This document shows, piece by piece, positions 1-49,098 of a stretch of 49,098 bases of DNA. How positions within the stretch are numbered: the stretch's first letter is position 1; each line of letters begins with the position of its first letter. A model generated the notes under the pieces. That model did not search any database. It was not told the origin of the DNA and worked only from the letters and a program-made list of their open reading frames with translations. Source of the stretch: Chloroflexota bacterium (GTDB lineage: Bacteria > Chloroflexota > Anaerolineae > Promineifilales > Promineifilaceae); the NCBI GenBank assembly GCA_022616275.1, contig JAKEFB010000242.1:1-49098 (forward strand). The letters run 5' to 3'. A program made the position numbers and the translations under genes.

Positions 1-49
1 GCCTGCCAGGCTCTCACCTGCGGAACGCCCCCGCCGTCTTTGGTTCCTC

Positions 50-229
50 ATGGCTAACTCTTTTGCTGAATTCACTCTCGTACTACACCTGAACGGCTAC
101 GGTAACAGTAACGAAATTGTTATCCTCGACGGCTTTTGTGAAGAATCACTTGATACAATACAGAAATTTGCTGAAGCTATGGTAGCTGCTGTTGATGCGT
201 TTCTCTCAAGTAACGCCAACGTGAAATGA
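50..229 (+). CDS. small hypothetical protein, 59 aa, possibly the 3' end of a longer gene
   Basis: An ATG at 50 opens a 59-codon frame ending in TGA at 227-229. The product starts MANSFAEFTLVLHLNGYG and looks like a small alpha/beta protein with an acidic helix in its second half. The frame stays open to the left window edge, so the true start may lie outside and this may be only a C-terminal part. I do not recognise the family. Its last 24 bases overlap, tail to tail, the zinc-ribbon frame on the other strand, so the two may not both be real. Confidence 0.35.
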   Translation: MANSFAEFTLVLHLNGYGNSNEIVILDGFCEESLDTIQKFAEAMVAAVDAFLSSNANVK

Positions 230-451
230 GCAACCAACGCCGCCAATGGCTGGATTAGTGGCCTTTGCCGCCGGAGGCGGCTGTTTGATTAATGACGCTG
301 CTGTTTCTTGCTCCAACCTGGGGGGCTGATTTTGACTAGTTACCTCTCGAACTGCCTGCGGGTTTAATTCCCTACCGCAGTATCGGCAAACAATAGCGTT
401 AGCGAGGATCGTTTCTGCACAGTATGGGCATCGTTTTGTGGCCTCAGACGT
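206..451 (-). CDS. small zinc-ribbon protein with a non-standard or damaged start codon
   Basis: The minus-strand frame encodes about 81 residues with two CxxC pairs near the N-terminus: CPYC, then TILANAIVCRYCGREL. This is the classic short zinc-ribbon signature found at one end of many bacterial membrane or regulatory proteins. The rest is low-complexity and Pro/Ala-rich. An ideal ribosome site, AGGAGG, stands five bases before codon ACG at 451-449, where ATG would be expected. No ATG, GTG or TTG lies between the in-frame upstream TAG and the zinc motif. Either ACG (or the preceding ATT) is used, or a single base change has damaged the start. The zinc-ribbon identity is clear, but whether it is expressed is not. 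Confidence 0.5.
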   Translation of the reverse strand, partial: TSEATKRCPYCAETILANAIVCRYCGRELNPQAVREVTSQNQPPRLEQETAASLIKQPPPAAKATNPAIGGVGCSFHVGVT

Positions 452-540
452 AATTCCCTCCTATATGGCTGTCAACATGAATTATACCAGATTCACGGCG
501 GCTCTTTATGCCAGGATAGGGCAGCTTGAAACAAAACAGG

Positions 541-714
541 CTAAGGACCGCATACGAAATCCATATACGAAATCCATGCTTGACGCTGAACCCATTTCCT
601 CTTGGTGTTCGGGCACAAGTCACTCCAGTCGCCGGCCGCATGGCGGACCAGATACTGGGTGAGGTTTATCTCCAGTGCGCCGGGGGCAACAAGGTGAAAA
701 ATGTCACTTTTTGT
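541..714 (-). pseudogene. frameshifted remnant of a small RHxxGDW-type protein
   Basis: One minus-strand frame reads APGALEINLTQYLVRHAAGD followed by WSDLCP. A second frame continues with GNGFSVKHGFRIWISYAV. Together they match, from memory, a small protein family common on plasmids and in mobile regions, whose core reads roughly PGALE..G..P..FL.RH..GDWGDLC.ED...N..SLK.G.R..S.Y. The switch of frame near position 600 and a tandem 13-14 bp duplication of atacgaaatccat at about 551-577 indicate a decayed copy. No intact start or C-terminus is present. The family assignment rests on pattern memory only. Confidence 0.5.
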
Positions 715-783
715 CGGCGCCGAGTGTACAATGGTGTTTGGAGTGATAATAGATAGCGCCCCAACAAGTCCAATGGAGACAAC

Positions 784-1167
784 ATGAAACGATATTACTA
801 CTTGAAGGCAATTCAAACTTTTCGTCTCGCAGATGAATCCGATATTCAGGGTCTCCTGCAAGCCTTCGCCGGCACTCACCTTGCAAGCGGCATTCAACTT
901 ACTTCGACAGACCCTAAAATACTTGACTGGCTGTACAACAGCTTAAGTGCATCTACAGCCCTCAAGGTTGAAGAGGTCAGGCATTTTCATTCTGGTGAAA
1001 AGTATCAGATCAGCGTTGCTGTACCAATCGCACAACTAGACCAAGTGTGGATTTGGCTGATTAAGACACTCTGTTTTAATGGTTGGGAACCCTTTTCGAC
1101 ACATCAGATAACGGAGCCTGAAAGTGGCATGTACTTTATCCATTTCCGAAGAGAGGAAGAGGAGTAA
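784..1167 (+). CDS. hypothetical protein, 127 aa
   Basis: The ATG at 784 is preceded by a GGAGA ribosome site seven bases upstream, and the frame runs to TAA at 1167. The product is a soluble, mixed alpha/beta protein of 127 residues with an aromatic N-terminus (MKRYYYLKAIQTF) and a charged tail (HFRREEEE). There is no signal peptide, membrane segment or recognisable catalytic motif. It lies in a region of small accessory genes and remnants and has no operon partner. I do not recognise the family. Confidence 0.6.
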   Translation: MKRYYYLKAIQTFRLADESDIQGLLQAFAGTHLASGIQLTSTDPKILDWLYNSLSASTALKVEEVRHFHSGEKYQISVAVPIAQLDQVWIWLIKTLCFNGWEPFSTHQITEPESGMYFIHFRREEEE

Positions 1168-1281
1168 TATCAAGAGAGAACTTCTGTGATTCTCTAAGTC
1201 TCCTTTCGCAGTCGGTAATTGGCTCTAAAGCAACTAAATCCTCAAAATCACCCGGTCGCAAATGCTCAAATTCCTTATCCT

Positions 1282-1557
1282 CTATTTGGCCACTTCTTCC
1301 TGAATCTCAATATACTTTCGCAAAATAAGATTGATCAACTTCTGATATTCCCGGTTTTGCGACTGGAACCAGACAACGACATCCGGGTCGAGCTGAACAA
1401 AATTAGCTCGTTTATCAGCAGGAATAAAAACTTTTGCCCTGCTGAAAAACTCCTCGTTTAAAGGTGGAATATCGGAATAATCAATTTCCTCATCGGTCAT
1501 TCGCGCCAGGCGATCCCAATCACTTTCCAAGGGTTTCATAGTATCTTCGCTGCTCAT
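1282..1557 (-). CDS. brnA: BrnA-family antitoxin
   Basis: This 91-residue protein follows brnT and overlaps its 3' end by 38 bases, the usual toxin-first order of BrnT/BrnA type II modules. The N-terminal half is acidic (DWDRLARMTDEEIDYSDIPP), as expected for the toxin-binding part. The C-terminal half, with LDPDVVVWFQSQNREYQKLI followed by NLILRKYIE, has the form of the ribbon-helix-helix DNA-binding region of the family. BrnA normally neutralises BrnT and represses the shared promoter, and the strong promoter before brnT is a plausible target. Confidence 0.85.
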   Translation of the reverse strand: MSSEDTMKPLESDWDRLARMTDEEIDYSDIPPLNEEFFSRAKVFIPADKRANFVQLDPDVVVWFQSQNREYQKLINLILRKYIEIQEEVAK

Positions 1558-1804
1558 CTTTATTTGCCTTTCTGGCTGAAATTAAACGGATTGTACCGGG
1601 TATAACTTCGGTAAATACAATGACGATCACGTAATTACCCAGTAACCCAATGCCTAGCCACCGCTCCTCTCCATATTCCGCACGGTCATCATAGTCAATC
1701 AATAGGGGCATTTCGCCAGAAAAGATAGGTGGAATGTCGTCAAAGGCGATACCATGTTTCCGTAAATTGGCCTTATTCTTTTGCTCATCCCACTCAAAGT
1801 CCAT
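1520..1804 (-). CDS. brnT: BrnT-family ribonuclease toxin
   Basis: The 94-residue product begins FEWDEQKNKANLRKHGIAFD, the family hallmark (WD..K...N..KHG..F). Later come the conserved YGEERW.GIG...G...VV.FT strand and the ending IRLISARKANKDEQRRYY. BrnT proteins are RelE-fold ribonucleases that block translation and are held inactive by BrnA. The ATG at 1804 lies only seven bases after the -10 box of a strong promoter, so the transcript probably starts at or next to the initiator codon and has no ribosome site. Confidence 0.9.
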   Translation of the reverse strand: MDFEWDEQKNKANLRKHGIAFDDIPPIFSGEMPLLIDYDDRAEYGEERWLGIGLLGNYVIVIVFTEVIPGTIRLISARKANKDEQRRYYETLGK

Positions 1805-1810
1805 CTATAA

Positions 1811-1864
1811 ATTGTAGAGGCGCTTAGAAGGATGTCAACTCTCTTCAACCGGTTGAGCGGCCGC
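1811..1864 (-). promoter_or_regulatory. brnTA promoter, member of a duplicated promoter module
   Basis: Read on the minus strand, TTGACA (1838-1833), 16 bases, then TACAAT (1816-1811) form a near-consensus sigma-70 promoter. Transcription should start at about 1804, the A of the brnT ATG. The segment upstream of the -35 box (GCGGCCGCT, then ACC.GTTG) recurs at 3005-3058, also next to a 16-base-spaced promoter, and could hold a shared operator. Confidence 0.75.
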
Positions 1865-1872
1865 CCGATCCC

Positions 1873-1905
1873 AAACCCCGCAGGTCTCGGAGACCTGCGG
1901 GGTTT
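1873..1905. repeat. hairpin repeat, copy 1 of the AAACCCCGCAGGTC family
   Basis: Perfect 15-base arms, aaaccccgcaggtct and agacctgcggggttt, flank a 3-base loop. It lies just past the stop of the lipoprotein gene (minus strand) and just upstream of the brnTA promoter. It could act as a terminator for the lipoprotein transcript, although only three Ts follow the stem. The same 14-base arms recur at 14000-14068. Confidence 0.8.
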
Positions 1906-1913
1906 TGCTAAGG

Positions 1914-2861
1914 CTATGGCAATACCGTCACGTCATAGGGCAGCGCCGGCACAATCTCTCGGTTACTGCGATACTCCTGCACGTAACCAACGACCTGCAC
2001 CCTTGTGCCCGGCACGCCCAACGCCTGGTTGTTTTCAATGCGATCCAGGGTATTGTTCCAGATGAAAACCACGATTTCGCCGCTCTCGTCGGCGACAAAT
2101 AGCTTGGCCCCATTGCTCGTGCCTTCTACCCGGCCGATCTGCCCGGTAATGGTCACGCGCTGGCCCATATAATCGCCCAGGCTACCAATCGCCTGGGCCG
2201 GCGGCAGAGTACCAACGGCCGTCACCTTTATATCGCCGCCAAAGTCAGGCGCCACCTCCCACTCGCCTTCATACTGGCCTACCATACCGGTGGCCCGCAC
2301 CGTAGCCCCCAGATTGAGTGTCGGGGCATCCCAGCAGTCGTCATAGACGTTGCTCCACATCAACAACGTCACCTGGCCGCTGCCGTCGTCGAGGGTAAAT
2401 TTATAGCCGCTGGCAAAGCCGGCGGTGGCGACGACCTGCCCGGCAACCGTCACCTCGCTGCCCAGGTGGCCGGGGACTTCGCCAATGGGCAGGATGGGAA
2501 TGGCCGTTGGCGCTGGGATAGGCGTGCGAGTCGGCAAGGGTGTCTGCGTGGGGGGCGGCGTCGGAGAGTCGGCCGGCGTCGAGGTGGGGGTCGGTGACGG
2601 CGTTCTGGCCGTGGCGGTGGCTGTACTTATGGGTAAAGGTGTGTCCGTGGGCCCGGCCGTACCGGTAGCGGTCGGCGCCAGGGTGGCGCTCATCCCGGTT
2701 AGCCCGGCCGTGGCCACGGTCATCACGGCCGCCGCCACTATCGTCGGGACGGCCGGGGTAGGAGACGGTGGCGTTATCGTCGAGCAGGCCGGCAAGAGAC
2801 AGGCAAACCAAAATAGCCCAACCAGGATTACTTTCCGCAAATTTCTAGAAAACCACTGCAT
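1914..2861 (-). CDS. lipoprotein with Pro/Thr-rich linker and two OB-fold-like domains
   Basis: The 315-residue protein starts with a basic N-terminus, a hydrophobic stretch and the lipobox LPAC with Cys26, so it is probably exported and lipidated. Residues about 30-120 are a low-complexity Pro/Thr/Ser linker. Two similar modules follow, at about 125-215 and 220-310, each running G.EVTVAGQV...FTLDDGSGQVTL and then a buried Trp. This resembles OB-fold nucleic-acid or ligand-binding domains. An AGGAGGGACAGG ribosome site precedes the ATG. A promoter at 3032-3005 matching the brnTA promoter probably drives it. Its ligand is unknown. Confidence 0.75.
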   Translation of the reverse strand: MQWFSRNLRKVILVGLFWFACLLPACSTITPPSPTPAVPTIVAAAVMTVATAGLTGMSATLAPTATGTAGPTDTPLPISTATATARTPSPTPTSTPADSPTPPPTQTPLPTRTPIPAPTAIPILPIGEVPGHLGSEVTVAGQVVATAGFASGYKFTLDDGSGQVTLLMWSNVYDDCWDAPTLNLGATVRATGMVGQYEGEWEVAPDFGGDIKVTAVGTLPPAQAIGSLGDYMGQRVTITGQIGRVEGTSNGAKLFVADESGEIVVFIWNNTLDRIENNQALGVPGTRVQVVGYVQEYRSNREIVPALPYDVTVLP

Positions 2862-2929
2862 CCTGTCCCTCCTGACAAGCCGCCATCAAAGCCGCGTCAT
2901 CACGCGGCCGGAAACCTCATGTCGCCAGA

Positions 2930-2993
2930 TAACCCCTCCAGCCCCGTTCACGGGGCGTTTTCTCACTAGCCCGGCGATTGCATCGCCGGGCGG
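2930..2993. repeat. 64-bp direct repeat, copy A, containing two palindromes
   Basis: This segment recurs at 3355-3418 with a constant offset of 425 bases and only a few changes. Each copy carries gccccgttcacggggc and a GCCCGGCGAT / ATCGCCGGGC stem with a TGC loop (2969-2991 in this copy). Copy A would lie in the 5' leader of the lipoprotein gene, and the two copies bracket the CSLREA-type remnant. Confidence 0.85.
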
Positions 2994-3004
2994 CTCCCCA
3001 AACC

Positions 3005-3058
3005 ATTGTAGAGATGCATAAAAAGATGTCAACTCTTGCCAACTGGTCCAGCGGCCGC
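3005..3058 (-). promoter_or_regulatory. probable promoter of the OB-fold lipoprotein gene
   Basis: On the minus strand TTGACA (3032-3027) and TACAAT (3010-3005) are 16 bases apart, exactly as in the brnTA promoter. The upstream flank again reads GCGGCCGCT...ACC.GTTG..AGAG. Transcription would start near 2998 and give a leader of about 135 bases containing the copy A palindromes before the lipoprotein ATG at 2861. Confidence 0.65.
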
Positions 3059-3081
3059 ACCGCTTCATCCGCCCAGTCACC

Positions 3082-3310
3082 TGACGCTGCTTCTTGCCCG
3101 CCAACCGACCAGCGCGGCGTGCCCCGGCCGCAAGGCGACGGTTGCGACATTGGCGCCTTTGAATTCAGCATACCAACGGCCGTTGCCCTGACCCGGTTCG
3201 ACGGGCAGGCTGCCTGGCCCGGCTGGGCGCTTCTCGCGCTTCCCCCGGCGCTGGCCGGCCTGGGCCTGTTCGCCTTCAAACGCTTCTCGGCCCGCCGGAA
3301 ATCACTATAG
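3082..3310 (+). pseudogene. C-terminal remnant of a CSLREA / choice-of-anchor-type surface protein
   Basis: The frame reads PPTDQRGVPRPQG followed by CDIGAFEF, the typical last motif of large beta-helix CSLREA or choice-of-anchor Q proteins. After it come a hydrophobic segment (WALLALPPALAGLGLFAF) and a basic tail (KRFSARRKSL), a C-terminal membrane anchor. Only the last 75 or so residues remain. The frame continues upstream into unrelated sequence that includes the opposite-strand promoter, and the hundreds of residues expected before the motif are missing. It is almost certainly a deletion remnant. Confidence 0.65.
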
Positions 3311-3354
3311 CTGTGGCCGGTCTCTGACCGCGCCACACCGATGAACGGCGTTGG

Positions 3355-3418
3355 CTATCCCCCCAGCCCCGTTCACGGGGCGCCTTCTCCCTAGCCCGGC
3401 GATTGCATCGCCGGGCGG
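3355..3418. repeat. 64-bp direct repeat, copy B
   Basis: This is the second copy of the element at 2930-2993, with the same two palindromes. It begins about 45 bases after the CSLREA-type remnant and ends about 45 bases before a heptanucleotide repeat tract. Confidence 0.85.
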
Positions 3419-3463
3419 GTTGTCGCTTGACGTTTAGCCCCTACTACTGTAGGCTACACTCCC

Positions 3464-3493
3464 ATCGTCCATCGTCCGTCGTCTGTCGTCCAT
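3464..3493. repeat. heptanucleotide tandem repeat, RTCGTCY type
   Basis: The tract reads as four successive 7-base units, atcgtcc, atcgtcc, gtcgtct, gtcgtcc. It joins directly to the methylase-like fragment that follows. The same unit occurs in three copies inside hemE at 24329-24349. Confidence 0.8.
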
Positions 3494-3494
3494 A

Positions 3495-3707
3495 AGCACC
3501 CAGGCCGGCCGCCCCAACCTGACCCTCATCCCCGAATCCGAGCGCGCCCGCCTCCGCGCCGAGCTGGACGGCCTCGTCGCCCACCTCTACGGCCTCAGCG
3601 AAGACGACTTCCGCCACATCCTGTCCACCTTCCCCCTCGTCCCTGAACCCGTCAAAGCCGCCGCCCAAAACGCCTACCGCGACATCGCCCGCGGCCGCAT
3701 CCTATAG
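3495..3707 (+). pseudogene. 3' fragment of a type IIG / Eco57I-like DNA methylase
   Basis: The 70-residue frame contains RARLRAELDGLVAHLYGLSE followed by DDFRHILSTFPLVP and ends at TAG 3705-3707. This resembles the extreme C-terminus of large N6-adenine methylases and restriction-methylase fusions, where a (R/L)AELDA.VAHLYGL...F..ILSTFPLV segment is common. No start codon lies between the upstream in-frame TAG at 3450-3452 and the fragment, and the methyltransferase domain is absent. It is best read as the tail of a deleted restriction-modification gene. Confidence 0.65.
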
Positions 3708-4126
3708 CCCCACACCCCACACCCCTACACCGTTCATCAAGATGATCATCGGCCGGCCAATGCGCATCTTGAACCCCCTTCACGCCTGCCATTCAACCAC
3801 TCTCTAACCAAAAGACCCCTTTTTGTACCCATATTGCTCCCATAATGCCACATTAAACCCTCCTCGCCCCCCACAATACGAAGGGGTACTATTACTTTTC
3901 TATATTTATGATCATCTTGCACACCTTGATCATCTTCTTCCCCTCTACCCTCCCCTATCACTAATATTCATTACACTTTCTTTCCTTCAACCAACACGTC
4001 AACCATCAACAGAACTATCGGCCATCAAAATCTAAAATCCAAATCCACAGGTTATCACTCTATTAGCAACTCCCTCCCCATCCACACTCCACAATCTAAA
4101 ATCTAAAATCCAACTGGGGAGCAAAA
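3708..4126. other. non-coding AT-richer spacer with heptamer repeats
   Basis: No credible gene is seen on either strand in these 419 bases. The composition shifts to pyrimidine-rich, low-GC sequence compared with the neighbours. Near the end are heptamer units aatctaa, aatctaa, aatccaa at 4093-4113, with related units around 4028-4046. The spacer must hold the promoter of the glycosyltransferase operon, but I could not pick a clear one. Confidence 0.6.
4093..4113. repeat. heptanucleotide tandem repeat, AATCYAA type
   Basis: Three exact-length 7-base units occur 14 bases before the start of the first glycosyltransferase gene. Part of the same sequence recurs 60 bases upstream. This belongs to the same class of short tandem repeats seen at 3464, 23471, 24329 and 32507. 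Confidence 0.75.
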
Positions 4127-5422
4127 ATGGGGTATACTTGGCAGGCTATGGTTTTGACCCCAACAACTGGTTCACCCAGATTGAAATCAATCGCCATTCT
4201 TCATTTTACCGCTCCACCGGTCGTCGGCGGGGTGGAAAGCGTCCTGGGGCAGCACGCCCGGCTGCTGGCCGGCGCCGGGCACTCGGTTCGCGTTGTCGCC
4301 GGCCGGGGCGAGATGGTAGATGGCCGGATTCGTTTTGTCCACCTGCCCCTGGCCGACTCGCGCCACCCGGCCGTTTCGGCGGCCAAAGTACACCTGGATG
4401 CGGGCCAGATACCGGCCGGCTTTGAAACCCTGGTTAACTCCCTCGCCGGCGAGTTGGAACAGGCCCTGGCCGGCGTGGAGATTGTCCTGGCCCACAATGT
4501 CTGTTCGCTACACAAGAACCTGGCCCTGACGGCCGCGCTGCATCGCTTTTGCGCCCGGCCGGCCGGGCCACACCTCGTCGCCTGGCACCACGACCTGGCC
4601 TGGCTCATGCCGCAGTACCAACCGGAGCTTCATCTTGGCTGGCCCTGGGACCTGATTCGCCAGCCCTGGCCCGGCGTGGGCCAGCAGCACGTCGCCGTTT
4701 CCCAACTGCGGCAGCAGGAAGTGGCCCAGTTGTTCGGGTTGCCACTGGAGACGATTAGCGTTGTTCCTGCGGGCCTGGATGCGTCAACCTTTTTGAAATT
4801 GGAACCGGAGACCGTCGAATTAGTACGGCGCCTGCGCCTGTTAGAGGCAGACCCCTTGCTGTTGCTGCCGGTGCGGATCACCAGGCGCAAAAACATCGAG
4901 TTGGCCCTTCAGGTATTGGCTGCCCTGCGGCCTTTTTTCCCGCCGGCCGCACTGGTCGTTACTGGGCCACCCGGCCCACACAACGCCGCTAACCTCGACT
5001 ACTTTACCGAACTCAAAAAATTAGCGGCCGCTTTGGACCTGGCTTCCCCGAACACGCCGGCCGTCCACTTTCTGGCCGACGTGTTCCCTGGTTACGTACC
5101 CGACCCGGTGATCGGCGACCTGTACCGGCTGGCCGACGCCTTGCTGCTGCCCAGCCGGGAAGAGGGGTTCGGCATTCCTTTACTCGAAGCCGGGCTAAGG
5201 GGCTTACCCATCTTTTGCGCCGACATTCCATCCTTGCGGGAGATTGCCGGCCAGGCGGCCACCTATTTTAGCCCGGATGGTGAGCCGGCCAGCATTGCTG
5301 CCAGGATAGCCGACCGATTGGCAGCCGACCCTGTTTTTCAACTGCGCCGGCGGGTGCGGCGCAATTACACCTGGGAAGGAGTTTATGCCGACTGCATTGA
5401 ACCCCTCTTGGAGAGAGGATGA
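4127..5422 (+). CDS. GT4-family glycosyltransferase
   Basis: The product is a 431-residue retaining GT-B glycosyltransferase. The N-terminal half opens with a Rossmann strand and Gly-rich turn (IAILHFTAPPVVGGVESVLG) and has a conserved WHHDLAW segment. The C-terminal half has the phosphate-binding RITRRKNIELAL motif (near residues 250-262) and the EX7E nucleotide-sugar motif in PSREEGFGIPLLEA (about residues 345-358). GGGAG lies five bases before the ATG at 4127. It overlaps the next gene by ATGA and opens the solute-synthesis operon. Donor and acceptor cannot be read from sequence. It may extend or modify a glucosylglycerate-type solute. Confidence 0.85.
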   Translation: MGYTWQAMVLTPTTGSPRLKSIAILHFTAPPVVGGVESVLGQHARLLAGAGHSVRVVAGRGEMVDGRIRFVHLPLADSRHPAVSAAKVHLDAGQIPAGFETLVNSLAGELEQALAGVEIVLAHNVCSLHKNLALTAALHRFCARPAGPHLVAWHHDLAWLMPQYQPELHLGWPWDLIRQPWPGVGQQHVAVSQLRQQEVAQLFGLPLETISVVPAGLDASTFLKLEPETVELVRRLRLLEADPLLLLPVRITRRKNIELALQVLAALRPFFPPAALVVTGPPGPHNAANLDYFTELKKLAAALDLASPNTPAVHFLADVFPGYVPDPVIGDLYRLADALLLPSREEGFGIPLLEAGLRGLPIFCADIPSLREIAGQAATYFSPDGEPASIAARIADRLAADPVFQLRRRVRRNYTWEGVYADCIEPLLERG

Positions 5423-7269
5423 TGAATGACGTTTCACCAGGGTTGCTTCCCTACCAGCGCTACCCGGCTAAAGTTCTGATCCCCCTCATGTTGGACAGCG
5501 ATACTGAATCATTGCTCAGGCTGGCGCGCTGGCTATCGCAGTGGGAGCCGGTTTTAATGGTCGGCATTGTGCCCATCCCCGAAGGGCAAAATCTAAGCGC
5601 CGGCGCCACCGCCGCGCACCAGTTGCGTCGCCTGATCCAAGAAAACGTGGATCGGGTCAACCTGCGGGCCAAGGCCCGCATTCGGGTCTCCTACTCGCCC
5701 TGGGAGGAGGTCAAGGCCGTCCTCCGCGACGAACCGACTATTGAGCTACTGGTCTTAAACTGGCCTCAACAATTAAAAGTGCTCCGCTTGAGCGCGGCCG
5801 AAATCTTATCCCACCCCCCCCGCGACGTCATTGTCGTGCGGGGTCCCTTCCCGGAAAAACCAGCCAGCATCCTGGTCCCCATGCGCGGTGGGCCACACGC
5901 CGAACGCGCCCTTCGCCTGGCCCTGGAGCTATCCCGCTCCACCGGGGCGCGTGTCACGGCTTTACACCTGTTAGAGCCAGACCAGGAACAGCAGGACGAA
6001 GACACCTTCGCCGGTATGGCCCAGGTGTTGGCCGAACTGCCGGAGGTACGGCAGCAAACAATTACGACCGAGAACCAATCGGCGGTCATCCTGGAGAATT
6101 CTCGCGACTTCGACGTCGTCATCCTGGGCACGGCCGCCCATCCTACGAAATCAACCTTTTCCTTTGGCCTGACGATGGACGTCATGCTGGAACAGGCGCC
6201 GAGTGCGGTCATTGGGGCCAAGACCCGCCGGGTTGTCTTTCCGGCCGAGGGCAGTCGTTTTGGGGCCAGGGCCATTTCCGTCCTGGTAGACCAATGGTTC
6301 GCCGAAAACAGTTTCCAGGCCGACGAATTCGCCGACCTGGCAAGGCTGGTGGCCGTTAAAGAAGAGCGAGGCATTACCATCAGCCTGGCTCTGCCGGCGC
6401 TGAACGAAGAAAAGACCATAGGGCCTATTATCCAGGCCAGCCAGCAAGCTCTGATGGAAACGGCGCCCCTGCTCGACGAAATCGTGCTGATTGACTCCAA
6501 TTCCAGCGACCGCACGCGGGAGATAGCGGCCGACCTGGGTATCCCGGTCTACATTCACCAGGAAATCCTGCCCGAGCATGGCGCCCGCCAGGGTAAAGGT
6601 GAGGCGCTGTGGAAAAGCTTATACGTCACTAAAGGGGATATTATCATCTGGGTAGACACCGACGTCAGTAACTTCCACCCCCACTTTGTCTATGGCCTGA
6701 TCGGACCGTTTCTCCAGCGCCCGAACCTGATGTTTGTAAAAGGCTTTTACCACCGTCCCCTCCGGACCGGCGCAGGATTGGAGCCGGGGCGTGGCGGGCG
6801 AGTGACTGAATTGACCGCCCGGCCGCTCATTAACCTGTTTTACCCCGGCTTATCGGGCATTATTCAACCATTAGCCGGGGAGTATGGCGGCCGGCGAGAA
6901 GCGCTTGAGCAGGCTGTTTTTACCTCTGGCTACGGGGTGGAAACTTCCCTGCTGATTGAGATTTACGAAAAATTCAAGCTGGCTGCCATTGCCCAGGTTG
7001 ATTTGCTGGAGCGTATTCATCGCAACCAATCTTTAACCGAACTCAGTAAAATGTCCTTTGCCATTATCCAGACGGTGATTGGCAAACTGGAGAGCCGCTC
7101 CGGGCAGGCCATGCTGCAGGACGTGAACCGCACCATGAAAACGGTCCAACACGAGGCGGGCCAATATTACCTGGACGTGGAGGAAATTGCCGAACTGGAA
7201 CGGCCGCCGATGATCCAGATACCGGCTTACCGCCGCAAACGCGGGTTGCCCGAACTTGCTGAGGAATGA
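5419..7269 (+). CDS. gpgS: glucosyl-3-phosphoglycerate synthase with N-terminal double USP-like region
   Basis: Residues about 310-616 match GpgS, which transfers glucose from a nucleotide donor to 3-phosphoglycerate. They include LALPALNEEKTIG, the metal-binding VDTDVSN, VKGFYHRPL, GGRVTELTARPLI, QPLAGEYGGRR, and GYGVETSLLI, followed by IHRNQSL. Stand-alone GpgS is only about 320 residues, so the N-terminal 300 residues are extra. They form two repeats of a universal-stress-protein-like fold, the second with ILVPMRGGPHAERALRLALE and a VVILGTAAHPT segment. The start overlaps the upstream gene by ATGA, and the stop overlaps the phosphatase gene in the same way. The extra region may sense ATP or stress; that is inference. 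Confidence 0.88.
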   Translation: MMNDVSPGLLPYQRYPAKVLIPLMLDSDTESLLRLARWLSQWEPVLMVGIVPIPEGQNLSAGATAAHQLRRLIQENVDRVNLRAKARIRVSYSPWEEVKAVLRDEPTIELLVLNWPQQLKVLRLSAAEILSHPPRDVIVVRGPFPEKPASILVPMRGGPHAERALRLALELSRSTGARVTALHLLEPDQEQQDEDTFAGMAQVLAELPEVRQQTITTENQSAVILENSRDFDVVILGTAAHPTKSTFSFGLTMDVMLEQAPSAVIGAKTRRVVFPAEGSRFGARAISVLVDQWFAENSFQADEFADLARLVAVKEERGITISLALPALNEEKTIGPIIQASQQALMETAPLLDEIVLIDSNSSDRTREIAADLGIPVYIHQEILPEHGARQGKGEALWKSLYVTKGDIIIWVDTDVSNFHPHFVYGLIGPFLQRPNLMFVKGFYHRPLRTGAGLEPGRGGRVTELTARPLINLFYPGLSGIIQPLAGEYGGRREALEQAVFTSGYGVETSLLIEIYEKFKLAAIAQVDLLERIHRNQSLTELSKMSFAIIQTVIGKLESRSGQAMLQDVNRTMKTVQHEAGQYYLDVEEIAELERPPMIQIPAYRRKRGLPELAEE

Positions 7270-7838
7270 CAACTTTTTTATTGATCCGGCACGGCCAGAC
7301 AGCGTGGAACCTGGAGGGGCGCTACACCGGCCAGTCAGACGTGTCGCTAAACGAGACCGGCCGCAACCAGGCCCGCCAACTGGCTGCCCAGCTAAGAAAC
7401 AATCCTCCTGACGTTATTTATGCCTCTGACCTGGTTCGCGCCCGCGAAACGGCCGAGATTATCGCCGCCAGCCTTGCCTTGCCCGTCCACGCCGACCCCC
7501 GGCTGCGTGAAGTAGACCAGGGGGAATGGGAAGGGATGGTCTTTGCCGACATTATCGCCCGCTATGAGCGGGAATTTGCCGCCCGCAAGGCCGACCCCCT
7601 CAACGTCGCGCCGCCGGGCGGCGAAACGGTGGGCCAGGTGCACGCCCGGGTACAGGCGGCCGTGCATGACCTGGTGGCCCGGCACCCCGGTCGGCGAGTG
7701 GCACTCGTCGCTCACGGGATGGTTCTGGCGCTCATCCGGCTGCAGGCCTATGGCTACCCTATCGAACGGGTCTGGGAGCTGGTGCCGCCCAATGTCCAGG
7801 TCGAGGAAGTAGAAATAAGGGAGGGCCGGTCTGGGTAA
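7266..7838 (+). CDS. histidine phosphatase family protein, likely glucosyl-3-phosphoglycerate phosphatase
   Basis: The 190-residue protein has the phosphohistidine signature LLIRHGQTAWNLEGRYTGQS at the N-terminus, the second basic/acidic motif SDLVRARETAEIIA, the acid LREVDQGEWEG, and the second catalytic His in VALVAHGMVLALIR. This is a complete phosphoglycerate-mutase-like fold. Many such enzymes are generic, but a four-base overlap with gpgS points to a GpgP-like role, removing phosphate from glucosyl-3-phosphoglycerate to give glucosylglycerate. The specificity is inferred from context only. Confidence 0.82.
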   Translation: MTTFLLIRHGQTAWNLEGRYTGQSDVSLNETGRNQARQLAAQLRNNPPDVIYASDLVRARETAEIIAASLALPVHADPRLREVDQGEWEGMVFADIIARYEREFAARKADPLNVAPPGGETVGQVHARVQAAVHDLVARHPGRRVALVAHGMVLALIRLQAYGYPIERVWELVPPNVQVEEVEIREGRSG

Positions 7839-7875
7839 ACAGGCCGGCCTATCCCCCTGATGGAGAAAGTTGCCG

Positions 7876-9165
7876 ATGGCTCATTCACCCAATCCCCATT
7901 CGCTAAGAATCGGTTTTGTTTCCACCCGTTTTGCCGGCACAGACGGAGTCTCCCTGGAAACGGCCAAGTGGACGGAGGTCCTGGAAGCGTTGGGGCACAC
8001 CTGCTATTACTTCGCCGGGCTCTGTGACCGGCCGCCCCAACGCTCGATGGTGGTGCCTGAAGCCTTTTACCGCCATCCCGAAGTTTTTGAACGGCACAAC
8101 CGCTTTTTCAGCGGCGACCAGCGGACGGCCGACGACACGCGTTGGGTCCACCATTGGCGAGAGTTCTTCCGCGACCGGCTGGCCGAGTTCATTCAAGCGT
8201 TTCGGATTGACTTGCTAGTTCCCCAGAATATGCTGGCTATTCCCTTGCAAATTCCGCTGGGCCTGGCCCTGACCGAACTCATTGCCGAGACGAACTTTCC
8301 CACGGTGGCCCACCACCACGACTTTGCCTGGGAGCGCAAGCGGTTTCTGGTCAACGGCGTTGGCGATTATATCAGCGCTGCTTTCCCGCCCGACCTGGAC
8401 TCCATCAGCCACGTCGTCATCAACACGGCCGCCCGCCACCAACTGGCGCGCCGGCGAGGTGTCGCTTCAACCGTCATCCCCAACGTCATGGACTTTGACA
8501 GGGAGCCACCGCGCCTGGATGATTATGCGGCCGACGTACGCCAGGCCCTTGGCCTGGAAGCGGACGAATACTTCATTCTGCAGCCAACTCGGATCATCCA
8601 GCGCAAAGGCATTGAACACGCCGTCGAGCTGGTCCATCGCCTGGGGCTCAAGGCCAGCCTGGTGATTTCCCACGCCTCCGGGGATGAAGGCGACGAATAT
8701 GCCCAGCGGGTGCGCCAATACGCCCGGCTTCTAAACGTGAAAGTAATCTTTTGCGCCGACCGGGTCGGCGACGAGCGCGGCCGGACGGAAGACGGCCGTA
8801 AAATTTATCGCCTGTGGGACCTGTACCACCACGCCGACCTGGTGACTTATCCCTCCCTCTATGAGGGGTTCGGCAACGCTTTCCTGGAAACGGTCTGGAT
8901 GCGGCGGCCGATCGTCGTCAACAACTATTCCATTTACGCCACGGACATTCGCCCCAAGGGCTTTGCCGCCATTGAAATAGACGATTACGTCACCGACGGC
9001 AGCGTGGCCCAGGCGCGGAACGTGCTCCTGAACCCGGAACTGGGGCAGAAGATGGCTGTGCGGAACTTTGAGCTGGCCGCCCAATATTTCTCCTACAAAA
9101 TGCTACGCCGCAAGCTGCGCGGGGAGCTGGCCAATTTCTTTGGCGTGGCCGAGCCTGCTTCTTAG
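7876..9165 (+). CDS. GT4 glycosyltransferase, candidate mannosylglucosylglycerate synthase
   Basis: The chosen ATG at 7876 has GGAGA nine bases upstream; an in-frame TTG at 7870 is less likely. The 429-residue GT-B enzyme opens with LRIGFVSTRFAGTDGVSLET, has a VAHHHDFAWERKRF segment, the RIIQRKGIEHAVELV phosphate loop, and the EX7E motif in YPSLYEGFGNAFLETV. This N-terminus resembles a GT4 group found beside GpgS in solute clusters, including the non-phosphorylating mannosylglucosylglycerate synthases described from Petrotoga (from memory). Its position after gpgS and the phosphatase supports a role in extending glucosylglycerate. It ends 17 bases from the convergent phosphorylase gene. Confidence 0.75.
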   Translation: MAHSPNPHSLRIGFVSTRFAGTDGVSLETAKWTEVLEALGHTCYYFAGLCDRPPQRSMVVPEAFYRHPEVFERHNRFFSGDQRTADDTRWVHHWREFFRDRLAEFIQAFRIDLLVPQNMLAIPLQIPLGLALTELIAETNFPTVAHHHDFAWERKRFLVNGVGDYISAAFPPDLDSISHVVINTAARHQLARRRGVASTVIPNVMDFDREPPRLDDYAADVRQALGLEADEYFILQPTRIIQRKGIEHAVELVHRLGLKASLVISHASGDEGDEYAQRVRQYARLLNVKVIFCADRVGDERGRTEDGRKIYRLWDLYHHADLVTYPSLYEGFGNAFLETVWMRRPIVVNNYSIYATDIRPKGFAAIEIDDYVTDGSVAQARNVLLNPELGQKMAVRNFELAAQYFSYKMLRRKLRGELANFFGVAEPAS

Positions 9166-9182
9166 CTTGAAATCGAAGGCAT

Positions 9183-10952
9183 TCACGGTATTTGATGGGG
9201 TTTCAGCCAGCGGACCTGGTAGGGGGCAAGTATCAGTTCCAGCGTCCTCTTACCGGCCGGAGCATAGGTCGTGCCGCTGTTGAGATCGGTGAAGCTGGAT
9301 GGGCGCTCCGGTAGCCCATCCAGCTTCACCGCCACCTGGTGGGCCTGATTGGAAACGTTGTGCAGGCAGAACACCTGGTCCCGGCCGTCGGGCGAGGCGC
9401 GCCGGACGGCGAAAATAGCCTCGTGGCAAAAGAAGATTTCCTGCTCGCCATTGGGGTGGAAGGCCCGGCCGGCCCCGGCCGTCCGCTGTTGGAGCAATCG
9501 GCGATAGGGATAAAAGACGTGGCGGCGCAACGACTCTGGGTCGGCTAATTCTCGTTCCAACCGGCCGCGTTCCAACTTTTCCCGGTTAATCGTCCGGTAA
9601 CGGCCGGTCTGGGCCACCCCGTCCGGCCAGTTGCGAGAGCCAAACAGGCTATGAAAGTAGATGCCCGGCACGCCACGCAAAGCCAGCATGATGGCCTGGG
9701 CAGCCAGGAAGCGACTGGCTACCAGGGCTGTCCTTTCGCCGGCCGCTTCCGGGTCGCCCAACGCGTCCAGGTAGTTGGCATTTAACTCGTAGGCGCTGCG
9801 CGTGCCGTCGGGATTGTTCTTATAGGAAACGTAGCCGCCCAGGTCGCGGACGCGCTGGGCCATCGTCTCAATGTCGGCTTCACTCAAGATGCCCCGGGCC
9901 GGGGTGACGCCGATGCCGTCGTGCGAGGCCAGGAAGTTAAAGAAGCTGGCCTGGGCAGAAGGTAGATCCAGTCCCCTGGCCCAGGTGGCCAGGGTCGTCG
10001 CCTGGCCGCTGTGAAAAGCGTGGAGCACCAGGGGCGGGAGGGAAAAGTTGTAGACCATCTGGGCCTCGTTGGCCCCGTCGCCGAAGTAGGCGATGTTGTC
10101 CTGGTGGGGAACGTTCGTCTCGGTGATGAGGCTGGCGGTGGGAGCAACCTCGTCCAGCACGGCGCGAAACAGTTGGACAAGGCGGTGCGTTTGCGGCCGG
10201 TGGAGGCAGGCTGTCCCGCTTTCCTTCCACAAAAAGGCGATGGCGTCCAGGCGGATAAACTCGGCGCCTTGCTCGACGTAGAACAACAAAACGTCGAGAA
10301 TCTCCAGCAGCACGTCTGGGTTTTTGAAGTTTAAATCAACCTGGTCTGCGCTAAAGGTCGTCCAGACCAATTTCTCGCCGGCCGCCGTTTGAAAAGGCGT
10401 CAATAGCGGCAAGGCGCGCGGGCGAAAGACCTGGGAAAGGTTGGCGTCTCCAGGTGGGACGACGAAATACTCCTGGTAGCGCGGGTCGCCCGCCAGGAAG
10501 CGGCCAAACCAATCGCTCTGAACCGAAACGTGGTTGACTACGGCGTCAAACATGAGCCGGAAATTGCCGCCGATCCGGGCCACGTCGTCCCAACTGCCCA
10601 ACGCCGGGTTAACGGCCTTGTAGTCAATGACCGAGAAACCATCGTCCGACGAATAGGGAAAAAAGGGCAGGAGGTGAACGCCGGTCACCACCCCCGGCAG
10701 GGTCGTCTCCAGAAACTCCGCCAGCGAGCGCAGCGGCGGCTGGCCGGCCTCGTAGACCATGTCGCCATAGGTAATCAGAATGACGTCTCGCTCGTCAAAC
10801 CGCCCGGCCGGGGCCGTTTGGGAGGCCGGCCGGTGGGGGTTTCGCCGGCGAAAGCCGTCCAGCAGCGCCTGGAGCCTTGGCCAGAGGTGGCCGGCTGTTT
10901 CCGCGTCGTATAGATAAGACAGGTGGTCGCGGATGCGCGCTTGTGGGCTCAA
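9183..10952 (-). CDS. GH13_18 sugar phosphorylase, probable glucosylglycerate phosphorylase
   Basis: This 589-residue protein is a GH13 subfamily 18 enzyme (sucrose, glucosylglycerol and glucosylglycerate phosphorylases). Visible motifs are HLLPFFPYSSDDGFSVIDY, FDAVVNHVS, the nucleophile Asp236 in FIRLDAIAFLWKE, the acid/base Glu278 in ITETNVPH, and Asp345 in ASHDGIG. The TETNVPH and VWTTFSADQVDLNF segments look more like the glucosylglycerate-type branch (Escherichia coli YcjM) than classical sucrose phosphorylase. The start is TTG within a TTGA overlap with the upstream glycosidase gene and has GGAG eight bases before it. It would yield glucose-1-phosphate plus glycerate. Substrate choice is inferred from context. 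Confidence 0.82.
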   Translation of the reverse strand: MSPQARIRDHLSYLYDAETAGHLWPRLQALLDGFRRRNPHRPASQTAPAGRFDERDVILITYGDMVYEAGQPPLRSLAEFLETTLPGVVTGVHLLPFFPYSSDDGFSVIDYKAVNPALGSWDDVARIGGNFRLMFDAVVNHVSVQSDWFGRFLAGDPRYQEYFVVPPGDANLSQVFRPRALPLLTPFQTAAGEKLVWTTFSADQVDLNFKNPDVLLEILDVLLFYVEQGAEFIRLDAIAFLWKESGTACLHRPQTHRLVQLFRAVLDEVAPTASLITETNVPHQDNIAYFGDGANEAQMVYNFSLPPLVLHAFHSGQATTLATWARGLDLPSAQASFFNFLASHDGIGVTPARGILSEADIETMAQRVRDLGGYVSYKNNPDGTRSAYELNANYLDALGDPEAAGERTALVASRFLAAQAIMLALRGVPGIYFHSLFGSRNWPDGVAQTGRYRTINREKLERGRLERELADPESLRRHVFYPYRRLLQQRTAGAGRAFHPNGEQEIFFCHEAIFAVRRASPDGRDQVFCLHNVSNQAHQVAVKLDGLPERPSSFTDLNSGTTYAPAGKRTLELILAPYQVRWLKPHQIP

Positions 10953-12901
10953 ACCGATTTCTCCGAACCTCCGGCCGGTTGCCAGGCAGGGTGGGTCAGG
11001 GCCGCCAGCAGGGCCGCCCCGGGCCAGGCGAACCAGTGCCGGGAATGCACGGCGCCGTTGTGCGGGTCGCGCGCTTCGGGCAGCGCCCCATCCCGACAGG
11101 CGGTAGCTACCAGCCGTTCCAGCGCCCGGACAGCGCGCGCCGTATCGCCCAGCAGGCGGGCCGCGATTAGTTCCTGAACGTCACCCAGCGGCCAGGCGCC
11201 AGGGGTATGCACCGACCCCAGGCCACCCAGCGGGCCGTCGTAATACCCCCCTTTGTTGGCCGGGCTAAAGGCAAAGGCGATAGTCGCCTGCCAGACAGGA
11301 TGGTCGGCCGGACAAAAGCCCCACAATGGCGCCAGAACGAGGGGCAGATCGTTGGCGTCGTGATACAGGTAATGCCGGCCGCCGGCGTCGGTGGCGTAAG
11401 CAAAAAGGGAGTGGCCCTCACCGTTGGCGACAAAATAGCGCCACACGGCCGCCTCGATTTCCTGGCTCAGAGCAAGTAAATCCAGGCCAGTGAAAGGCCA
11501 ACGGCTATTTAACCGGGACAGTTGGCGCAGCGTGTGCCAGAGGAGAACGTGGCTGGAAAAGTGATAGGGGAAGGGTAGGGGATCGTCGGCCGGCGTTTCC
11601 TCCGTGGCGAAGAGGGGGGCGACGGCTGCCTGGCGAGATAGAATATGCTCTATCACCAGCGGCGCGTGGGGCAACAGCCGCCGCAACGTTGCCCGGTCGT
11701 CTGGGCAGCGGCCGGCATATTCGGCCAGCTCCAGCAGGGGGTAACATTGCTGGTCAAGCTGGAAGACGTGGTCCTTGGGCCGGCCGTTGGCCAGGTAAGC
11801 CCGCCCCCAGTAGCCGGCCGGGCGTTGCGCCGTTTCAAAAAGCCAGAGCAGGTGGCGGCGTCTCAGCCCCAGTTCGGCGCCATCCCCGGCCGTGCAGCCC
11901 TGGATGAGAAAATAGGCGTCCCGCGTCCAGCTTAGCGGCAGCAATTGGTGGTCGGTCAGCAGGCAGACACCCTCGCCAACGGGCACGGCGCAGCAGTCCC
12001 ACAAGTAGCTCTGGGCGCGTTGGGCCAGCGCCAGCGCAGGGGCAGGCCGGGGCAGCCGCTCCGCCAGCGCCAGCCAGCGCCTTTGCCTGGCTTCCAGGGC
12101 TGCCTCCAGATTGGCCTGGACGTCGCCGGCTGCCAGTTGTCCGGCCGTCGCCTGAGCCTCTTCCACTGTTTGGGCCAGGGTGTAGATAAAGGTCTGTGTT
12201 ACCGTTTGCCCCGGTTCGATCCGCAGCCGCCCCTGGGTGGCTACGGGCAGGGGGCCATTACCCTGGAGCTGCCAGGGCGACCCGGCCGGCAACCCCAGGA
12301 TGGCGGCCGCCACACCAACTTCGGGCGCGACGAGGGTCAGGGTCTGGCCATCGTAGTCAAGGCCCAGCGCCAGCGCCGGCAGGAGCAGGTCGCCCTTTTC
12401 GGTCAACTGGGTATAGCTGGCCCGGCTGAGGGCCAGGGGACCTTCCCAGCGGTACTCCCAGGTAAGTGGCCGGCGGCCGGTATTATGCCAGGACCACTGT
12501 TGCAAGGCGCCGGGCACAGGGCGGCCGTCCAGGTGCGGCGCCCAGGTAGTTACCTCGACTTCCAGCCCGCCGTCTGACCAGCGGCTGCGGGGAATGGCGC
12601 CAGCCAGCAGAAAAAGCGACGAGGGCGGCGCTTGTTCTATTGCTGCCGGGCGCAGGCCAAAAGTTAGCGCATCCCGGCTGGCCAGCGCCGCCCGGTAGGC
12701 CCGGACGGCCGCCTGGTCGTATCGCCGGTCATTAGGGAAGGGGGGCATAGCGCTCAGGGTTACGTAGCCTTGAACCGGATGGAAGCTGTTCAGGCTGAGC
12801 AGCCGGCCGTCTGGCGAGACGCTGCCGGCCAGAAGGCCGTTGCCAAAGTCGAGCGGCTTGTACGGATGCCCCCATTCAAGCTGGTGCTGAAATATATCCA
12901 C
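10949..12901 (-). CDS. (alpha/alpha)6-barrel glycoside hydrolase, distantly GH125-like
   Basis: The 650-residue protein has an N-terminal beta-rich domain (about 1-250) and a helical barrel. Barrel motifs are LLPLSWTRDAYFL (about 321-333), YWGRAYLANGRPKD, FQLDQQCYPLLEL (380-392), HDANDLPLVLAPLWGF (514-529) and GLGSVHTPGAWPLGD (560-574). The last three resemble the order and wording of GH125 exo-alpha-mannosidases (LDSLCYP, DDANVPSLL..PY.G, GIGSPHT...WP), but the GH125 YEVDG segment reads YATDA here, so the catalytic residues may differ. GH15 or GH63-type alpha-glucosidases are alternatives. GTG is the start, with GAAGG next to it. It lies between the importer genes and the phosphorylase, so it probably trims an imported oligosaccharide in the cytoplasm. 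Confidence 0.65.
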   Translation of the reverse strand: MDIFQHQLEWGHPYKPLDFGNGLLAGSVSPDGRLLSLNSFHPVQGYVTLSAMPPFPNDRRYDQAAVRAYRAALASRDALTFGLRPAAIEQAPPSSLFLLAGAIPRSRWSDGGLEVEVTTWAPHLDGRPVPGALQQWSWHNTGRRPLTWEYRWEGPLALSRASYTQLTEKGDLLLPALALGLDYDGQTLTLVAPEVGVAAAILGLPAGSPWQLQGNGPLPVATQGRLRIEPGQTVTQTFIYTLAQTVEEAQATAGQLAAGDVQANLEAALEARQRRWLALAERLPRPAPALALAQRAQSYLWDCCAVPVGEGVCLLTDHQLLPLSWTRDAYFLIQGCTAGDGAELGLRRRHLLWLFETAQRPAGYWGRAYLANGRPKDHVFQLDQQCYPLLELAEYAGRCPDDRATLRRLLPHAPLVIEHILSRQAAVAPLFATEETPADDPLPFPYHFSSHVLLWHTLRQLSRLNSRWPFTGLDLLALSQEIEAAVWRYFVANGEGHSLFAYATDAGGRHYLYHDANDLPLVLAPLWGFCPADHPVWQATIAFAFSPANKGGYYDGPLGGLGSVHTPGAWPLGDVQELIAARLLGDTARAVRALERLVATACRDGALPEARDPHNGAVHSRHWFAWPGAALLAALTHPAWQPAGGSEKSV

Positions 12902-12903
12902 CT

Positions 12904-13986
12904 TCAGACCAAGGCAAGACCGGTGTTCTTGTCCAACCAGCGGATCTTCTCCCGGCTGAGGCGCAGCCAGATCTCCTGCCCGGCTTCGAAAGTCGTGTCG
13001 GCGTGGGCGTTGACCTTCAACTGCTCATCGCCGACCTGGACTGTGAGCAGGTTATGCGACCCTAAGGGCTCGACGACGAGCACTCTGGCCGGGAGCGCGC
13101 CTTCAGCCGGGCCGGTCATCGCCTCGATATTTTCGGCCCGGATGCCCAACCAGAGGCCGGCCCCATTCATGCCTTGCAACCGGCCGGCCGTCTGGGTGTC
13201 CAGCGGGAAGGCCGTATTGCTGACCAACACAGCCGCCTTATCCCCGGCCGGCCGGGCAGTGAGAAAGTTCATGGGCGGGTTGCCGATGAAACTACCGATA
13301 AAATGGGCCGCCGGATTGTTGTAGACGGCAATGGGTGGATCGCACTGTAAGATTTTCCCGTGGCGCATGACGGCGATGCGATCTCCCATGCTGAGCGCCT
13401 CGACCTGGTCGTGGGTGACGTAAATGACCGTCGTATTGAGTTCATTCAATAACCGTTTCAGCTCGGCCCGCATTTCCAGGCGCAGCAGGGCATCCAGGTT
13501 GCTCAACGGCTCGTCCATGAGCAGCACTTGCGACTCGATGGCAATGGCCCGGGCCACGGCCACACGCTGGCGCTGGCCGCCGCTCAGTTGGGCCGGATAG
13601 CGCTTTAATAGATCTTCAATGTGGAGGAGTTCGGCCGCGGCCTGCACCCGTTTACGAATTTCCTCCTCTGGCCGGCGCTGCATCGTGAGACCAAAGCCGA
13701 TGTTGTCAAAGACGGTCATATGGGGAAAAACTGCGTAGCTTTGAAAGACCATTGAGATACCCCGCCGGCGCGGCGGCAAATTGGTCACGTCCCGGTCGCC
13801 AATGAAGATGCGCCCGCCGTCTACCTGCTCCAGGCCGGCAATCGAGCGCAGCAAGGTGGACTTGCCGCAGCCGCTTGGCCCCAGGAGGACCATAAACTCC
13901 CGGTCAGGGATGGTCAGGCTAACGTCGCCAACGGCCACCAGGTCGCCGAACACCTTACGGACCTGTTCCAGTCTTATTTCGGCCAT
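12904..13986 (-). CDS. sugar ABC transporter ATP-binding protein, MalK/UgpC type
   Basis: The 360-residue ATPase has Walker A GPSGCGKST, Q-loop VFQSYAVFPHMTV, signature LSGGQRQRVAVARA, Walker B VLLMDEPLSNLD, and the switch His in YVTHDQVEALSM. A C-terminal extension of about 120 residues carries the TOBE-like regulatory fold of carbohydrate importers (LGIRAENIEAM, VVEPLGSHNLLTVQV). ATG at 13986 is chosen because GAGGAG stands eight bases upstream; the frame extends a few codons further without support. It powers the two permeases encoded upstream. Confidence 0.92.
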   Translation of the reverse strand: MAEIRLEQVRKVFGDLVAVGDVSLTIPDREFMVLLGPSGCGKSTLLRSIAGLEQVDGGRIFIGDRDVTNLPPRRRGISMVFQSYAVFPHMTVFDNIGFGLTMQRRPEEEIRKRVQAAAELLHIEDLLKRYPAQLSGGQRQRVAVARAIAIESQVLLMDEPLSNLDALLRLEMRAELKRLLNELNTTVIYVTHDQVEALSMGDRIAVMRHGKILQCDPPIAVYNNPAAHFIGSFIGNPPMNFLTARPAGDKAAVLVSNTAFPLDTQTAGRLQGMNGAGLWLGIRAENIEAMTGPAEGALPARVLVVEPLGSHNLLTVQVGDEQLKVNAHADTTFEAGQEIWLRLSREKIRWLDKNTGLALV

Positions 13987-13999
13987 AACAAAGCTCCTC

Positions 14000-14068
14000 A
14001 AACCCCGCAGGTCTCCGAGGGCACGAATCGTGCCCCGGGTACATTTGGTGCCCCGACCTGCGGGGTTT
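14000..14068. repeat. nested hairpin repeat, copy 2 of the AAACCCCGCAGGTC family
   Basis: Outer arms aaaccccgcaggtc (14000-14013) and gacctgcggggttt (14055-14068) enclose an inner stem gggcacga / tcgtgccc. It fills the spacer between the second permease gene and the ATPase gene. The same outer arms, directly apposed, are at 1873-1905, so the inner part looks inserted. Confidence 0.8.
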
Positions 14069-14087
14069 CATACTCGGTCTGGTCAGA

Positions 14088-14909
14088 TTATTTCAATTTC
14101 ACGCCCCATAGGCTGAAGAGATAGCGACGCACGAAGAGCATGAACAGCAGCGCCGGAATCAGGATAAAGAAACCACCGGCAAATTTGAAAGGAATCGGAG
14201 ACTGGTTGAGCTGGACAACCAGCTTGGCGGGCAAGGTCGGGTTACGCACCGTCAAAATGGCGGCGGCAAAGACCTCGTTCCAGGAAAGAACAAAAGTAAA
14301 GATGGCCGACGCGGCCAGGCCGGGGAGGGCCAGGGGCAGGGCGACCCGCCGAAAAGCGCCGAAGCGGCTACAGCCCATCGTCATGGCGGCCTCCTCTAAT
14401 TCACTGGAGACCCCGACAAAAATGCTGCTGGTGACCAGGATAGTCGTCGGCAGGGCCATGGCCGTGTGCAACAAAGCCACCCCAAAGACCGTGTCGTCCA
14501 GCCCCCAACGGATGTAGGTAACGACCAGGGGAACAGCCAGAATGACAATTGGGAAAGCCCTTGTAGCCAGGATCATTAGCCGAAAGGAGTCCTGGCCACG
14601 GAAGACGTAACGGGCCAGGGCGTATCCGGCCGGCGCGCCGACAACCAGCGAGACGGCCAGCGTGAGAATAGCCACGACGATGCTATTCCTGACCGAGTCC
14701 AATACGCCGAAGGAACTCAGGAAAAAGCTGAGGGTTTCGGTTGAGATTTGCCGGGGAATAATTGGCTTGGGATAGTCATAGACCACGTCGCGTGGGCTGA
14801 AAGCCATAACCATAATCAGGTAAATGGGAATAAGAATGTACAGAGCGGGGATGAGGGCGGCCAGATAAAGCAGCCCCCGGCTGGTGAACCAGGTGCCAGA
14901 TTTCATCAT
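14088..14909 (-). CDS. sugar ABC transporter permease, MalG type
   Basis: This 273-residue inner-membrane protein has about six hydrophobic segments, beginning with LLYLAALIPALYILIPIYLI, and the EAA coupling loop ELEEAAMTMGCSRFGAFRRV followed by ALPLALPG. Its length and N-terminal FSPRD region are typical of MalG/UgpE-like subunits. It follows the other permease by 16 bases and is separated from the ATPase gene by the nested hairpin at 14000-14068, which could lower or protect downstream message. Confidence 0.9.
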   Translation of the reverse strand: MMKSGTWFTSRGLLYLAALIPALYILIPIYLIMVMAFSPRDVVYDYPKPIIPRQISTETLSFFLSSFGVLDSVRNSIVVAILTLAVSLVVGAPAGYALARYVFRGQDSFRLMILATRAFPIVILAVPLVVTYIRWGLDDTVFGVALLHTAMALPTTILVTSSIFVGVSSELEEAAMTMGCSRFGAFRRVALPLALPGLAASAIFTFVLSWNEVFAAAILTVRNPTLPAKLVVQLNQSPIPFKFAGGFFILIPALLFMLFVRRYLFSLWGVKLK

Positions 14910-14925
14910 CCCACCTCCCGGCGCC

Positions 14926-15846
14926 CTAGCGGGCTACACCCGACTGCACCCGCAAGGCGCGCAGATAGATCACGGCAATGCCGAGTGAAACGAGTAGAAT
15001 CAGCGTGGCATAGGCGGCGGCGACGTGTGGATTACGCAAGTTGGCGTACCAATCAAAGGCCTCCAGGGCCAGGACCGGCATTCCTCCACCGGTCAGGGCC
15101 ACCACCACGGCGAAGACCTGGAAGGCCAGGATGGTGCGCAGGATCAGGGCCACCTGAATGCTGGGGCGGAGCAGCGGCAGGGTCACCCGGCGCAATCGAG
15201 TAAAGTAGCCGGCGCCAAAGACTTCGGCCGCTTCGTCGTATTCTTTGGGAATACCCTGCAAGCCAGCCACCAGAATAACAAAGACGATCGAAGTCGCCCG
15301 CCAGACCTCGGCGATAATGACGGCAATGAGCGGCCACGACGTGCGAATGTTGAGAAAAATGAACGGCCGCTCCAGGAGTCCCAGGCCGGTGAGGATGGTG
15401 TTGAGGTAGCCGTTCTCGGTAAAGATAGACAGCCAGACAATGCCGGCCGCCAGGTCGGAGACGGCAATGGGCAGGGCGTAAAAGTAAATCAGCAGGCTCG
15501 AACCGCGCAAGCCGGCCGTCACCAGGAGGGCCATGACCAGGGCTAACACGAATTGCAATGGAATCACCGACACAATCAACAGGAACGTGTTGCGCAGCGC
15601 CTGACGGAAGGCCACATCGTTGACCATCCGCTCGACGTGAGCCAGGGTCCACTGCCCGTCGTCTGTCTGGAAAGCCAGCCCGATGGCCCTGAACATCGGC
15701 CAGGCGAAAAAGACCAGTAAGAAAATAGTCGAGGGCAATAATAACAGGTAAGGTTCCAACTTTCGCCGGCTCAGGCCCAATGGCCTGGTTGCCCGGCTCT
15801 TCCCTGGCGCTGCTTTATCCCCGATAGCAGGTTCAACCGTTTCCAC
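14926..15846 (-). CDS. sugar ABC transporter permease, MalF type
   Basis: The product is a six-helix permease with the EAA loop YDEAAEVFGAGYFTRLRRVT followed by LPLLRPS, and a leading hydrophobic segment LLLLPSTIFLLVFFAWPMF. GTG at 15846 is preferred (306 residues) because GGAGAG lies eight bases upstream. An upstream in-frame GTG at 15876 would put the palindrome at 15864-15918 inside the gene and lacks a ribosome site. It is the MalF-like partner of the downstream MalG-like protein. Confidence 0.88.
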   Translation of the reverse strand: METVEPAIGDKAAPGKSRATRPLGLSRRKLEPYLLLLPSTIFLLVFFAWPMFRAIGLAFQTDDGQWTLAHVERMVNDVAFRQALRNTFLLIVSVIPLQFVLALVMALLVTAGLRGSSLLIYFYALPIAVSDLAAGIVWLSIFTENGYLNTILTGLGLLERPFIFLNIRTSWPLIAVIIAEVWRATSIVFVILVAGLQGIPKEYDEAAEVFGAGYFTRLRRVTLPLLRPSIQVALILRTILAFQVFAVVVALTGGGMPVLALEAFDWYANLRNPHVAAAYATLILLVSLGIAVIYLRALRVQSGVAR

Positions 15847-15863
15847 CTTCGTCTCTCCTGTGG

Positions 15864-15918
15864 AGGTGACTGGCACTTTTCAAGAAGTGCTGGCACTTCC
15901 AGGAAGTGCCAGTCACCT
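15864..15918. repeat. palindromic element, GGTGACTG-CACTT family, copy 1
   Basis: Perfect 15-base arms AGGTGACTGGCACTT and AAGTGCCAGTCACCT enclose further internal GGCACTT/AAGTGCC repeats. It fills the spacer between the substrate-binding protein gene and the first permease gene. Two shorter relatives lie at 48534-48570 and 48886-48916. In binding-protein operons a hairpin here often raises the level of the upstream message. Confidence 0.85.
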
Positions 15919-15928
15919 GATTAGAAGA

Positions 15929-17359
15929 TTATTCCTGCAACTGGCAGGGACCTTCACTGGGTGGATCGGGCGGCCAGCAAGGCGCGCCCGTTTCGTCCAT
16001 CAGAGTCTGTAAATTAGCGCCTTCTTCGGCCAGCACAGTGGCAATATCTTCCTCGTTAATGATGATCCGGGTAAAGGCATCGCGGTAAATCTTGTTGATT
16101 TCACCACCGCGGTCACCCAGGCCCACCGGCAGCAGAGCCGGCAGGGCGTTGGGCGAGTTAGCCTGTTGGGCCACGGCCGCTGCTTCCAGGCGCACCCCGG
16201 CCGAAACGAAGCCGGGATACTCCACGTCAGTCACCGGGAAGAAGCCAATCTCGCGCAGGATATTCACCTGGACCTCGTCCTGCAACAGATAGCGGACCAT
16301 TTCCTGGGCGCCTTCCGGGTTGGGCGCGTTTGCCGGAATAGAGACGCCGACGATGACCGGCATGAAGCCCAATCCGGCCGGGCCGGTGGGCGAGGGGAGG
16401 GCCAGGAAGACGTCCGGCTGTTGCTCAAAGGCCTCCCTCAACCGGGCAGTGTGGTCCCAGGCTATCCATACCTCCTCGGACAATAGTTGCTCCTGCATGA
16501 AGGCATACGTCGAGGCCTGCGGGTTTACGTATTGCCACATATCGCGCACGAACTCCCACATGGCTACGGCTTCGTCGCTGCGAAAGCCGGTCACCATGCC
16601 GCCAGTATAAGAAGGATAGATAGAACCCTCCAGGAAACGGTGGAGGAGACCCTGGTCGCTGGCCGGAAAGCCAAGTTTGTTGTCGCCGGTGGCCTCGCTG
16701 ATATTCCTGGCCCAGTCTCGAACGTTCTCCCAGGTCAGCGCCGCCGTATCGGCGCCTTCCGGCAAGTATTCAAGGGCAACGTTATTAACGGCCAGGATGT
16801 ACGTGGCCTGCATTAAGGGGATATAGTATTGCGCGTCCGTGCCCAGCTTGCCCAGGTCCATGAAGGCACTGGGGATGTTGTGTTCGGCCAGGTCGGCCGT
16901 CATGTCCGAGAGGTCCATCATCGCATTCGCTTCTAACAACGTTGGGAAGGTACCGTGCAAAGAAATGACTACGTCCACCGAGCCCTCGCCTGCCTCTGCT
17001 TCGGCCAGGACCCGGTCCAGCAGGACAGGTTCCTCAACGCCGACAAACTCTGGCTGGCCGGGGAAGTCGGCCAGGACAATGCCGCGCATCCGTTCGGCCT
17101 CTTCAACCGGGACCGCCTGGGTAGACAGGATAAGGACGTTACCAAAGTCCACGACCTCCGGCGCGACTTCGACGACGCGGGTAACCTCAATCTGCTCGGT
17201 GACCGACTCTCCCTCGACAATGCGGGTAACCTCAATCTGCTCGGTGACGACTTCTGTTTCGGTAACGACGCGGGTAACCTCAACGACCTCAGGCTGGCAG
17301 GCGCTCAACAGTAAAACAGATAGTGCCAGAAGGGCTATGTAAATCAAGGTCTTCTTCAT
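15929..17359 (-). CDS. sugar ABC transporter substrate-binding lipoprotein
   Basis: The 476-residue protein has a signal peptide with a LLSAC lipobox (Cys21), then a tether of repeated EVTRVVTETEVVTEQI-type units (residues about 28-68), and then a family 1 extracellular solute-binding fold. The binding fold shows VDVVISLHGTFPTL, DLSDM, a WDHTARLREAF segment and VGVSIPANAPNPEGAQEMV. It would sit outside the cell membrane and deliver a sugar or sugar-acid to the permeases. The tether is encoded by near-identical DNA units at 17175-17285. GGAGG precedes the ATG. Confidence 0.9.
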   Translation of the reverse strand: MKKTLIYIALLALSVLLLSACQPEVVEVTRVVTETEVVTEQIEVTRIVEGESVTEQIEVTRVVEVAPEVVDFGNVLILSTQAVPVEEAERMRGIVLADFPGQPEFVGVEEPVLLDRVLAEAEAGEGSVDVVISLHGTFPTLLEANAMMDLSDMTADLAEHNIPSAFMDLGKLGTDAQYYIPLMQATYILAVNNVALEYLPEGADTAALTWENVRDWARNISEATGDNKLGFPASDQGLLHRFLEGSIYPSYTGGMVTGFRSDEAVAMWEFVRDMWQYVNPQASTYAFMQEQLLSEEVWIAWDHTARLREAFEQQPDVFLALPSPTGPAGLGFMPVIVGVSIPANAPNPEGAQEMVRYLLQDEVQVNILREIGFFPVTDVEYPGFVSAGVRLEAAAVAQQANSPNALPALLPVGLGDRGGEINKIYRDAFTRIIINEEDIATVLAEEGANLQTLMDETGAPCWPPDPPSEGPCQLQE

Positions 17360-17391
17360 TTTGTTGTCAGCCTCCTCTTAACATAGGTAAA

Positions 17392-18468
17392 TCACGTAGT
17401 TTTCTTCAACTCTTGACCAACATCAATCTCATAGAACCTCCTCTCTGGCGCCAGCGGCGAGCCGCTTGATTCGCGAACGATAAGTCTGGGGATCAGTAAG
17501 ACGTGGGAATCGTCCAGGGGCCGTCCGTTCAACAGGTCAATCAGCATGGTACACGTCTGGCGGCCGATCTCGTAAATAGGCTGGTGCAGGGTCGTCAGCG
17601 GCGGGTGGGAATTAGCCGCCGGGGGAATGTCGTCAAAACCGCCGATGGCCACGTCCCGGCCGATGTGAAGCCCGTGCTGCTGAAGCCGGTTCATCGCCCC
17701 GATGGCCATCAGATCATTGCCGCCGATGATCGCCGTCGGCCGGGGGTCGAGGGCCAGGAGACGTTCAACGACTTCCGCTCCCCCGCGCTGCGTCAGGTCG
17801 CCCTCCACTATCCACTCCGGCTGCACGGGGTAGTTGTTAGCGGCCATGGCCTGGCGGTAGCCTTGCAGGCGATAATAGCCGAACATCAGGCCGGCCGGCG
17901 GGGCAATAAAGCCGATACGGCGGTGGCCCAGGTCAATAAAGTGCTGGACCAACAGGCGCATACCGGCCGCGCCATCCTCGTCTACGTACGGGTATTCCAG
18001 GTCGTCTCTACTGCGGCCGAAGGCGACGAAGGGGAAATTGTGCTGCTTGAGCGTCTGCAGGCGGCTGTCGTGTTGGCGAGTGCGGACGACGATTAGCCCA
18101 TCCACCCAGCCGCCCTGCGCGGCGCGGAGGTAAGCTTGCCGTTCCCCTTCGCCGTCGGGCGCATGGGTGGACACCAGCAGGTCGTAGTCGTGGCTATTGG
18201 CCTCGTTGCCAACGCCGGCTAAGAATTCGCTGAAGAAGGGGTCTGAGAAGCGGGGGCCGTAGGTCGGCAGGATAAAGCCTAGCGTGTCCGTCCGTTGCTT
18301 TTGGAGGCGGCGAGCGACGAGGTTAGGCTGGTAACCTAATGCGGCGGCCACACTTTGGATGCGCTGGCGTGTTTCTTCGGCCACATCGGCGTAACCGGCT
18401 AACGCCCGTGAAGCCGTAGTCAGAGACACGCCAGCCTGGCGGGCTACCTCCCGTAAGGTAACGGCCAT
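17392..18468 (-). CDS. LacI-family transcriptional regulator of the solute-uptake operon
   Basis: The 358-residue repressor begins VTLREVARQAGVSLTTASRA, the LacI helix-turn-helix, followed by the hinge LGYQPNLVARRLQ. The effector domain carries LGFILPTYGPRFSDPFFSEF and GRDVAIGGFDDIP. It is the first gene of the minus-strand operon, 32 bases before the binding-protein gene, and behind a promoter covered by two LacI-type palindromes. Autoregulation and induction by the imported solute or a breakdown product are therefore likely. Confidence 0.93.
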   Translation of the reverse strand: MAVTLREVARQAGVSLTTASRALAGYADVAEETRQRIQSVAAALGYQPNLVARRLQKQRTDTLGFILPTYGPRFSDPFFSEFLAGVGNEANSHDYDLLVSTHAPDGEGERQAYLRAAQGGWVDGLIVVRTRQHDSRLQTLKQHNFPFVAFGRSRDDLEYPYVDEDGAAGMRLLVQHFIDLGHRRIGFIAPPAGLMFGYYRLQGYRQAMAANNYPVQPEWIVEGDLTQRGGAEVVERLLALDPRPTAIIGGNDLMAIGAMNRLQQHGLHIGRDVAIGGFDDIPPAANSHPPLTTLHQPIYEIGRQTCTMLIDLLNGRPLDDSHVLLIPRLIVRESSGSPLAPERRFYEIDVGQELKKTT

Positions 18469-18553
18469 GTCTTCTCCTCTTCCGGGGCAGACAGCCAGGA
18501 AAATTCCTGTGTCCAGGCGCCAGGGTTTTACGGGGTTGAGGGTGTAGAGAGTT

Positions 18554-18571
18554 ATCCGAAACGTTTCGGAT
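18554..18571. promoter_or_regulatory. LacI-type operator O1
   Basis: This is a perfect 18-base palindrome, atccgaaac / gtttcggat, with the central CG typical of LacI/GalR operators. It covers the predicted transcription start of the minus-strand lacI promoter (about 18573). Its centre is 32 bases, about three helical turns, from O2. Confidence 0.9.
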
Positions 18572-18579
18572 ACAATTTC

Positions 18580-18608
18580 AGTCTAATCCAAAACGTTTCG
18601 GATGTCAA
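18580..18608 (-). promoter_or_regulatory. promoter of the lacI/uptake/breakdown operon
   Basis: On the minus strand TTGACA (18608-18603), a 17-base spacer, and TAGACT (18585-18580) form a good sigma-70 promoter. The spacer is operator O2, and the predicted start lies at the edge of O1. Confidence 0.8.
18586..18603. promoter_or_regulatory. LacI-type operator O2
   Basis: The sequence atccaaaacgtttcggat matches O1 except for one base. It fills the space between the -35 and -10 boxes of the minus-strand promoter, so bound repressor would block RNA polymerase directly. Confidence 0.88.
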
Positions 18609-18622
18609 CAGTTATCAGGATT

Positions 18623-18651
18623 TTGACACCCAGCGATTATTTGAATAAAAT
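18623..18651 (+). promoter_or_regulatory. promoter of the regulator-hem operon
   Basis: TTGACA (18623-18628), 17 bases, and TAAAAT (18646-18651) give a near-consensus promoter reading toward the heme operon, with its start near 18658. A second TTGACA at 18653 with TAGATT at 18675 is a weaker alternative. It diverges from the lacI promoter, and the two -35 boxes are only 14 bases apart. Confidence 0.7.
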
Positions 18652-18701
18652 TTTGACAATTGCCTAGTTTTAGTTAGATTTTGATAGATTCAGTTACTTT
18701 T

Positions 18702-19331
18702 ATGGCCAATCAACTGGTTGAAAACGAAGGCTGGCTGACGCTAAGCCAGGCCGCCAGCCAACTCGACGTCCACCCCACCACCCTGCGCCGCTGGGCAGAC
18801 AATGGGGAAATCCCGGTCATGCTGACCCCTGGTGGCCATCGCCGCTTTGCCGCCGACGACGTAACCAGCTTCGCCCACCAGCGGCACGGCCTGCGTAGCG
18901 TCCGGGGTATTGGCCAGCTCTGGGCCGACGAGGCCTTGAGCCAGACCCGGCGGGAGCTGGTCGCCCACCGGGGCGAGAGCTGGCTGGCCACCTTTGACGA
19001 CGCCACCCGTGAGCACAACCGGTTGCTCGGCCGGCAGTTGATGGCCCTGACGTTGCAATTTATCGCCAATGAGGACGACGAGCAGGCCATTTTGCAGGAG
19101 GCCCACAACATCGGCCTGGAATACGGCAGCAGCGCCCGCCAGTCCGGCCTCCTCCTCACCGAAGCCCTCAAAGCCTCCATCTTCTTCCGCGACACGATGA
19201 TCGAGACGGCGCTGCACCTGCCCGAGAACGTCAACGTCCGGCCGGAGGCCAACGTCCGGCTGCTCCGGCGGATCAACGCCCTGCTCAACACCGTTCACCT
19301 GGCCGTGGCCGAGGTCTACGATGCTCGTTGA
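18702..19331 (+). CDS. MerR-like helix-turn-helix regulator at the head of the heme operon
   Basis: The N-terminal 60 residues form an excisionase/MerR-type winged helix (LTLSQAASQLDVHPTTLRRW, then GEIPVMLTPGGHRRF). The remaining 150 residues are helical, with EHNRLLGRQLMALTLQFIA and YGSSARQSGLLLTEALKASI, which recalls RsbRD-N-type sensor domains. The ATG at 18702 gives 209 residues; an upstream in-frame TTG at 18681 adds seven. Neither has a clear ribosome site. The last 11 bases overlap hemA, so it probably regulates the operon. Its His-containing sensor could bind heme or an intermediate, but that is speculation. Confidence 0.75.
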   Translation: MANQLVENEGWLTLSQAASQLDVHPTTLRRWADNGEIPVMLTPGGHRRFAADDVTSFAHQRHGLRSVRGIGQLWADEALSQTRRELVAHRGESWLATFDDATREHNRLLGRQLMALTLQFIANEDDEQAILQEAHNIGLEYGSSARQSGLLLTEALKASIFFRDTMIETALHLPENVNVRPEANVRLLRRINALLNTVHLAVAEVYDAR

Positions 19332-20619
19332 CCGGATCGTCTGCCTGGGGCTGAACCACCGCACCGCCCCGGTCGAGCTGCGCGAGCGGGTCCAATGCTC
19401 CCTGGCCGGTCTGAATGAGAGCGGCCAATCACCGGCCGTGCAAACGGCGGCCCGGAACCGTTTCCCTGAACTCCGGGAGTTAGCCCTGCTCTCAACCTGC
19501 AACCGTCTCGAACTATACGCCCTGCTGGAGACGGCCGGCGCCCGCCAACCCCACGACCTGCTCCTCGACCTGTTAGCCGGTATTCACGGCCTGGGCTTTC
19601 AGGCAATCAATAACCATCTCTATAACCATACTGGCCGGCCGGCGATCACGCATCTGTGCCGGGTGGCGGCCGGGCTGGATTCCCTGGTGCTGGGCGAGTC
19701 CCAAATTCTAGGGCAGGTCAACGACGCCTTCCAGGCGGCGGCGGCGGCCGGCACCGCCGGGCCGGCGCTGGCTGCCCTTTTCCGGGCCGCCGTGCGCGCC
19801 GGCAAACGCGCCCGGACTGAGACCGCTATCGGCCACAACCCGGCCAGTGTCAGCTCCGTCGCCGTGGCCCTGGTCCAGGAAGCCGCCGGGGAACTACAGC
19901 AGCGCCGCGTCCTGATCGTCGGCGCGGGCGAGATGGGCCAACTGGCGCTCAAGGCGTTGCATAGCCGGGGCATTCACGACGTGACCATCGTCAACCGGAC
20001 GGTGGCCCGGGCGGCGGCGGTGGCCGCACAGTGGGGCTACCGGGCCTGCTCGCTGGAAGAGCTGCCCCAGGCTCTGGGGACGGCCGACGTGGTCATCAGC
20101 GCCACCGGAGCACGCTATCCGATTATTCGCGAACCGCTGGTCCGGCAGGCGCTGGACCAGCGGAACGGCGCCGGCCTGATCTTCGTTGACCTGGCCGTGC
20201 CCCGCGACGTGGAAACGGCCGTGCGCCACCTGCCCGGCGTTCGCCTCTTTGACATGGACGATCTGAAAAGCACGCTGGACGAGTCGCTGGCTGCCCGGCA
20301 GCGGGAAGTCCCTAAGGTGGAGATGATTATCGCCGAAGAAGTCGAAGCCCTGGCCGCCGAATGGCAGCGCCTGGCGGTCCACCCCCTTATCGGCGACCTG
20401 CGCCAGAAAGCAGAGCGTATTCGCCAGCGCGAATTACAGCGGACCCTACGCCGGTTGGGCGACGTGGACCCGGCAACGGTGGCCCAGATTGAGCGCCTGT
20501 CTTTGTCGCTGGTCAACAAGCTGCTCCATGAGCCGACCATCCGGCTCAAAGAAAAAGCCCACGACGGCCAGGCGGCCGAATACGCCGCCCTCATCCGCGA
20601 CCTTTTCGGTTTAGAATGA
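19321..20619 (+). CDS. hemA: glutamyl-tRNA reductase
   Basis: This enzyme catalyses the NADPH-dependent reduction of glutamyl-tRNA to glutamate-1-semialdehyde, the first committed step of the C5 pathway. The 432-residue protein has GLNHRTAPVELRER, the catalytic Cys60 in LLSTCNRLELYA, ITHLCRVAAGLDSLVLGESQ, the NADPH motif VLIVGAGEMGQLA and a C-terminal dimerisation helix region. Compared with typical family members there are about ten extra residues before the catalytic Cys. It overlaps the regulator gene by 11 bases and hemC by ATGA. Confidence 0.97.
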   Translation: MLVDRIVCLGLNHRTAPVELRERVQCSLAGLNESGQSPAVQTAARNRFPELRELALLSTCNRLELYALLETAGARQPHDLLLDLLAGIHGLGFQAINNHLYNHTGRPAITHLCRVAAGLDSLVLGESQILGQVNDAFQAAAAAGTAGPALAALFRAAVRAGKRARTETAIGHNPASVSSVAVALVQEAAGELQQRRVLIVGAGEMGQLALKALHSRGIHDVTIVNRTVARAAAVAAQWGYRACSLEELPQALGTADVVISATGARYPIIREPLVRQALDQRNGAGLIFVDLAVPRDVETAVRHLPGVRLFDMDDLKSTLDESLAARQREVPKVEMIIAEEVEALAAEWQRLAVHPLIGDLRQKAERIRQRELQRTLRRLGDVDPATVAQIERLSLSLVNKLLHEPTIRLKEKAHDGQAAEYAALIRDLFGLE

Positions 20620-21524
20620 ACGAGATTCGCTTGGGCTCTCGCACCTCCAGGCTGGCCATGTGGCAGACCAACCACGTTGTTCAGCAGTTGCAGGTGGCCT
20701 GGCCCGGCCTGGTCTGCCAGGTGCAGCCATTCCTGACCAAAGGCGACCAGACGCCAGACGAGCCGCTTCCCCACATTGGCGGCAAGGGGCTGTTCACGGC
20801 CGAGTTGGAGCGGGCGCTGCGCCTGGGCGAGATTGACCTGGCCGTCCATTCGCTCAAAGATTTGCCCGTTGACGGTGCGACCGGTCTCACCCTGGGAGCC
20901 ATCGTCGGCCGGGGCGACGTGCGCGACGTACTGGTCGCCAACGACGGCTGGACGCTGGCCACGCTGCCCCAGGGCGCGGCCGTCGGCACCAGCAGTCTAC
21001 GCCGCCAGGCCCAGCTCCTGGCCCACCGCCCGGAGCTGCGCATCCGCTCCATGCGCGGCAATGTCGAGAGCCGCGTCCGCAAAGTACTGGATGGTGCGTA
21101 CGACGCCGCCGTGCTGGCCGCGGCCGGTATCATCCGCCTGGGGCTGGAAGAATACGCCACCGACTGGCTACCCCTGGACGTATTCTGTCCCGCACCCGGC
21201 CAGGGAGCGCTGGCTGTCCAGTGTCGCGCCGGCGACAAGGAAATAATCCGCTTGCTGGCGGCTATTGACAACGCCGAGGTCCGGCGCTGCGTCAGCGCCG
21301 AGCGGGCCTTCCTGCACGGGCTGGGGGGTGGCTGCGCCACCCCGGTCGCCGCCTACGCCACTATTGAGGCTGGCCGGCTGTCGCTGGCCGGCCTGGTTGC
21401 CTCGCCGGATGGCCGGGTGGTGATCCGGGTCAACAGCAGTGGCGACGATCCCCAGGCGCTGGGCCTGGAACTGGCCCGGCAGGCTCGCCAGCAAGGGGCC
21501 GAGGAGTTGCTGGCCCATGTCTAA
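20616..21524 (+). CDS. hemC: hydroxymethylbilane synthase (porphobilinogen deaminase)
   Basis: The enzyme joins four porphobilinogen units into hydroxymethylbilane. The 302-residue product has LGSRTSRLAMWQT, the active-site Asp region EIDLAVHSLKDLP, the Arg cluster GTSSLRRQAQLL and MRGNVESRVRK, and Cys240 in GLGGGCATPVAAYA, which holds the dipyrromethane cofactor. Overlaps with hemA (4 bases) and hemD (8 bases) indicate tight translational coupling. Confidence 0.97.
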   Translation: MNEIRLGSRTSRLAMWQTNHVVQQLQVAWPGLVCQVQPFLTKGDQTPDEPLPHIGGKGLFTAELERALRLGEIDLAVHSLKDLPVDGATGLTLGAIVGRGDVRDVLVANDGWTLATLPQGAAVGTSSLRRQAQLLAHRPELRIRSMRGNVESRVRKVLDGAYDAAVLAAAGIIRLGLEEYATDWLPLDVFCPAPGQGALAVQCRAGDKEIIRLLAAIDNAEVRRCVSAERAFLHGLGGGCATPVAAYATIEAGRLSLAGLVASPDGRVVIRVNSSGDDPQALGLELARQARQQGAEELLAHV

Positions 21525-22362
21525 GCTACCCCTGCAAGGGAAACGCATCGTCGTCACCCGCAATCCGGAGAAGGCCGAAGCCCTGGGTGATCGGCTGCGA
21601 ACGTTGGGAGCCATCCCCATCTATTTTCCGACGATCCGGTTTGTGCCCCTGCCCACCGGGCTGCTGGACGCCGCCCTGGCCCAGCTTAACGTGTACGGCT
21701 GGTTGATTTTTACCAGCGGCAACGCCGTTCGTTTCTTCTTCGGCCGGCTGGAGGAGCTGGGCAAGAAGTACGACACTCTGAAAGGCCCCTTGTTGAAGGT
21801 AGCGGCCGGCGGACCGGCTACGGCCGACCTGCTGGCCGAGCGTGGCCTGGTGGTGGATTTTGTTCCCGGCGAATTTACCGGCGAGGCGTTGGTGTCTGGC
21901 CTGGGCGATCTGCGCGGGCAGCGGGTCCTGCTGCCCCGGGCCAGAATCGGCCGGCCCGAGATCGTTCAACTGCTCCAGGCGGCCGGGGCCATGGTAGACG
22001 AAGTCCCGCTTTACGACACCGTCCCGGCCGTGCCTGGCCCGGCCGCCCTGGCCGAGTTCCAGCAGGGCGTGGATGCCATTACCTTCACCAGCCCGTCCAG
22101 TGTACGCAATTTCCTGGGGGTTATCCGGCCTGAACCTCCCGAAGGTTCAGGCAATGAATATCTCCAACCACCAGGGGATTCACTAAAGCAAACTGCCATC
22201 GCCTGTATCGGCCCGCTGACGGCCGAAGAGGCTATCCGAAATGGCCTGGAAGTCACCATCTTACCCGGCGAGTATACCATTGAGGGGTTAGTCCAGGCCG
22301 TGGTTCAATACTTTGAGATGCAAGACGTTCTCCTAAGCCAACGGAGTGTGACCGATGAATGA
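21517..22362 (+). CDS. hemD: uroporphyrinogen-III synthase with a palindromic insert
   Basis: HemD cyclises hydroxymethylbilane to uroporphyrinogen III. ATG at 21517 is chosen because the product then begins with the family strand LQGKRIVVTRNPEKAEAL, although the frame is open further upstream inside hemC. Other motifs are WLIFTSGNAVRFFF, VLLPRARIGRPEI, and FTSPSSVRNFLG leading to ACIGPLTAEEAI. About 20 extra residues (starting RPEPPEGSGNEYLQPPG) sit between these last two motifs, where relatives have a short loop. The first part of the insert is encoded by the perfect inverted repeat at 22129-22151. Confidence 0.93.
   Translation: MSKLPLQGKRIVVTRNPEKAEALGDRLRTLGAIPIYFPTIRFVPLPTGLLDAALAQLNVYGWLIFTSGNAVRFFFGRLEELGKKYDTLKGPLLKVAAGGPATADLLAERGLVVDFVPGEFTGEALVSGLGDLRGQRVLLPRARIGRPEIVQLLQAAGAMVDEVPLYDTVPAVPGPAALAEFQQGVDAITFTSPSSVRNFLGVIRPEPPEGSGNEYLQPPGDSLKQTAIACIGPLTAEEAIRNGLEVTILPGEYTIEGLVQAVVQYFEMQDVLLSQRSVTDE
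22129..22151. repeat. palindrome inserted in the hemD reading frame
   Basis: Nine-base arms CCTGAACCT and AGGTTCAGG with a 5-base loop are translated as part of an extra surface loop in HemD. The AACCT(CC)..AGGTT core is shared with hairpins at 34211-34225 and 37127-37141 in the ribosomal cluster. Confidence 0.75.
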
Positions 22363-22377
22363 AAATGAGGCCGGAGC

Positions 22378-23406
22378 ATGATCCGAGAAAAAGCAATGCC
22401 AACCGCCACCCGGCCGCGCCGGCTGCGGCTCTCACCCAGGCTGCGGGCCATCGTTCGCGAAACCCGGCTAGCGGTAGAAGATTTCATTTACCCGTTGTTT
22501 GTCAGCCACGGCCGCAACGTCCGCAACCCTATCCCATCCATGCCGGGCATCGCCCAATTCTCGGTGGACGCGGCTTTGGCCGAAGCCGAAGCGGCCGCCA
22601 GGCTGGGCATTCCGGCCGTCCTCTTGTTCGGTATTCCGGCCGAAAAAGATCCGGTTGGCCTGGAGAACTTCGCCGCTGACGGCATTGTCCAGCAGGCGAC
22701 GCGGGCCATCAAGGCGGCCGTACCGGAGCTGCTCGTCGTCACCGACGTTTGCCTGTGCGAATACACCGACCACGGCCACTGTGGCCTGCTGAACACCGGC
22801 CACGACCGCCGGCCCCACTTAACCTTGCCGGAAGGGTACGTCCTCAACGACGAGACGCTGGAGATTTTGGGTCAGGTAGCCGTCTCCCACGCTGCCGCCG
22901 GGGCCGATGTCGTTGCTCCCAGTGGGATGATTGACGGCATGGTCCGGGCTATCCGGGCGGCGCTGGACGCCCAGGACTACGGCCACGTACCGATCATGTC
23001 CTACGCCGTCAAGTACGCCTCCGGTTTCTACGGCCCCTTCCGCGACGCCGCCCAGGGTGCGCCCAAATTTGGCGACCGCAAAACGCACCAGATGGACCCG
23101 GCCAACGCCCGCGAGGCGCTGCGCGAGGCCGGGCTGGACGCGGCCGAAGGAGCCGACTTTTTGATGGTCAAACCGGCGCTGGCTTACCTGGACGTCATTT
23201 ACCGGGTCCGGGAGCGCTTCCCCGAATTGCCGCTGGTGGCCTACAACGTCAGCGGTGAGTACGCCATGATCAAGGCCGCCGCTGCCAACGGCTGGCTGGA
23301 CGAAAAAACGGCCGTCCTGGAAACCCTGACCAGCATCAAGCGCGCCGGGGCCGACCTTATCATCACCTACCACGCCAGAGAAGCCGCTGCCTGGCTATCA
23401 CCATAA
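22378..23406 (+). CDS. hemB: delta-aminolevulinic acid dehydratase (porphobilinogen synthase), zinc type
   Basis: HemB condenses two 5-aminolevulinates into porphobilinogen. In this 342-residue protein the active-site lysines are Lys212 in [17 protein letters not shown] and the Schiff-base Lys265 in [12 protein letters not shown]. The cysteine triad Cys125, Cys127 and Cys135 in [18 protein letters not shown] marks a zinc-dependent enzyme. GGAG stands just before the ATG, 15 bases after hemD. Confidence 0.97.
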
Positions 23407-23499
23407 ATGACAGGGAGACAAGGAGACGCTTTTACACTCCCTAGCACTCAACTCGCAGACTCGCAAACTTGACACCTGACACCTGACATAGGAGCACTT
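23407..23499. other. hemB-hemQ spacer with heptamer repeats
   Basis: This 93-base gap is the longest inside the heme operon. It holds tandem gacacct units (23471-23484, plus a partial third) and a doubled actcgca element around 23450-23467. GGAG at 23491 serves hemQ. No terminator or internal gene is apparent. Confidence 0.6.
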
Positions 23500-24249
23500 A
23501 TGACTTTAAACATCACCATCCCCCAACCCGACGATACCATTGACGTCAGCGAAAAGGGCCAGGATCAGGCCGGCGAGACCATTTCGCTTGACCGGCGGCT
23601 GTTTGTCCAGTTACTGGTCTTTACCGGCTGCCACGACATGGCCCCCTTGGTAAGTGCGCTAGAGACGGCCGCTATCCAGGGCGCTCTGTATCTGGACGTG
23701 AACGACCCCTATGGCCTGGGCCTGCTGGCTTTTAGCGCCGAGCCAGACTATTTTGTCACTACCGTGCGCGACCTGGTCAACCGGGAACCGTTTCTGTCGC
23801 TCACGCCCCGGCCGGAATTCACCATGCTCGGCCGGACTTACGCCATCGGCTACGAGCACGATCTGGAGCAGACGCTCATCACCCGGCCGATCAACCGGAT
23901 CACCAACCCGGAATGGCCATGGGTCATCTGGTATCCGCTGCGGCGTTCCGGCGCGTTCGAGCAGTTGCCGGCCGACGAACAGCGGACCGTCTTAATGGAG
24001 CACGGGGGCATCGGCCGGGCCTACGGCCGGGTGGATTATGGCCACGACGTTCGCCTGGCCTGCCACGGCCTGGGCAAAACCGACAACGACTTCATCACCG
24101 GGCTGGTCGGCAAGGAGCTATACCCCCTGTCGCACATTGTGCAACGGATGCGCAAGACCAGGCAAACATCCCTGTACCTGGAGAGATTAGGGCCATTCTT
24201 CGTCGGCAAGGCGATCTGGCAATCCAGAGGGGCGGATCACTCACGATGA
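23500..24249 (+). CDS. hemQ: chlorite-dismutase-family protein, coproheme decarboxylase (HemQ/ChdC)
   Basis: This family member, placed among heme genes, should decarboxylate Fe-coproporphyrin III to heme b, the last step of the coproporphyrin-dependent route. The 249-residue product shows WVIWYPLRRSGAFEQLPADE, containing the catalytic-type Tyr in the YP motif; QRTVLMEHGGIGRAYGRVDY, containing the EHG..GR signature where the proximal heme His is expected; and a C-terminal MRKTRQTSLYLERLGPFFVG. The unusual N-terminal 30 residues are acidic. Its stop overlaps the hemE start as ATGA. Confidence 0.88.
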   Translation: MTLNITIPQPDDTIDVSEKGQDQAGETISLDRRLFVQLLVFTGCHDMAPLVSALETAAIQGALYLDVNDPYGLGLLAFSAEPDYFVTTVRDLVNREPFLSLTPRPEFTMLGRTYAIGYEHDLEQTLITRPINRITNPEWPWVIWYPLRRSGAFEQLPADEQRTVLMEHGGIGRAYGRVDYGHDVRLACHGLGKTDNDFITGLVGKELYPLSHIVQRMRKTRQTSLYLERLGPFFVGKAIWQSRGADHSR

Positions 24250-25400
24250 CTGGCAACCAACCAGGCTTGCTTGACGACAGACTCTTGTCCAGGGCGAAGC
24301 CTGAACCAGCGACAGACGACCGCCGCCCATCGTCCGTCGTCCGTCGTCCCTCAGAACCCCAATCCCGCTTCCTGCGCGCCTGCCGTGGTCTGCCGGTGGA
24401 CTGCACGCCCGTATGGCTCATGCGCCAGGCCGGGCGCTACATGGCCGAATACCAGGCTGTTCGCGCCAGATATTCCCTGCTGGAGATCATCAACACCCCG
24501 GAACTGGCCGCCGAAATCACCCTCCAGCCGATCAACGCCTTTGACCTGGACGCGGCTATCATCTTTGCCGACATCCTCCCACCCCTGATCGGCATGGGGC
24601 TGAAGCTGGAGTTTGCCCAGGGGGAAGGCCCAGTCATTCACAACCGGATCGAACGACCGTACGACGTAGACGTTCTGGCGGCCCCGCCGGCCCAGGAGGC
24701 GACGCCAGCCACCCTGAAAGCGATTGAGCTGGCGGCGGCCGAACTCAAGCCGCGTGGCATCCCGCTCATTGGTTTTGCCGGCGCGCCGTTCACCCTGGCC
24801 AGCTACGCCGTCGAGGGCGGCGGCTCAACCACCTATCGCCGGGTCAAGGCGTTTATGCTAAGTGAGCCGGCCGCCTGGAAACGGTTAATGAGCAAACTGG
24901 TCACCGTCCAGGCCGATTACCTGATCCAGCAGGCCCGGGCCGGCGCGGCTGCGCTGCAGCTTTTTGACTCCTGGGTTGGGCTGGCGTTGGGCCAGGAGGA
25001 GTACCGGCGCTACGTCCAGCCATACAACAAAGCCCTCTTCCAACTGGTGGCCCAGGCCGGCGTGCCGGTCATTCACTTCAGCACCGGCACGGCCGCCTAC
25101 ATTCGGGACGTTGCCGCCTGCGGCGACATCGTCGGCGTAGACTGGCGCATGCCCCTGGAGTGGTATTGGGAGCAAATCGGCGCCGACCGGCCCATCCAGG
25201 GCAACCTCGATCCGGCGGCGCTGCTGGCTCCCTGGCGGGAACTCAAGCACCAGGTTGACGGCGTGCTGGTGGGGGCCAACGGCCGTCCTGGCCACATCTT
25301 CAACCTCGGCCACGGCGTTTTCAAGGAAACGCCGGTGGACAACGTCCGCCGGTTGGTAGATTACGTTCATGAAAAGAGTGTCATTGTAACTACACAATGA
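24246..25400 (+). CDS. hemE: uroporphyrinogen decarboxylase with repeat-derived N-terminal extension
   Basis: HemE removes four acetate carboxylates from uroporphyrinogen III to give coproporphyrinogen III. Family motifs are CTPVWLMRQAGRYMAEYQ, AAIIFADILPPLIGMG, GFAGAPFTLASYAVEGG, QLFDSWVG, HFSTGTA and GNLDPAALLAPW. ATG at 24246 overlaps the hemQ stop and gives 384 residues. The first 40 or so residues before FLRACRGLPVD are longer than usual and include SSVVRRP, which is encoded by three copies of a 7-base repeat. Confidence 0.96.
   Translation: MTGNQPGLLDDRLLSRAKPEPATDDRRPSSVVRRPSEPQSRFLRACRGLPVDCTPVWLMRQAGRYMAEYQAVRARYSLLEIINTPELAAEITLQPINAFDLDAAIIFADILPPLIGMGLKLEFAQGEGPVIHNRIERPYDVDVLAAPPAQEATPATLKAIELAAAELKPRGIPLIGFAGAPFTLASYAVEGGGSTTYRRVKAFMLSEPAAWKRLMSKLVTVQADYLIQQARAGAAALQLFDSWVGLALGQEEYRRYVQPYNKALFQLVAQAGVPVIHFSTGTAAYIRDVAACGDIVGVDWRMPLEWYWEQIGADRPIQGNLDPAALLAPWRELKHQVDGVLVGANGRPGHIFNLGHGVFKETPVDNVRRLVDYVHEKSVIVTTQ
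24329..24349. repeat. in-frame heptanucleotide repeat inside hemE
   Basis: Three 7-base units, atcgtcc, gtcgtcc, gtcgtcc, total 21 bases and so keep the hemE frame, adding seven residues. The same unit forms the non-coding tract at 3464-3493. Confidence 0.8.
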
Positions 25401-25407
25401 CACTCTT
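25374..25407. terminator. hairpin at the hemE/hemH junction
   Basis: Perfect 14-base arms aagagtgtcattgt (25374-25387) and acaatgacactctt (25394-25407) with a 6-base loop. The left arm and loop encode the last residues of HemE, and the stop codon lies inside the right arm. No T-run follows, so it is more likely a processing, stability or translational-coupling element, or a palindromic insertion, than a full terminator. Confidence 0.7.
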
Positions 25408-25418
25408 AAGGAATTCCC

Positions 25419-26378
25419 ATGACTGCCCTACAGTACCCCCTCGGCGTCCTCATCATGGCTTATGGCGGGCCGAACTCGTTGGAGGAAATACCCGGCTACC
25501 TGGCCGACATCCGCAGCGGACGTCCAACCCCGGCGGCCGTCCTGGAAGAGATCCGGCACAACTACCAGCAGATTGGCGGCAAGTCGCCGCTGCTGGAATG
25601 CACCCGGCAGCAGATGGCAGCCATAGCCGCCCATCTGGACCCGGCCCGGTTCAGGCCCTACCTGGGCATGCGCCACTGGGCGCCCTGGATCGAAGAGAGT
25701 ATTGGCGAGATGCTGGCCGACGGCGTTAGCCACGCCGTCAGCCTGGTGCTGGCCCCCCACTTTAGCCAGCTCAGCATTGCGAAATACCAGCAAAAAATCG
25801 AGGAGGGGCTGGAGATGTACCGGGGACAGATTCTCTTTGAACACATCAACAGCTACCACGACGTCCCCGGGCTGATTGAACCACTGGCCGGCCGGGTCTA
25901 CGAAGGGCTGAACCGCTGGCCGGCTACCGAGCGTGACGCCGTCCACGTGGTCTTCAGCGCCCACAGCCTGCCGGTGAGGATTCTGAAAATGGGCGACCCT
26001 TATGACAGGCAGCTTCGGGAAACAGCCCGCCTGGTAGCCGAAAAAGCCGGCCTGGACGAGGCCCGGTGGTCCTGGAGCTACCAGTCGGCCGGGCGCAGCC
26101 CCGAACCGTGGTTAGGGCCGCAACTGGACGAGCACATTGCCAGGCTGGCCAGTCAGGGCATTCGCAATGTCGTCAGCGTCCCCGTTGGTTTTGTCTCCGA
26201 CCACGTCGAAATCCTGTACGACATTGACATCCGCGCCCAGGAAGTTGCCCGGCAGCATGGCGTCCGGCTGGAACGGCCGCCGGCTCTCAACACCGACCTG
26301 GCCTTCATGCGGCAACTGGCCGACCTCATCCGCCAAAAAGCGATAACGGCCGGCTGGCTGCCGACCCAGGAAGCCTGA
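25419..26378 (+). CDS. hemH: ferrochelatase, probably coproporphyrin ferrochelatase (CpfC)
   Basis: The enzyme inserts Fe(II) into coproporphyrin III (or protoporphyrin IX in other organisms). The 319-residue protein has MAYGGPNSLEEI, the metal-site His182 in VFSAHSLPVRI, SYQSAGRSPEPWLGP and VPVGFVSDHVEILYDID. AAGGA precedes the ATG. Flanked by HemQ and HemY, it most likely acts on coproporphyrin. Lack of an obvious membrane anchor suggests a soluble or peripheral enzyme, as in Gram-positive CpfC. Confidence 0.93.
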   Translation: MTALQYPLGVLIMAYGGPNSLEEIPGYLADIRSGRPTPAAVLEEIRHNYQQIGGKSPLLECTRQQMAAIAAHLDPARFRPYLGMRHWAPWIEESIGEMLADGVSHAVSLVLAPHFSQLSIAKYQQKIEEGLEMYRGQILFEHINSYHDVPGLIEPLAGRVYEGLNRWPATERDAVHVVFSAHSLPVRILKMGDPYDRQLRETARLVAEKAGLDEARWSWSYQSAGRSPEPWLGPQLDEHIARLASQGIRNVVSVPVGFVSDHVEILYDIDIRAQEVARQHGVRLERPPALNTDLAFMRQLADLIRQKAITAGWLPTQEA

Positions 26379-26393
26379 AGGGAGGATTGGCCG

Positions 26394-27854
26394 ATGAGCA
26401 AACGGGCCGACGTCGCAGTTGTTGGCGGGGGAATCACGGGCCTGGCCGCTGCTTACCGATTGCAGCGGCTCGCGCCCGAGCTGAACGTGATTCTTATAGA
26501 AGCGTCGGACCGCCTGGGTGGCAAGATTGCCACAGAGGCGATCAATGGCTTCGTCCTGGAGGGGGGGCCGGACTGTTTCCTGTCCCACAAGCCGCGTGGC
26601 GTTGGTTTGTGCCAGGAGTTGGGCCTCGCCGCCAGGTTACAGGGGCGTGATCCGGCCTATAACCAGAGCTACGTCCTGCGCCACGGCCGCCTGCACCGCC
26701 TGCCGGCCGGCCTGACCGGCCTGATTCCCAGCGACCTGAAGGCCCTAAGCGGCAGCACTCTTCTCTCCGCTGCCGCCAGGGCGCGCCTGGCCCAAGAGCG
26801 CGAGCTTCCCCCCGCCCCTGATAGTGGGGATGAATCGGTAGCCCACTTTATCACCCGGCGCTTTGGCCGGGAACTGTTTGAAAACCTGATTGAGCCGCTC
26901 ATGGGCGGCATCTACGCCGGCCAGGCCGACCAACTCAGCCTGGCAGCCACCTTTCCCCAATTGCGCCAACTAGAATTAAAGCACGGCAGCCTGTTGGCCG
27001 GCCTGGCCGACCGGCCAGCAGGCGACGGCCAGGCTTACCCACCGTTCGTCGCCTTTCCCCAGGGGATGGGCGAGCTGGTGGAGCAGCTCATCGAACGACT
27101 GTCCGGCGTGACGATCTGGCTAAATACGGCCGTTACACGCATCGAAAAAAGAGATGGTGGGTATCTTCTGGCTGTGCAGCGCGGCGAACGGCCGCCACTA
27201 CCCGGCTCTCCAGCAGGCGAAACGCTCCTGGCCCCGGCGGTGATTGTGACGGCGCCGGCCTTCGCCGCCGGCCGGTTGCTCGAAAGGGTAGACGAAACGA
27301 TAGCCACGGCGCTGGCCGAGATCCCTTACGCCGCCACGGCATTGGTTAACCTGGCCTTTGACGAGTCGGACGCGCCAGGACCGCTAGACGGCTACGGCTA
27401 CGTCATTCCGGCCGCCGAAGGGCGGGAGGCACTGGCCTGCACTTGGAGCTCGCGCAAGTGGGCCGGGCGCGCCCCGGCCGGCAAGCTGCTGCTGCGAGTC
27501 TACGTCGGCCGCTACGGCCGGCCGGACGCCACCCGGTATAGCAACGAGCGGCTGCTGCAAATTGCCCTGGATGAATTAGGCAACACGCTTGGCATCCAGG
27601 CCCCGCCCCTGCTCCACCGCATCCACCGCTGGCCACAGGCGCTGCCGCAATACACTCTGGGCCACCTGGAGCGGCTGGCAGTCATTGAAGAGCGGCTGGG
27701 CTCCCACCCCGGCCTCTTCCTGGCCGGCGCGGCCTTTCGCGGCGTCGGCATTCCCGATTGCATTGACAGTGGCGAAACGGCCGCCCGCCAGGCAGCCGCC
27801 TTTAGACTTTTGAAGTTTCGGAAACTTCAAAAGTCCGAACGAGGAAGTAGATGA
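26394..27854 (+). CDS. hemY: FAD-dependent coproporphyrinogen III oxidase (HemY/CgoX)
   Basis: This flavoprotein oxidises coproporphyrinogen III to coproporphyrin III using oxygen. The 486-residue product has the dinucleotide-binding motif [39 protein letters not shown], and a C-terminal FAD contact [20 protein letters not shown]. The final 20 or so residues ([15 protein letters not shown]) are not family-like and come from the palindrome at 27805-27835, which appears to have replaced or extended the original end. It overlaps hemL by four bases. Confidence 0.93.
27805..27835. repeat. palindrome encoding the C-terminus of HemY
   Basis: Fifteen-base perfect arms gacttttgaagtttc and gaaacttcaaaagtc around a single G. 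It lies wholly inside hemY, 16 bases before the hemL start, and is translated as a basic tail. A hairpin here could couple or separate hemY and hemL expression. Confidence 0.8.
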
Positions 27855-29146
27855 AGATTCAAAACTCGGTCAAGTTGTTTGCTAAAGCGCAAACCTTGTT
27901 GCCCGGCGGCGTGGATTCGCCGGCGCGGGCCTTCAAGGCGGTCGGCGGCCAACCGCTGTTTATTGAGCGCGGCGAGGGCGCGTATCTGGTGGACGTGGAC
28001 GGCAACCGCTACGTTGACTACGTCCTTTCCTTCGGCCCGCTGATTCGCGGCCACGCCCACCCGGAGGTAGTGGCGGCGCTGGCCCAGGCCGCGGCCCGGG
28101 GAACCAGCTTCGGGGCGCCCAGCCCGCTGGAAGTTGAGCTGGCCGAGCTGGTCAGGGAGTTTATGCCCAACGTGGAGATGATTCGCTTCGTCAACTCCGG
28201 CACAGAAGCGACGATGAGCGCGCTCCGGCTGGCGCGGGCCTATACCGGCCGGCCCAAGATCGTCAAATTCAGCGGCCATTACCACGGCCACGCCGACATG
28301 CTGCTGGTGCAGGCTGGTTCCGGTGTGGCCACCCTGGGTCTGCCAGACTCGCCCGGCGTTCCCAAAGCCACTGTGGCCGATACGCTGGTCGCGCCCTACA
28401 ACGACCTGGCGGCCGTGCAGCAGCTCTTTGAAGCCCATCGTAACCAGGTTGCGGCCGTGATTGTCGAGCCGGTAGCCGGCAACATGGGCGTCGTCTTGCC
28501 CCAACCCGGTTTTCTCGAAGGGTTGCGCCAGTTGACGGCCGCCGGGGGAGCGCTGCTCATTTTTGACGAAGTCATGACGGGGTTTCGCGTTCACTGGGGT
28601 GGCGCGCAAGCGCTCTACAACGTCCGGCCGGACATCACCACGTTGGGGAAAGTGATTGGCGGCGGCCTGCCGGTCGGCGCCTACGGCGGCCGGCGGGAGG
28701 TTATGGAAATGGTTGCGCCGGCCGGCCCCATGTACCAGGCAGGGACGCTCTCCGGCAATCCACTGGCCATGACCGGCGGCATTGCCACCTTGAAAGCGCT
28801 GCGCGACGAGGGAGTGTGGTCGCAGTTGGCCGAAACGACGGCGACCATCGCCGAAGGCATCGGCCGGGCTGCCCGTTCGGCCGGCGTGCCTGTCTTCCAA
28901 ACACGAATGGGCACGATGTTTTGTACCTTTTTTACAGACCACCCGGTCCGCGATTGGGCAACAGCCTCCCGGTCAGACACCGCCCGCTTTGCTCATTTCT
29001 TCAGCGTGATGCTGGAAAACGGCGTTTACCTGCCACCCTCCCAGTTCGAAGCCTGTTTTCTCTCCACTGCCCACGGCCCACGGGAGATAGAACTTACCCT
29101 GGCCGCGGCCGAAAAAGCCCTCCATTCTATTGCCAGCGGTCTTTAG
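27851..29146 (+). CDS. hemL: glutamate-1-semialdehyde 2,1-aminomutase
   Basis: HemL converts glutamate-1-semialdehyde, the HemA product, to 5-aminolevulinate. The 431-residue class III aminotransferase fold shows [46 protein letters not shown] and the PLP lysine Lys267 in [25 protein letters not shown] precedes the ATG. It is the last heme gene, and its stop overlaps by four bases the end of a convergent gene. Confidence 0.97.
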
Positions 29147-29778
29147 CTTTCCGCGCCAGCTTCCCCTGTTCCCAGCAAGTCTTCTACATCGGCCAAGTCG
29201 CGAAGCCGGCCAGAGGCTCGCTTGTTCTGAAGGAAGTGCCGCTTGCTGATGAACTCTATTTTGATCGTTTCAAAAGTGGTCGTTTCTCGTTCCTGGTAGC
29301 ATTCGTCGAAAACCACACCATCCGGTGGCCCGATAATATCCAACAGGTTTGGCGGCCGGCCAATCCTGATGGGGCCACCTTTTATAAAGGCCTGTTTTTC
29401 TTCCGCCGAGAGTGAGAGGCCAAAATCAGCCAGCGCCAAGGCCAGTCTATCGGCGTTTTCCGGGGTACGCTCTATCCAGATATCCAGATCCTTGGTATAG
29501 CGTGGGTGGCCGTGAAAGCCAAGCGCGTAACCGCCCACGACCAGGTAGCGAACGTCGCGCCGGTTGAGATATTCGACAAACTCAAGCATATCCAGGGTGG
29601 GACGCATATCGGTCAAATCCCCTACCGCGGCCATGATGGCCGCAATTCGCTCATCAGGGGGGCGGCTTTGCCAGTAGCCAACCAAAGGCAACTCTTCTCC
29701 CGCCTGGTAAACAGTTAAAGTTCGTTCAACAGTTGGCTCGAACACCTGGAGCAACCTGGGGTCTGTAATTTTCAGCAT
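29143..29778 (-). CDS. nucleotidyltransferase-like protein with a possible fused N-terminal module
   Basis: Residues about 60-200 show the minimal nucleotidyltransferase core: [33 protein letters not shown], then [17 protein letters not shown]. The GG and DxD residues are intact. This group often forms toxin-antitoxin-like pairs. The N-terminal 57 residues contain [14 protein letters not shown], which resembles the small partner protein usually encoded just upstream of such genes, so this may be a fusion made by deletion. A shorter start at Met58 or so (MRPTLDM) is possible. The activity is not known. Confidence 0.7.
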
Positions 29779-29848
29779 ACAACGCCTATTTTACTTGAGT
29801 TGACGGCCTTGAACGAGAGGGAAGCCATTTTATTCCTCTCGCTCTGGT

Positions 29849-30463
29849 TTATTCTTGGTAAATCAGAAAATCGGCCGCCACCCAGCCTTCGTTGCCGGCC
29901 GGCGTACGCACCTGTTGCCAGTCGAGATCGTTGACCTGTTCAAAGCCGGGCAGCAAGATGAGGGTCGCCCCATCAGGGATCAACTCCACTTCCTGGGTTC
30001 CACCAGGGGCTTCCCGCAGCCAGAGACCGTTGGGGCTGTTGACTACAGCCGTGCGCGGGTGGGTCGTGGCCGTCGCGGTGGGCGTGGCAATCTCCGGCGG
30101 CGTGACGGCCGGGCTGGGAGTCCTGGTTGGCTCGAACTGGACGGCAAATGTATTGGTCGGCAGTGGCGTACTGGCCGAGTCGGTGGCCAGCGACGCCGGC
30201 CGGGTGGCCGTCGCCAGCGGCGCGTTGACTTCCGGCCGGGGGCTGAGGCTATAGACGCTAAAGAGGATCAGACCCACAATCAGGGCGGCCACGCCCCGGG
30301 AAAAGGCCATCAGCATCTCCTGGCGCGATTCGATACGTCCCACGCCATAGGCCTGGTGGGTTATACCAGACCGGGCCAGAATGCCCTGAATGATAAAGAA
30401 GAATCCCATCAGGACGGCCAACCCGGCCAGGATGGGGAGAAAGATGTCTAAAAAGAAGATCAT
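29849..30463 (-). CDS. membrane protein with two N-terminal helices, Thr/Pro linker and SH3-like domain
   Basis: ATG at 30463 overlaps the upstream mazG stop as ATGA and gives 204 residues; an earlier in-frame start is less likely. Hydrophobic segments at about residues 1-24 and 52-72 flank a short loop, followed by a Thr/Pro/Ala linker and a C-terminal bacterial SH3-like module (TAVVNSPNGLWLREAPGGTQ, then GWVAADFL). The SH3 part should face outside and may bind cell-envelope polymers. The function is unknown, and coupling to mazG may be incidental. Confidence 0.7.
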   Translation of the reverse strand: MIFFLDIFLPILAGLAVLMGFFFIIQGILARSGITHQAYGVGRIESRQEMLMAFSRGVAALIVGLILFSVYSLSPRPEVNAPLATATRPASLATDSASTPLPTNTFAVQFEPTRTPSPAVTPPEIATPTATATTHPRTAVVNSPNGLWLREAPGGTQEVELIPDGATLILLPGFEQVNDLDWQQVRTPAGNEGWVAADFLIYQE

Positions 30464-31941
30464 CCTCCGTCTGCCTCGTCTTCTAGTAGAAGCAATTTCG
30501 CTTCCTCCCACAGAGTATCCAGGGTCTGGATGTCGAGCCGAGCTAATTCCAGCCCGCGCTCAGCCGCCAGTTCCTCCATCAGGCGGAAGCGACGCGTGAA
30601 GCGCTGATTGGCCTCCCGCAAAGCGCTCTCGGCGTCAACGCCCAACCACCTGGACCAGTTTACCAGGGCAAACAAAACGTCGCCCAACTCTTGAATCTGT
30701 TCGGCCGGAGAAGCGGCCGCTCTTAATTCGGTAATCTCCTCCTCCAGCTTGGCTACTACCCCGGAAATATCCGGCCAGTCAAAGCCCACCTTGCGCACCC
30801 GGCCCTGGATCTTTTGCGAACGGGCCAACGCCGGCAGAGCGTAAGGGATATTATCCAGCAACGAGGACGGTTCCTCCGCCCCTTCCCGCTCCTGGGCCTT
30901 CAAAATCTCCCAGTTCCGCAACACCTCGGCGCTGCTCGTCGCCTGCCAATCCCCCCAAACATGGGGGTGGCGGCGCTTGAGCTTGTGGTCCAGGCCGGCA
31001 ATGAGATCGGTCAGAGTAAAATCGCCGTTCTCGCTGGCAATTTGGGCCTGGATAACGACGTGGAACAGCACGTCACCCAGCTCCTCGCACAGCGCGGCCG
31101 GATCGTCGGCGTCCAGGGCGTCGAGAGCCTCGCCGACTTCCTCCAGAAAATCAGAGCGCAGACTTTGCGCTGTTTGCTCTCGGTCCCAGGGGCAGCCTTC
31201 GGGACCACGCAAATAGGCCACTGTTTCAGCCAGGCTGGGCAGCGAGCTGGGGTAAGGCAAAGGGGGTACGTAAAGAGTGGTCAGGTGGGCCAGGTGCGGA
31301 CTCCGGTCCAACTGGTACAGGGGAATCTTCTCTATAAGTTGCTGCTCTGTCCCCGCCGCGTGAACGAGGAAGACCTCGTGTTCATCCCGATACGTCACCA
31401 TGAGCACAAGTTTCAACTCGCTCGCCAACAACCTGCTGTACACCTGGCCTAACAGGAGTGGCACGTCAGTACTGAACGGGGGGTGATTATACCTGGCGAT
31501 TTCGATTGCATCAAACAACTGTAGGCCGTCCAACCCGTCCATCCCCAGGGCGGCCAGCACCGGCTCGACAAAACTCAAACCGGGGATAACAGTCACCGGC
31601 ACACCGGCGCGCCCGGCCGCAGCCACCACGGCCGTCACCGTCGCCTCGCCCATGAAGGGATGGCCAGGTACAGCGTAGACCACGTCCTCCGACCGGGCAG
31701 TGGCTTCCTGTCCCAGGCGCAGCACTTCGGCCGCCACCTGCTCGTAGACCTGGGCAAACAGTTCGGCCGACTCGTAGACGTGGTCAAAACTGACCTGTTG
31801 AACGTGGGAGGGTAAATCGGCCACGGCCGGGTGGCGGGCCGTCCGCAGGTAAACTACCCCGGCCGTCGAAAGCGTCTCCCAGGCCTGGCGCGTCAGGGTG
31901 CGGCCGTCGCCCGGCCCTAGCCCCACAATCTTAATACCCAT
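30460..31941 (-). CDS. mazG: YabN-type protein: tetrapyrrole-methylase-like domain fused to MazG NTP pyrophosphohydrolase
   Basis: The 493-residue product has an N-terminal SAM-dependent methylase-like domain (IKIVGLGPGDGRTLTRQA, VVYAVPGHPFMGEATV, VTVIPGLSFVEPVLA; about 1-225). A C-terminal MazG part follows, with CPWDREQTAQSLRSDFLEEV, ALCEELGDVLFHVVIQAQIA, RRHPHVWGD and KVGFDWPD, and the last helix pair repeats the acidic EEEITELR..ELGD motif. MazG hydrolyses non-canonical or excess NTPs to NMP and pyrophosphate. The gene follows the ribosomal-cluster terminator. Confidence 0.93.
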   Translation of the reverse strand: MGIKIVGLGPGDGRTLTRQAWETLSTAGVVYLRTARHPAVADLPSHVQQVSFDHVYESAELFAQVYEQVAAEVLRLGQEATARSEDVVYAVPGHPFMGEATVTAVVAAAGRAGVPVTVIPGLSFVEPVLAALGMDGLDGLQLFDAIEIARYNHPPFSTDVPLLLGQVYSRLLASELKLVLMVTYRDEHEVFLVHAAGTEQQLIEKIPLYQLDRSPHLAHLTTLYVPPLPYPSSLPSLAETVAYLRGPEGCPWDREQTAQSLRSDFLEEVGEALDALDADDPAALCEELGDVLFHVVIQAQIASENGDFTLTDLIAGLDHKLKRRHPHVWGDWQATSSAEVLRNWEILKAQEREGAEEPSSLLDNIPYALPALARSQKIQGRVRKVGFDWPDISGVVAKLEEEITELRAAASPAEQIQELGDVLFALVNWSRWLGVDAESALREANQRFTRRFRLMEELAAERGLELARLDIQTLDTLWEEAKLLLLEDEADGG

Positions 31942-31954
31942 CTTTCATCCAGCC

Positions 31955-31986
31955 AAAACAAAAAGGCGAGCCCACACGTCTCGCCT
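31955..31986 (-). terminator. intrinsic terminator closing the ribosomal cluster
   Basis: On the minus strand a stem AGGCGAG / CTCGCCT with a 9-base loop is followed by TTTTTGTTTTGG. It lies about 50 bases past the rpsI stop and just before the YabN/MazG gene. Confidence 0.85.
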
Positions 31987-32000
31987 GATCAAAAGTGAGT

Positions 32001-32028
32001 TTAGAGTTAGAGTCTACTCTAACTCTAA
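32001..32028. repeat. hairpin of CTCTAA hexamer repeats after rpsI
   Basis: Thirteen-base perfect arms, ttagagttagagt and actctaactctaa, meet around a 2-base loop. Each arm is made of a 6-base unit. It lies between the rpsI stop and the terminator. Confidence 0.8.
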
Positions 32029-32034
32029 CTCTCG

Positions 32035-32451
32035 TTAACGCTTGGTGTAGGTCGGGGCCTTGCGAGCGCGCTTCAGGCCGGGCTTCTTGCGTTCCTTGAT
32101 GCGCGGGTCGCGGGTCAGATGGCCGCCGGCGCGCAGGACGTTGCGCAAATTTTCGTCGTACTTCACCAGGGCGCGGGCCAGTCCCAATCGAACGGCGTCG
32201 GTCTGGCCGGTCACGCCACCGCCTTCTATCAACACGGTCACGTCTACCTTGTCGGCCAGCCCGGCGTCGGTCAACGGGCCGGCCAACACTTCATAATCCC
32301 CAAGGCGGGGGAAATATTCCTTGACGTCCCGGTTATTGACGACAAAAGCGCCGCTGGCCTGCCCGTCCAGGTAAATGCGCACCCGGGCCGAAGCCCGCTT
32401 GCGCCGGCCGATGCCCTCGTAATACTGGCGACCCTCTATAGTAATCTCCAT
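32035..32451 (-). CDS. rpsI: 30S ribosomal protein uS9
   Basis: The 138-residue protein has YYEGIGRRKRASARVRIYLD near the start and ends in the basic tail KKPGLKRARKAPTYTKR, typical of S9, whose final residues reach the P-site tRNA. It is the last gene of the cluster, after rplM. Confidence 0.97.
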   Translation of the reverse strand: MEITIEGRQYYEGIGRRKRASARVRIYLDGQASGAFVVNNRDVKEYFPRLGDYEVLAGPLTDAGLADKVDVTVLIEGGGVTGQTDAVRLGLARALVKYDENLRNVLRAGGHLTRDPRIKERKKPGLKRARKAPTYTKR

Positions 32452-32485
32452 ACCTATATGTCTCCTAAGAACAATCCCGAAGCTT

Positions 32486-32534
32486 AGAGATTAGAGATTT
32501 CTTCAACCAATCTCCGATCTCCAATCTCCAATCT
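32486..32534. repeat. inverted heptamer repeats between rplM and rpsI
   Basis: Two agagatt units (32486-32499) face four ccaatct-type units (32507-32534; the second reads ccgatct). The arms are complementary, so this spacer can form a hairpin made of 7-base repeats. Confidence 0.8.
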
Positions 32535-32536
32535 CT

Positions 32537-32968
32537 TTAAAGCTCCAACGGCTCCGGCTGCTGCGCCTTGTGCGGGTGTTCCGGGCCGGCATAGATCTTC
32601 AACTTGCGCAGCATCTGGCGACCCAGCTTGTTCTTGGGCAGCATGCCGCGCACAGCCGCTTCCAGCACCCGCGTCGGATGTTTCTCCAACTGCTGGCGCA
32701 ACGATATTTCCGTCAAACCACCCTGATAACCGGAGTGGTGATAATACATCTTCTGCTCTATCCGCCGGCCGGTCACCTGGATCTTCTCCGCATTGACAAC
32801 CACGACGAAATCACCGCAGTCCACCGACGGGCTGTAAATGGGCTTGTGCTTGCCACGCAAGATAGTGGCAATCTGCGAAGCCAGCCGCCCCAACGTCTGG
32901 CCCTCCGCATCCACGACAAACCAACGTCGTTCGATCTCGGCCGGTTTGGTCACGTAGGTTTTATTCAT
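32537..32968 (-). CDS. rplM: 50S ribosomal protein uL13
   Basis: The 143-residue product shows [40 protein letters not shown] and [20 protein letters not shown], all standard for L13. It lies between truA and rpsI, the usual order in this type of cluster. Confidence 0.98.
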
Positions 32969-32988
32969 AGTTATTTCTCCTCAACACC

Positions 32989-33732
32989 TCATTCGTCGTA
33001 GGTGACAGACACCAGGTACAGCCCATGCGCCGGCGCTGATTGTCTGGCCTGGGAGCGGTCTCGTGCCCGGAAAGCGGCCTCAAACGCCTCCAACGACCAG
33101 TTGCCTTCACCGATGACCTTCATCGTTCCCACCAGGCTGCGCACCATCCGGTAGAGAAAGGCGTTGGCCTCAATCTCAAAAACGACCAGGCCGTTGTGGC
33201 GCTGCCAGCCGGCCCGGAACACCTGGCGGACACTGTTTTCCCCTTTGGGGGGCTGGCCAAACGTGGCAAAGTCGTGGGTCCCGACCAGGGACACGGCCGC
33301 CTGATCCATTTTGGCCAGGTCCAGCGGCCGGCTTACGTGCCAGCTTCGCCAACGTTGCAGCGGGCTACGGACCGGCGCGTTGTAAATGTGGTATTTGTAA
33401 GCGCGCCGCCGAGCACTGTAACGCGGATGAAAATCGGCCGCTGCTTCCTCTAGGTGGAGGACAGCAATATCGGCCGGCAAGTTGGCGTTCAGCGCCCGTT
33501 GCAGGGCTTCCAGGCCGTGTGTCCAATGAACGTCAAAGGCAATTACCTGCCCCAGCGCATGAACACCGCTGTCCGTCCGGCCGGCCCCAATCACCCTGGC
33601 CTGCTGTTGGGCTACTGTCTGGATCGCTTGTTCAAGTGCTCCCTGGATGGTCGGTTCCTGCCGCTGGCGCTGAAAGCCATTGTAAGCCGTCCCGTCATAT
33701 TCAACCAGGGCACGGTAACGTGTCACCGTCAA
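32989..33732 (-). CDS. truA: tRNA pseudouridine(38-40) synthase TruA
   Basis: TruA isomerises uridines at positions 38-40 of tRNA anticodon arms. The 247-residue protein begins with YRALVEYDGTAYNGFQRQ, has the catalytic Asp54 in GAGRTDSGVHALGQV, and contains DFHPRYSARRRAYKYHIYN and NAFLYRMVRSLVGT. Its position between rplQ and rplM is conserved in many bacteria. Confidence 0.97.
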   Translation of the reverse strand: MTVTRYRALVEYDGTAYNGFQRQRQEPTIQGALEQAIQTVAQQQARVIGAGRTDSGVHALGQVIAFDVHWTHGLEALQRALNANLPADIAVLHLEEAAADFHPRYSARRRAYKYHIYNAPVRSPLQRWRSWHVSRPLDLAKMDQAAVSLVGTHDFATFGQPPKGENSVRQVFRAGWQRHNGLVVFEIEANAFLYRMVRSLVGTMKVIGEGNWSLEAFEAAFRARDRSQARQSAPAHGLYLVSVTYDE

Positions 33733-33742
33733 AGCTGTTAAT

Positions 33743-34171
33743 TTACTCGTCCTCGACCAGCATCAACACGGCCATGTCGGCATTATCGCCCGGCCGCTTG
33801 CCGATCTTGACCAGGCGCGTATAGCCACCCGGCCGCTCCATGTAACGCGGAGCTACCTCTTCAAAGAGCTTGCGGACAACGTCCACGTCCACCGGCTTGC
33901 CGTCCTCATCCTTGATGGTCCGGAAACGGGCCACCCGGGCGGCCGCCAGCCGGCGGGCGTGGATCTCAGACGCCGGGTTCTTTTCTTTCCGGGACAGGCC
34001 ACGTTTGGCCAGGGTAATCACTTTCTCGGCCGCCGGCCGTAACATCCGCGCCTTGGCTTCGGTGGTCATCACCTTCTCGTGACAAATCAGGTCAGCAATC
34101 AAGTTCTTGCGCAGCGCTTTACGCTCGCTGCTATCACGGCTCAGTCTACGACCATGCACTCGATGTCGCAT
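33743..34171 (-). CDS. rplQ: 50S ribosomal protein bL17
   Basis: MRHRVHGRRLSRDSSERKAL followed by NLIADLICHEKVMTTEAKA is the L17 signature. At 142 residues it is some 20 residues longer than common short forms; the extra part includes the DEDGKPVDVDVV insert before the closing TRLVKIG segment. It follows rpoA, as usual. Confidence 0.97.
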   Translation of the reverse strand: MRHRVHGRRLSRDSSERKALRKNLIADLICHEKVMTTEAKARMLRPAAEKVITLAKRGLSRKEKNPASEIHARRLAAARVARFRTIKDEDGKPVDVDVVRKLFEEVAPRYMERPGGYTRLVKIGKRPGDNADMAVLMLVEDE

Positions 34172-34210
34172 TGTTTATCCTCGTCTCAATAACTTCCCCG
34201 AGGTTTAACA

Positions 34211-34225
34211 CCCTCCGGGAGGTTG
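34211..34225. repeat. AACCTCC-type hairpin between rpoA and rplQ
   Basis: A short inverted repeat, ccctccgggaggtt, sits inside an outer TAACTTC / GAAGTTA pair that reaches the rpoA stop region. It belongs to the same family as 37127-37141. Confidence 0.6.
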
Positions 34226-34227
34226 TA

Positions 34228-35193
34228 CTAAGAAGTTATCGTCTCCGCCTGCTCCTCACTCAGAAAGCCCTTGCTTTGGAGCTGGACCTTCAGCTCTTCC
34301 AGGGACTTCTCGCCAAAGTTACGGATGGCCAGCATTGTCTCCTCACCTTTTTCCAGCATATCCAGCAATTCACCGACCTTGGTGATGCCGGTCCGCTTTA
34401 AGGAGTTGAAAACACGCACGCTCAGGTCCAGTTGCTCGATGGGCGTATCGTAAATTTCGTTGGGAATCGTTTCCTCTTCCTCTTCCTCTTCCACCGGCAA
34501 GAGGCTTTCCTCACTGATGCCGGCGACCGGCCGCAGGTGCTGGATCATAACCTGAGCCGCCTGGGCCAACGCCTCCTCAGGCTTAATCGTGCCGTCTGTC
34601 CAGATTTCCATGATAATACGGTCGTAATCCGCCACCTGGCCCACCCGCGTCTTTTCCACTTCATACCCCACCCGCTGGATAGGGCTGAACATGGCGTCTA
34701 CAGGTAACTCGCCAATAGGCAACCGGCCGCGCTCTTCGGCCGGCGAATAGCCACGCCCGGTTTCGGCGGTCATCTCCACTTCAAGGAACGCCTCGTCCGA
34801 GTCCACGGTAAAGAGGTACAGGTCCGGGTTGATGATTTCCGCTTCCGGCGGGGCAATAATATCGGCCGCCGTCACCACGCCGGCGCCATGCACCTCCAGC
34901 CGCAAGCGAGCGCTATCTGTGCCCTGCAGCTTCAAGCGAATTTGCTTCACGTTCAAAATCAGTTCCATCATGTCCTCACGGACATGAGGAATGGCTGAAA
35001 ATTCGTGGGGGACATCCGTCACCCGGATAGACGTAATCGCCGAACCGGGCAAGGAAGCCAGCAATACACGGCGCAGCGAATTTCCCAGGGTCGTGCCGTA
35101 GCCCCTTTCCAGGGGTCCAATGACAAACCTACCATACTTGCGCGACATGGCAGTACTTTCAATTTTCGGTAGGACAAGATTCGTGATTGCCAA
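34228..35193 (-). CDS. rpoA: RNA polymerase alpha subunit
   Basis: The 321-residue protein has the N-terminal assembly domain (RFVIGPLERGYGTTLGNSLR, then RVLLASLPGSAITSI) and a C-terminal domain with helix-hairpin-helix motifs (LDLSVRVFNSLKRTGITKVG, then ELLDMLEKGEE and FGEKSLEELK). They are joined by a markedly acidic linker rich in Glu at about residues 237-245. The order rpsD-rpoA-rplQ is standard. Confidence 0.98.
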   Translation of the reverse strand: MAITNLVLPKIESTAMSRKYGRFVIGPLERGYGTTLGNSLRRVLLASLPGSAITSIRVTDVPHEFSAIPHVREDMMELILNVKQIRLKLQGTDSARLRLEVHGAGVVTAADIIAPPEAEIINPDLYLFTVDSDEAFLEVEMTAETGRGYSPAEERGRLPIGELPVDAMFSPIQRVGYEVEKTRVGQVADYDRIIMEIWTDGTIKPEEALAQAAQVMIQHLRPVAGISEESLLPVEEEEEEETIPNEIYDTPIEQLDLSVRVFNSLKRTGITKVGELLDMLEKGEETMLAIRNFGEKSLEELKVQLQSKGFLSEEQAETITS

Positions 35194-35273
35194 AGCAACC
35201 TCCCTAACAGTATTAATCTAGGGCGTGCTGCGTGCTCCCACACCGGGTAACAGGCAACACGTCATGTGAAACA

Positions 35274-35912
35274 TTAGCGGGAGTAATATTCAACGATGAG
35301 CTGTTCGTTCAAAGAAACGTCAATATCCTCACGGGTGGGCAGATGAACAACCTTGGCCGATAAATTCTTCGGGTCCAAAGTCAGCCAGCGCGGCACCCGC
35401 CGCTCGTCCAGGTTTTGCCGCAGCCCCTTGAAGTAAGTACGCTTCAGGCTCTCCGGCCGGACAGCCACGACATCACCGACCGACACCTGGGCCGAAGGAA
35501 TATTGGTTTTCCGGCCGTTTAACGTGACGTGCCCATGCTGCACCAACTGGCGTGCCTGCGGCCGGGAATCTGCCCAGCCGAGTCGGTAAAGGACGTTATC
35601 TAACCGGCTTTCCAGCATGATCAACAGATTTGAACCGGTCAGGCCGGACCGTCGCTCCGCCTTGGTAAAGTAATTGCTAAACTGCCGCTCGAAAACACCG
35701 TAAATCCGGCGGGCCTTCTGCTTCTCCCGCAATTGCAGCAGGTAGTCTGAAGCCCGACCGCGCCGGTATTGGTTCTCCCGCCCGTGTTGGCCGGGCGGAT
35801 AAGCACGGCGCTCAACAGCACATTTAGGGGTCAAACAACGCGACCCCTTCAAAAACAGCTTTTCGCCCTCGCGGCGACAAAGCTTACAAACAGGTCCAGT
35901 ATATCTTGCCAA
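35274..35912 (-). CDS. rpsD: 30S ribosomal protein uS4, zinc type
   Basis: TTG at 35912 is chosen as start because AGGAGG lies six bases upstream and the product then begins [15 protein letters not shown], the normal S4 N-terminus; a longer in-frame start has no such support. Cys9, Cys12, Cys26 and Cys31 form the zinc site. The S4 RNA-binding domain appears as [20 protein letters not shown] followed by [10 protein letters not shown]. It has 212 residues. Confidence 0.96.
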
Positions 35913-35994
35913 CTTAAGCCTCCTCTTATGCTTTCCAAAGGTCAACGAGAGGTTTACAGGCTTGGCGACCCTTCGTCCCTCTCTACTCTAATTC

Positions 35995-36390
35995 TTAAAC
36001 CCGGCGCTTCTTCGGCGGCCGGCAACCGTTGTGCGGGACCGGAGTCACGTCGCTAATGGAGCGGATTTGCAGCCCTGAACTCGTCAGCGCCCGGATGGCC
36101 GCCTCGCGCCCCGGACCAGGCCCTTTGACAATCACTTCCGCTTCCTGCATGCCGCTTTCAATCGCTACCTTGGCCGCGTTCTGGCTGGCCATTCGAGCCG
36201 CGTAGGGCGTACTCTTGCGCGAACCTTTGAACCCGGAGCTACCACCGCTGGACCAGGCCACCGTATTGCCTTCCTTATCGGTGATAGTCACAATGGTATT
36301 ATTAAAGGTCGCGTAAACGTGGACCACACCCTGGGCCACATTATGCCGTGTTTTACGCGTTACCTGCTGTTGCCTTCTTCGTCGTCCCAT
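35995..36390 (-). CDS. rpsK: 30S ribosomal protein uS11
   Basis: The 131-residue product has [57 protein letters not shown] and the final [12 protein letters not shown], all canonical for S11. Confidence 0.98.
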
Positions 36391-36432
36391 TTTCCGTCCT
36401 TCTATATCCTGTGTTACCTGGACATTGGCCTG

Positions 36433-36819
36433 CTACTTCTTACCGCCCTTGCGACGGCCACGGCCGGCCACCGTCTTCTTAGGGCCTTTCCGCGTGCGGG
36501 CGTTGGTCTTGGTCCGCTGCCCACGCACGGGCAGGCCACGACGATGCCGCAGGCCCCGGTAGCAGCCAATTTCTGTCAGGCGCTTAATATTCATGGCCAC
36601 CTCGCGGCGCAAATCACCCTCGACCATGTAATCCTGGTCAATGGCCTGCCGCAGGCGAGTTACCTGCGCCTCAGATAAATCTTTAACCCTTATATCGGGG
36701 TTAATATCGGCCTTGGCCAGGATCTCATTACTCCTGGCCCGGCCGATGCCGTAAATGTACGTTAAGCTCACTTCAACCCGCTTATCACGGGGGATATCAA
36801 CACCTGCAACACGAGCCAT
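36433..36819 (-). CDS. rpsM: 30S ribosomal protein uS13
   Basis: The 128-residue protein starts [20 protein letters not shown] and has [37 protein letters not shown], then [12 protein letters not shown], matching S13, with a longer basic tail (RGRRKGGKK). Confidence 0.98.
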
Positions 36820-36889
36820 ACTCTCTCCACTTTGGTCGAGCGCCAGGCCAGCTTACCAAGATCAGGCCTCGCCGCTCACTGCCTTCTAC

Positions 36890-37003
36890 TTACCCTTGAC
36901 GCTGTTTATGATTTGGATTTACACAAATCACGCGCACAATACCCCTGCGCTTGATAATCTTGCACTTCGGGCAACGCCGTTTTACTGACGCTGATACTTT
37001 CAT
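36890..37003 (-). CDS. rpmJ: 50S ribosomal protein bL36, zinc type
   Basis: This 37-residue gene, [20 protein letters not shown] and onward, has zinc ligands Cys11, Cys14, Cys27 and His32. It begins at 37003 and ends with TAA at 36890-36892. It follows a 143-base gap after adk; infA and map, which often lie here, are missing. Confidence 0.95.
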
Positions 37004-37054
37004 GGTTCCTAATCTCCGCTTCGTTCCTGATGTACAACTTGGACAAAAGGTATT

Positions 37055-37082
37055 ATTTTACACGAATTGTAGAAATTGTCAC
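37055..37082 (-). promoter_or_regulatory. possible promoter for the rpmJ-rpsM-rpsK-rpsD-rpoA section
   Basis: On the minus strand GTGACA (37082-37077), 16 bases, TAAAAT (37060-37055) resemble a sigma-70 promoter. It lies in the 143-base adk-rpmJ gap, about 52 bases before the rpmJ start, after a hairpin at 37127-37141. Confidence 0.45.
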
Positions 37083-37126
37083 AATCAATCTCTAATTCCC
37101 CCGAAGGTTGGCGGTTTCAGCGCTTG

Positions 37127-37141
37127 AACCTCCGGGAGGTT
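37127..37141. repeat. AACCTCC-GGAGGTT palindrome after adk
   Basis: A perfect 15-base palindrome (7-base arms around a single base) sits just past the adk stop. It may slow or stop transcription from the spc section, although no clear T-run follows. Related sequence is at 34211-34225 and inside hemD. Confidence 0.7.
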
Positions 37142-37146
37142 CTCCC

Positions 37147-37800
37147 TTACGATGCCTTCTGGATTGCTGCAACCAGGTCCCGATGCACTTGTTCAATGTC
37201 CTGTTCGCCGTCAATTTCCACAAGCAAACCCCGGTCGCGGTAATAGTCTAGCAAGGGCGCAGTCTGCTCGAAATAGACCTCAATCCGGCGCTTCTGCGTT
37301 TCCTCTGAATCGTCGGCCCGCTGGTACAGCGGGCTGCCATCGTAATCACAAATCCCCGGCTCTTTGGGCGGGTTAAAAATCAGGTGGAAAACGTGCCCGT
37401 TTGCCCGGCAGGTCCACCGGCCGGCCAGCCGCCTGAGCAGAACGTCAGGGTCTACATGAATATAGGGGACAAGGCTAATTCGCTCGCCCATTTCCGCCAA
37501 CAACTGGTCCAGGGCCCTGGCCTGGGCAATGGTACGCGGAAAGCCATCCAGCAGCGCGCCGTTGGCGCAATCCGGCCGGGACAGCCGCTCCTTCACCATG
37601 GCCACTGTTACCTCATCCGGCACCAGTTCACCGGCGTCCATATACCGCTTGGCCAGCTTGCCCAGCTCCGTTTCGTTTTGTAAATTCTCGCGAAACAGGT
37701 CACCGGTAGCAATCTGCGGCAGACCAAGCGTTTCTTTTAACTGCCGGGCCTGGGTGCCTTTACCGGCGCCAGGTCCGCCCATCAACACGACAAACGGCAT
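37147..37800 (-). CDS. adk: adenylate kinase
   Basis: Adk interconverts ATP + AMP and two ADP. The 217-residue protein has P-loop MGGPGAGKGTQA, ATGDLFREN, LDGFPRTIAQARALD and a long LID domain. The LID carries Cys, His, Cys and Asp in WTCRANGHVFH and GICDYDG, where zinc-type enzymes have four Cys, so metal binding by a mixed set is possible. It directly follows secY. Confidence 0.97.
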   Translation of the reverse strand: MPFVVLMGGPGAGKGTQARQLKETLGLPQIATGDLFRENLQNETELGKLAKRYMDAGELVPDEVTVAMVKERLSRPDCANGALLDGFPRTIAQARALDQLLAEMGERISLVPYIHVDPDVLLRRLAGRWTCRANGHVFHLIFNPPKEPGICDYDGSPLYQRADDSEETQKRRIEVYFEQTAPLLDYYRDRGLLVEIDGEQDIEQVHRDLVAAIQKAS

Positions 37801-37811
37801 TGGCCAGCGTC

Positions 37812-39167
37812 CTAGATAAAGCTCTCGTAGTGGCGCATGAGCAATTGGGCTTCCAACTGCCGCATGGTATCAATCACCACGCCGACGACGATGATCAGGC
37901 CGGCGCCGGTAATCACCAGGGCGCTCTGCTCAATCCCTGGGATGTTCAACAATTGGCCGACGAGCTGCATAATACCCGGCAAAACAGCCACCAGCCCCAA
38001 AAAGAGTGCCCCAACCAGGGTAATCCGGCGGACGACGGCCATGATGTAATCACGAGTCACCTTGCCTGGCCGTTTGCCGGGAATAAAGCCACCCTGACGC
38101 TGCAGCGTCTCATGGAGCCGCTGTTGCTGGATCATGACGTCTGTGTAAAAGAAAGTAAAGCCTACTACCAATACAAAGTAAAAGGCCCAATAAAAGAAGG
38201 TGGTTTGCTGGCCGAATTGGGCAACGATCCATTGGGCAACATTGTGAACAACCCCAGTACCATCCTCCCGGATGAACAACTGGGCAATTAGCGCCGGGAA
38301 AGCCAGGATAGACTGGGCAAAAATGATGGGAATCATGCCGGCCGTATTGACCTTCAACGGAATGTGGGTGCTCTGGCCCTGGTAAACCTTGCGGCCGCGC
38401 ACCCGCCGGCCGTATTGCACCGGGATGCGCCGCTGTCCTTCCTGGACTACTACAATCACCAGGACCGTCAGGACCGTCAGAACGACGAAAGCAGCGATGG
38501 CAAAAAACCGCGCCGCTTCGTCCGGCAGGGAAAGCAAGCCGGCAATGTTGGCCGGGATACGAGAGACAATGCCGCCGAAGATGATCAGCGAAATACCCTG
38601 GCCAATACCGTTCTCGGTAATTTGTTCGCCCAGCCAGATGGCAAACATTGTCCCACCGGTCATGGCCATCAAAGTCGTGATCGTCGGCAGCAAGTCGCTG
38701 GCCCCCAGGCCAAAGTGGGGCATGATGCTGTCCAGGCCACCAGTAATGCTGAAGCCGATCAGCCGGATCTGGCCCACCGCCTGCAAAATAGCCAGCGGTA
38801 TGGTCAGGTAGTAGGTGATCTTGTTCATCTTATTGCGGCCGGTTTCCCCTTCCTGGGATAGTTCCTCAAGATAAGGGATGATAGGCGTTAGCAACTGGAT
38901 AATAATCGAGGCCGTAATGTAGGGATAAACCCCCATGGCCATCACCGAGAAGTTGCTCACTGCCCCACCCGACAGCAAATTCAACACCTGGATAAAACTG
39001 TTGGTCGTCGGCTGTTGGGTAAAGGCCAGCCAGGCGCTCAGGTTAACGCCGGGTACCGGGAGGTTCGACACCAGGCGGTAGATCACCAGCATCAGGATGG
39101 TGAAGAGGATGCGCCGGCGTAGATCGGGCAAGGTAAAGGCTGCACGCACAGAGTCAATCATGATCAA
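37812..39167 (-). CDS. secY: preprotein translocase subunit SecY
   Basis: SecY forms the protein-conducting channel of the inner membrane. The 451-residue protein has about ten hydrophobic helices, the plug-region VPGVNLSAW near the N-terminus, GIGQGISLIIFGGIVSRIPA, QEGQRRIPVQYGRR with the cytoplasmic basic loop, and GFIPGKRPGK. It is placed between rplO and adk. Confidence 0.98.
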   Translation of the reverse strand: MIMIDSVRAAFTLPDLRRRILFTILMLVIYRLVSNLPVPGVNLSAWLAFTQQPTTNSFIQVLNLLSGGAVSNFSVMAMGVYPYITASIIIQLLTPIIPYLEELSQEGETGRNKMNKITYYLTIPLAILQAVGQIRLIGFSITGGLDSIMPHFGLGASDLLPTITTLMAMTGGTMFAIWLGEQITENGIGQGISLIIFGGIVSRIPANIAGLLSLPDEAARFFAIAAFVVLTVLTVLVIVVVQEGQRRIPVQYGRRVRGRKVYQGQSTHIPLKVNTAGMIPIIFAQSILAFPALIAQLFIREDGTGVVHNVAQWIVAQFGQQTTFFYWAFYFVLVVGFTFFYTDVMIQQQRLHETLQRQGGFIPGKRPGKVTRDYIMAVVRRITLVGALFLGLVAVLPGIMQLVGQLLNIPGIEQSALVITGAGLIIVVGVVIDTMRQLEAQLLMRHYESFI

Positions 39168-39202
39168 TCTCTCCAGGATTAAATGCCTGGCATTTAACCC
39201 AT

Positions 39203-39655
39203 TTACTCAAGCGGGATCACCGTGACGGCGCCGCCGGCCGCTTCTATCTTTTCTTTAGCCGACGCCGAGAAGCGGTGGGCCTTGACCTTCAGGGCCACCT
39301 TAATATCACCATCGCCCAGGATCACCACCGGATCAGTTGCCTTGTGGAGCAGACCAACGGCCGCCAACGCCTCGGGGTCTACGTCGGCTCCAGCCTCGAA
39401 AGCGGCCAGACTGCCGACGTTGACCGGCCGGTAAACGACCTTAAAGATGTTGGTAAAACCGCGCTTAAAAGGCAGGCGGCGGACGAGGGGCAACTGGCCA
39501 CCTTCAAAGTAGGGACCTTTGCCACCCCCGGTGCGGGCGTTCTGGCCCTTGGTACCCCGGCCGGCCGTCTTACCTTGCCCGGCGGAGATACCACGACCCA
39601 CTCGCTTGCGCTTCTTGTTTTTTCCCGGATTTGGACGCAGATCGTGTATTTGCAT
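39203..39655 (-). CDS. rplO: 50S ribosomal protein uL15
   Basis: The 150-residue product starts MQIHDLRPNPGKNKKRKRVG and continues with RGISAGQGKTAGRGTKGQNA, then GPYFEGGQLPLVRRLPFKRG, the L15 signature. Its C-terminal half holds AHRFSASAKEKIEAAGG. Confidence 0.98.
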   Translation of the reverse strand: MQIHDLRPNPGKNKKRKRVGRGISAGQGKTAGRGTKGQNARTGGGKGPYFEGGQLPLVRRLPFKRGFTNIFKVVYRPVNVGSLAAFEAGADVDPEALAAVGLLHKATDPVVILGDGDIKVALKVKAHRFSASAKEKIEAAGGAVTVIPLE

Positions 39656-39657
39656 CT

Positions 39658-39840
39658 TTACTTTACCTCTTGCACAGTCACGAGATGTGTTACTTTATTA
39701 ATCATGCCCCGGATGGCCGGGGTATCTTCATGCTCCACCGTCTGATTGAGCTTGCGCAGGCCCAAAGCGTTCAACGTGGCCCGCTGGCTCTTCTCATAGC
39801 CGATGGCGCTCTTTTTGTACGTAATCTGTAACTTGCCCAT
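39658..39840 (-). CDS. rpmD: 50S ribosomal protein uL30
   Basis: ATG at 39840 gives the normal L30 start, [20 protein letters not shown]; an in-frame TTG three codons earlier is unlikely. The 60-residue protein has [20 protein letters not shown]. It is two bases from rplO. Confidence 0.95.
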
Positions 39841-39858
39841 ATTAACCAACCCCGAGCC

Positions 39859-39875
39859 AGCCGCAGCGGGCGGCT
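39859..39875. repeat. short hairpin between rpsE and rpmD
   Basis: Six-base arms AGCCGC and GCGGCT with a 5-base loop, within a longer imperfect GAGCC...GGCTC palindrome, fill the spacer. Confidence 0.55.
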
Positions 39876-39886
39876 CGCTCTAATCT

Positions 39887-40447
39887 TTAGTTGTTTGCCC
39901 CTTCCCGTTGCTTACGACGAGTCCAGAAGGGCGCAACTTCAGCCACGTCCTTGCCCCGATCGGCGGCCACCTGGCGCATGTTCTTCAAGCGCCGCAGGCC
40001 GTCCATCGTAGCCAGGATGACGTTCAGAACGTTGGCGCTGCCCAACGATTTGGCCAGGATGTCCTTGTAACCAGCGGCTTCAATTACGGCGCGCACACCA
40101 CCACCGGCGATGACGCCGGTACCGGGGGAAGCCGGCTTCAGCAAGACTCTGGCCGAGCCGTGAGTGCCAATGATCTCGTGGGGAATCGTATTCCCCGCCA
40201 TAGCCACCGACTCCATGTCCTTGCGGGCCGCTTCCAGAGCTTTGCGGATGGCGTCCGGCACGGAACGAGCCTTGCCCATGCCAAAACCAACGCTGCCCTT
40301 GTTATCGCCCACGACAACCACCACGCGGAAGGCAAAACGGCGGCCGCCCTTAATCACCTTAGCCACGCGGGTAATGTCAATAATCCGCTCGTCGTACTCA
40401 TTACGCTCCGGGTAACTTTGTCGTCTTTGACCCATTTTTGTCTCCAA
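39887..40447 (-). CDS. rpsE: 30S ribosomal protein uS5
   Basis: The 186-residue protein has the S5 double-stranded RNA-binding start [20 protein letters not shown] followed by [20 protein letters not shown], then [20 protein letters not shown]. It follows rplR by two bases. Confidence 0.98.
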
Positions 40448-40449
40448 TA

Positions 40450-40812
40450 CTAAAACTTGAGTCCGCCTTCACGGGCGCCCTCGGCCAGGGCCTTGATCCG
40501 GCCGTGGTACAGGTAACCGCCACGGTCAAAAATCACCTCGGTTACCCCGGCTGCCTGGGCCCGCTGGGCCAAAACCTTGCCAACCAGAACAGCCTGTTCT
40601 TTCTTCGGCTTACCGCTGGCCATACTGGCCACTTCCTTGTCCAGGGTTGAGGCCGACGCCAGGGTGCGGCCTTGGGTATCGTCAATCACCTGGGCGTAGA
40701 TGTGCTGCAGGCTACGGAAGACATTCAGGCGCGGCCGTTCAGACGTTCCACTGATTTTCACACGTACCCGGCGATGACGCCGCTGGCGTGCTTCACGACT
40801 ATTCGCAGACAT
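40450..40812 (-). CDS. rplR: 50S ribosomal protein uL18
   Basis: ATG at 40812 follows GGAGATT and gives 120 residues starting [20 protein letters not shown]; the frame runs on upstream but without L18 character. Motifs [20 protein letters not shown] and [20 protein letters not shown], ending in the usual GLKF. Confidence 0.97.
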
Positions 40813-40843
40813 AATCTCCAACCTCCAATCTCCTACGAAGCAG

Positions 40844-41386
40844 TTACACCTTACCGGTTTTCCCAGCCTTGCGCCGGATATGTTCACCTTCGTAGGCAAT
40901 CCCCTTGCCCTTATACGGTTCGGGCGGGCGCACCTTGCGAACCTGAGCGGCCGTCTCGCCGACCAGTTCTTTGTCTACACCGCTAATAGTTACCTGCTTG
41001 CCACGGCCATCCACCTCAAAAGCCAGATTAGCCGGCGGCTCAATAACCACCGGGTGAGAGTAGCCCACATGCAAAACCAGGGTTTTTCCCTTCATTTCCG
41101 CCCGGTAGCCAACGCCTTCCACGCTCAGGCGCCGGGTAAAGCCTGTACTTACCCCAACCACCATATTATTCAACAGGGCCCGGGTCAGCCCGTGCAGCGC
41201 CCGATGTTGGCGCGAGTCACTGGGACGACTCACATGGAGGGTATTATCCTCCAGCTCAATTGTCATATCCGGGTGGAACGAGCGTGTCAAGGTCCCTTTG
41301 GCGCCCTTGACCACAACGTCCGACCCGTTAATTTCCACGTTTACCCCCTTCGCCAGAGGGATAGGTTTCCTACCTATGCGGGACAT
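40844..41386 (-). CDS. rplF: 50S ribosomal protein uL6
   Basis: The 180-residue product begins [20 protein letters not shown] and has [20 protein letters not shown] and the C-terminal [20 protein letters not shown], canonical for L6. Confidence 0.98.
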
Positions 41387-41401
41387 TATTCCAACCTCCG
41401 C

Positions 41402-41809
41402 TTACCACACCTGGCACAGGATCTCGCCGCCTAAGCCCAGGCGGCGCGCCTTGTCGCCAGTCATAACACCCTGGGGGGTGGTGAGAATAGCGATTCCCAT
41501 GCCACTCAACACCCAGGGGATGTCCTTTTTCCCAACGTAGACACGGCGGCCCGGCCGACTCACCCGCTCCAGCCCGGTAATAACCGGGCGGCGGTGGCGG
41601 CGGTCACCCACATACTTCAGCTTCAAGCGCAGGACAGGCTGTGGTTTCTCAGGTAATACCTGATAGTCGTCAATGTACCCTTCTTCCTTCAACACGGCCA
41701 CCACGGCCTCTTTCAGCGTCGAATGAGGAATGGAAACGTATTCGTGCGAACGCGCTGTCGCGTTGCGGACGCGCGTCAACATGTCGCTAATTGGATCACT
41801 TACGGACAT
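41402..41809 (-). CDS. rpsH: 30S ribosomal protein uS8
   Basis: The 135-residue protein has SDPISDMLTRVRNATARSHE and the C-terminal GIAILTTPQGVMTGDKARRL, then GGEILCQVW, all S8 features. It follows rpsN by 13 bases. Confidence 0.98.
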   Translation of the reverse strand: MSVSDPISDMLTRVRNATARSHEYVSIPHSTLKEAVVAVLKEEGYIDDYQVLPEKPQPVLRLKLKYVGDRRHRRPVITGLERVSRPGRRVYVGKKDIPWVLSGMGIAILTTPQGVMTGDKARRLGLGGEILCQVW

Positions 41810-41822
41810 AACGTACTATCCT

Positions 41823-42029
41823 CTACCAGCTCGACTTAGCCACGCCAGGAATGTTGCCTTGCAGGGCCTGTTCCCGGAAGCAGATACGGCACAAACCAAA
41901 GCGACGCATGTAACCACGCGGCCGGCCGCAAACCTTGCCGGAATCAGGGTCAACCCACTGGCAACGATTGCGAACGCGGACTTTGTATTTGCGCTGCTTC
42001 TCACGCGCAACCATTGACTTCTTAGCCAT
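41823..42029 (-). CDS. rpsN: 30S ribosomal protein uS14, zinc type with an expanded first knuckle
   Basis: The 68-residue protein has the short zinc-type form, ending [11 protein letters not shown], with [10 protein letters not shown] as the second CxxC (Cys47, Cys50). The first pair is Cys23 and Cys34, separated by ten residues ([10 protein letters not shown]), whereas the family normally has C-x2-C followed by [24 protein letters not shown] is otherwise unchanged, so the protein is probably functional with a looped-out zinc knuckle. Confidence 0.95.
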
Positions 42030-42061
42030 CTTATTCTCCTTCGTCTCTCACAAGGCCCCAC

Positions 42062-42607
42062 TTATTCCCGGAAAGGCATACCCAAATGGGCCAGTAATCT
42101 ACGACCTTCCTCATCGGTCCTGGCCGTAGTCACAATGCTGATTTCCATGCCCCGCACTTTATCAATCTTGTCGTAATTAATTTCAGGAAAGATCAACTGC
42201 TCACGCAGGCCCAGCGTATAATTTCCACGGCCGTCAAATGAGTCTGGCGAGACACCCTGGAAGTCGCGCGTCCGGGGTAGGGCAACGTGGATCAACCTGG
42301 TCAGGAAGCTCCACATCCGCTCGCCCCGCAGCGTGACCTTTACGCCAATCTGGCGCCCTTCGCGCAGCTTGAAGCTGGCAATGGACTTTTTTGCCTTGGT
42401 AATCACCGGCTTCTGGCCGGTAATCTGTTGAACGTCGTTGACGGCATACTCCAGCGCCTTGGCGTTATCGAGGGCCTCGCCCAAACCAACGTTAACGACG
42501 ATCTTCTCCAATACAGGCACCTGCATGATGCTCGTGTACCCGAAATCTTTCATCAGCGCGGGGACAACATCTTCTTTATATTGTTGCTTCAACGGCTTAA
42601 TCGCCAT
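42062..42607 (-). CDS. rplE: 50S ribosomal protein uL5
   Basis: ATG at 42607 follows GAGG and gives 181 residues starting [20 protein letters not shown]; the frame continues upstream into an AT-rich repeat and is ignored there. Motifs are [32 protein letters not shown] and [20 protein letters not shown]. Confidence 0.97.
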
Positions 42608-42632
42608 CTTCGTCCTCTCAAAGCGGCAATTA

Positions 42633-42697
42633 AGTAATTGAGTAATTGAATAATTACGAATTACCCAATTACCCAATTACTTAATTACTCAATTACT
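42633..42697. repeat. AT-rich octamer-repeat hairpin between rplX and rplE
   Basis: The right half is five successive 8-base AATTACNN units (about 42659-42698). The left half, agtaattgagtaattga and onward, is its approximate reverse complement. The array reaches into the rplX stop codon. The low GC contrasts strongly with the flanking genes. Confidence 0.85.
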
Positions 42698-43028
42698 AAT
42701 CAATCTCTTTCCCACTCTTCTTCGAGTAACGGACACGGACGAACTGGTCGCCTTCTTTGAGTCGGCGATACCCGATGCGGGTCAGTTCGCCGGTGTGGGG
42801 GCAGACCAGCATCACGTTCGAAGCGTCAATCGAGGCCTCGAATTCAATGATGCCACCCTGCGCCGGCGTCCGGCCGCCGGTAGGCCGTGGGCGCTGGTGC
42901 TTCTTCACGATGTTCACGCCTGAAACCACCACCCGGTTTTCTTTGGGGAGTACCCGCTGTACTGTCCCCCGCAGGCCCTTATCGTTGCCTGCGATTACTT
43001 CAACCTGGTCACCTTTCTTAATACGCAT
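42696..43028 (-). CDS. rplX: 50S ribosomal protein uL24
   Basis: ATG at 43028 gives 110 residues starting [20 protein letters not shown], with the KOW motif, then [15 protein letters not shown] and [21 protein letters not shown] two codons upstream is not preferred. The final codon and stop fall in the AT-rich repeat. Confidence 0.97.
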
Positions 43029-43054
43029 TTTCAATCCCCGTTACCACTTGCCAG

Positions 43055-43426
43055 TTACAGCACTTCGGGCGCGAGCGACAGGATACGGCTGTATCCCCTC
43101 TCCCGCAGTTCCCGGGCCACTGGTCCAAACACACGTGTGCCGATGGGGTTTTTACCTTCGGCGTCCAGGATGACGGCCGCATTGTCGTCAAAGCTGATAT
43201 AGCTGCCATCCTCGCGCCGGTAGGCCTTCTTGGTCCGCACAATAACCGCCTTTACGATACTACTCTTCTTTAACTGAGCGTTGGGCACCGCTTTCTTAAC
43301 AGTGGCCACAACCACGTCGCCCACCGCCCCATACTTGCGGCCGGTGCTACCAACAACCTGGATCACCAAAAGTTCGCGGGCCCCAGAATTATCGGCAACG
43401 TTCAAGCGAGTTTCCTGTTGGATCAT
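43055..43426 (-). CDS. rplN: 50S ribosomal protein uL14
   Basis: The 123-residue product shows [52 protein letters not shown] and [20 protein letters not shown], a standard L14. Confidence 0.98.
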
Positions 43427-43472
43427 CTCTCACGCCTCTTTTTCTCTAGCCTAATCGGCGCCTGACCGGCCC

Positions 43473-43724
43473 CTAACTGGCCCGCTCCAGGATAGACACT
43501 ACAGCCCAACGCTTATGCCGGCTAATCGGCCGGGACTCGATAATCTCGACCCTGTCGCCAATCTGGCAGGCGTTCGCCTCGTCGTGAGCCTTATACTTCT
43601 TCACCTGGCGCATCACTTTGCCGTAAATCGGGTGCCGCTTGATCGTTTCTACCGCCACGACAACCGTTTTATCCATTTTGTCACTGGTTACAGTGCCAGT
43701 AAGACGCTTCCGTTGTTCTCTCAT
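43473..43724 (-). CDS. rpsQ: 30S ribosomal protein uS17
   Basis: The 83-residue protein has [40 protein letters not shown] and [20 protein letters not shown], all S17 hallmarks. It overlaps rpmC by four bases. Confidence 0.98.
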
Positions 43725-44134
43725 CTTCCCTTACCTACCTGTTGGCTATTGGCTTGGCGATATTTGCGTCCCTTAGGCTTCTTCTTATTCAAATCCACCA
43801 GTGTCGTGGCCAACTCCTTGTCCTTGTCATCCGCAAACTGGACCACCCAGGCGCCGTCCTCATAGTCGAAATGGGACTCCGCCTGCCATTCCTTGCCACT
43901 CAGGGCCGCCGCAACCTCCGGCTGTTTCAGGGCAGCTTCAATTGCTAGCTGGCGCATACCCAACACATTTTCCAGCCGGGCAATTTCCCGGCGAACCCGC
44001 CGCAGGCTGGAGACATCCTCCAGGCGAGCCGAGGCCTTCTGAAAGCGGAGGTTAAATAGCTCCTCCCGGGCGTTATCCAGCTTTTCCTGCAGCTTCTCGT
44101 CGCTCATCTGGCGCAATTCGACAATATTCGACAT
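43721..44134 (-). CDS. rpmC: 50S ribosomal protein uL29 with a long C-terminal extension
   Basis: Residues 1-65 are a normal L29 ([20 protein letters not shown], then [20 protein letters not shown] and [12 protein letters not shown]). Family members usually end near there, but this one continues to 137 residues with an acidic/aromatic segment ([20 protein letters not shown]) and a basic tail ([20 protein letters not shown]). Four-base and one-base overlaps with rpsQ and rplP show that the frame is fixed by its neighbours, so the extension is genuine. Confidence 0.93.
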
Positions 44135-44553
44135 TACAAATTACCCCCTTCTCGCGTCACAATTTGCGTTCTAATAGGTAATTTGTAGCCAGCCAGGTTC
44201 AAGGCCTCACGGGCGACATCTTCGCTGACACCGGACAACTCAAACATGATCCGGCCGGGCTTGACTACGGCGACCCAGTGGTCTACTGAACCCTTGCCCT
44301 TACCCATGCGGGTTTCGGCCGGCTTGGCCGTCACCGGCTTATCGGGGAAGATACGGACCCAATATTTGCCACGACGGCGCATGTGGCGGACCATCGCCCG
44401 GCGTACCGCCTCTATCTGGCGGCTGGTGATCCAGCCCGGCTCCAGCGCCTGTAGGCCAAACTCACCATAGCTTAGCTCGGTGCCGCCCTTGGCCATTCCT
44501 TTCATACGGCCACGAAATTGTTTGCGATATTTCACGCGCTTTGGCATTAACAT
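44134..44553 (-). CDS. rplP: 50S ribosomal protein uL16
   Basis: The 139-residue protein begins [20 protein letters not shown] and has [20 protein letters not shown] and [20 protein letters not shown], canonical for L16. Confidence 0.98.
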
Positions 44554-44558
44554 AGTTC

Positions 44559-45224
44559 TTACTCGCTGATGTAAACGTCGGTTGCCTCAGCCTTCTGCGG
44601 CAGAACCTCGCCGTTGTAAATCCAGACCTTGACGCCAATCCGGCCGAAGGTCGTCAGCGCCTCGGCAAAACCAAAGTCCAGGTCGGCGCGCAGGGTATTA
44701 CGCGGCACACGGCCGTCCCACATCTTTTCCTTGCGGGCCATTTCTGCGCCGGCCAGCCGGCCGCCACACTCAATGCGAATCCCTTCCACACCCTGGCGCA
44801 TGGCCTGCATCACGGCCCGCTTCATCGCCCGGCTGTGCGAAATACGGCGATCAAGCTGGCCGGCAATATTTTCAGCTACCAGTTGGGCATTGGTATCCGG
44901 CTGGGAGATTTCTTCGACGTCCAGCTTCACTGATTTGCCCGTCAGATCCCTCAGCTTGCCGCGCAGCTCCTTAACAGTGGCCCCTTTACGGCCGATGACG
45001 ATGCCCGGCTTAGAAGTATGAATCACAATCTGCACTTGATTAGGAAACCGCTCAATTGTAGTTTTGGCAATTCCCGCCTTAGGCAACTCTGCGTTGATCA
45101 TGCGGCGGATGGCGAAATCTTCCTTCAGCAGATCGCGGTACTTCCCGCCTTCCGCGTACCAGCGGGTATTCCAATCTTTAATCACCTTCAGGCGAAATCC
45201 AGTAGGATGTACTTTACGTCCCAA
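44559..45224 (-). CDS. rpsC: 30S ribosomal protein uS3
   Basis: [20 protein letters not shown] starts the 221-residue protein. The KH domain reads [20 protein letters not shown], and the C-terminal domain has [20 protein letters not shown]. Standard S3. Confidence 0.98.
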
Positions 45225-45240
45225 GGCTATATCTCCTTCC

Positions 45241-45615
45241 TTAACTCCAATCCGTCACTTCCCGCTCCGCCAGGACAACAGTAATGTGCGAAGAGCGGCG
45301 CATAACCGGCTTAAACCGACCACGGGCGCCAAAGCGACCACCATAGGGCGCCAAACGGTGCCGCGGTCCTTCGTCAGCGGAAATGCGGCTTACAAACAGT
45401 TCGCCAATTTCCAAGCCAAAGTTCTGTTCCGCGTTGGCTATGGCCGACTGAATCAACTTGTACACCGGCTCGGCCGCCCGCTGGGGCATGAACCGTAGCA
45501 TGTCCAGCGCTTCCTGGGCGCCTTTGCCACGCACGGCGTCTACCACCAGCCGAACCTTACGCGGTGAAATGGGAATGTACTTGGCGACCGCTCTGACCTC
45601 GAATGCCTCAGCCAT
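45241..45615 (-). CDS. rplV: 50S ribosomal protein uL22
   Basis: The 124-residue product has AKYIPISPRKVRLVVDAVRG and the long beta-hairpin end with GPRHRLAPYGGRFGARGRFK followed by SSHITVVLAE. The hairpin lines the peptide tunnel. Confidence 0.97.
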   Translation of the reverse strand: MAEAFEVRAVAKYIPISPRKVRLVVDAVRGKGAQEALDMLRFMPQRAAEPVYKLIQSAIANAEQNFGLEIGELFVSRISADEGPRHRLAPYGGRFGARGRFKPVMRRSSHITVVLAEREVTDWS

Positions 45616-45617
45616 AG

Positions 45618-45902
45618 TTACCGGCGACCTCCCTTCTTTTCGGCTTTGCTCACGTGCCCACGAAAAGTGCGCGTTGGCGCAAACTCTCCCAGCTTATGGC
45701 CAACCATGTTCTCCGTGATGTAAATGGGCACATGTCGCCGGCCGTCGTGGATGGCGATGGTGTGGCCCACCATCTGGGGAAAAATGGTACTGGCCCGCGA
45801 CCAGGTACGAATGACCTGCCGGCCGCCGCTGGTATTCAGGCGTTCAACTTTTTCCAACAAACTCGGGGCTATAAAAGGCCCTTTCTTTAATGAACGTGAC
45901 AT
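45618..45902 (-). CDS. rpsS: 30S ribosomal protein uS19
   Basis: [20 protein letters not shown], then [20 protein letters not shown] and [18 protein letters not shown], are canonical S19 (94 residues). Confidence 0.98.
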
Positions 45903-45916
45903 CGTTCTCCTACCTC

Positions 45917-46756
45917 CTACCGACGCTTCTTCGTACGGCGACGGAAGATAAACTTGTCGGTCGCCTTGTTATGACGCGTACGCTTACCCAGCGCTGGCTT
46001 ACCCCAAGGAGTTTTCGGACCCGGCATACCAATGGGCGAACGGCCTTCACCACCACCGTGTGGATGGTCGCGTGGCGTCATCGCCGAGCCACGCACCGTC
46101 GGGCGGATACCCATGTGGCGTTTGCGGCCGGCCTTGCCCAGCTTCACATTGCCATGCTCCACGTTGCCCACCTGGCCGACCGTCGCCAGGCAATCCTGGC
46201 GGATGAGCCGCTCCTCGCCAGAGGGCAGCCGGACCATGGCATAGTTCCGATCTTCCTTGGCCAAAATTTGCGCCGACGTGCCGGCTGCGCGGGCCAACTG
46301 GCCGCCACGGCCAACCTGCAATTCAATATTATGGATCATCGTGCCCTGAGGGATATTGCGCAACGGTAATGTGTTCCCCGGCCGGATGTCGGCGCTGGGG
46401 CTGCTGAGCACTTTATCACCCACCTGCAACCCAAGGGGGGCAACGATATACCGCTTCTCGCCGTCGGCGTATACCACCAGGGCAATCCGGGCCGACCGGT
46501 TGGGATCGTACTCAACTGTGGTCACTCGCCCAGGAATACCCAATTTATCACGCCGGAAATCAATATCCCGGTAACGGCGCTTATGGCCACCACCACGATG
46601 GCGGATGGTGATCTTGCCGCGCACGTTACGGCCGCCCCGCTTGCGCATACCCTGGGTGAGGGAGCGCTCCGGCGTAGGGCGGGTTACTTCTTCAAACGTC
46701 TGGCCGCTCATGCCACGGCGACCAGGAGAAGTTGGTTTATAAACTTTAATCGGCAT
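45917..46756 (-). CDS. rplB: 50S ribosomal protein uL2
   Basis: ATG at 46756 follows GGAGG and gives 279 residues starting [20 protein letters not shown]; 18 upstream in-frame codons lack L2 character. Motifs are [16 protein letters not shown], and the peptidyl-transferase region [20 protein letters not shown] followed by GRSPIG, which contains the conserved His. Confidence 0.97.
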
Positions 46757-46839
46757 TTTTCCTCCAGAGACGGACGCCAGGCCTTGCTGTGCGGGGGAAC
46801 AAGACCCCACCGAACGCCAGACCCTCGCCCCTGCTTGGT

Positions 46840-47133
46840 TTATACACCTTCAAACAGGTCAATCGTATCGCCTGGCGCCAACGTCACAACCGCCTTTTTG
46901 TATCCAGGCTTGCGGATGGTCAACCGCCGCCAGCGACGGGCTCGTTTGGCGGGGAAGTTCATGACCCGCACTTTTTCCACTTCTACGTCAGGCCAGGCTA
47001 GTTCAATGGCTTCCTTGATCTGCATTTTGTTGGCTCGCGAATCCACGACAAATGTATACTGGTTGTAGGTGCCTGCCATATAATCACTTTTCTCGGTGAT
47101 CACCGGCCGGCGAATAATTTCACGCCAATGCAT
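46840..47133 (-). CDS. rplW: 50S ribosomal protein uL23
   Basis: The 97-residue protein has [34 protein letters not shown] and a basic [10 protein letters not shown]-like region ([20 protein letters not shown]), consistent with L23 at the tunnel exit. Confidence 0.96.
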
Positions 47134-47136
47134 CTC

Positions 47137-47796
47137 TTATTCCTCCTCATCCATCCCGGCCGCCACAGCCAGGTCGTCGCCCAGGAACCCTTCCAACACT
47201 TCCAGGGCTGCCAGGGGCATGATGAGCTTGTCGTGGCCCAACAGGTCGCGAATATTCAGGTAAGTGGCCCGCAGCGTTTTCACATCTGGCAAGTTGCGCG
47301 CCGACTTTTCCACGTTGTCATCTCGCTCGGCCATCAGCACCAGGGCGCTGCCATCGCCCACCAGGCGACGGACAACACCGACCATTTCTTTGGTCTTGGG
47401 CTGATCCAGCTCCAGCCGGTCCAGCACGACGATATCGCCACCCTGGGCCTTGACTGTCAGGGCCGAGCGCAGCGCCGCTCGCCGCATTTTGCGCGGCATG
47501 TCCTTCTCGTAAGAGCGCGGCTGCGGCCCGTGGGCAATACCACCGCCCACGAAAATAGGCGCCCGCTTGCTGCCGTGGCGAGCCCGGCCGGTCCCCTTCT
47601 GGCGGTACCACTTGGCCCCCGTCCGGTTAACCTCGGCACGGGTCTTGGTCTTGTGAGTGCCCTGGCGCTTATTGGCCAGTTGGCGGACTAAGGCCTGGTG
47701 CATCAGGTCACGGTTAACTTGTTGTTCAAAAACAGCGGGCGAGAGTTCGATGGTCCCGACCTCGTCGCCAGCCATGTTGAGAACCGAAACTTTCAT
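47137..47796 (-). CDS. rplD: 50S ribosomal protein uL4
   Basis: ATG at 47796 follows GAGG and gives 219 residues starting [20 protein letters not shown]. The tunnel loop reads [20 protein letters not shown], then [20 protein letters not shown]. The frame extends 28 codons further up into the rplC end and is rejected there. Confidence 0.97.
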
Positions 47797-47809
47797 GACG
47801 TCCTCTCTC

Positions 47810-48478
47810 TCAACCCTTCGCCGCATCGCGAATGACGACCAGGCCGCCCTTTGTGCCCGGTACAGACCCCTTGAGTGCAATCAAGTTGCGTTCTGGGTCA
47901 ATGCGAACGACTTCCAGATTTTGTGATGTCGCTCGTTCGTTGCCCATCCGGCCGGCCATGCGTAGACCTTTAATAACGCGGCCCATGCCTGAAGTAGAAC
48001 CAATGGAGCCAGGGGCACGCCAACGGTCTGACTGGCCGTGGGTCTTGGGGCCGCCCCGGAAACCATGCCGCTTAACCACACCAGCAAAGCCCCGGCCCTT
48101 GGTCTTGCCGATAATATCTACCCGATCTCCGACCTGAAATTGCTCCACTGTCAGGATCTGGCCAACTTTATAGTCGCCGGCAGAGCCGGTGCGAAATTCT
48201 CGTAAATAACGAACTGCCGGAATGCCAGCGCTCTTCTTACGCTTCGGGTGCTCCTGGTCGGTCTTCAATAGAGCCAGGTGGCCCCGCTGTCCTTTAGTGA
48301 GCCGTTTTTCCTTAGCCTCGCCAAAACCGACCTGGACAGCCTCATAACCGTCACTTTCACTTGTCTTGACCTGTGTGACGTAGCACGGCCCTGCCTGTAC
48401 GACAGTGACAGGCATCACAACCCCATTATCGTCAATGATCTGGGTCATACCCAGTTTAAAGCCCAGTAATCCTTTCAT
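47810..48478 (-). CDS. rplC: 50S ribosomal protein uL3
   Basis: The 222-residue product shows [40 protein letters not shown] and [20 protein letters not shown], with [13 protein letters not shown], all L3 motifs. Confidence 0.98.
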
Positions 48479-48533
48479 TAATACCTCCCAGGACTGTCAA
48501 CGACCAGGCCAGCGTTGCATCATCCTGATTTTG

Positions 48534-48570
48534 ATAGGTGACTGTCACTTCTAAAGTGACAGTCACCTAT
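48534..48570. repeat. palindromic element, GGTGACTG-CACTT family, copy 2
   Basis: Seventeen-base perfect arms, ATAGGTGACTGTCACTT and AAGTGACAGTCACCTAT, with a 3-base loop. It covers the rpsJ stop codon and fills the rpsJ-rplC spacer. Confidence 0.88.
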
Positions 48571-48872
48571 ATCTGAATCTCAATATCCACTCCGGCCGGC
48601 AGATTTAGCCGCATCAGGGTATCAATGGTCTTCGAATCCGGGTTCAACACGTCAATCAGCCGCTTGTGCGTGCGGATCTCAAAATGCTCGTGCGAGTCCT
48701 TGTCAATGAAGGTACTGCGCCGCACGGTGAACCGCTCGATGCGGGTGGGTAGAGGAACCGGGCCTAACACTTGCGCCCCGGTCCGCTCGGCTGTGCCCAC
48801 AATCCGCTTGGCCGACTGGTCTAAGACCCGATGATCATAAGCCTTCAAACGAATACGAATTTTTTGAGCCAT
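48567..48872 (-). CDS. rpsJ: 30S ribosomal protein uS10
   Basis: The 101-residue protein starts [20 protein letters not shown] and has [20 protein letters not shown] and [15 protein letters not shown], typical S10. The stop codon lies in the right arm of a palindrome. Confidence 0.98.
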
Positions 48873-48885
48873 CTGCGCCTCTTCC

Positions 48886-48916
48886 GGTGACTGTCACTTT
48901 GAAAGTGACAATCACC
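48886..48916. repeat. palindromic element, GGTGACTG-CACTT family, copy 3
   Basis: Arms GGTGACTGTCACTTT and AAAGTGACAATCACC around one base, with a single mismatch. It lies in the tuf-rpsJ spacer. Confidence 0.85.
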
Positions 48917-48930
48917 AATGTCACTTTTCC

Positions 48931-49098
48931 TTAATTCAAAATCTTAGTAATGACGCCAGCGCCAACGGTCAGACCACCTTCGCGAATGGCGAAACGGCTG
49001 CCTTCTTCCAGCGCCACCGGGGTAATCAACTTGACCTTCAAGTTGACATTGTCGCCAGGCATGACCATCTCTACCCCTTCGGGCAGCGAAATCTCGCC
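48931..49098 (-). CDS. tuf: elongation factor Tu, C-terminal 55 residues (partial at window edge)
   Basis: The minus-strand frame reads [20 protein letters not shown], then [20 protein letters not shown] and [11 protein letters not shown], the end of EF-Tu domain 3, stopping at TAA (48933-48931). The rest lies beyond the right edge. Its position before rpsJ matches the str-S10 junction common in bacteria. Confidence 0.97.

Follow-up and report, generated by a model that had tools for sequence, protein, structure and literature searches.

Does the stretch of Chloroflexota DNA analysed here (49,098 nucleotides at its full length, hereafter designated the window) hold the genes for both making and recycling one sugar-glycerate solute, and which solute would it be? 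According to the initial annotation, a plus-strand operon containing a glucosyl-3-phosphoglycerate synthase (GpgS), a histidine phosphatase, and two GT4 enzymes (the second hereafter designated GT4b) meets a minus-strand salvage operon tail to tail. This layout was borne out: the ORF listing of the window confirmed the eleven genes at the coordinates first assigned to them, their families held in Pfam and NCBIfam, each of the ten proteins scanned passed a Pfam gathering score at least once, and the stop codons of the two operons lie 17 bp apart. The source contig, C159, belongs to a genome of 8.53 Mb, assembled into 309 contigs with a completeness of 98 and a contamination of 5.5. Genes for the synthesis of a sugar-glycerate stress protectant appear to sit tail to tail with a repressor-controlled operon for its presumed uptake and recycling. 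The make-and-salvage interpretation as a whole was partly supported: the phosphorylase test came out in its favour and the salvage half was strengthened, whereas the claims for the GpgS donor sugar, GT4b, and the phosphatase proved weaker. Also in the window, at 1914–2861 on the minus strand, is an ORF for a lipoprotein-like protein that is rich in Thr and Pro over a long tract.

Placement of the GH13_18 phosphorylase

The placement of the GH13_18 protein P0005 (9183–10952, minus strand; hereafter GGaP) had been set beforehand as the decisive test, and the protein sided with E. coli YcjM (EC 2.4.1.352), away from the sucrose phosphorylases (SPs). In the passages of a review that deal with these enzymes (PMC7178133), GGaPs are told from SPs by (T/S)ETN at strand β-5 and by a loop-A Glu. 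TETN stands at residues 277–280 of the window protein, and the (T/S)ETN motif is also present in all 28 other GGaP-side sequences, including YcjM and a Meiothermus protein, whereas the SP-side sequences read PEIH in three of four and VEIH in the fourth (Agrobacterium). Its loop A reads SAYELN, with Glu389 in place of Gln; YE occurs in 29/29 GGaP-side rows and YQ in 4/4 SP-side rows. In a tree made by a quick method, the 29 GGaP-side rows, among which YcjM is the one characterised enzyme, were split from the four SP-side rows with a support of 100. The tree comprised 33 of 36 rows, those left out being in wrong reading frames (G150_second and G310_second) or SP-like on a long branch (G314_second), and was built without sucrose-6-phosphate phosphorylase and glucosylglycerol phosphorylase, the PDB chains of which are poorer matches to P0005 than those of SPs. 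The Meiothermus protein is from the same genus as a characterised source that this review (PMC7178133) mentions.

By motif and tree, P0005 is most probably a glucosylglycerate phosphorylase, which is the best-founded result of the present analysis. The alternative of an SP was ruled out on the same two grounds, and amylosucrase and trehalose synthase gave weaker PDB matches. Although the TETN motif, the loop-A Glu, and the tree position are common to the window GGaP and YcjM, the neighbourhood of the latter has a kojibiose phosphorylase and dehydrogenases, whereas the former shares an operon with a GH125-like enzyme. At locus L098 of genome G150 (11830–14436), an 869-aa ORF with no Pfam match lies between ABC permeases and GGaP, and could be a glycosidase or a wrong frame.

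Glycosidase, importer, and repressor of the presumed salvage operon

The glycosidase P0006 (10949–12901, minus strand; hereafter GH125L) had been described as an (α/α)6 enzyme; this family type stood, and sequence and fold together moved the protein to the neighbourhood of GH125. Its match to PF06824 (72.4 bits; gathering score, 23.4) covers profile positions 212–405 of 414 only, and its structural model, aligned with PDB candidates (Foldseek candidates re-aligned with VIA-align 2), has the GH125 barrel fold. D439 and E609, invariant in 20 sequences, align to the catalytic Asp and Glu of GH125, which we take to be D220 and E393 in CpGH125. Residues 1–260 are β-rich and were covered by GH15 chains in the model comparison; GH15 was rejected as the family of P0006 (Z, 31.4 vs 36; identity, 11 vs 18), the N-terminal domain being nonetheless common to both. 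GH125L thus resembles the exo-α-mannosidases CpGH125 and SpGH125 in its barrel fold, Pfam domain, and conserved Asp/Glu positions, but differs from them in its length (650 aa, against about 430 aa for the GH125 PDB chains, which have no GH15-type N-domain), its N-terminal β domain as in GH15, and an identity of 18–20%. From this model, GH125L is predicted to be an α-mannosidase acting on an outer α-mannosyl unit, both sugar and linkage being part of the prediction. A ROK-family protein is encoded directly 3′ of GH125L at two loci (L042, 11791–12786; L045, 11807–12757), as would be expected if GH125L releases a hexose.

Upstream of GH125L on the minus strand lie, with rising coordinates, genes for a MalK/UgpC-type ABC ATPase (12904–14001, start codon provisional; ABC_tran and TOBE_2; NF008653, 401 bits, cut-off 432), a MalG-like permease (14088–14909; PF00528, 69 bits), the UgpA/MalF-like permease P0009 (14926–15876; NF007852, 73 bits, below the cut-off, in the NCBIfam scan only), a sugar-type SBP with the lipoprotein-like N-terminus MKK..LLLSAC (15929–17359; PF01547, 66 bits), and a LacI-family repressor (17392–18468; PF00356 and PF13377), which is the first gene of the operon. 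The nearest SBP, permeases, and ATPase (48–60%) are found at L037, L044, L048, and L050, all of them Chloroflexi, Anaerolineae, or Aggregatilineales records; at the eight Bacillota loci, the SBP has no BLAST match to that of the window and the permeases are 21–37% alike. This pattern points to a probable origin of the window in the Chloroflexota.

A sigma-70-like promoter of the salvage operon, TTGACA-17-TAGACT (18580–18608, minus strand), contains within its spacer an inverted repeat, operator 1 (ATCCAAAACGTTTCGGAT, 18586–18603), which differs at one position from operator 2 (ATCCGAAACGTTTCGGAT, 18554–18571), a perfect palindrome 32 bp away. A search of the window that tolerated three mismatches or fewer found this pair of sites alone; shuffled windows contained 0.22 sites on average and reached two in 1/100. 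In the set of loci retrieved prior to recognition of the operator, the pattern occurs at four distinct places (L044, L050/L114 of one genome, L207, and L218), each preceding a LacI ortholog of 47–55%, and these are all such orthologs among the fetched loci. The CG-centred palindrome in the repressor's own promoter, kept at 4/4 orthologous loci, is a predicted binding site. TTGACA stands directly 5′ of the operator in L044, L050, and L218, as in the window, and not in L207. The window search found no operator-type site at the synthesis operon, which is thus probably outside the control of this repressor. A third CCRAAACGTTTYGG site in the same genome (C277:27390) was rejected as a regulon member; the reversed control pattern occurs at 2 per strand vs 3, so that no further member is claimed.

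As to its distribution, GH125L gave a match at 0.001 in 21/301 genomes of the phylum, six of which were counted (G000, G150, G088, G163, G299, and a fragment in G250; 43–57% or own), the other 15 being left out because no more than part of the query was matched, at 27–39%. GTDB contigs, scanned with GH125L as the sole query, a procedure limited to close relatives, yielded 17 loci, L051 being dropped with 34 residues matched. Both permease genes belong to the GH125L run at 17/21 loci besides the window; three of the other four are on contigs shorter than 5 kb, and L046 is without permease genes. A GGaP ortholog (46–55%; own, 100%) was present in 10/22 GH125L genomes, SP-like rows of G302 and G314 (33–34%) being excluded from the count, and GpgS in 11/22. 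The 12/22 genomes without a GGaP ortholog indicate that GH125L is not bound to glucosylglycerate generally and may use other sugars.

Under another reading, which we consider quite unlikely for the window, the substrate of GH125L and the importer is an unrelated α-mannoside or α-glucoside oligosaccharide, and GGaP belongs to the operon solely because both supply hexoses to metabolism. In favour of this idea, six of eight Bacillota GH125L genomes have no GGaP ortholog, GpgS was found in 0/8 at E 1e-10, and a ROK kinase or carbon-nitrogen hydrolase adjoins GH125L in 4/6 of the GGaP-less clusters; in the part of PMC5215778 concerned with pneumococcus, GH125, an importer, and a ROK kinase are used for N-glycans. 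GGaP lies inside the operator-headed units L050/L114, L207, and L218, and GT4b inside L114 and L207; L044 lacks GGaP. L207 and L218 hold GGaP without GH125L, which ties the regulon to GGaP. Two GH125L/GGaP clusters, those of Bacillus sp. FJAT-27225 and P. bovis DE0126, moreover enclose a glycerate kinase (458 and 472 bits), a further argument against this idea; their order is GGaP, GT4b, glycerate kinase, SBP, two permeases, ATPase, and GH125L on one strand. In the Bacillota clusters L036 (9100–9918) and L041 (9118–9951), a carbon-nitrogen hydrolase is encoded between permease and GH125L, and the substrate there is perhaps a glycoside of glyceramide or of another amide.

The presumed synthesis operon

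On the plus strand, a GT4 glycosyltransferase (GT4a, 4127–5422; PF00534, 70 bits), GpgS (5419–7269), the histidine phosphatase (7266–7838; PF00300, 212.6 bits), and GT4b (7876–9165; ORF listed from TTG 7870, ATG at 7876) are encoded in a row. GpgS, which had been called unmistakable, passed the equivalog cut-off of NF010496 (359.1 bits, cut-off 262; residues 290–601), and its gene turned out to be a fusion, in which a Usp region (PF00582, residues 151–213) lies N-terminal to the GT81-type synthase. As to the donor sugar it is less certain than that word implies, because the best PDB match, 3f1y, was deposited as a mannosyl-3-phosphoglycerate synthase (249 bits, against 212 for GpgS); 3f1y is presumably the dual-specific Rubrobacter enzyme. 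GpgS matched in 87/301 genomes of the phylum, and in 82/87 the best match begins at query residue 45 or earlier, which suggests, from match start positions, that the USP-GpgS fusion is the usual form in the phylum. USP and GpgS were not found together in the open-licence literature. The phosphatase, a presumed glucosyl-3-phosphoglycerate phosphatase (GpgP), kept its family, but other phosphatases in the PDB match it at up to 100 bits and GpgP at 78 bits. GT4a, the usual neighbour of GpgS, adjoins it in 19/19 and 5/11 GpgS-bearing loci of two sets, which had been chosen for GGaP, GT4b, or GpgS, a choice that favours the count.

For GT4b, the role of an MggS-type sugar-adding enzyme had been overstated. 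Its match to the MggS family NF041101 spans the full length but reaches 229.1 bits against a cut-off of 640, and a true MggS was rejected on that score. The same cut-off was passed by 0/301 genomes of the phylum and, among 14 control genomes, by Thermotoga maritima alone; relatives of GT4b reach 369 and 441 bits. The GT4b model (pLDDT, 93) is of the GT-B type, and no PDB sequence match was obtained at 0.001. GT4b was found at 37% or more in 8/22 GH125L genomes, weak rows of G163 and G299 (28–30%) being excluded from the count, and its presence in 6/10 genomes with GGaP vs 2/12 without indicates that it tracks GGaP rather than GH125L. In the draw of 301 genomes, GH125L occurred with GGaP in 3/6 (p 0.03) and with GT4b in 2/6 (p 0.12). 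GT4b and GGaP, found in 31 and 37 genomes singly, co-occur in 25 of the 301 (Fisher 5e-22, a guide only, as the genomes are kin), and are less than 2 kb apart in 19/25. At Vibrio locus L251, a 533-aa ORF with no Pfam match (8396–9994) lies directly 5′ of a GT4b relative, in a cluster that also holds a PGM/PMM, an importer, and a ROK/MarR regulator.

Like trehalose phosphorylase, a member of GT4, GT4b might itself be a retaining phosphorylase that removes a sugar from the imported solute ahead of GGaP. We regard this as very unlikely. Its relatives do occur in importer clusters with GGaP in which no GpgS was detected (L038, L040, and L114 at 1e-10; L207 at 1e-40). The window GT4b, however, belongs to a clade of 13 rows (support, 100) apart from the clades holding those four loci, with members in GpgS clusters, beside GGaP, or alone; 5/31 GT4b genomes have GpgS and no GGaP; and in fold it comes closest mostly to nucleotide-sugar GT4s, BshA and sucrose-phosphate synthase among them.

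The proximity of synthesis and salvage genes, at first considered noteworthy, was only partly so. A section of PMC7178133 already describes GGaP in the company of GpgS, its phosphatase, or a glycerate kinase, and GGaP-GT4-GT4-GpgS clusters are common in Chloroflexota. The grouping of GGaP, the two GT4 genes, and GpgS recurs in many related genomes and is thus not by chance. Among the 11 GpgS-bearing GH125L genomes, the GH125L operon faces GpgS in the window only; the two are about 470 kb apart in G088 and 68 kb in G150, and on different contigs, some too short to tell, in the other eight.

A proposed route through mannosylglucosylglycerate

The best reading of the minus-strand genes, at a probability of about 0.5, is a single salvage operon under LacI repression that serves an imported glucosylglycerate glycoside, with mannosylglucosylglycerate (MGG) as the likeliest candidate. 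Upon binding an inducer, the repressor would leave the two CGAAACGTTTCG-type operators observed in the promoter region, and the ABC importer, recognised by family, would take in the solute. In the cytoplasm, the GH125-like enzyme would remove an outer α-mannosyl unit in an inverting hydrolysis, Asp439 serving as the acid and Glu609 as the base, GGaP would then split the remaining glucosylglycerate, and glycerate might enter glycolysis via a DUF4147-family protein encoded elsewhere in the genome. A solute of this class would be made by the plus-strand operon: GpgS together with the histidine phosphatase would yield glucosylglycerate, which one or both GT4 enzymes may lengthen. This serial scheme fits the GH125 fold, the identity of GGaP, and the glycerate kinase and MggS-like genes in sister clusters; the GH125 fold, the glycerate kinase in two sister clusters, and the conserved operators strengthen the salvage half first proposed. 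A profile search found no PF02595 glycerate kinase in the genome of the window, which has one DUF4147 protein, presumably a glycerate kinase by its family. Elsewhere, glycerate kinase adjoins GpgS in G315 and G314, and at L044 a 2-hydroxyacid dehydrogenase and a hydroxypyruvate-isomerase-like protein, both under equivalog cut-offs, are encoded 3′ of GH125L. Against the serial scheme, the window genome lacks a PF02595 kinase, and GGaP of G150 has its own importer, separate from that of GH125L; moreover, characterised GH125 enzymes cleave α-1,6 links, the linkage in MGG is α-1,2, and GT4b is below the MggS cut-off.

The two enzymes might instead work in parallel on two simple solutes brought in by one importer, GH125L hydrolysing mannosylglycerate to mannose and glycerate and GGaP phosphorolysing glucosylglycerate, an arrangement that we find unlikely. 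The Rubrobacter GpgS enzyme is dual-specific, and that of the window, with its best PDB match deposited as a mannosyl-3-phosphoglycerate synthase, may likewise make both solutes. On a Meiothermus taiwanensis plasmid, the operon LacI-SBP-permeases-ATPase-glycosidase-GGaP has the order and gene kinds of the window save one: in the place of GH125L stands a glucosylglycerate-hydrolase-like enzyme (NF047898, 403 bits, cut-off 550). On a Vibrio sp. THAF191d plasmid (L252, 3886–9695), a PTS EIIBC, a GH38 mannosidase, and GGaP are encoded one after another, like a PTS-based counterpart of the salvage operon, the GH38 being 34% identical to a protein annotated mngB (mannosylglycerate hydrolase). MGH1-like domains also occur beside GGaP or GpgS (L106, L108, L201, L213, and L217), and such varied glycosidases fit parallel salvage as well. 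A solute of three units, and hence not this arrangement, is suggested by an MggS-like GT4 that shares the operator-headed run of L050/L114, and the clusters of L038 and L040, with GH125L and GGaP. Both schemes have against them the 12/22 GH125L genomes that lack a GGaP ortholog, the 3/6 for GH125L with GGaP in the draw, and the tracking of GGaP rather than GH125L by GT4b.

The serial reading leads to a more specific and more tentative proposal, held at somewhat less than even odds: a dedicated breakdown of MGG, with a LacI regulon and a GH125-like MGG hydrolase, bearing a glucoamylase-type N-domain, that feeds GGaP, in an MGG-making bacterium with a stress-protein-fused GpgS. If true, this would be, to our knowledge, the first such pathway. 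Among the matches listed, the open-licence literature gave no MGG breakdown enzyme, and papers with glucosylglycerate and mannosidase had no such pathway in titles or opening abstracts; GH125 together with glucosylglycerate was not found in that literature. Petrotoga and Rhodopirellula baltica, with the solute class proposed here, accumulate MGG according to a part of PMC3694870 that gives accumulation and no salvage operon.

In its passages on GGaP, PMC7178133 states that the metabolic function of the enzyme is not experimentally confirmed and that many organisms with a putative GGaP gene are not believed to accumulate glucosylglycerate. An operon of repressor, operators, importer, glycosidase, and GGaP makes this role testable, as it predicts uptake, inducer, and substrate. 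GH125L becomes a candidate glycosidase for MGG, and the USP-GpgS fusion could couple synthesis of the solute to stress sensing.
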